This document shows, one piece after another, positions 1-33,262 of a stretch of DNA of 33,262 bases (its first letter is position 1; each line of letters begins with the position of its first letter). The stretch comes from Beijerinckiaceae bacterium (lineage in GTDB: Bacteria; Pseudomonadota; Alphaproteobacteria; Rhizobiales; Beijerinckiaceae): assembly GCA_947453155.1 (NCBI GenBank), contig CANGFE010000025.1:1-33262 (forward strand), given 5' to 3'. A model generated the notes under the pieces. It did not search any database. It saw nothing but the letters and a program-made list of their open reading frames with translations, and was not told where the DNA came from. Made by a program: the position numbers and the translations under genes.

Positions 1-19
1 AGCCTCAAGTAATCCTCGC

Positions 20-52
20 CGCCGCAGGGTTTTTTCTGCTAATTCTGCGGCG
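20..52. repeat. Inverted repeat abutting the priA start
   Basis: CGCCGCAG at 20-27 and CTGCGGCG at 45-52 are perfect 8-base arms around a 17-base loop that contains a T-run. The 3' arm touches the priA ATG at 53. It could be a leader hairpin affecting priA initiation, or the remains of a terminator of an upstream gene outside the window. No T-tract follows the stem on the plus strand, so a terminator reading is weak. Confidence 0.3.
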
Positions 53-2284
53 ATGACGGACGCTGGACACAAAGGGGCGTCGGTCGCCGACGTCCTGACA
101 CCCGTCGCGGTCGATACAGCCTATTCCTACAAAATTCCCGCCGGGCTCGATCTTGCGCCCGGCGATTTTGTCACCGTGCCGTTGGGCACGCGTGAAGTGA
201 CCGGCGTTGTCTGGTCGCTCAGTGACAAAGGCGGCGGCAATCTCAAAACCATTATCGACAAGCGCGATCTGCCGCGCCTGCGCGAGCCTTTGCGCCGCTT
301 TGTCGATTGGGTTGCGCATTGGACGCTGGCCCCGCGCGGCATGGTTTTGCGCATGGGCATTCGTGCGCCCGATGCCGCTGGCCCCGAGCCTGTGCGCATT
401 GGTGTGCGCCTGACCGACAAACGGCCAGAGCGCATCACGCCGGCACGTGCGCGTGTTCTCAAAGCGGCAGAAGATGGCTTTGCCCGATCGAAGTCGGCCT
501 TGGCAGAACTTGCCGCTTGTTCGGTCAGTGTCATCGACACGCTGATTGATGAAGGCACGCTCGAAGCGCTCTCGCTGCCGCCCGAACCTGTTGCTTTGCC
601 GCCTGATACACATCACGCGCAAGTGGAGCTGGAAGCCAACCAGCGCGCAGCAGCAGAAACCTTGCGCGAGAGCGTTGCAGCAAAAACGTTTTCCGTCACT
701 TTGCTCGAAGGCGTGACGGGCTCTGGCAAAACGGAAGTTTATTTTGAAGCTGTAGCAGCCGCCCTTGAAAGCGGGCGGCAGGCTTTGATCCTGATGCCGG
801 AAATTGCACTCACCGCGCAATTTCTTGATCGCTTTGCCGCACGCTTTGGGGCACGCCCTGCCGAATGGCACTCCGGTGTGGCGTCCCGCAAACGCTCGCG
901 CATCTGGACAGGTGTGGCGGATGGCAGTGTGAAAGTTGTGGCGGGCGCCCGCTCGGCGCTGTTTCTGCCCTTTGAAAATCTCGGCGCCATTATCGTCGAT
1001 GAAGAGCATGAAGCAGCTTACAAGCAGGATGATGGCGTCTCCTATCATGCGCGCGATATGGCGGTGGTGCGCGGGCGCATTGAGAGTGCGGCTGTTATTC
1101 TAGCTTCTGCCACGCCCTCCATCGAAACGCGCGTCAATGCGCAGCAGGGCCGCTACAAGCATGTAAAACTGGAATCGCGCTTTGGTGGCCGCACCATGCC
1201 CGAGATCACTTGTGTCGATTTGCGCAAAGATGCACCCGCACGCGGCAAATGGATTGCACCGCGACTCGCGGAAGCTGTGAAAGAAACCGTGGCGCGCGGC
1301 GAGCAAGCTTTGCTCTTCCTCAATCGGCGCGGCTATGCGCCCCTCACTTTGTGCCGCGATTGCGGACATCGCTTTCAATGTCCCGATTGCACGGCTTGGC
1401 TGGTCGAACATCGCTTCCGCAAAGCGCTTGTGTGCCACCATTGCGGACATATTGAACGGCGCCCCGATGCCTGCCCGAAATGCGAAGGGGTCGATACGCT
1501 CACCGCTTGCGGGCCGGGTGTGGAGCGTCTCGCGGAAGAGGCAAAAGAGCTTTTCCCTGATGCGCGCGTGCTCACGCTCTCTTCCGATTTTCCTGGCGGC
1601 ACGGAGCGTATGCGCTCTGAGCTTGATGCTGTCGCCAATGGCGCTTGCGATATTGTTATTGGCACACAGCTGGTCGCCAAGGGACATAATTTTCCGCTGA
1701 TGACACTCGTCGGTGTGGTCGACGCCGATGTCGGCCTCTCCAATGGTGATCCGCGGGCGGCCGAGCGCACGTTCCAATTGATGCAACAAGTCACGGGGCG
1801 TGCGGGGCGTTTCGACAAGCCAGGACGCGGCATGTTGCAGACCTATCAGCCCGAACATCCGGTTATTCGCGCTTTGCTCTCGGGCGATGCCGAGCGTTTT
1901 TACGAAGAAGAAACCCAACAGCGGCGCAATGCGGGCCTGCCGCCATTCGGCCGCTTGGCAGCAATCATTGTCTCAGGAAATGATCGGGCCTCAGCTGAAA
2001 ATCATGCACGCGCCTTGATCCGTGCGGCCCATGCCATGCCGAAATCCGACAAGTGGAAACTCTGCGCGCCCGGCGCATTTCCGCAAGATGATGATGTGGC
2101 GCTGCTCGGACCGGCTGAAGCGCCCATTGCTGTTGTGCGCGGGCGCCATCGTTTCCGCCTGTTAGTTAAAGCGCCACGCAGCGCCGATTTGCAGGGCTTT
2201 CTGCGCGCCCTCCTCGCCCATGCGCCGCCCGATCGCGCAGGCGTGCGCACGCAAGTGGATGTCGATCCGCAGTCGTTTCTCTAG
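53..2284 (+). CDS. priA: Primosomal protein N' (replication restart helicase PriA)
   Basis: PriA is a superfamily 2 3'-to-5' DNA helicase. It recognises stalled or collapsed forks and reloads the replicative helicase in the cytoplasm. The 743-residue product has the N-terminal DNA-binding start (VADVLTPVAVDTAYSY), Walker A GVTGSGKTEVY, a DEEH Walker B box (VDEEHEAAY), and a cysteine-rich zinc region of paired C-x2-C motifs (LCRDC, CPDC, CHHC, CPKC) inserted between helicase motifs, which is diagnostic for PriA. The helicase C-terminal motif QVTGRAGR is present. Length is normal for the family. The ATG at 53 is preceded by no clear Shine-Dalgarno, but it places the conserved N-terminus about 10 residues in, as in relatives. 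The gene is convergent with argJ. Confidence 0.97.
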   Translation: MTDAGHKGASVADVLTPVAVDTAYSYKIPAGLDLAPGDFVTVPLGTREVTGVVWSLSDKGGGNLKTIIDKRDLPRLREPLRRFVDWVAHWTLAPRGMVLRMGIRAPDAAGPEPVRIGVRLTDKRPERITPARARVLKAAEDGFARSKSALAELAACSVSVIDTLIDEGTLEALSLPPEPVALPPDTHHAQVELEANQRAAAETLRESVAAKTFSVTLLEGVTGSGKTEVYFEAVAAALESGRQALILMPEIALTAQFLDRFAARFGARPAEWHSGVASRKRSRIWTGVADGSVKVVAGARSALFLPFENLGAIIVDEEHEAAYKQDDGVSYHARDMAVVRGRIESAAVILASATPSIETRVNAQQGRYKHVKLESRFGGRTMPEITCVDLRKDAPARGKWIAPRLAEAVKETVARGEQALLFLNRRGYAPLTLCRDCGHRFQCPDCTAWLVEHRFRKALVCHHCGHIERRPDACPKCEGVDTLTACGPGVERLAEEAKELFPDARVLTLSSDFPGGTERMRSELDAVANGACDIVIGTQLVAKGHNFPLMTLVGVVDADVGLSNGDPRAAERTFQLMQQVTGRAGRFDKPGRGMLQTYQPEHPVIRALLSGDAERFYEEETQQRRNAGLPPFGRLAAIIVSGNDRASAENHARALIRAAHAMPKSDKWKLCAPGAFPQDDDVALLGPAEAPIAVVRGRHRFRLLVKAPRSADLQGFLRALLAHAPPDRAGVRTQVDVDPQSFL

Positions 2285-2297
2285 CCCAATCGTCGCG

Positions 2298-2350
2298 GCA
2301 ATCCAGAGGCGATGCGTGAGTCCTCTGGATTGCTTCGCTACGCTCGCAAT
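2298..2350. repeat. REP-like palindromic element between priA and argJ
   Basis: Two perfect 12-base arms (GCAATCCAGAGG at 2298-2309, CCTCTGGATTGC at 2322-2333) flank a 12-base loop. A second, smaller stem-loop shares the right arm (ATTGC 2329-2333 with GCAAT 2346-2350). It lies between the converging 3' ends of priA and argJ. The shape and the GATTGC...GCAATGAC theme resemble short interspersed palindromes found in many alphaproteobacterial genomes. I see no second copy in this window. It may also act as a bidirectional transcript end. Confidence 0.6.
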
Positions 2351-2360
2351 GACGGCTGGG

Positions 2361-3608
2361 TTAAGAGCGATAGTCGCCGTTAATGGCGACATATTCCTTG
2401 GTGAGATCGCAGGTCCACACGGTCCATGAGGCTTTGCCAACGCCAACGTTGACGCGCATGTCGATCTTCTCGCCCTTCATATAGGCGGAGACTTTCGCTT
2501 CATCATAAGACAGATCACGCAGGCCCTTATTGGCGACGCGGAAATCGCCAAACCAAATAGCGAGCTTGTCGCGATCGGCTTTTTCGCCAGCCTTGCCGAC
2601 AGCGGCAACCACGCGGCCCCAATTGGCATCCTCACCCGCAATGGCGGTTTTCACCAAAGGTGAATTGGCAATCGACAGGCCGATCTTCTTGGCAGCTGCA
2701 GCGCTGGCGGCGCCCTCGACGTGGATTTCCACGAATTTGCGGCAGCCTTCACCATCGCGCACGACTTGATGGGCGAGGTCGAGCAGCAAAGCATCGAGTG
2801 CTTTTTTGAACGCTGCCAGACGGCGATCCGTCGCCGAAGCAATTTTCGGGCAACCACGCTTGGCAGCTGCGCCCGTTGCAAAGAGCATCAGCGTGTCAGA
2901 GGTCGATGTATCACTATCAACTGTGATGGAATTAAAAGAACCCGCCACAGATTTCGAAAGCAAAGCCTGCAAAGCGCTTGCGGCAATCGGAGCATCCGTG
3001 AAAACGAAAGACAGCATGGTCGCCATATCGGGGGCAATCATGCCTGCACCCTTGGCCATGCCATTGATCGTCACCGATACGCCACCGATCTCGCAAGTGG
3101 CGGTGGCGACTTTCGGAAAAGTATCCGTTGTCATAATCGCGCGCGCAGCGTCGAGAATACCTTCGGGCGCAGCTTTTTTCACGAGCTTGTCGAGCACGCC
3201 TTCAAATTTCGTTGCATCCAGCGGCTCGCCAATCACACCAGTGGAGGCCAGAAAAATCTCGCCCGCTGTTGCGCCTGTTGCTTTGGAGGCAATCTGCGCG
3301 GTGAGCTTGGTGGAAGCGACACCATTCTTGCCGGTAAAAGCATTGGCATTGCCGGAATTGACAACAAGCGCGCGCGCCTTGCCGCCTTTCAATTTCGAGC
3401 GGCACCAATCCACAGGCGCCGACGGGCATTTCGACTTGGTGAAAACACCCGCAACTTGCGTGCCCTTGTCGAGCAAAGCCAGCATGACATCGGTGCGGCC
3501 CTTGTAGCGAATGCCGGCTTCGGCGGTCGAAAAACGCACGCCTTCAATCGGCGGGCAATCGACATAGGATTTGGGCGCAAGCGGAGAGAGCGGAGCGGCT
3601 TTGGCCAT
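2361..3608 (-). CDS. argJ: Bifunctional glutamate N-acetyltransferase / amino-acid acetyltransferase (ornithine acetyltransferase)
   Basis: ArgJ recycles the acetyl group from N-acetylornithine to glutamate in the cyclic arginine pathway; in bifunctional members it also uses acetyl-CoA. The product is 415 residues. The autoproteolysis site is clear: [16 protein letters not shown], with the new N-terminal nucleophile Thr about residue 197 after Ala196. The family consensus usually has Asn where Asp194 stands here. The oxyanion-type segment STGVIGEPL lies near residues 122-130. The start is taken at ATG 3608 (MAKAAPLSP); a possible start nine codons upstream adds residues not typical of the family. 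It sits downstream of the parvulin gene on the same strand, but a strong terminator separates the two, so argJ probably has its own promoter. Confidence 0.96.
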
Positions 3609-3666
3609 GGGTGTCCTGCTGACTTTGAAAACCAATTGGGCGGCAACTTAAGCAAAGCTTCATGAC

Positions 3667-3700
3667 AAAAAAACCTCGCTGAACGGGCCAGCGAGGTTTT
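3667..3700 (-). terminator. Rho-independent terminator of the parvulin gene
   Basis: A 12-base perfect stem (3670-3681 with 3689-3700, core AACCTCGCTG/CAGCGAGGTT) encloses a 7-base loop. Read on the minus strand it is followed by seven Ts (complement of 3667-3673). It stands just after the stop of the isomerase gene and before argJ. Confidence 0.9.
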
Positions 3701-3721
3701 TCAGGGGATGGCGTAAGGCCT

Positions 3722-4555
3722 TTATTTTTTCGGTGCGGGGGCTGGCACCGGAGCAGGACCAGCTTCCGGCTTCTCGACCTTTGCACCCTCGCGCAATTTT
3801 AGGATGCGATCATCCTGCGCTTTTTGAGCGACATAGGATTTGACCTGTTCTTTCACCGCCTCAAAAGCGGGGAACGTTTTGGCGCGCTTGTCTTCGAGCT
3901 TGATCACATGCCAGCCGAACTGGCTCTTCACCGGATCGGAGATCTGGCCCTTTTCCAGCTTGAAGGCTGCGGTTGAGAATTCCGGCACCATGCGGTCGGC
4001 GCTGAACCAGCCCAGATCGCCGCCCTTAGAGCCGGGGTCCTTCGAGACTTCATCGGCGACTTTGGCAAAATCTTCACCCGCCTTGAGACGGCGCAGCACC
4101 GCTTTGGCCTCTTCTTCGCTCGCCACGAGAATGTGACGAGCCTTGGCCTCGGTCTCCGCCTTCTGCTGGCCTGCGACCTCATCATAGACGCGGCGCAATT
4201 CGGCATCGGTCGAGGCATCGCGGCCGATCTTCTCGTAGAGACCGTTCATCAGGGCCTTGTCACGCTGATAGGCGAGGCGGCGGGCAAAGTCGGCGCCCTC
4301 GGCTAGTTTTTCAGCCTCAGCCTGGCGCGCAGCAATGCGCATATCAATAAGGAATTCAAGGACATAGGTCTCTTGATCCATGGGCGGGACCTGCGCCAGA
4401 GCGCCCCCCATATCCTCCATGGCGATCTTCACATCCTCATCCGTGATCTCGGCGCCATTGACCTTGGCCAGCACCTTGGCCTGAGCCACGGGGGCTGCCA
4501 TCAGCGCAGCGGCGAAAAGGGCTGCGCCAAGCGCGCGAGCGGGGCGGAATGTCAT
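3722..4555 (-). CDS. Periplasmic parvulin-type peptidyl-prolyl cis-trans isomerase
   Basis: This is a secreted foldase that catalyses proline isomerisation in exported proteins. The 277-residue product starts with a typical signal peptide (basic MTFRPAR, hydrophobic stretch, AQA cleavage near residue 26). A SurA/PrsA-like helical N-terminal region follows (about 30-130), then a PpiC/rotamase domain from KARHILVASEEEA (about 138) to GWHVIKLEDKR (about 225). Hallmarks are DPGSKGGDLGWFSADRMVPEF and the GWH motif. The C-terminus is a short Pro/Ala/Lys tail. It is transcribed divergently from secA across 329 bases, an arrangement I recall from other Rhizobiales; it fits a joint role in export and folding. 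Not SurA, which carries two parvulin domains. Confidence 0.92.
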   Translation of the reverse strand: MTFRPARALGAALFAAALMAAPVAQAKVLAKVNGAEITDEDVKIAMEDMGGALAQVPPMDQETYVLEFLIDMRIAARQAEAEKLAEGADFARRLAYQRDKALMNGLYEKIGRDASTDAELRRVYDEVAGQQKAETEAKARHILVASEEEAKAVLRRLKAGEDFAKVADEVSKDPGSKGGDLGWFSADRMVPEFSTAAFKLEKGQISDPVKSQFGWHVIKLEDKRAKTFPAFEAVKEQVKSYVAQKAQDDRILKLREGAKVEKPEAGPAPVPAPAPKK

Positions 4556-4682
4556 AAAGAATCTCCATCAGCGGGCCATCCCCGCATTTTCGGCGCGTAA
4601 ATTGGTCGAAACAGCGCGCTGAAGCAAGGCAAAAGGGGGCTTTGGCAGAGGGCCAACAAGGCTTTGCGCAGAGCCCGTTACA

Positions 4683-4711
4683 TTGACAAGGCAGGGGGTC
4701 GCTCTTATCTC
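4683..4711 (+). promoter_or_regulatory. Candidate sigma70-type promoter for secA
   Basis: A perfect -35 box TTGACA lies at 4683-4688. After a 17-base spacer there is a weak -10-like TATCTC at 4706-4711. A transcript from here would have a leader of about 165-170 bases before the secA ATG. Only the -35 is strong. Confidence 0.45.
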
Positions 4712-4794
4712 TCGGCCAGTCATTTTCCGCCCTTGCGCCTGGCAAAATGCTGATCCTGAAAGGGTCGGAAAATCAGGCGTTTTGGCGATATTCC

Positions 4795-4865
4795 GGCCCA
4801 GCAGGGCCAGATGCCAGGACGCTCGCGTCCGGGCGCCGCCGGGAGCGCCGCAGTGGCGGTCTCCC
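4795..4865 (+). promoter_or_regulatory. Structured secA 5' leader (three consecutive stem-loops)
   Basis: There are three adjacent inverted repeats. GGCCC 4795-4799 pairs with GGGCC 4804-4808. GGACGC 4817-4822 pairs with GCGTCC 4825-4830. GGGAGCGCC pairs with GGCGgtCTCCC near 4841-4865. They lie between the candidate promoter and the secA ATG. Such a leader could regulate secA translation. This is inference from base pairing by eye; no folding was computed. Confidence 0.4.
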
Positions 4866-4884
4866 GACGCAGAAAGGTCTTTGG

Positions 4885-7632
4885 ATGTTCGGTGTAATTG
4901 CGAAGAAGATTTTCGGCTCGGCCAATGACCGCCGGCTCAAAACCTATGCCCCGAAAGTTCTGGCCATTGCCGCGCTCGAAGCAGAAATCCAAAAACTCTC
5001 CGACGACGAATTGCGCGCGCGCACGGATTCCTTCCGCGCCGAACTGGCTGCCGGCAAGACGCTCGATGATCTTCTGATCCCCGCTTTTGCGACTGTGCGC
5101 GAAGCCGCACGCCGCGTGCTCGGCCAACGCCATTTCGATGTGCAGATGATCGGCGGCATGGTGTTGCATGAAGGCGCCATTGCCGAAATGCGCACTGGTG
5201 AAGGCAAGACGCTTGTTGCGACACTCGCCACCTATCTCAATGCGCTCGACGGCAAGGGCGTGCATGTCGTTACCGTCAACGATTATCTGGCGCGTCGTGA
5301 CGCCGAATGGATGGGCCGCGTCTACAAATTTCTCGGCCTGACCGTTGGCATCATCGTGCATGGTCTCGATGATGAACAGCGCCGCGAGGCTTATGCCTGC
5401 GACATCACTTACGGCACGAATAACGAATTCGGCTTCGACTATCTGCGCGACAATATGAAATATGAGCTCGGGCAGATGGTCCAGCGCGGCCATGCCTTTG
5501 CGATTGTCGACGAAGTGGATTCGATCCTCGTCGATGAAGCGCGCACACCACTCATCATTTCCGGCCCGTCAGATGACAAGTCGGACCTTTATAATTCCAT
5601 CGATAAGCTCATCCCGAGCCTCGTTGCAGAAGATTTTGAGCTCGATGAAAAACAACGCACCGTCAATCTGACGGAAGCGGGCAATGAACATATTGAAGAG
5701 CTGCTGCGCGGCACTGGCATGTTGCAAGAAGGCTCGCTCTATGAAGCGGCCAATGTGACGATTGTTCATCACGTCCAGCAGGCGCTCAAAGCACATAAGC
5801 TGTTCCAGCGCGACAAGGATTATATTGTCCGCAACAATGAAGTCGTGATCATCGACGAATTCACTGGACGTATGATGCCGGGGCGCCGCTATTCGGAAGG
5901 CCTGCATCAGGCTTTGGAAGCGAAAGAAAGCGTGCAGGTTCAACCTGAGAATGTGACGCTCGCTTCCATCACCTTCCAGAATTACTTCCGCCTCTACAAG
6001 AAGCTGGCCGGCATGACCGGCACCGCGGCGACAGAAGCGGATGAGTTTGCTGAAATCTACAATCTCGATGTGGTCGAAATCCCGACCAACCGCCCGGTGC
6101 AGCGTCTCGACGAAGATGACGAAGTCTATCGCTCGGAGCCCGAAAAGCTGAAAGCCATTGTGCGCGAGATTGAAGCGGCCAGCGAGAAGATGCAGCCGAT
6201 GCTGGTCGGCACGACCTCGATTGAAAAATCCGAGCAGCTCGCCAGCTTCCTCGTTTCGCAGGGCTATAAGCAAATCGACTTTGCCGAAGCTTCCGCTTTG
6301 CAGAAGCTTTATGTCGGCGCACGCTCGGGCAAACCCTCAAAACTCTTTGCCGTGCTCAATGCGCGTTTCCATGAACAGGAAGCCTATATTGTGGCCGAAG
6401 CGGGTGTGCCCGGCGCCATTACGGTTGCCACCAATATGGCAGGCCGCGGCACTGACATTCAGCTCGGCGGCAATGTCGAAATGCGTGTGAGCCAAGAATG
6501 CGGCACGCTGGAAGGCGATGCGCGCGTCAAGAAAGAAGCCGAGATCCGCGAAGAAGTCGCGAAGTTCAAGGATATGGCGCTGGCGGCTGGTGGTCTCTAC
6601 ATCATCGGCACGGAACGCCACGAAAGCCGCCGCATCGACAACCAGCTGCGTGGTCGCGGTGGCCGTCAGGGTGATCCGGGCCGCTCAAAATTCTTCTTGT
6701 CGCTGCAAGATGATCTGATGCGCATCTTCGGCTCAGATCGCATGGATTCGATGCTGGTGAAACTTGGTCTCAAAGAAGATGAGGCCATTATCCATCCGTG
6801 GATCAACAAGGCGCTGGAAAAAGCGCAGCAGAAAGTGGAAGCGCGCAATTTCGATACGCGCAAAAACATTCTGAAATACGACAATGTCATGAACGACCAG
6901 CGCAAGGTGGTCTTCGAGCAGCGCCGCGAAATGATGGCGCAGGAATCGCTCGAAGAGACCATCGGCGATATGCGCGCCAATGCCATTGATGATTTGGTCG
7001 CTCGCCACATGCCGCCCGATTCCTATCCCGAAACTTGGGCGGTGGCTGATCTCGCTGAAGACGTGCGCACGCTTCTGAATCTGGAACTTCCCATCGCTGA
7101 TTGGGCGAAGGAAGAAGGCATTGGTTCGGAAGAAATGGCCGAGCGCCTGCACAAGGCTTCGGATGAGTCCTACGCAGCGCGCATGGAACGCAACACACCG
7201 GACGTGATGCGCTATGTCGAAAAACAAATCTGCCTGCAGGTCCTCGATCATTATTGGCGCGAACATTTGGTCATGCTCGACCATTTGCGCCAAGTGATCG
7301 GCTGGCGTGGCTATGCGCAGCGTGATCCGCTGAATGAATATAAGTCGGAAGCGTTTGAACTCTTCAACGGCCTGATCAATCGCTGGCACGAAGTCACCAC
7401 GCAGCAATTGATGCGTGTGGAAGTGGCCTTCGATCAGCCCGCTGCTCCGGCTGCCGATGACACGGGCTTGGTGGTTCCGGCTGAAGAGCTCTCGGCCTAT
7501 CCGATCGCCGAAACCAATACGTCCGCGCGCGACCCGAATGACCCTGAAACCTGGGGCCGCGTCAGCCGCAACGAAGCCTGCCCTTGCGGTTCAGGCAAGA
7601 AATACAAGCACTGCCACGGCGTGTTGGCGTAA
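4885..7632 (+). CDS. secA: Preprotein translocase ATPase SecA
   Basis: SecA is the motor that pushes unfolded preproteins through SecYEG. The 915-residue product has Walker A MRTGEGKT (about 102-109), the DEAD-like VDEVDS box (about 208-213), the preprotein cross-linking and scaffold regions, the second nucleotide fold with [10 protein letters not shown] and [10 protein letters not shown], and a C-terminal SEC-C zinc motif C-x-C-x8-CH (Cys899, Cys901, Cys910, His911), which binds SecB and lipids. The start ATG 4885 gives the family N-terminus [12 protein letters not shown]. An in-frame start at 4747 would add 46 unrelated residues and was rejected. Length is normal for alphaproteobacterial SecA. 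Confidence 0.98.
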
Positions 7633-7655
7633 AGGGCGGCGTTCTAGCCGCCCTT
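7632..7655 (+). terminator. Weak terminator-like hairpin after secA
   Basis: AAGGGCGGC (7632-7640) and GCCGCCCTT (7647-7655) form a perfect 9-base stem with a 6-base loop, starting at the secA stop codon. No long T-tract follows in either direction, so termination may be inefficient or Rho-assisted. Confidence 0.5.
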
Positions 7656-7726
7656 GATAGGGCGCATGATCGCGCCACACGCTGGCATTGCGGATCAGCA
7701 TCACCAGCGCAAAGCCAAAAAAGAGC

Positions 7727-8344
7727 TCACAGCTTCTCAATATAAAGTTGGTAAAGCGGGGCCACGACGACGCGCAATTGGCGGATGTGAATATTGATAA
7801 AGGCGTCAATGGCGCTTTTGGGCATGCGCAAAAGATCAGGCCCACCTGGCAAATTTTCCGACCACAAATAATCATCAAATGCCATCACGCCGCCTTTTCG
7901 CAGCAAGCGAAAGGCCAGCACCGCATCGGCCAAAACATCCGGAGCCTGATGCGAGCCATCAATATAAATAAAATCGAAAAGGCCCTCGTGCCCATGGGTG
8001 AAAAGCTTGGCGAGGGAAATATCCGAACGCTGCTTATGAAGGATGAGCTCCACAGGATGGGGGGTGGATTGGCGAGCCGCTTGTGTGTTTTTTAGAAAAC
8101 GCTGCTCGACCTCAGCCATTTTGACGCCGGCATATTCGCCCGTATCCAGCCACGTATCGATGCAGTGAATCTGACCGCCACGCTGAGCACCAATCGCCTT
8201 GATCAAATAGCACGCGCTCTGGCCTTCAAAACTCCCAACCTCCAGCACACGCTTCGGTTGCAATTGCCGCAGGATCTGATCCCAAACAGCGCGCGCCCCG
8301 AACGACCAACTGTTCGGAAAATCCGGATCGGCAGAATTTGGCAT
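7727..8344 (-). CDS. Class I SAM-dependent methyltransferase (Methyltransf_24-like)
   Basis: A Rossmann-fold methyltransferase of about 205 residues; the substrate is unknown. The SAM-binding motif I is VLEVGSFEGQSA, followed by the acidic-loop HCIDTW. The conserved FDFIYIDGSHQAPDVLAD segment near the middle is typical of the Methyltransf_24/CmcI-like group, which acts on small molecules or glycans. A second acidic motif, GGVMAFDDYLW, follows. The ATG at 8344 is chosen over an in-frame TTG at 8356; neither has a strong Shine-Dalgarno. It is convergent with secA and looks like a single-gene unit. The upstream DNA (about 8360-8395) is A/T-rich, unlike its neighbours, and probably holds its promoter. 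Confidence 0.8.
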   Translation of the reverse strand: MPNSADPDFPNSWSFGARAVWDQILRQLQPKRVLEVGSFEGQSACYLIKAIGAQRGGQIHCIDTWLDTGEYAGVKMAEVEQRFLKNTQAARQSTPHPVELILHKQRSDISLAKLFTHGHEGLFDFIYIDGSHQAPDVLADAVLAFRLLRKGGVMAFDDYLWSENLPGGPDLLRMPKSAIDAFINIHIRQLRVVVAPLYQLYIEKL

Positions 8345-8558
8345 GGTGCTGAACAATCAAAAACGAATGAAAAAAGATTTGGCAAAAAATTTATACCATC
8401 CTACACGCCACTTCCTGTGCGGCAATGCGCTAAATCAACGTCCGGTGCGACGGCTCAAAATGAACGCCAGCTGAACGGCCAAGCCACGCCTTGTTCAGAA
8501 TCGCTCCTGTAATCTCCTGCCAACATCCCGACATCGGGAGAGACGAGGAGACGAGACC

Positions 8559-8912
8559 ATGACCAAGATCCGCACCCTTCTGACAGGCACCATCACGGCG
8601 CTGGCGCTCGGCGCGACGGTTCTGGCCACAGCCACACCAGCTTCAGCCGACTGGCGCGGCAATCGCCGCCACGGTGGCCATGGTGGCGGCAATGGCGGCG
8701 CAATTGCGGCTGGCATTATCGGTGGTCTGGCGCTTGGCGCTCTGGCGGCGGGTGCTGCCCGTGCCGACACACGCCGCAGCTATTATGCACCCGCCCCCGC
8801 TTATGCGCCGGTTGAGAACTATTCCTATGGCGGCTGCTACGACATTGAAAAGCCTGCCTACAATCGCTGGGGCCAGTTTTTGGGCTACCGCCTGGTGACG
8901 GTCTGCGACTGA
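8559..8912 (+). CDS. Small secreted glycine-rich protein of unknown function
   Basis: This 117-residue product begins with a clear signal peptide (MTKIRT, a hydrophobic Ala/Leu/Gly core, cleavage near PASA-DW about residue 31). It continues with a His/Gly-rich patch (RRHGGHGGGNGG) and a hydrophobic Ala/Gly segment (about 47-67), which could be a glycine-zipper-like membrane segment. A Tyr/Pro/Ala region leads to a C-terminus with two cysteines (GGCYDIEKPAYNRW ... VTVCD). Small envelope proteins with this layout are common in Rhizobiales; I recognise no catalytic motif. A GAGACGAGGAGACGAG purine stretch lies just upstream of the ATG. The strong hairpin at 8962 terminates it. Confidence 0.75.
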   Translation: MTKIRTLLTGTITALALGATVLATATPASADWRGNRRHGGHGGGNGGAIAAGIIGGLALGALAAGAARADTRRSYYAPAPAYAPVENYSYGGCYDIEKPAYNRWGQFLGYRLVTVCD

Positions 8913-8961
8913 TAAATTCCTTTGGCTTTCTTTCCGGCTCCCTCCTCGCAGGCCGGAAAAG

Positions 8962-9006
8962 AAAACCCTCCGGGCATCCCCTGAGCCCGGAGGGTTTTTG
9001 TTTTTT
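8962..9006. terminator. Strong bidirectional Rho-independent terminator
   Basis: A perfect 14-base stem (8962-8975 with 8985-8998, core CCCTCCGGGC/GCCCGGAGGG) has A4 on its left and a T-run on its right. It can therefore terminate both the plus-strand gene ending at 8912 and the minus-strand gene ending at 9022. Confidence 0.93.
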
Positions 9007-9021
9007 GAAGACGCGTGCTGC

Positions 9022-10353
9022 TTAGTTCCGCGCAGTCAGGCCATGGCCCAGGATCGGCGCAGCGCCATCGGCCATGCGCACCGATTGTGCGGGCATGGTT
9101 GAGGCCTGCGGCTTGGTGTCGAGCAAAGCGCGCGGGCGCGGCACAGGCAGCGGCATGGGTTCCGCAATGGCGGTTGCCGCTGATTCTTTCTTCGTGTCGC
9201 CGAAGACCGAGAAGCCGAGCCACTTCTGCATGGAGCTGGATTCGTTGGACGCTGTTTCCACAGGCTTGGCAGGCTGCGCAACAGCCTTGGGAGCCGCTGC
9301 CGCAACAACAGGCGCAGGAGCAGGCGCTTCAGCTTTTGCAACCACCGTCTGCATCGGACGACCTTGCGCATCGAGCGGGATTTCGCGCGGGGCTTCAGCA
9401 AGCGCCTCGGGGCGGCTCACTTCCATAATATGCGCCATCGCCGGATGCTGACCGCCGTCATTGTAGACGAGCTTGATCGGCGTCACGCCGCGATTGACGA
9501 GTTCGGCAACTTTCTGATCATCGGCATGGCGCTTCTGCGCGACCAGCGCATCGACATTCGGATCTGTCGCGAGCGGTGGGCATGCTGCATTCACATCCAT
9601 GCGCTGACCATTGGCGGCCGAATCAAAGACATAACGACGACCGCAGAAATTCACCTGCGGCTCGCGCTTGGTGACATCAAAGCGATCCATGCCTTCTTTC
9701 AGTTGACGCCAATAGGGCATGTTGGAATCAAGACGATGTTTGGCGAGATTCTCAGGCGTCATGCGAAATGGCATCGATTGCATCTGAATGGCGCGCTGGC
9801 CACCTGCAAAAGATTCGCGCGCAATCGCGTAGATTTCTTCGATCTGATCATCCGTCATGGAGAAGCAACCCGCTGATGAGCAGGCGCCGTGCACCATAAT
9901 GCTGCCGCCGGTAAAGCCCATCGCACGATCAAGCGTATTGGGATAGCCGACGTTGAACGACAGATAATAAGCCGAGTTCGGATTCATCTGGCCGGGCGAG
10001 ATTGTGTAAAAACCTTCCGGCACTTGGCGATCGCCTTCGCGGCGCTTGGGGCCAAGCTGCCCTGACCAGCGGCACATGGGGAACGTCTTGATATGGACGT
10101 ATTCGCCATTGGCCTTCATCTTCCAGACTTCGAGTTCCGCTTCCTTCTTATAGGCGCGGATGAGAACAGGCGCGTTTTTCGTCGTGCCGTTCTTTTCCAT
10201 GACAGCCAAAGTGTCAGACGGAATGGGACGATAGGCTTTGGCGCCGGTGCGCGTTTCCTGACAGCCCGCAAGCACAGCGGCGGCAAGCGCAATAACCGCA
10301 ACCCGCGATGCGGGGCGCGCGAAAGAACGAAGCTTCTGGCTGGAATTTTCCAT
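9022..10353 (-). CDS. Lipoprotein with YafK/DpaA-like L,D-transpeptidase catalytic domain
   Basis: The 443-residue product starts with a lipoprotein signal peptide ending in a lipobox (VLAG-C, Cys about 31), so it should be membrane-anchored in the envelope. The YkuD-fold domain spans about residues 60-210. The catalytic motif VHGACSSAGCFSMTD (His about 155, nucleophile Cys about 163) has the G-C-F-S-M-T-D form of the YafK/DpaA branch rather than the S-x-G-C-[IV]-R form of ErfK. YafK of E. coli cleaves the Braun lipoprotein-peptidoglycan bond. A long low-complexity Ala/Pro tail (about 300-443) follows. The start is ATG 10353; an in-frame GTG at 10380 is possible. The exact reaction (crosslinking or cleavage) cannot be told from sequence. 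Confidence 0.87.
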   Translation of the reverse strand: MENSSQKLRSFARPASRVAVIALAAAVLAGCQETRTGAKAYRPIPSDTLAVMEKNGTTKNAPVLIRAYKKEAELEVWKMKANGEYVHIKTFPMCRWSGQLGPKRREGDRQVPEGFYTISPGQMNPNSAYYLSFNVGYPNTLDRAMGFTGGSIMVHGACSSAGCFSMTDDQIEEIYAIARESFAGGQRAIQMQSMPFRMTPENLAKHRLDSNMPYWRQLKEGMDRFDVTKREPQVNFCGRRYVFDSAANGQRMDVNAACPPLATDPNVDALVAQKRHADDQKVAELVNRGVTPIKLVYNDGGQHPAMAHIMEVSRPEALAEAPREIPLDAQGRPMQTVVAKAEAPAPAPVVAAAAPKAVAQPAKPVETASNESSSMQKWLGFSVFGDTKKESAATAIAEPMPLPVPRPRALLDTKPQASTMPAQSVRMADGAAPILGHGLTARN

Positions 10354-10460
10354 TATGAACGCCCTGAAGAGACGTGACACTCAACCTGCCATCAGCAGGC
10401 TTTCCCCAAGCCTTACGCCAGTTACGTTACGCCTTGGTTACCATATTGGAAAGATGGGAA

Positions 10461-10479
10461 TTGCCGAGGCTTTCGGCAA
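10461..10479. repeat. Small inverted repeat downstream of accA
   Basis: TTGCCGA (10461-10467) and TCGGCAA (10473-10479) form a 7-base stem with a 5-base loop, ten bases past the accA stop on the minus strand. There is no T-tract, so it is at best a weak terminator or RNA-stabilising hairpin. Confidence 0.3.
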
Positions 10480-10488
10480 GCCGCCCCG

Positions 10489-11439
10489 TTAGAGCTTGCG
10501 GCCCATGGCGAGGAATTTATCGGCGCGCGCCGCACGGATCGCATCCGGCGACAGGCCTTTGAAATCCTTCAAGGCTTTTTCAATGGCATCGCCTGCGCCC
10601 TTGATCATGGCAGCAGGGTCACGATGGGCACCACCGGCGGGCTCAGGGATAATCCCGTCGATAATGCCGAATTTGAGCAGGTCCTGCGCCGTGATCTTCA
10701 TATTGGTGGCCGCATCCTGACGGCGACCCGAATCGCGCCACAGGATCGAAGCCGACGCCTCGGGCGAGGCCACCGTATAAATCGAATGTTCCAGCATCAG
10801 AACGCGATTGGCAGTGGCAATGGCAACCGCCCCACCCGATCCGCCTTCACCCACAATCACCGCGACATTGGGCACGCCCAAAGCCAAGCAAGCATCGGTG
10901 GAACGCGCAATGGCTTCCGCCTGGCCGCGCTCTTCGGCATCAATGCCGGGGAAGGCGCCAGCCGTATCAACGAGCGACACAACAGGCAGGCCGAAACGAT
11001 CCGCCAATTCCATCAGGCGCACCGCTTTGCGATAGCCCTCGGGGCGCGTCATGCCGAAATTATGGCGCAGGCGGCTGTCGGTATCGAAGCCCTTTTCCTG
11101 ACCCATAATGCAAACAGATTGTCCCCGAAAACGGCCAAAACCGGCGACCAAAGCTTCGTCTTCGCCAAATTTGCGATCGCCCGCGAGCGGCGTGAAATCT
11201 TCGATCATGCCTTTGATGTAATCGGCAAAATGCGGGCGGTTTTGATGACGTGCGACCTGCGTCTTCTGCCACGGCGTGAGCGCGGCATAGAGATCAACCA
11301 GCGTCTTGGCCGCGCGCGTTTCGAGCTTCTTCAGCTCTTCGCCAATCGCGCCCGAGGAATCCGTCTTCAAGCCACGCAGCTCGTCGATCTTGGCCTCGAG
11401 TTCAGCCACAGGTTTTTCAAAGTCGAGGTAAGACCGCAT
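10489..11439 (-). CDS. accA: Acetyl-CoA carboxylase carboxyltransferase subunit alpha
   Basis: AccA with AccD transfers carboxyl from biotin-BCCP to acetyl-CoA, making malonyl-CoA for fatty acid synthesis. The product from ATG 11439 is 316 residues, the usual length, and begins with the family N-terminus MRSYLDFEKPVAELEAKI. The crotonase-like carboxyltransferase core includes GFDTDSRLRHNFGMTRPEGYRKA, VSLVDTAGAFPGIDAEERGQ (acyl-CoA/oxyanion region) and GEGGSGGAVAIA. A longer frame to 11520 adds 27 non-conserved residues and was rejected. It lies 106 bases downstream of xerD on the same strand, a neighbourhood I recall from other alphaproteobacteria. Confidence 0.97.
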   Translation of the reverse strand: MRSYLDFEKPVAELEAKIDELRGLKTDSSGAIGEELKKLETRAAKTLVDLYAALTPWQKTQVARHQNRPHFADYIKGMIEDFTPLAGDRKFGEDEALVAGFGRFRGQSVCIMGQEKGFDTDSRLRHNFGMTRPEGYRKAVRLMELADRFGLPVVSLVDTAGAFPGIDAEERGQAEAIARSTDACLALGVPNVAVIVGEGGSGGAVAIATANRVLMLEHSIYTVASPEASASILWRDSGRRQDAATNMKITAQDLLKFGIIDGIIPEPAGGAHRDPAAMIKGAGDAIEKALKDFKGLSPDAIRAARADKFLAMGRKL

Positions 11440-11545
11440 GCTCATCGCGTGTTGCTGAGGCCCATTGGGCCGGGAGCCGGCCATAGGTCGCCGGAGGTCG
11501 GCGGAACCTGTCGATTTCACCCAGCGAAGTCAAGCAAAACAGGGC

Positions 11546-12499
11546 TCAGCGGCGCGACAATGGGTGCAGATCGCGCACCATGGCCTTGGTCCGCTCATCC
11601 AGCACATGGGTGTAGATTTGCGTGGTGGAGACATCGGCATGGCCCAAAAGCTCCTGGACCACCCTCAAATCGGCCCCGTTTTGCAGGAGATGGCTGGCAA
11701 AAGCATGGCGCAGCACGTGGGGGCTGACGAGGTCTGCCCGAAGCCCCGCCGCACCTGCCAGCCATTTCAGCTCTCGGGCAAAGACCTGGCGCGGCAGATG
11801 GCCACTCTCACTGTCAGCGGGAAAAAGCCAGGGCGTATTGGCAAGACCGGGGCGCAACTCGGCCAGCAGGGCAAGCCAGCCCAGCATGGCCGCGCGGGCG
11901 GGCTCTGAAAGGGGGACGAGGCGCTCACGCCCGCCCTTGCCCTTGATGGTCAGCATGGGCTCCTTGGCGCGGGCCGCGCTGCGGGGCAGCGAGACCAGCT
12001 CGGAGACGCGCAGGCCCGTGGCATAGAGAATTTCGAGCAGGGCGGTGAGCCGGGCCGCCTGTAGGCGCTCGGACGCCGGGCGGGCGAGATCATCCATCCC
12101 TTCGCGGGCGGTCGCCAGAAGCTTGTCCACCTCGGCCACGGAGAGGATTTTGGGCAGGGGCCGCCCGCGGCGCGGGCCCTCAATGACGGCGGCCGGATCT
12201 TCGGGACGGCGGCCCTCGACATAGAGAAAGCGATGGAACTGGCGCACACAGGACAGGCGCCGCGCGGTCGAAGTTGCCTTGAAACCGCGCGCGGCCAGAT
12301 CCTCCAGCCAAGCCCGCACGGACGCCGTTGTAGCCGTCATGGGCTCTTGCTCGAGACCTTCCAGAAAGTCGCAATAATCAGCCAGATCACGCTCATAAGC
12401 ATCCAGCGTATTGCGCGCCGCCCCGCGCTCTGCCGCGATCATGTCGAGGAAGAGCCGAGCCAATTTGTCGGTCAGAAGAAACGCGCCGTCTGATGTCAT
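11546..12499 (-). CDS. xerD: Site-specific tyrosine recombinase XerD
   Basis: XerD with XerC resolves chromosome dimers at dif under FtsK control. The 317-residue product has the N-terminal SAM-like core-binding domain (about 10-105, with ARNTLDAYERDL) and the catalytic domain with all six active-site residues visible: Arg164 (ATGLRVSEL), Lys188 (TIKGKGGRER), His261 and Arg264 (HVLRHAFASHLL), His287 (LLGHADVSTT) and Tyr296 (QIYTHV). The ATG at 12499 is preferred to an in-frame GTG at 12547. XerC is the main alternative name; the placement next to accA and the sequence feel favour XerD. As a housekeeping gene with no integrated element nearby, it is not evidence of a mobile island. Confidence 0.9.
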   Translation of the reverse strand: MTSDGAFLLTDKLARLFLDMIAAERGAARNTLDAYERDLADYCDFLEGLEQEPMTATTASVRAWLEDLAARGFKATSTARRLSCVRQFHRFLYVEGRRPEDPAAVIEGPRRGRPLPKILSVAEVDKLLATAREGMDDLARPASERLQAARLTALLEILYATGLRVSELVSLPRSAARAKEPMLTIKGKGGRERLVPLSEPARAAMLGWLALLAELRPGLANTPWLFPADSESGHLPRQVFARELKWLAGAAGLRADLVSPHVLRHAFASHLLQNGADLRVVQELLGHADVSTTQIYTHVLDERTKAMVRDLHPLSRR

Positions 12500-12645
12500 G
12501 AGGAAAGCATCTTGGCTCCGAGCCTGACCGAGAATCCCCTCAGCCACCCCTGCAAATCAAGCCAAGCCGAACGGTCGAGGCTGTTTCGCGCGGATCTTGG
12601 CCCCCGAGAGCTTAAATTGGCGTTCACGCCATGCTAGGAGAGGCC

Positions 12646-14418
12646 ATGACCTCGCCACCTCAAACACAGCCGGACATCCTGCACCCCGCGCCGCAGCGGC
12701 GCGATGCACGGGCCGCCAGCCTTGTACGCCGCCTCAAGGGCCGCTCCATTGTGCTGGTCGGCATTATGGGCTCTGGCAAAACATCCGTCGGCCGCCGCTT
12801 GGCAGCCCGGCTAGGCCTTGATTTCGTCGATGCTGATGCGGCGATTGAAACAGCCGCACGGATGACGATTGCTGAAATCTTCAAGCGTCATGGCGAGACC
12901 TTCTTCCGTGATCGCGAACATCATGTGATTGCGCGCCTCATCACCGAAGGCCAAAAAGTCTTGGCCACGGGTGGCGGCGCTTTCATGCGTGAAGACACGC
13001 GCCTGAAAATTGGCGAAAGCGGTCTCTCCATTTGGCTCAAAGCGGATCATGACGTGCTGATGCGCCGTGTGCGCAAACGCTCGAACCGTCCACTATTGCA
13101 TACGGAAGATCCCGAAGCGACGATGCAAAAACTGATCGACGAGCGCTATCCCATTTATGCGCTCGCTGATTACACGATCCATTCGGGTGATGGCCCGCAT
13201 GATCTCGTCGTCGAACATATACTGGAAGAATTGGAGCGCAGCCTGCCCGCCGATCCCGGAGAGGCCAACATGCCAGCGCCCTCGCCCTCCACAATGGCCG
13301 CACCTCTGGCAATCACCAAAGTGCCGGTGGAATTGGGCGCTCGTCGCTATGACATTTTGATCGGTGCGCATCTGGTTGAAGAAGCAGGCCACCATATTGC
13401 CAAACTCTTCCCCGGCTCTGCTTGCACAGTGGTGACAGATCGCCATGTGGCCGAACGCCACCTGCCGTCTCTGGAAGCGGGCCTTGATGGCGCGGGCATT
13501 CGCCATACGCGCTGCATTGTTGAGCCCGGCGAAGCCTCAAAATCCTATGAGGTCTTTTCGCAAGTCTGCGATTCCATCATCGAAGCGCGCATGGAACGGC
13601 GCGATCTCGTCATTGCTTTGGGCGGTGGTGTGATTGGTGATCTGGCAGGCTTTGCCGCCGCTTCCGTACGACGCGGCATGCGCTTTGTGCAGATTCCAAC
13701 AACGCTTCTCTCCCAAGTCGATTCATCTGTCGGCGGCAAGACCGGCATCAATTCCAGACATGGCAAGAATCTGGTTGGCGCTTTTCACCAGCCATCTCTT
13801 GTGTTGGCTGACACAGGCGCACTCGCCACATTGCCGACGCGCGAATTCCGCGCAGGCTATGCGGAAGTCGCCAAATATGGATTGATCGACAATCCGGATT
13901 TCTTCAGCTGGCTTGAGCAAAATTGGCGCGGCGTGTTTGGCGCTGGCCCCGAACTTGTTCACGCCATTGCCACCAGCTGCGCCTCAAAAGCCTCTGTTGT
14001 CATTCGTGATGAGACGGAACAAGGCGACCGCGCGCTGCTCAATCTCGGCCACACATTCGGTCATGCGCTCGAAGCACTAACGCATTTCGATGGTTCACGC
14101 CTTGTGCATGGAGAAGGTGTGGCGATTGGCATGGCCTGCGCTTTCCGCTTCTCGCATAGACTTGGCATTTGTCCGCGCGGAGATATGGAACGGGCCATCG
14201 CGCATCTGGCAAGCGTTGGCTTGCCGACCAAGATTCAAGCCGTGCCCGGCTGGAATCACGATGCCAAAGCGATCCTCGACTCCATGTATCAGGACAAGAA
14301 GGTCGAACGCGGCGCGCTGACTTTCATTCTGGCAAAAGGCATTGGCAAAAGCTTCGTCGCGAAAAATATTCGCGGCGAAGATGTGCTGGCCGTCCTTGAA
14401 GAAGATCTGGCGAATTAA
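12646..14418 (+). CDS. aroKB: Fused shikimate kinase / 3-dehydroquinate synthase (AroK-AroB)
   Basis: One 590-residue open frame carries two shikimate-pathway enzymes. Residues about 30-200 are shikimate kinase: Walker [10 protein letters not shown] (39-47), shikimate-binding [14 protein letters not shown], the ATGGGAF glycine loop (107-113) and the lid arginine in SNRPLL. Residues about 225-590 are 3-dehydroquinate synthase: [11 protein letters not shown] (326-336), the NAD-loop [19 protein letters not shown], and zinc ligands Glu407 (AEVAKYG), His469 (LGHTFGHA) and His488 (VHGEGVAIG). The joining linker (about 201-224) is Pro/Ala/Ser-rich. The start is ATG 12646, with AGGAG five bases upstream; ATG 12631 is less likely. 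In many alphaproteobacteria aroK and aroB are adjacent separate genes. Here there is no stop between them. The two domains catalyse non-consecutive steps (kinase, step 5; synthase, step 2). Confidence 0.93.
13258..13272 (+). promoter_or_regulatory. Internal ribosome binding site and ATG at the AroK-AroB junction
   Basis: GGAGAGGCC at 13258-13266 followed by ATG at 13270 lies in frame at codon 209 of the fused gene, exactly in the inter-domain linker. The same nine bases stand directly before the gene's own ATG at 12646. Initiation here would give a free, full-length 3-dehydroquinate synthase of about 382 residues. Confidence 0.5.
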
Positions 14419-16184
14419 GCGGGCTGCGGCACGCTGTCAGCCATAAATTGCGCACGGGCGAGTTCAGCAAAGCGCCCGCCTTGCGCCACCAATTCTTCAA
14501 ACGAGCCGCTTTCAACAATGCGGCCCTGATCAAAGACGAAAATACGCGTTGCATTGCGCACCGTTGCAAGACGATGGGCAATGACAAATGTGGTGCGCCC
14601 TTCCGTCGCGGCATCCAGCGCTTTCTGCAATTGCCGTTCGGTTGTCGCATCCAGCGCACTGGTCGCTTCATCGAAAATCATGATCGGCGGATCTTTTAGC
14701 AAAGCACGCGCAATCGAAATGCGCTGGCGCTCGCCGCCGGACAGGGAGCGACCGCGCTCGCCAACCATGGTTTCCAAACCATCACTTTGACGCGACACAA
14801 ATTCAGCAGCCTGTGCACGCTCCAGAGCAAGGCGCACATCTTCCTCAGATGCATCTGGCTTCCCGACGCGCAGATTTTCTTCAATCGAACGCGCAAAAAG
14901 CATGGGCTCTTGAAACACAACGCCAATATTGGCGCGCAACGACACAAGCGTCATGTCGCGAATATCGATGCCATCAATCGTCACCGCACCATGCACAGGA
15001 TCAAAGACACGGTGCAGAAGACTGAGCGTCGTTGATTTGCCAGACCCGGTGGAGCCCACAAAGGCCACGGTTTCACCAGGCTCCACGACGAAAGACACAT
15101 CCGAGACAGCCGTGCGGCGTCCATCATAGCTGAAGGTGACATTTTCAAAAGCGACACGCCCGCGCAGCTTGCCAACATCGCGTGCGCTTGGGCGATCATG
15201 CACCACGGGCTTGGTGTCGAGCACGTCGAAGAATTCATTGAGCTTGGGGATGAGCAAAAAGCTCCAATTGGCAAAGCCGACAATCTGCTCGAGACGACCA
15301 ATCAACATGGTCGCAAAGCTCATAAACATGACGATCTCGCCAATCGTCGCAAGGCCTCTCAAGTGTAGCCATGTGCCGAGCAGAAAGATTCCCACCAGAG
15401 TGATGGTCGCAGATGCGCGCGTGGCAACAGCTGCAAGAGCCCACCAGGACAAAACGGGCATTTGCGCATTCAGCACATCAGAAATGATCTGGCGCATCGC
15501 GCGTGTTTCAGATTCGACGCGCGTGAACGATTGGATGACGGGCACATTGCCCAAAGCGTCAGACGCCCTCTCGGCGAGGTCCGTGTTGTATCCCTCGACG
15601 CGGCTTTGCAGGCCTTCGGTACGGCGCAAGACGTAAGCGGTGAGAAAGCCGAAGAAGAAAACCAGCAGAATGAGCAGACCTGCCAGACGCCAGTTCAAGA
15701 AAAGCGACAGCGGCAACATGACAAAGAGCGCGAGAATGGATGCGCAATTCTCGCGAAAGAATGACAGCCAGATCGAGGCCATGCCAGCCGCGCCATCCAG
15801 CATGCCTTTCAGCAGACGTCCCGAATGACTTGCGGTGTGAAAGCTCAACGGCAGATGCAGCACATGTTCGAAATAAGCGCCCATAACGGCAAGACGCCGA
15901 CGATGCGACAAGCGATCAGAATGCAGCGCGACGAGCACAGCAGCGGCAATGGTGAAGAGACCAAAGCCCACCCAAGCTGCAATCAAGGGTGCCAATGCTT
16001 CCCATTGCAAAGGCACATCGCTTTTTTGCGCTTCCGCCAATTTGTCGATGATGCGTCCAAACAAGACGGGCTCAGCAAATTGCGCAGCAGCCAGTGCGAG
16101 ATTGGCCAAAACAAGAATGATGGCGAGGCGATACTCGCTGCCGAGTTCCTTCAATACGCGCAGATAGGTCCGGACGAAATTCAT
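14415..16184 (-). CDS. ndvA: Cyclic beta-1,2-glucan ABC exporter, fused permease/ATPase (NdvA/ChvA type)
   Basis: A half-transporter of 589 residues that dimerises to export cyclic beta-1,2-glucan to the periplasm, where it serves in osmoadaptation and host interaction in Rhizobiales. The N-terminal transmembrane domain (about 1-310) begins near the NdvA-like segment [20 protein letters not shown]. The ATPase domain has Walker [10 protein letters not shown], signature [16 protein letters not shown], Walker [13 protein letters not shown] and H-loop IAHRLATV. The ATG at 16184 is chosen because the 35 upstream in-frame residues are not family-like. No cyclic glucan synthase (ndvB) is in the window. 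Its stop overlaps the aroKB stop by four bases, tail to tail. A lipid or multidrug exporter of the same superfamily is the alternative. Confidence 0.88.
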
Positions 16185-16375
16185 GTCACGCCTTGCCAAT
16201 CGGATGGAGAATGCCCCTTCACGACCGATATAGGGGAGGCGCGCGCCCTTGACCAATCGCAGCCGCGCGAGCTTCGCCCCAAGTTTCATGCCGCAAGTGC
16301 GAAAAAAGCTTGGTCTGGAGGGGCTCTCCCTCTAATTTCCTTGATGAGTTCATCAGAGGAGGCGCGTTCGCCGCC

Positions 16376-17077
16376 ATGAGCAAAGTCTATTCTAACGCGA
16401 CCACGGCCCTCGCAGGGCTTTTGAAAGATGGCATGACCATCATGTCGGGCGGCTTTGGCCTCTGCGGCATTCCCGAAAGCCTCATTCTGGCGATCCGCGA
16501 GTCGGGCGCCAAAAACCTGACTGTCATTTCCAACAATGCGGGCGTCGATGGCATCGGGCTTGGGATCCTGTTGGAGACCAAGCAGATCAAGAAAATGATC
16601 TCCTCCTATGTGGGCGAGAACAAGCTCTTCGCACAGCAATTTCTGGGCGGTGAATTGGAGCTGGAATTCAACCCGCAAGGCACTCTGGCCGAGCGCATCC
16701 GCGCCGGCGGGGCGGGCATTCCGGCCTTCTACACCAAGACCGGTGTGGGCACGATCATCGCGGACGGCAAGGAGCTGAAGGAATTCGACGGCGAAACCTA
16801 TGTCATGGAACGCGGGCTTGTGGCCGATTTGGCCGTCGTGCACGCGTGGAAGGGCGATACCGAAGGCAACCTCGTCTATCGGAAAACCGCCCGCAATTTC
16901 AATCCGATGATGGCCACCGCCGGCAAAGTGACAGTGGCCCAGGTAGAGCATCTGGTCGAGCCCGGCCAGATTGATCCCGACCACATCATCACGCCGGGCA
17001 TTTTCGTCCAGCGCATCATCCATGTGCCGGGTGCGGAAAAGCGCATCGAACAGCGCACCACCCGCAAGCGCGCCTGA
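16376..17077 (+). CDS. scoA: 3-oxoacid CoA-transferase subunit A
   Basis: Subunit A of a succinyl-CoA:3-ketoacid CoA-transferase, which activates acetoacetate (or another 3-oxoacid) with CoA from succinyl-CoA. The 233-residue product has the family motif [12 protein letters not shown] near the N-terminus and an [14 protein letters not shown] segment. The ATG at 16376 follows AGAGGAGG at about 16355-16362; the frame opens further upstream but without conservation. It is 14 bases from scoB and clearly co-transcribed with it. PcaI/CatI (3-oxoadipate transferase) are close relatives, so the substrate is a family-level assignment. Confidence 0.92.
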
Positions 17078-17091
17078 GGAGGAGAATTTCC

Positions 17092-17742
17092 ATGGCTTGG
17101 ACCCGTGATGAAATGGCCGCCCGCGCCGCGAAGGAATTGCGTGACGGCTTTTATGTGAACCTGGGCATCGGCATTCCGACGCTGGTTTCGAACTACATTC
17201 CGGCCGGCATGACCGTGCAGCTGCAAAGCGAGAACGGCATGCTGGGCATGGGCCCTTTCCCCTATGAGGGTGAGGAAGATGCCGACCTGATCAATGCCGG
17301 CAAGCAGACGATCACCGAATTGCCCACGACGAGCTATTTCTCGTCAGCCGATTCCTTCGCCATGATCCGCGGCGGCCATATCGACCTGTCGATCCTGGGT
17401 GCGATGGAAGTGGCCGAGAATGGCGATCTGGCCAATTGGATGATCCCCGGCAAAATGGTGAAGGGCATGGGCGGCGCCATGGATCTGGTGGCGGGCGTCA
17501 AAAAGGTCGTCGTGGTCATGGAGCATGTCGCCAAAGATGCGCCCAAGCTCCTCAAAAAATGCTCCCTACCCCTGACCGGTTCGGGTGTGGTCGATATGGT
17601 GATCACCGATCTGGCGGTCTTCAGCATCGATAAGATGGGCAAGAGCGGCATGACCTTGATCGAACTGGCGCCCGGCGTCAGTGTCGATGAAGTGAAAGCC
17701 AAGACTGAAGCCAGCTTCAAAATTGCTGCGGGCCTCGCATAG
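17092..17742 (+). CDS. scoB: 3-oxoacid CoA-transferase subunit B
   Basis: Partner subunit of the preceding gene. The 216-residue product carries the catalytic glutamate in the motif [14 protein letters not shown] (Glu about 47), which forms the glutamyl-CoA thioester intermediate, and a [35 protein letters not shown] region typical of subunit B. A strong Shine-Dalgarno (GAGGAGG) precedes ATG 17092. A good terminator follows at 17774, closing the two-gene operon. It supports use of ketone bodies or turnover of polyhydroxybutyrate-derived acetoacetate. Confidence 0.93.
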
Positions 17743-17773
17743 ATCAGTTGTGACATCCTCACATTGCTGTGAG

Positions 17774-17800
17774 CGGCCCGGTGAAAACCGGGCCGTTTTT
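17774..17800 (+). terminator. Rho-independent terminator of scoAB
   Basis: CGGCCCGGT (17774-17782), a GAAA tetraloop and ACCGGGCCG (17787-17795) are followed by TTTTT. It stands about 30 bases after the scoB stop. Confidence 0.93.
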
Positions 17801-18216
17801 CGTATTGCGGCGCACAAATTTTACTGTTTGCCGCACGTGTGCGGCGCAGCATAGGGTTTTGGCGTCACGTTTCATGTTGCGCGGTAAGTATCTGATTATA
17901 AGTAATTTTACATTCAAGCGCCTGATTTATGCTGCGCTTTTATGCTGCACAATTGCTGCAGCATAAAATCTCTGCCCCCAGCTGATTTGGTTGACCACTG
18001 CGGCCATGAATTGAGCCGGAATTTGGGCAGCCTACGACTTTTGTTCAAAACAAGCCTGTGATTATATCCCATTCAATAGAAGGGAGAGGGCTGCTTTGCA
18101 GCCTAACTACCCCATTGGAGGGAACTGGACGACAAGGGGCCATCAAGGCAGCCCTGTCGCTCTGCCTGCGTCCTCAACTTCCCAAAAAACGTGAAAAAAA
18201 TCGAGAGGTTAGAGCT
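17801..18216. other. Long intergenic region upstream of the TctAB permease gene
   Basis: About 416 bases with no supported gene. The first half holds the palindrome and TATGCTGC repeats listed separately. The second half has GGCTGC-TTT-GCAGCC at 18089-18103 and a weak promoter-like pair (TTGTTC 18041-18046, 16-base spacer, TATATC 18063-18068). The permease frame stays open back to GTG 18058, but the extra 53 residues do not look like the family and the Shine-Dalgarno (GAGAGG, about 18203) belongs to ATG 18217. The A/T-rich patch around 17885-17970 contrasts with neighbouring coding DNA. Confidence 0.6.
17830..17968. promoter_or_regulatory. Cluster of palindromes and TATGCTGC repeats (operator-like)
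   Basis: GCCGCAC-GT-GTGCGGC at 17830-17845 is a near-contiguous palindrome. The octamer TATGCTGC occurs at 17928-17935 and 17941-17948 in direct orientation, and its complement GCAGCATA occurs at 17846-17853 and 17958-17965. The last two copies form a perfect 11-base inverted repeat (TTTTATGCTGC 17938-17948 with GCAGCATAAAA 17958-17968, 9-base spacer). Such spacing suggests binding sites for a dimeric regulator controlling the downstream permease gene. The regulator is not in the window. Confidence 0.5.
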
Positions 18217-20295
18217 ATGGACGTCTCTATGCTGGACGCCGCCGCCAAAGCCTTCGTCATGCTGATGGATCCCTTCCGCATGTCGTTGCTGTTCCTTGGC
18301 GTGATTATGGGTCTGGTGCTTGGCATTCTGCCGGGCATCGGCGGGCTTGCGGGCACAGCCCTGCTTCTGCCCTTCACCTTCAACATGGACCCTTACGCGG
18401 CCATGGCCCTTCTGCTGGGTCTGGGTGCGACTACGGCGACGGGCGACCCCATCCCGGCCATTCTCTTCGGCGTGCCCGGAGGTGCCGGCTCTGCCGCCAC
18501 CGTCTTGGACGGCCTGCCGATGGCCAAGCGCGGCGAAGCTTCGCGCGCTCTGTCAGCGGCCTATATGTCCTCCATGATGGGCGGCATTTTCGGCGCGGCT
18601 TTGATGGCCGTTCTCTTGCCGATCCTACGTCCAGCGATGCTCTTCATAGGATCACCAGAGCTACTAGCCTTTGCGGTCTTAGGTATCTCCATGGTGGCCG
18701 TGCTTTCGGGCAGCGCGCCACTGCGTGGTCTGTCGGCTGGCTGTATCGGCCTGATGATCTCCATGGTCGGCTCCGACCCGCAGACGGGTACGCTGCGCTG
18801 GACGCTCGACAGTCTCTATCTCTGGGAAGGCGCCCCGCTCGTTCCGATCGTGCTCGGCCTCTTCGCTCTGCCGGAACTCGCTGACCTTGCGATTTCCCGC
18901 CAGTCGATTGCACCGGGCTCCAAACAGCTTGCGACATCGACCTCTGGCATGGTTCAGGGCGCGCGCGATTGCTTCAAACATTGGTGGCTCGTTCTGCGCT
19001 GCTCGTGGCTTGGTGCAACACTCGGCGCGATCCCGGGCATTTCCGGCGCGATCGTCGACTGGCTGGCTTACGGCCATGCGCTCAAGACCGAAAAGGGCGC
19101 AGGCCTGACCTTCGGCAAGGGCGACGTGCGTGGCGTGATTGCCTCTGAGAGCGCGAATAATTCGCGTGAAGGCGGCGCTCTCGTTCCGACCGTGGCCTTC
19201 GGCGTGCCCGGCTCCGCCGGCATGGCGATCTTGCTCGGCGCCTTCCTCATCCACGGTCTCGTTCCGGGACCGGACATGCTGACGAAGAACCTCGACGTCA
19301 CCTATGCAATGGTGTGGTCGGTGGCTCTCGCCAACGTGTTGGGTGCTGGCCTGTGCTACTTGTTCAGTGCGCAATTCGCGCGTCTGGCCACGTTGCGCTA
19401 CACGCTGATCCTTCCCTCGACGCTGGCGATTATTTACATCGGCGCGTTCCAGGGCTCGCGTAACTGGGGTGACCTCTACACATTGCTCATCTTCGGCCTC
19501 TTGGGCTGGGCGATGAAAATGCTGAAGTGGCCGCGTCCGCCGCTGCTCTTAGGCTGCGTGCTCGGTGAGATCGTTGAGCGTTATCTCTTCATCTCGATCC
19601 AGCGTTACGGCGTGGAATGGTTTGCCCGCCCGATCGTCATCATCATCTTTGCTTTCGCGCTGTTTGGTTTGATGCGTCCGTTCTTGCAGGACATCAAAAT
19701 CCATGGCGGTCTGCGTAAAATGATGACGGGCTTCCACTTCAAACCAAACTTCCAGGCTGACCAGCTGTTCTACATCTTCCTGTTCGCCGTTCTCGGCTAC
19801 ATGATGTGGGAAGCCTCACACTGGAACATGCATGCCAAGATCGTGCCGATGATCGTCGGTTCGACAGCGGCTGTCGTCATGTCAGTCAGTCTGTTCAACT
19901 ATCTCTTCCGCAAGCCGGAAGAGCAGGCTGACGTTGGCATGGCTGGCGTGATGACGGAAAAGATCGAGCAGAAGATCCACATGGACCTTGAAGCATCGAC
20001 CGACCACCTTGATACGTGGACGATCCTGCGTCGTGCAGCCATGTTCTTCGGCTGGCTCGTCGCCTTCATGGTCTCCATGGCTGTGATTGGTCTAATCCCG
20101 ACCATTCCGATCTTCGTGGTCGCTTTCATGCGCCTCGAAGAAACGAAGGAACGTTGGTCACTAGTCATTCCACAGGCGGTCATCCTGACGATCTTCGTCT
20201 ATGTCCTCTTCGATCAGCTGCTGACCATTCCGTGGCCGCAGACATTGATCGGCGGCTGGTTCCCGGCGCTGAAGGGTCTCATCCCCTCGGTCTAA
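18217..20295 (+). CDS. Fused TctA-TctB permease of a tripartite tricarboxylate transporter
   Basis: An inner-membrane secondary transporter driven by an ion gradient, working with a TctC binding protein. The product from ATG 18217 is 692 residues, against about 500 for ordinary TctA. Residues 1 to about 500 are TctA, with the family motifs LGILPGIGG (about 35-43), GDPIPAILFGVPG, and ESANNSREGG (about 311-320), and many transmembrane segments. After a cytoplasmic-looking linker, residues about 512-692 contain four more hydrophobic segments in a TctB-like pattern (ADQLFYIFLFAVLGYMMW, KIVPMIVGSTAAVVM, FFGWLVAFMVSMAVIGLIPTI, IPQAVILTIFVYVLFDQLL). So large and small membrane subunits are one chain. 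The substrate is unknown. No tctB is present separately. Confidence 0.88.
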   Translation: MDVSMLDAAAKAFVMLMDPFRMSLLFLGVIMGLVLGILPGIGGLAGTALLLPFTFNMDPYAAMALLLGLGATTATGDPIPAILFGVPGGAGSAATVLDGLPMAKRGEASRALSAAYMSSMMGGIFGAALMAVLLPILRPAMLFIGSPELLAFAVLGISMVAVLSGSAPLRGLSAGCIGLMISMVGSDPQTGTLRWTLDSLYLWEGAPLVPIVLGLFALPELADLAISRQSIAPGSKQLATSTSGMVQGARDCFKHWWLVLRCSWLGATLGAIPGISGAIVDWLAYGHALKTEKGAGLTFGKGDVRGVIASESANNSREGGALVPTVAFGVPGSAGMAILLGAFLIHGLVPGPDMLTKNLDVTYAMVWSVALANVLGAGLCYLFSAQFARLATLRYTLILPSTLAIIYIGAFQGSRNWGDLYTLLIFGLLGWAMKMLKWPRPPLLLGCVLGEIVERYLFISIQRYGVEWFARPIVIIIFAFALFGLMRPFLQDIKIHGGLRKMMTGFHFKPNFQADQLFYIFLFAVLGYMMWEASHWNMHAKIVPMIVGSTAAVVMSVSLFNYLFRKPEEQADVGMAGVMTEKIEQKIHMDLEASTDHLDTWTILRRAAMFFGWLVAFMVSMAVIGLIPTIPIFVVAFMRLEETKERWSLVIPQAVILTIFVYVLFDQLLTIPWPQTLIGGWFPALKGLIPSV

Positions 20296-20317
20296 GATCG
20301 AAACCAGAAACAAATAG

Positions 20318-20347
20318 AATGGCCGGGCAATCGCCCGGCCATTTTTT
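20318..20347. terminator. Rho-independent terminator after the TctAB gene
   Basis: AATGGCCGGGC (20318-20328), loop AATC, GCCCGGCCATT (20333-20343) and a T-run to 20347. It lies about 22 bases past the permease stop and overlaps the last codons of the converging nuclease-family gene. Confidence 0.93.
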
Positions 20348-21107
20348 ATTCTCCCGCTATTTCGAGGTCGACCACCAAAGGCAGGTGGTCCGAGGCCACA
20401 CGTGTGATCCTGTTGCGGATCACCTCAACGCGCTTCACCTGCAACGCGCCACGCGTGAAAACATGATCAAGCCGCAAAACGGGAAAGCCCGAAGGAAACG
20501 TCGGCTTTGTACGGCCCATGCCTGGCGCACGTTGCACATCTTTCAAAATTTTGGTGAGGCGATGATAAACGCGCGAACGAGGCACAAGATTGAAATCGCC
20601 GACCAGCGCAACAGGACCTTCACAATCGGCACGCCCCATCCAGTCGGGACCAAGCAAACAATCTGTTTGCGAACGCCGCTCGCGCGCCACCAGAGACAGG
20701 TGCGTATTGAAGATGTGCAAGGGCACACCATCACAATCCATGCGGGCCCAGAGCGCGCCGCGTGGTTCGATCTGACTTAGTCCCGGTAATGCAGGCAAGC
20801 GTCCTGAATGCATGAGTTGCGAGGGCAGAGTTGTCAGAATGGCATCGCCATATTGCTCTTCCATCACGCGCAAATTGTTATGAAAGTGCGAATCCATACC
20901 CAGACGTCGCGCAATCTCTTCGGCCTGATCAATATGGCCTGTGCGCTTGCGCATCACATCGACTTCTTGCAGAGCGACAATATCAGGCGCAGCAGAGGCA
21001 ATCACATCGGCAATGCGCGCAGGCGAAATGCGCCCGTCGATGCCAAGGCAGCGATGCACATTCCATGTGAGAAGACGAACGGCGCGCACTAATCTTCCCT
21101 CACTCAT
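20346..21107 (-). CDS. Endonuclease/exonuclease/phosphatase (EEP) family protein
   Basis: A metal-dependent phosphodiesterase-fold protein of 253 residues. The EEP hallmarks are in order: LLTWNVHRCLG (Asn metal ligand), VALQEVDV (Glu), FNTHLS, GDFNL (Asp-Asn) and the C-terminal SDHLPLVV (Asp-His). No transmembrane segment is obvious from ATG 21107, so it is probably cytoplasmic. In-frame residues upstream to 21272 are low quality and were excluded. The family includes exonuclease III, sphingomyelinases and inositol phosphatases; substrate cannot be assigned. Small solo EEP proteins of this type are common in Rhizobiales. Confidence 0.87.
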   Translation of the reverse strand: MSEGRLVRAVRLLTWNVHRCLGIDGRISPARIADVIASAAPDIVALQEVDVMRKRTGHIDQAEEIARRLGMDSHFHNNLRVMEEQYGDAILTTLPSQLMHSGRLPALPGLSQIEPRGALWARMDCDGVPLHIFNTHLSLVARERRSQTDCLLGPDWMGRADCEGPVALVGDFNLVPRSRVYHRLTKILKDVQRAPGMGRTKPTFPSGFPVLRLDHVFTRGALQVKRVEVIRNRITRVASDHLPLVVDLEIAGE

Positions 21108-21209
21108 CAAGGCTGCACAGGTGGCTGGCGTTTGACGCGTCACACAAGCATGAAAGCTGGTTCTCCGGAACCACGCGGCGCCTAAGCCCGTTGTGAGGCA
21201 TGAGGAACG

Positions 21210-21371
21210 ATGCCGATGCCCAATGCACCCAAGCCACCCGATCCTGCGCCCAACGAGATCCCCTCGCCGCAACCAGCACCGCCGCCCCTCACGCCGCCAG
21301 ACGTGGAACCGGGCGAGCCCATTGTGGAGCCGAACATTCCGCCCGATCCCGAAATTCCCACCACCATGTAA
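21210..21371 (+). CDS. Small proline-rich protein (53 residues), unknown function
   Basis: ATG 21210 with a GAGGA stretch three bases upstream opens a 53-codon frame ending at TAA 21369-21371. The peptide is about two-fifths proline with acidic residues (for example PKPPDPAPNEIPSPQP and DVEPGEPIVEPN), giving an extended, acidic, probably unstructured chain. Short Pro-rich ORFs of this kind occur in alphaproteobacteria, but I know no function. The opposite strand also has an open Gly/Ser-rich frame (21182-21367), the usual mirror of proline codons; the ribosome binding site and acidic pattern favour the plus strand. Confidence 0.5.
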   Translation: MPMPNAPKPPDPAPNEIPSPQPAPPPLTPPDVEPGEPIVEPNIPPDPEIPTTM

Positions 21372-21403
21372 AAAGGGCGCCGCCCGTGAAGGCAGCGCCC
21401 TTT
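21370..21403 (-). terminator. Terminator of the SWIB gene
   Basis: AAAGGGCGC (21372-21380) and GCGCCCTTT (21395-21403) form a 9-base stem with a 14-base loop. Read on the minus strand it is followed by Ts (complement of the A-run at 21370-21374). It sits about 20 bases past the SWIB stop and overlaps the end of the proline-rich ORF. Confidence 0.8.
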
Positions 21404-21424
21404 AAAAACGTGAGGCGTAAAGCC

Positions 21425-21700
21425 TTAGATGTTCTTCAGGTGCTGAGCGAGGTACTTGTTCATTTCGAACATAGTGACCTGCTTGCGGCCGAACACGGCT
21501 TCGAGCTTGTCATCAGCGAGGATCTCGCGCTTGTTGGCCGGATTCTGCAGCGAGTTGGACTTAATATATTCCCACACCTTGCTGACGACTTCCGAACGCG
21601 GCAGCGGATCATTGCCGACAATCGCGCCAAGCTCCTTCGAGGGCTGCAGGGGCTTCATGAAGGCGCCGCCGGCTTTTCCTTCGGTAGGGGTCTTGGCCAT
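21425..21700 (-). CDS. SWIB/MDM2-domain protein
   Basis: A 91-residue protein that is almost entirely one SWIB domain (about residues 14-90): FMKPLQPSKELGAIVG, PLPRSEVVSKVWEYIKSNSLQNPANKREI, then DDKLEAVFGRKQVTMFEMNKYLAQHL. SWIB is best known from eukaryotic chromatin remodellers (SWI/SNF BAF60) and MDM2, but stand-alone versions are found in chlamydiae, plastids and alphaproteobacteria, where they are thought to be nucleoid- or DNA-associated. The function here is not established. ATG 21700 has GGAG eight bases upstream. It has its own terminator and appears monocistronic. Confidence 0.92.
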   Translation of the reverse strand: MAKTPTEGKAGGAFMKPLQPSKELGAIVGNDPLPRSEVVSKVWEYIKSNSLQNPANKREILADDKLEAVFGRKQVTMFEMNKYLAQHLKNI

Positions 21701-21879
21701 GGGAAATTCTCCGTCAAATCATTGTTGGGACTGGCACGCCGTCCGAGCCGGAACGGGGGACGAGCGGGGCTTGTTCCGCATCTGCACCTTTTCGGGGGCT
21801 GATGCAATGCACATCCGCCTGAGGGGCCATTCGGCGGGGGAGAACTGGCCTCCCCCGGCCCCTTAGCAAGACCTTGGCC

Positions 21880-22890
21880 TTACTTGGCGAGCTCGACGAC
21901 CTCTTTGGGGGCGCTGACCACCTTGGCCGTGATCTCGGCCAGCTTCTGGTGGGACATGGGCTCAATGGTCAGGTTGAGACGCTTGGCATCGGCCAGGAAG
22001 GCCTCGTCCTTCATCGTCTTCTCAAAGGCCGTGCGCATCATGGCCACGCGATCAGCGGGGACGCCCGGCGGCAGGAAGACGCTGCGACCGAAATCAGATT
22101 CAGCCGACAAGAATTCGGCGACCTGACGATGCACCGGGTCCTTCATGATTTCAGCCAAAGTCGGCACATCCGGCGCGCTGGGTTCGCGCGTGATGGAGGC
22201 GAAGACAATCGGCTTGATGCGGCCATCGGCAATGGCATCCGGCATGGCGAGCTGCACGCTCACCCAGGACGCGCCACGGCCTTCAATTTCACCGCGCTGC
22301 ATGGCGAGGTTCAAATCGGCTGCGCCCTTATAGCCCGTCACGATTTTATATTTCGTACCGAGAAACTTGTTCATCAGATTGGGCACAATATAGGTCGGCG
22401 AACTGGGGCCCGTCGCACCGATAATGACTTCGTTTGTCTTGGCCTCTTCAATTGTCTTGGCTTTCGCAGTGTGCCAGATCGAGAGCATGTTGCGCACGGG
22501 CGCCATATTGCCGAGCCACAACCATTCGCGCGCATCATATTTCGCAAATTGCGGCTGCAAAACTTGGTTGATCACGACGGTCTGCTGCGTCATCGCAATC
22601 GTCGTGCCGTCAGTTGGCATATTGGCGCGCACGGAATTGGCGAGATTGAGACCGCCCGATTCACCACCCGTATATTTGATGATGAATTTTGGTTTTTCGG
22701 GAATGTATTTTGGCATGTGCTCGGCAAGCACCTGCGCATAGGGACCAAACGAGCCACCTGGATCAGAGCCAACAAGGAAAGTAATGTTCTTGCCGCGATA
22801 GAAATCGCTCAAAGCATCCGCATTTGCAGGTACATTTGCGAAGGCGCCAACAAGCAGTGCCGTGCCAAGGAGGCTCGCCGCTTTTTTCAT
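21880..22890 (-). CDS. TctC/Bug-family substrate-binding protein of a tripartite tricarboxylate transporter
   Basis: A periplasmic binding protein of 336 residues with a signal peptide (MKKAASLLGTALLVGAF..., cleavage near ANA-DA about residue 24). The Bug fold is indicated by ITFLVGSDPGGSFGPYAQVLAEHMPKYIP at the N-terminus, YTGGESGGLNLAN, IIGATGPSSPTY, VTGYKGAADLNLAMQRGEIEGRGASW and the C-terminal PPGVPADRVAMMRTAF. Bug proteins bind carboxylates for TctAB-type permeases. Its start overlaps the stop of the upstream dehydrogenase gene by four bases (ATGA), showing translational coupling. The fused permease lies 1.6 kb away on the other strand and could be the partner, but many Bug proteins are orphans. 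Confidence 0.93.
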   Translation of the reverse strand: MKKAASLLGTALLVGAFANVPANADALSDFYRGKNITFLVGSDPGGSFGPYAQVLAEHMPKYIPEKPKFIIKYTGGESGGLNLANSVRANMPTDGTTIAMTQQTVVINQVLQPQFAKYDAREWLWLGNMAPVRNMLSIWHTAKAKTIEEAKTNEVIIGATGPSSPTYIVPNLMNKFLGTKYKIVTGYKGAADLNLAMQRGEIEGRGASWVSVQLAMPDAIADGRIKPIVFASITREPSAPDVPTLAEIMKDPVHRQVAEFLSAESDFGRSVFLPPGVPADRVAMMRTAFEKTMKDEAFLADAKRLNLTIEPMSHQKLAEITAKVVSAPKEVVELAK

Positions 22891-23978
22891 TTTGTTTCTC
22901 CCATATCCGGCACGACGACATGATAGGCCTGTGCCACTTGAACCAATTCATCCCAAACTTTTGCGCCGATCTTGATGCCCTGTGTGTGCGCTTGTTTCAA
23001 TGCACGCGCACCGCGTTCACCGGGCAGTCGCAATTCTTCAACACCCTCAATGCGCGGCAGAGCCTTGATCGCAGCAGAGAGGGCATCGATATCGCTGGTG
23101 AAATCTGCGGGCTCACGCAAGCGTGCAATATCAATGACGATCATCGTGGCGCTCTGCCCATGCCCCTTCTTGCCGAGCGTCAGCATGGGCGACAAGAGAG
23201 GCGCGCCCGCCAAGACGCTGGTGAAGATTTCTGTCAGCAAGGCAAAGCCTGATCCCTTCGGTCCGCCCAAAGGCAGAAGCGTTTCTGCGTTCGCCGCTTC
23301 CGTTGCGGGATGCCCCTCTGCGTCCAGCGCCCAACCAACGGGAAGCGTTTCTTTGTCGCGACGCGCCTGTTTCAAACGGCCGTTTGAAATCTGACTTGCC
23401 GCCATATCGAGCAAGACCACACCTTCGGGTCCACCGGGAACGGCCATCGCAAGAGGCGCTGTCGATGCGCTGGCAATGCGCGCGCCTTCATAGGCCATCA
23501 GAGGCGGGCCTGCGGCGAAGGCGATAGCGGCAAAACCATTGCGTGCCGCTTGTTCAGCATAAAATCCAATGGCGCCCGCATGGGTCGCGCCGCTCATGAC
23601 GCCAAAACCCACGCCGAATTGGCGCGCGCGCTCTTGGGCGCCATCCAGCAGCTGCATCATGGCAATGGGTCCGGCTGCCCCTTGCGCATCGAGCGAGAAG
23701 AGCGCGCCAAAATCCGCCTGCAGCCGCGGGACGGCCGCTGTCTTCATCGCGCCCTTATCAATCATGCCGAAATAATGGGGGATGCGGCTCACCCCATGGG
23801 TGTCGCTGCCGCGCATATCTGCCCAAACGAGGACGCGGGCAATTTTTCCGGCGTTTTCGGCGCTCATGCCGCGGGCCACAAAAAGGCGCTGCACGAAATC
23901 GCTCAAAGCTGCGTCGCTGATCTTCGGAGCTTGGGCCCCCAATGCCGTGATCCTTCCGCCCTTCGGAGCGCCGGACAT
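22887..23978 (-). CDS. Ldh-family (malate/L-lactate dehydrogenase-like) NAD(P)-dependent oxidoreductase
   Basis: A 363-residue member of the LdhA/YlbC/ComC family, which oxidises 2-hydroxyacids such as malate, ureidoglycolate, lactate or sulfolactate and is unrelated to classic Rossmann lactate dehydrogenase. The hallmark is ADMRGSDTHGVSRIPHY (about residues 52-68, containing the catalytic His). Further family segments are GATHAGAIGFYAEQAARNG and the GGPKGSGFALLTEIFTSVLAG region. It is the first gene of a two-gene unit with the TctC-type binding protein and overlaps it by four bases. This suggests that the imported solute or a close derivative is the substrate of the enzyme. The exact substrate is unknown. 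Confidence 0.9.
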   Translation of the reverse strand: MSGAPKGGRITALGAQAPKISDAALSDFVQRLFVARGMSAENAGKIARVLVWADMRGSDTHGVSRIPHYFGMIDKGAMKTAAVPRLQADFGALFSLDAQGAAGPIAMMQLLDGAQERARQFGVGFGVMSGATHAGAIGFYAEQAARNGFAAIAFAAGPPLMAYEGARIASASTAPLAMAVPGGPEGVVLLDMAASQISNGRLKQARRDKETLPVGWALDAEGHPATEAANAETLLPLGGPKGSGFALLTEIFTSVLAGAPLLSPMLTLGKKGHGQSATMIVIDIARLREPADFTSDIDALSAAIKALPRIEGVEELRLPGERGARALKQAHTQGIKIGAKVWDELVQVAQAYHVVVPDMGETK

Positions 23979-24205
23979 GTTTCATGCCTCTGGAATCGCT
24001 CATATTTCTTACTTTATGGCACCCTGCGGCGCGCGGTCGCTCACCATAGCGGCTTCTTGGCCAAAAGTCAGGCTTTCATGGCTAGGCTGGCGCCCTCGAT
24101 GGGGGGTTGAGATGCACTCAGACCAAATAGTTCAATATTTTAGTTGCGTTTGTTTCTTAATCTGAGCCATTCTTTTCTAGAGCATATCTTTTTTGGGGAT
24201 TTCCG

Positions 24206-24526
24206 ATGATTTGCGGCGGTGCAGAAAAATTCTGTTTCGGCCCAACCGAAATCGATGTCATGCGGCGCGCGATGCAAATTGCCGAACAGGCGCTGCGTCG
24301 CACGGATGTGCCCAATGTGCATGATGCGCTGCGACCCATCGCCCATTCCATTCTGCGTATGGCGGCGTCTGGCCAGTCCGATCCGCTGATCATGAGCGCT
24401 GTCGCCCTGCGCGAACAGCAGGATGTTGCCGCACACATCTTCCATCCCTATGAGCGGCGGTTGCACACGCGACGTGCGCATGCGCGCTGCCGTGGTGTCG
24501 CCTTGCGCGCGCGCAAGATTGCTTGA
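24206..24526 (+). CDS. Hypothetical protein, 106 residues
   Basis: I do not recognise a family. The N-terminal two thirds (MICGGAEKFCFGPTEIDVM through SAVALREQQD) looks like a helical, soluble domain rich in Met/Ala/Arg. The last 25 residues (YERRLHTRRAHARCRGVAL) are strongly basic. The reading frame has biased codon use like its neighbours, and the upstream 90 bases are A/T-rich, as a promoter region would be. A GGGG run precedes ATG 24206 by about eight bases. It is seven bases from the next small ORF, so both may be one transcript. An opposite-strand frame (24140-24670) covers the same DNA and is the competing interpretation. Confidence 0.5.
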   Translation: MICGGAEKFCFGPTEIDVMRRAMQIAEQALRRTDVPNVHDALRPIAHSILRMAASGQSDPLIMSAVALREQQDVAAHIFHPYERRLHTRRAHARCRGVALRARKIA

Positions 24527-24533
24527 GGCTGCC

Positions 24534-24692
24534 ATGCGCCAGTCCCGCCATCTCCTCACTCGCGAAGAACTCGCAGCGCTCATCGCCTCCTCAGCCTGTA
24601 TTGAAACACGCGAACGCTTGTCCTTGCGCGAGACGGCGGCGCGCCTGTTGCGGCGACTTGCCGAACGCATTGCGGGACAGAAGATGTCGTAG
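24534..24692 (+). CDS. Hypothetical small protein, 52 residues
   Basis: ATG 24534 follows a GAGG ribosome site that overlaps the stop of the previous ORF by context (TTGAGGCTGCCATG). The peptide is charged and predicted helical (LTREELAALIASSACIETRERL, then SLRETAARLLRRLAERIAG). The Leu/Arg periodicity suggests an amphipathic helix or short coiled coil. No known domain is recognised. The tight spacing to the preceding ORF suggests joint translation. Confidence 0.45.
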   Translation: MRQSRHLLTREELAALIASSACIETRERLSLRETAARLLRRLAERIAGQKMS

Positions 24693-24732
24693 GGACAAGC
24701 TAACGGGCTTCGAACCTGTTGAAAGATCTTCG

Positions 24733-24775
24733 CTCTTCATAGAAGAGGGCGCATCTTCCGGATAGTTTCCGGAAG
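24733..24775 (+). promoter_or_regulatory. Tandem hairpins in front of the DnaQ-like exonuclease gene
   Basis: CTCTTC (24733-24738) pairs with GAAGAG (24742-24747), and CTTCCGGA (24755-24762) pairs with TCCGGAAG (24768-24775). The second hairpin ends two bases before ATG 24778 and would bury the only purine-rich ribosome site (GGAAG). It may limit translation, or serve as a terminator-like end for the two small ORFs upstream. Seen by eye only. Confidence 0.35.
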
Positions 24776-24777
24776 AC

Positions 24778-25686
24778 ATGATCAGCACACAAACTCCAAG
24801 CGCGCAGGATCTTGCGTCGATGGCCGACCTGCTCGACGCCAGCAGCGAGTATCGCGTGCTGCGCCGTTTGCATGTGCCCACGCATTATCAGCCTGATGAT
24901 GGAACGCCGACGAAGACAGCGATTTTTCTGGATGTTGAAACAACAGGGCTTGAAGCCGGTCGCAGTGAAATCATCGAATTGGCAATGGTGCCTTTCACCT
25001 ATGCGCAAGACGGACGCATCTTTCAAATAGGCGAAGCATTCCAGGCTTTGCGCGAGCCCTCGCACCCCATTCCACCAGAAGTGACAGCGATCACGGGCAT
25101 TGATGATGCCATGGTGGCTGGCAAAACGATTGATGTCGCCGATGTCAGCGCTTTCATTGCGCAGGCTGATCTGATCATCGCGCATAATGCGGGTTTTGAT
25201 CGCCGTTTCATGGAAATCTTTTGCGACGACTTCGTGCATAAGCCCTGGGCCTGTTCGATGTCGCAAGTCGATTGGCAAGCGGAAGGGTTTGAAACACTCA
25301 AGCTTTCTTTCCTCGCCGCGACAGCTGGCTTTTTCTACGACAAGCATCGCGCGGTGCATGATTGCCATGCGGCGATTGAATTGCTCGCACGCCCGCTGCC
25401 CAAAAGCGGCCAGCGCGCCATGGCGCAATTGCTCGAAAAAGCCCGCGCGCCGAGCTGGCGCATCTGGGCCTCGCAGGCGCCGTTCGAATTGAAAGACGTG
25501 CTGCGCAATCGCGGCTATCGCTGGAATGCGGATGGCGTGGGCGCCGCCAAGGCCTGGATGATTGACGTGCCCGACGCCCGCAAGGATGAAGAGTGCCATT
25601 TCCTCCAGGAGGAAATCTACGGCCGACCCCAGCCGATCAATTGCCGGAAAATCGACGCTTATGAGCGTTTTTCGGCACGGGTCTAA
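24778..25686 (+). CDS. DnaQ-like (DEDDh) 3'-5' exonuclease
   Basis: A 302-residue exonuclease-fold protein. Exo I motif is FLDVETTGLEAG (Asp52, Glu54), Exo II is IIAHNAGFDRRF (Asp141), and Exo III is the DEDDh form H-x4-D in KHRAVHDCHAA (His190, Asp195). The nuclease domain covers about residues 45-205. The remaining 100 residues (including APFELKDVLRNRGYRWNADG) form a C-terminal extension that recalls the extra domain of some alphaproteobacterial solo exonucleases. It is too short for DNA polymerase III epsilon plus a dedicated clamp-binding tail to be certain, and lies away from replication genes, so I do not call it dnaQ. The role may be repair or RNA/DNA trimming. Confidence 0.88.
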   Translation: MISTQTPSAQDLASMADLLDASSEYRVLRRLHVPTHYQPDDGTPTKTAIFLDVETTGLEAGRSEIIELAMVPFTYAQDGRIFQIGEAFQALREPSHPIPPEVTAITGIDDAMVAGKTIDVADVSAFIAQADLIIAHNAGFDRRFMEIFCDDFVHKPWACSMSQVDWQAEGFETLKLSFLAATAGFFYDKHRAVHDCHAAIELLARPLPKSGQRAMAQLLEKARAPSWRIWASQAPFELKDVLRNRGYRWNADGVGAAKAWMIDVPDARKDEECHFLQEEIYGRPQPINCRKIDAYERFSARV

Positions 25687-25779
25687 GGACCTATTTGCCT
25701 CACGGGCCCGATTGTGGAAAAGGAACGGCCAGAAGGGCCGCAAGCGGCCCAAGGCGAGCCGAAGGGCACGAGACTTCAG

Positions 25780-26145
25780 ATGCGTATGGTCCTGAGATCC
25801 AAGATCCACAATGCGACGGTCACAGAGGCCAATCTTGCCTATATTGGCTCGATTACCATTGATGCCGATCTGATCGAGCGCGTGGACCTCTGGCCGGGAG
25901 AGCGCGTGCTCGTCGTCTCCAACACATCCGGCGCGCGGCTTGAGACTTATGTCATCAAGGGCGAGCGCGGCTCTGGAAATATCTGCATGAATGGCGCCGC
26001 AGCGCATCTCATCAAAGAAGGCGAAGAGATCATCATCATGGGCTTTGAATTGGCTGACCAGCCGATCACGCCCAAGGTGATCTTGGTCGACAAGAAAAAC
26101 CGCTTCTTGCAGGACCTGACGGAAAAGCCCAGCACTACGGTCTGA
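25780..26145 (+). CDS. panD: Aspartate 1-decarboxylase proenzyme
   Basis: PanD decarboxylates aspartate to beta-alanine for pantothenate and CoA synthesis. It self-cleaves to form a pyruvoyl group. The 121-residue product aligns along its length: [15 protein letters not shown], the processing site Y-I-G-S (Gly23/Ser24), and conserved [25 protein letters not shown]. The frame opens earlier (25714), but the upstream part is not family-like; ATG 25780 or 25786 is the real start. The usual H-A-D-L before the cleavage site reads E-A-N-L here, an unusual but non-catalytic change. No panB or panC is nearby. Confidence 0.93.
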
Positions 26146-26169
26146 TCGAGATTTTTACGGAAAAAAGCT

Positions 26170-26245
<76 letters not shown>

Positions 26246-26398
26246 AAGCTGGCGTGTATGTAGCGAGCGCCCCCCGGCCTGTCAACGAGAGCAACCCCGC
26301 AAAAGATCCCCCGAAGAAGGCGCATTCAGCCCTTGCGGCATCGCTTGCGGGGAGCGGAGCGGCCAGCTAAACCGGAAGAGGATAGTTCTGGAGCTTCC

Positions 26399-26695
26399 AT
26401 GCGCGCGATCCTTGATCTCATTTTGCTCATTCTGCAGCTCTACAGCTGGATCATCATTGCCATCGCTATTTTCTCATGGCTCTTGGCTTTTGGTGTGCTC
26501 AACATCCGCAATGATTTTGTGCGTTCCATCTGGAACGCGCTTCTCGCGGTGACAGAGCCTGTGCTCATGCCCTTGCGGCGACGCCTGCCAAATCTCGGCG
26601 GTCTTGATCTGTCGCCCGTCGTCGTCCTGCTCGGCATTTTCTTCCTCGAGCGCGTGATCCTCTATTACGTCTATCCGGCCGTGATGGGCTTCTAA
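26399..26695 (+). CDS. YggT family membrane protein
   Basis: A 98-residue inner-membrane protein with two hydrophobic segments (about 5-30, LILLILQLYSWIIIAIAIFSWLL, and about 72-96, SPVVVLLGIFFLERVILYYVY) and the YggT consensus between them (RSIWNALLAVTEPVLMPLRRRLPNLGGLDLSP). YggT proteins are linked with osmotic stress, ion handling and, in some lineages, cell division; the biochemical role is unknown. ATG 26399 is used; the 22 upstream in-frame residues are not family-like. It is translationally coupled to the next gene through a TAATG overlap. Confidence 0.93.
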   Translation: MRAILDLILLILQLYSWIIIAIAIFSWLLAFGVLNIRNDFVRSIWNALLAVTEPVLMPLRRRLPNLGGLDLSPVVVLLGIFFLERVILYYVYPAVMGF

Positions 26696-27018
26696 TGACC
26701 GGCAAGCCCTGGTCCTTGCGGCCTGACGGGCTTGTTGTGGACGTCCGGCTGACGCCCCGCGCGGCCATGGATCGCATCGACGGGATCGAGACCCTCTCCG
26801 ACGGCCTGCCCGTCCTCAAAGCCCGCGTGCGTGCCGTGCCTGAAAAGGGCCGCGCCAATGAGGCAATCCTCAAATTGCTGGCCAAAACGCTCGGCCTGCC
26901 CGCCTCCCGCGCTCGCCTGCTCTCTGGTGAGACCGCCCGACGAAAGTCCGTGTTTCTGGAAGGCGACCCGCAGGCCCTCGCCCAAAGCCTGATAGCGGTC
27001 CTTGATTCCAAGGGCTAG
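26695..27018 (+). CDS. YggU family protein (DUF167 / UPF0235)
   Basis: A 107-residue soluble protein of the DUF167 family. The consensus is clear: VDVRLTPRAAMDRIDGI, then LKARVRAVPEKGRANEAILKLLAKTLGLPASRARLLSGETARRKSVFLEG. Its ATG shares an A with the stop of yggT (TAATG), so the two are co-translated, the same yggT-yggU pairing seen widely in proteobacteria. Function is unknown; the pairing suggests one process. Confidence 0.93.
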   Translation: MTGKPWSLRPDGLVVDVRLTPRAAMDRIDGIETLSDGLPVLKARVRAVPEKGRANEAILKLLAKTLGLPASRARLLSGETARRKSVFLEGDPQALAQSLIAVLDSKG

Positions 27019-27076
27019 GTGCACCGCAGCATATTCCGCACTACCATAGCGGAGCAGATGAGGCGGAGAGCAAGCG

Positions 27077-28135
27077 ATGGCCGTGACGCTGAAAACCAAT
27101 CCGGGACATTTTTTCGAAGATTTCCGCCTCGGCCAAATATTGCGCCATGCGACACCGCGCACAGTCACGACAGGCGATGTCGCGCTTTACACCGCGCTCA
27201 CGGGCTCACGCTTTGCCGTGCAATCGTCGGATGAATTTGCGCGCAGCCTTGGTTATCCGCAAAGCCCCATCGATGATCTTCTGACCTTTCACATGGTCTT
27301 CGGCAAAACCGTGCCGGATGTCTCGCTGAATGCCGTCGCCAATCTCGGCTATGCCGCTTGCCGCTTTCTTGCGCCCGTCTATCCGGGTGACACTTTGTCT
27401 TCTGTTTCCGAAGTCATCGGCTTGAAGGAAAATTCCAACAAGCAGACGGGTGTTGTCTATGTGCGCTCGAAAGGCTTCAATCAGCATGGCGTGACCGTGC
27501 TCGATTATGTGCGCTGGGTGATGGTGCGCAAACGCGATATCAATGCAGCCATTGTCGAAGAGAAAGTGCCCGAGCTGCCAAAAGCACTCACGCCTTCCGA
27601 GATTGGTGCAGCTTGTCCGCCTCTTGCGCGCGAAAAATTCGATCTTGAATTATCTGGCGCGCCGCATCGCTTTGGCGATTACCAAAAAGGTGAGCGCATT
27701 GATCATGTCGATGGCATGACTGTGGAAGAAGCCGAGCATATGACCGCGACGCGGCTTTATCAAAACACAGCGAAAGTGCATTTCAACCAATTTACCGAAG
27801 GACAAGGCCGCTTTGGTCGCCGTCTGATCTATGGCGGCCATGTCATTTCATTGGCGCGCGCACTGAGCTTCAACGGTCTTGGTAATGCGTTTCATATTGC
27901 GGCCATTAATGCGGGACGCCATGTTGCGCCTTTATTTGCGGGCCTCACAGTGCATGCCTGGAGCGAAATTCTCGAGACGGCAGAGATCCCAGGTCGTTCA
28001 GATGTTGGCGCTCTGCGCATCCGCACCATTGCAACAAAAGACAAGACCTGCGCCTCTTTCCCTGACAAAGAGGGCGATAGCACTGATCCGGCCGTCATTC
28101 TGGATCTGGATTATTGGGCGCTTATTCCGCGCTGA
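27077..28135 (+). CDS. MaoC-type double-hotdog hydratase, candidate mesaconyl-CoA hydratase
   Basis: A 352-residue protein with two MaoC-like hotdog halves. The first is near FFEDFRLGQILRHATPRTVTTGDVALYTALTGSRF. The second is near FGDYQKGERIDHVDGMTVEEAEHM, continuing to FGRRLIYGGHVISLARALSFNG. Length and these motifs match mesaconyl-C1-CoA hydratase (beta-methylmalyl-CoA dehydratase) of the ethylmalonyl-CoA pathway, which lets bacteria lacking the glyoxylate cycle assimilate C2 compounds. No other gene of that pathway is in the window, so the specific name rests on sequence resemblance from memory. It is convergent with the esterase gene with one base between the stops. Confidence 0.78.
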   Translation: MAVTLKTNPGHFFEDFRLGQILRHATPRTVTTGDVALYTALTGSRFAVQSSDEFARSLGYPQSPIDDLLTFHMVFGKTVPDVSLNAVANLGYAACRFLAPVYPGDTLSSVSEVIGLKENSNKQTGVVYVRSKGFNQHGVTVLDYVRWVMVRKRDINAAIVEEKVPELPKALTPSEIGAACPPLAREKFDLELSGAPHRFGDYQKGERIDHVDGMTVEEAEHMTATRLYQNTAKVHFNQFTEGQGRFGRRLIYGGHVISLARALSFNGLGNAFHIAAINAGRHVAPLFAGLTVHAWSEILETAEIPGRSDVGALRIRTIATKDKTCASFPDKEGDSTDPAVILDLDYWALIPR

Positions 28136-28136
28136 A

Positions 28137-29072
28137 TTATTGCGGGGCGCGCTTCAGCAAAAATTCCCACATGAGGCGCGCGCCATCGAGATCATTATTC
28201 TGCGCGCCCACGGGCATGCCGCGCGAGCCTGACAAGCGGCGACCAGGGATTGTGTGTCCACCGCCTTCAACTTTGATAAATTCAACAGGCGCGCGACATC
28301 CCACGCCGTGATCAATCAGAACTCGCGAGCCATCATTGCGGTCACGATCAACAATCGTCTCGCTGCGCTGGCCGGAACATTGTGCGGCCTTGCTGAACAA
28401 AGCATAGGTTGCTTCGGATGAGAGAACATCGCGCGGGCCTTCAGGCATATGCGCAATGCCGCCGTTAAAGGGCACCATCGGATCAGCGGTGCCATTCATC
28501 AACATGAAAGCCACAGGCTGCACGGGATTGCAGGATGCAGCCCATTCAACCGGCATATTGGCGACAAAGGCGCCGACGCCCGAAAAGAGATCGCTCTGCT
28601 CGCAAGCAATTTTCATGGCGAGCATGCCGCCACCCGAGACACCCGCCACATAAATGCGTCGGTGACTGGCAACACCCTGTTCGATCAAACGTGTCGCCAG
28701 AGCACGAAGAAAAGCGGCATCATCAGGCGCGGGTTCGCCGGGCTTGGCGCGACCCCAATAGCCATCCACTGCATCAGGATAAACGACGGTTGCGCCGACT
28801 TTGCGCGCGGCCATATCCACGCCGAGATTGCGGCGTGCGCGCAGGCCCGCACCAGAGCCACCCGCACCACCATGCAAAACCATGATCACCGGACGGCGAC
28901 GCTTTTTCAGCCGATCAAATTCAACCAGAGTTGCCGTGCGCTTCACACCATCAATGGTCAGCGTGACGCGCCCATAGGCGGCTTGCGCGGGCTGCTGGTC
29001 GAAGAAGAGGCCGCTGACAAGGGCGACGGCAAAAGCTGCGATGGCGCTGAAGCGGGGGAGGAGTGTGAACAT
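28137..29072 (-). CDS. Secreted LpqC-like esterase / polyhydroxybutyrate depolymerase family hydrolase
   Basis: An alpha/beta hydrolase of 311 residues starting at ATG 29072 with a signal peptide (MFTLLPRFSAIAAFAVALVSG..., cleavage near PAQA about residue 31). The oxyanion HGG motif (VLHGGAGGSG, 67-69), nucleophile elbow AGVSGGGM (Ser146), acid region MNGTADPMVPFNGG (Asp) and histidine in VEGGGHTIPGR complete the catalytic triad. The family (COG3509, esterase_phb) includes feruloyl esterases and extracellular PHB depolymerases. The open frame extends upstream to 29543, but that part overlaps the divergent hydrolase gene and is spurious. Confidence 0.88.
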   Translation of the reverse strand: MFTLLPRFSAIAAFAVALVSGLFFDQQPAQAAYGRVTLTIDGVKRTATLVEFDRLKKRRRPVIMVLHGGAGGSGAGLRARRNLGVDMAARKVGATVVYPDAVDGYWGRAKPGEPAPDDAAFLRALATRLIEQGVASHRRIYVAGVSGGGMLAMKIACEQSDLFSGVGAFVANMPVEWAASCNPVQPVAFMLMNGTADPMVPFNGGIAHMPEGPRDVLSSEATYALFSKAAQCSGQRSETIVDRDRNDGSRVLIDHGVGCRAPVEFIKVEGGGHTIPGRRLSGSRGMPVGAQNNDLDGARLMWEFLLKRAPQ

Positions 29073-29180
29073 GGTGCAATTGTGAGGGAAGCCGCGCCAT
29101 CCTGCAAGGCTGCGCAACTTTGCGCTTTGACCTTGAGGGGGCGGCACGGCATGATGGCGCGAAAAGACGGGAGGAAAATC

Positions 29181-30071
29181 ATGCAGGATGCCACAGCAGC
29201 GCCAAAGGTCTGGCTGGATTTGGACCAAGCGGCTCTGGATGCAGCCTATGATCAATCGGTTTACGCGCCCAATCAAAGCGCGGTTCACGATCGACGCATG
29301 ATGATGTCGGCCATTGCTTTGCAGCGGCTGGGCGAACCCCAAGTCATTGCCTATGGCGCTGGCCAAAACCACACGTTCGATCTCTACCGTGCCAAGGGGA
29401 CCAATCGCCCGCTCGCCATCTATGTTCATGGTGGCGCCTGGAAGAATGGACGCGCGCGCGATTTCGCTGTTCTCGCAGAAGTCTTTGTGAATGCCGGCGC
29501 GCATTGCGCCATTCTCGATTTCGATCTGGTGCAAGATTGCCAAGGCGATCTGTTGCCCATGGTCGAACAGGTGCGCCGCGCAACGGCCAAAATCTGCGCA
29601 GAAGCGGCATCATTCGGGGCTGATCCAGCGCGCATTCATGTTATTGGCCATTCGTCCGGTGGCCATATGGGCGGCTGTATTGTGACGACCGATTGGCAAA
29701 GGCACTTCGGCCTGTCGCAAAACATTCTGTGCGGCGGCATGCTGTTTTCGGGCATGTATGAATTGGAGCCCGTGCGTCGCTCAAAGCGTTCGGAATATGT
29801 CGCCTTTACCGAAGAGACGGTCGAGAAACTCTCTGCCATCCGTCATATCGACAAAATCGCCTGCCCGCTCATTCTGGCGTATGGCACGCTAGAAACGCCT
29901 GAATTTCAGCGCCAAACGCGCGAGTTTCATACGGCGGTCACAGCAGCCGGCAAGCCCGCCACGCTTTATGTCGGCACGGGCTATAATCATTTTGAATTGT
30001 TGGAAACGCTCGCCAATCCTTACGGATTGCTCGGCCATCCGGCACTCAAGCAGATGGGATTGGCGAGCTAA
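29181..30071 (+). CDS. Alpha/beta hydrolase, kynurenine-formamidase/carboxylesterase-like
   Basis: A cytoplasmic alpha/beta hydrolase of 296 residues. The oxyanion motif is YVHGGAW (83-87), the nucleophile elbow is IGHSSGGH (Ser about 158), the acid lies near AYGTLETPEFQRQ, and the histidine is in GYNHFELLETL. The HGGAW and GHSSGGH combination and the E-x-P-E-F-x-R-Q segment resemble arylformamidase-like enzymes, but the substrate is not proven. A very good Shine-Dalgarno (GGGAGGAAAATC) sets ATG 29181; the much longer open frame to 28449 is antisense to the esterase gene. It ends three bases from the grxD stop, tail to tail. Confidence 0.85.
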   Translation: MQDATAAPKVWLDLDQAALDAAYDQSVYAPNQSAVHDRRMMMSAIALQRLGEPQVIAYGAGQNHTFDLYRAKGTNRPLAIYVHGGAWKNGRARDFAVLAEVFVNAGAHCAILDFDLVQDCQGDLLPMVEQVRRATAKICAEAASFGADPARIHVIGHSSGGHMGGCIVTTDWQRHFGLSQNILCGGMLFSGMYELEPVRRSKRSEYVAFTEETVEKLSAIRHIDKIACPLILAYGTLETPEFQRQTREFHTAVTAAGKPATLYVGTGYNHFELLETLANPYGLLGHPALKQMGLAS

Positions 30072-30074
30072 ATT

Positions 30075-30413
30075 TTAAGCCTTGGCAGGCTGCAGAGCGA
30101 TACCGTTTTCAGCGAAATGGGCGGCAAGTTCGCCCGCCTGAAACATTTCGCGCACGATGTCGCAACCGCCGACAAATTCGCCCTTCACATAGAGCTGCGG
30201 GATCGTCGGCCAATTGGCGAAATCCTTGATGCCTTGGCGAATGCCCTCGTCTTCGAGCACATTGATGCCCTTATAGGGCACGCCCAAATGGTCAAGAATC
30301 TGCACAACCTGACCAGAGAAACCGCACATCGGAAAATCAGGCGTGCCTTTCATGAAGAGCACGACATCATTGCCGGTGACTTCGTTTTTGATCTGCGCCT
30401 GCACGTCGGTCAT
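30075..30413 (-). CDS. grxD: Monothiol glutaredoxin (Grx4 type)
   Basis: A 112-residue CGFS-class glutaredoxin that carries and delivers [2Fe-2S] clusters with glutathione. The active site is [12 protein letters not shown] (Cys30). Other conserved segments are [27 protein letters not shown] and the C-terminal EMFQAGEL. It lies downstream of bolA on the same strand; BolA and CGFS glutaredoxins form heterodimers, so the order matches function. ATG 30413 fits the family start. Confidence 0.96.
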
Positions 30414-30473
30414 GTCTCAATTCCTCTGATCGGGCGGAGGTCAAGGTTCCGCCGGGTGCCGTCAATATAATCG

Positions 30474-30502
30474 CGCCTGACGGGCTTCGCCAGTGTCAGG
30501 CG
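30474..30502 (-). terminator. Possible terminator-like hairpin after bolA
   Basis: CGCCTGAC (30474-30481) and GTCAGGCG (30495-30502) form a perfect 8-base stem overlapping the bolA stop, with a 13-base loop. On the minus strand it is followed by an A/T-rich stretch (ATTATATT) but no T-run. It may attenuate transcription between bolA and grxD. Confidence 0.35.
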
Positions 30503-30729
30503 GGCGCGCTGGTGGTCAGCGCCAAAGCATGCAATTCGCCGCCCATACGGCCCTTGAGCGCCCCATAGACCAGCTGATGCTGCTGGACGCGGGTCTTGCC
30601 CTTGAAGGCCGAGGAGACAACGGTCGCGGCATAATGATCGCCATCGCCCGCCAAATCCGTGATCTGCACGACGGCATCCGGAAAGGCTTCCTTGATCAGC
30701 GTCTCAATATCTTTTGCCTGCATAGCCAT
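30496..30729 (-). CDS. bolA: BolA family protein
   Basis: A 77-residue BolA-like protein, small version (BolA/IbaG type). The class KH-like fold core is recognisable in IETLIKEAFPDAVVQITDLAGDGDHYAATVVSSAFKGKTRVQQHQLVYGALKGRMGGELHALAL, including the conserved His that binds iron in the heterodimer with CGFS glutaredoxin. The gene follows purL by 12 bases and its ribosome site (TGAGGA) overlaps the purL stop, so translation is likely coupled. grxD follows 82 bases later. The role is Fe-S cluster trafficking or regulation rather than purine synthesis. Confidence 0.94.
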   Translation of the reverse strand: MAMQAKDIETLIKEAFPDAVVQITDLAGDGDHYAATVVSSAFKGKTRVQQHQLVYGALKGRMGGELHALALTTSAPA

Positions 30730-30741
30730 TTTTGAAAATCC

Positions 30742-32946
30742 TCAACCCTGTCCGGCCATATAGGCGGGCAGCCAACCTTCATGCGCACCATCGAGTGCCG
30801 AAATCGCCACGGGCTTTTCACCCGGCAGCTCCAGCACATCGCCACCCGTCGTGCCGACAATGGCAGCAGGCACACCCTTCGCCTTGGCATCTGCCAAAAT
30901 CTTCTGTGCCTCATCTGCGCTGGCGCTCAAGAGATAGCGGCCCTGATCTTCACCAAAGAGCATGGCGTGCGGATTAGCGCCCAGATCGCAGGTGAGCTTG
31001 GCGCCGACCTTACCGGCCATCGCCATTTCAGCCAGCGCAACAGCCAGACCACCGTCTGACAAATCATGCACGGCATCGACGCGAACCGCATCAATGAGAC
31101 CGCGCACGAAATCGCCATTGCGGCGCTCGGCCACCAGATCAACCGGCGGTGGCGCACCTTCTTCGCGGCCACACACATCGCGCAGATAAACAGACTGACC
31201 AAGCCAGCCCTTTGTCTCGCCAATCAGAATGATTTGCTGTCCGGCCTTTTTGAAAGCAACGGAGGCCGATTTGGTGACATCAGCGATCACACCAACGCCG
31301 CCAATCGACGGCGTCGGCAAAATGCCGCGACCTTGCGTTTCATTATAGAGCGACACATTGCCTGACACGATCGGGAAATCGAGCGCGCGCGCGGCATCAC
31401 CAATGCCTTCAAGGCAACCAACCAGCTGGCCCATATATTCAGGCTTTTCGGGATTGCCGAAATTCAGATTGTCGGTGAGCGCGAGCGGCAAAGCACCTGT
31501 TGCAGTGATATTGCGCCAAGCTTCGGCTACGGCCTGCTTGCCGCCTTCAACCGGATCGGCTTCGCAATAGCGTTGCGTGACATCGGTGGTAAGTGCGAGA
31601 CCTTTCGGACCATCGCCAATGCGCACCACGCCTGCATCTCCACCCGGCTGCTGCACGCTATTGCCGAGAATAAGATGATCATATTGTTCCCAGACCCAAC
31701 GCTTGGAGCAAAGGTCCGGCGTACCCAGCAAATGCACAAGCGCATCGGCATTTGATTTCGGCGGCTTCACAGAAGCGGCTTCAATGACGGGCTTTTTTGG
31801 TGTTGGCACATGTGGGCGATCATAGACGGGCGCTTCATCGCCCAATTCCATGATTGGCAGATCGGCTTCAATCTTGCCCTTGTGCTTGATCACGAAACGC
31901 TTCGTGTCTGTCGTCTTGCCGATAATGGCAAAGTCGAGGCCCCATTTCACGAAAATCGCTTCAGCTTCTTTTTCTTTCGCCGGATCGAGCACCATGAGCA
32001 TGCGCTCTTGGCTTTCCGACAACATCATTTCATAAGCGCTCATGCCTTCTTCGCGGCACGGCACTTTATCGAGATCGAGCTCGATGCCGAGACCGCCCTT
32101 CGCGCCCATTTCAACGGCGGAAGAGGTGAGACCTGCCGCACCCATATCTTGAATGGCGATCACGCAGCCCTTGGCCATGATTTCAAGGCAGGCTTCGAGC
32201 AAAAGTTTTTCGGAGAAAGGATCGCCGACCTGCACGGTGGGACGCTTTTCTTCCGCATCCGCTTCGAACGAGGCAGAGGCCATGGTCGCACCATGAATGC
32301 CATCACGGCCTGTCTTCGAGCCGAGATACACAATCGGGCGACCAACGCCTGTTGCCTTGGCATAGAAAATCTCGTCCGACTTGGCGAGACCCACCGCCAT
32401 GGCATTGACGAGAATGTTGCCGTCATAACGCGTGTGGAAATTCACCGAGCCGCCAACTGTCGGCACGCCGAAGGAATTGCCGTAACCGCCAATGCCAGCA
32501 ACAACGCCCGACACGAGATGGCGCGTCTTGGGATGGTCCGGCGCACCGAAACGCAGCAGGTTCAAACAAGCGATTGGACGCGCACCCATGGTGAACACGT
32601 CACGCAAAATGCCACCCACACCCGTCGCCGCGCCCTGATAGGGCTCGATGAAAGACGGATGGTTATGGCTTTCCATTTTGAAGACGCAGGCCTGTCCATC
32701 GCCAATGTCGATGACGCCCGCATTTTCGCCCGGGCCTTGGATGACCCACGGCGCCTTGGTCGGCAATTTGCGCAAATGCATGCGCGAGGATTTGTAGGAA
32801 CAATGCTCGTTCCACATGGCCGAGAAAATGCCCAACTCAGTGATCGAAGGCGCGCGGCCGATCAGCTTGAGAATGCGCTCATATTCGTCCGGCTTCAGAC
32901 CATGTTCGGCAACAAGCTGGGGCGTGATTTCAATCGACTGGCTCAA
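30742..32946 (-). CDS. purL: Phosphoribosylformylglycinamidine synthase subunit PurL
   Basis: The small-type (734-residue) synthase subunit of the PurSQL complex, which converts FGAR to FGAM in purine synthesis using ammonia from PurQ. Family landmarks include [22 protein letters not shown] near the N-terminus, [47 protein letters not shown] (ATP/Mg site), and a second set in the C-terminal half ([34 protein letters not shown]). The start is a TTG at 32946: no ATG or GTG lies upstream in frame close by, a GAGGG ribosome site is seven bases before it, and the encoded N-terminus ([16 protein letters not shown]) matches the family. It is downstream of purQ and upstream of bolA. Confidence 0.97.
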
Positions 32947-33006
32947 GTAGAGGCCCTCTGTCAGCGGGCTTTTAAAACGGCCCGGGGAGCTATGTTTCGC
33001 GCCTGT

Positions 33007-33262
33007 TCAGGCTGCAACGAGGCTTTTGAAGAGACCCGCGCCATCAATGCCGCCCACCAGCGGATCAATGAGGTTTTCCGGATGCGGCATCATGCCAAGC
33101 ACATTGCGCTTGTCTGAATAAATGCCGGCAATTTCATTGGTCGACCCATTCGGATTGGCAAGACCGCCCACGACACCCTTTTCATCGCAATAGCGGAACG
33201 CCACGCGACCTTCACCTTCAAGGCGCTTGATCGTCTCATCATCAGCTTCGTAATTGCCTTCG
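33007..33262 (-). CDS. purQ: Phosphoribosylformylglycinamidine synthase glutaminase subunit PurQ (3' part only)
   Basis: The C-terminal 84 residues of PurQ; the gene runs off the window's right edge. PurQ is the glutaminase that supplies ammonia to PurL. The visible part has [28 protein letters not shown] and the catalytic His/Glu of the class I amidotransferase triad in [12 protein letters not shown]. The catalytic cysteine lies outside the window. The stop is 60 bases upstream of the purL TTG start, fitting one purQ-purL transcript. Confidence 0.96.

Follow-up and report, generated by a model that had tools for sequence, protein, structure and literature searches.

A TctA-TctB permease in one chain from a Beijerinckiaceae bacterium, and a probable route to it through reversed gene order

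TTT transporters are widespread. As far as the accessible text of a review goes, these tripartite tricarboxylate transporters are secondary uptake systems in which TctC delivers the substrate and TctA carries it, and the role of TctB was unknown as of 2018 (PMC5812351). The window, by which we mean the whole stretch of 33,262 nucleotides analyzed here, holds a single open frame in which both membrane subunits appear to be joined. This raises the question of whether one chain makes up the complete membrane part of such a transporter and, if so, how the fusion came about. The frame and its parts are:

18217..20295, + strand: tctAB, 692-residue fused TctA-TctB permease (open frame; Pfam TctA and TctB; GAGAGG before the ATG)
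18286..19551, + strand: TctA domain, the translocation core, at residues 24-445 (PF01970)
19687..19764, + strand: linker, residues 491-516, net positive, without a hydrophobic segment (family-averaged hydropathy and charge)
19774..20238, + strand: TctB domain with four hydrophobic segments, at residues 520-674 (PF07331; hydropathy)

The frame translates into 692 residues with no internal stop, and GAGAGG lies 5' of the ATG at 18217 with a spacing of 8 bases. Pfam finds both families above their cut-offs in this one frame, as the first-pass annotation had proposed: PF01970 (TctA) scores 405.3 bits (cut-off 28.9, E 3.3e-121) over model positions 3-423 of 423, and PF07331 (TctB) scores 49.5 bits (cut-off 29.1, E 6.5e-13) over model positions 5-137 of 137. 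In profile searches of the assembly, the TctA domain reached 407.4 bits and the TctB domain 54.2 bits; the C-terminal piece compared alone with PF07331 scored 54.5 bits. At E values up to 1, the whole protein matched TctA and TctB only, and neither DctQ nor DctM of the TRAP transporters. The matched residues lie close to the spans predicted for them (about 1-430 for TctA and about 515-670 for TctB); the accompanying description of the first 500 residues as TctA was right in placing TctA at the N-terminus and slightly long, as the match stops at residue 445. The proposed charged linker and the four C-terminal hydrophobic segments in the TctB pattern were both recovered, the former with a family-average net charge of about +3.7 and the latter at residues 517-535, 542-560, 617-635 and 647-665 in a simple family-averaged hydropathy profile. 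In each of the two fused groups, a crude hydropathy count gave 13 segments for TctA, an odd number. Seven in-frame ATG, GTG or TTG codons occur at residues 485-530, and a Shine-Dalgarno-like site lies upstream of none of them, so separate translation of TctB is not suggested; an internal start for TctB was rejected on this ground and because residue 502 is methionine in only 23 of 67 rows. The TctB loop between segments 2 and 3 also carries a short conserved motif at residues 586-591 (19972-19989, + strand), in which 59 of 67 rows have aspartate at residue 590 (6 have a gap there) and 37 of 67 have histidine at residue 588.

The fused proteins fall into a tight and a loose tier. At E 0.01 or better, 14 of the 16 tight-tier members, including the window protein, match PF07331, and only 7 of the 26 loose-tier members do so, the other 19 TctB ends being missed by Pfam. 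In profile-profile comparison, the tight C-terminal profile matched stand-alone TctB with 97.8% probability, and the loose-tier C-terminal profile matched the tight profile with 99.0% and stand-alone TctB with 97.6%; as controls, four pieces of TctA reached no more than 0.5% against the tight, 0.4% against the loose and 27.2% against the stand-alone TctB profile. The reading of the C-terminal part as a lineage-specific hydrophobic tail of TctA, with a stand-alone TctB encoded elsewhere to complete the system, could draw on the poor conservation of TctB, the few PF07331 matches in the loose tier and the incompleteness of the genome, but it is highly improbable in view of the tight-tier matches, the profile-profile links of 97.6-99.0% and the lack of any unpaired tctB match in the assembly. 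The alternative that the first-pass annotation had itself named, an extended TctA tail with no TctB match, is largely refuted by these comparisons, and they support the reading of the window protein as a single chain made of TctA and TctB.

The assembly comprises 2.79 Mb in 120 contigs and is 83.6% complete, the window being contig C25. Profile searches returned six TctA and six TctB matches, which form two fused pairs, on C25 and C15 (61-62% identical), and four pairs of adjacent separate genes, in the order tctB-tctA on C10, C87 and C12 and in the order tctA-tctB, with a 4-base ATGA overlap, on C22. All six TctB matches are fused to a tctA or lie beside their own, and the earlier claim that the window system has no separate tctB holds for this incomplete assembly. 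Within 6 kb of the second fused permease (L220, G000:C15:20854-34908) we found no TctC-like gene, and downstream of it lies a protein that resembles the zinc ABC permease AztB, with a score of 253.9 bits that falls short of the cut-off (280).

Scanning named genomes yielded 50 loci, which the record titles assign to Alphaproteobacteria in 49 cases and to Betaproteobacteria in one. Matches run from residue 18 or earlier to residue 686 or later in 45 of them, one of which (L087) is interrupted by stops within the match and has no complete fused frame; in the remaining five loci (L057, L079, L086, L089 and L091) the match reaches the end of a contig or comes close to it. These near-full-length matches in 45 of 50 related loci argue that the fusion is not a product of chance or of an assembly join. 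A profile of 17 fused proteins at E 1e-150 found relatives in at least 30 of 385 class genomes and at least 15 of 398 phylum genomes, the window genome included, these being lower bounds since at most three and two candidates per genome, respectively, were scored, and some of the matches being fragments or frames of about 500 residues. Of 58 sampled genomes of the class, 20 carried TctA, and 84 of their 86 matches were near full length; a script placed 70 of the 84 behind tctB, 4 as unfused with tctB behind them and 7 as fused (in five genomes), with 3 unassigned. Fused TctAB proteins look like an old and fairly common lineage within the family. Three relatives that the fused profile picked up (G270:C1:67873-69498, G360:C1:4008582-4010093 and G435:C1:207316-209043) are interrupted within the match by one or two in-frame stops, which may reflect the end of a gene, gene decay or errors in the sequence. 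The long frames at L014 and L036 were rejected as fusions, since tctC, tctB and tctA are separate there and the long frame merely runs through; further long frames, lengthened upstream only, were rejected as well.

The fusion has a published precedent. A TctAB fusion in Paraburkholderia caribensis has been reported, and the accessible text of the report calls such cases rare (Rosa et al. 2018, PMC5812351), to be set against 7 of 84 full-length TctA proteins in our sample of 58 genomes from one class. The homologue from P. caribensis MBA4 aligns with 90% of the query at 52.5% identity, has TctA and then TctB in 668 residues (profile 142.5 bits) and belongs to the fused clade described below, as L221 in starred fused-only sets (16 rows, 100, in the TctB tree). 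We infer that this is the gene meant by the review, whose accessible text names the species only. Like the window protein, it holds TctA and TctB in one chain; unlike it, it belongs to the Betaproteobacteria. Judged by sequence, the window protein is of this already published kind. Plasmid matches among the 40 listed are, where annotated, named 'tripartite tricarboxylate transporter permease'. The following comparisons again draw on the accessible text of PMC5812351. Salmonella TctCBA (TTT, TC 2.A.80) has the same TctA and TctB Pfam families as the window protein, but its genes are separate and ordered tctC-tctB-tctA, whereas the window has one gene with the order reversed and tctC convergent. 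In slcHFG of Roseovarius nubinhibens and Chromohalobacter salexigens, tctB lies downstream of tctA as in the unfused sisters described here, but the genes are unfused, unlike the window tctAB; our trees were built without those named genes. SiaQM of Haemophilus influenzae, a fused DctQM of the TRAP type, likewise holds a small and a large membrane subunit in one chain of a binding-protein-dependent secondary transporter, but its sequences are unrelated, and its small subunit is N-terminal and connected to the large one by an extra helix, whereas the window tctAB has its small subunit at the C-terminus, behind a linker free of hydrophobic segments.

How the single chain might work can be proposed from the topology that the same review text gives for TctA, up to 12 spans with the N-terminus inside (PMC5812351). 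On this topology, TctA would end in the cytoplasm and TctB would start there, and with both joined ends cytoplasmic a short linker would suffice, with no added helix; the linker is probably cytoplasmic, its side following from this topology and its charge. The odd number of segments counted in TctA by hydropathy speaks against this arrangement. A periplasmic TctC would supply the permease with an organic acid, TctA would import the acid with cations, and TctB would act as the fixed 1:1 partner of TctA, a stoichiometry predicted from the presence of both in one chain. As TctB is covalently tied to TctA, one permease chain together with TctC should suffice. A search by sequence found no homologue with a solved structure for the membrane part; a natural one-chain TctAB, being a 1:1 complex, may be easier to express, to solve and to cut apart. 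The neighboring genes that bear on TctC and on the substrate are:

16310..17077, + strand: 3-oxoacid CoA-transferase subunit A, possibly functionally linked (TIGR02429, 264.7 bits vs 128.5)
17092..17742, + strand: 3-oxoacid CoA-transferase subunit B, possibly functionally linked (TIGR02428, 323.2 bits vs 243.55)
21880..22890, - strand: tctC, gene for a likely substrate-binding protein, in convergent orientation to tctAB (PF03401)
22887..23978, - strand: Ldh_2-type dehydrogenase just upstream of tctC (PF02615, 300 bits)

The PF03401 match at 21880-22890, on the other strand from tctAB, is weak (28.2 bits vs a cut-off of 27), and this gene is a candidate that probably encodes the TctC partner of the window permease. 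Several close relatives also have a TctC-like gene near tctAB. Around 47 fused loci, in stretches that were often short, a TctC-like gene was present in 25 and absent from 22; it lies convergent and at most 700 bases downstream in 8 loci and just upstream in 2 (the entry for L063 was centered on another long frame). The 22 loci would fit a simple secondary carrier that works alone, without a binding protein, yet TctC genes can be unlinked, and the 25 loci with a TctC-like gene, together with Pacificitalea and Sagittula, where annotated binding-protein genes precede the fused permease, make such a carrier quite unlikely. L055 and L070 each have five TctC-like genes around the fused permease, four and three of which, respectively, are on the same strand as the permease. 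The CoA-transferase pair lies upstream of tctAB; among the 50 loci, 12 have it next to the fused gene, all of them close relatives (at least 86% identity), and the Ldh_2-type gene matches no NCBIfam equivalog at or above cut-off. The neighbors of the fused permease vary between lineages, and a search for the substrate from context found no Pfam family in more than 4 of 82 neighbor proteins at E 1e-8; our guess is an acid that is activated to a CoA ester.

As to the origin of the fusion, a TctA-domain tree of 125 rows (215 before rows more than 78% identical were removed) placed 35 of the 36 fused rows in one clade. A careful TctA tree of 67 rows, for which we picked 27 of the 36 fused rows, 36 of the 82 rows with the order tctB-tctA (B-A) and all four with the order tctA-tctB (A-B) and omitted the three unassigned, placed 26 of the 27 fused rows together at 100/99. 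Just outside this clade lie the four unfused A-B rows (C22 of the host genome, L201, L189 and L205; the false A-B fragment from L087 is not among them), and the split between the fused and A-B rows on one side and the B-A rows and L191 on the other stands at 100/99. Three of the four A-B pairs have a 4-base ATGA overlap (L011, L189 and L205), and in L201 the frames overlap further. The fused branch probably grew out of the reversed gene order: tctB-tctA would first have become tctA-tctB, and a small change at the overlap would then have fused the frames. Fission of a fused ancestor could also have given the A-B pairs, which is the less parsimonious account.

The TctB parts were compared with a profile of fused TctB only. 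The stand-alone TctB of C22 scored 57 bits, and 89 of the 102 B-A entries (duplicates included) gave no match, the best reaching 32 bits. Among the other A-B pairs, L189 scored 20 bits and L201 18 bits, no better than the best B-A entry, and L205 gave no match; in Pfam, the TctB of L205 scores only 16.3 bits. A TctB tree of 64 rows is similar in outline to the TctA tree, with 4 of its 61 branches starred: 25 fused rows and two A-B rows, which are the only two of the four A-B pairs that it covers, group at 86, and the fused row L114 lies outside this group with three B-A rows. L222 and L224 entered this tree as short fragments, of which one was dropped automatically and the other has a meaningless position. 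Because the A-B scores are mixed and the TctB tree is weakly resolved, the main support for the order-first route comes from the TctA tree.

The exception in both TctA trees is L191, which is fused, yet its TctA lies among the B-A rows; its TctB goes with the B-A rows, weakly, in the TctB tree. A single fusion for all fused permeases, with L191 misplaced, would agree with the clade that takes in 35 of the 36 fused rows, with the long branch of L191 (0.94-0.97) and with its TctB match of 26.1 bits, below the cut-off of 29.1. Holding all 27 fused rows together was, on the other hand, rejected in an AU test (p 0.0009, for a question posed after the first tree), and this result and the placement of L191 among B-A rows make a single fusion unlikely. 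L191 looks like an independent fusion by its sequence, and the idea that the fusion happened once survives as one main origin, with L191 apparently apart from it.

We give a probability of roughly 0.9 to the explanation as a whole, namely that the window protein is a complete TTT membrane part in one chain, fed by TctC, which would have arisen by reversal of the gene order and then fusion. With some reserve, we also favor a wider account, in which fused TctAB would be an ancient, Pseudomonadota-wide TTT branch where a swap of tctA and tctB gave an intermediate with the ATGA overlap, of the kind still present on C22, and then at least two fusions, with TctA first in all examined, many of them hidden by Pfam missing the TctB end. 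In the open-licence literature searched, we found no earlier account of the order-first route, of a second fusion or of the size of the fused group. What is added here is this route, the apparent second fusion and the group size, and the tree gives a testable path from swapped gene order to fusion.

Elsewhere in the window, another fusion, of shikimate kinase (SKI) and 3-dehydroquinate synthase, occupies one frame of 595 residues at 12631-14418 (+ strand) and is kept in close relatives; AroK-AroB fusions are known already. A stand-alone SWIB/MDM2-domain protein of 91 residues, at 21425-21700 on the - strand, is likewise kept in close relatives.
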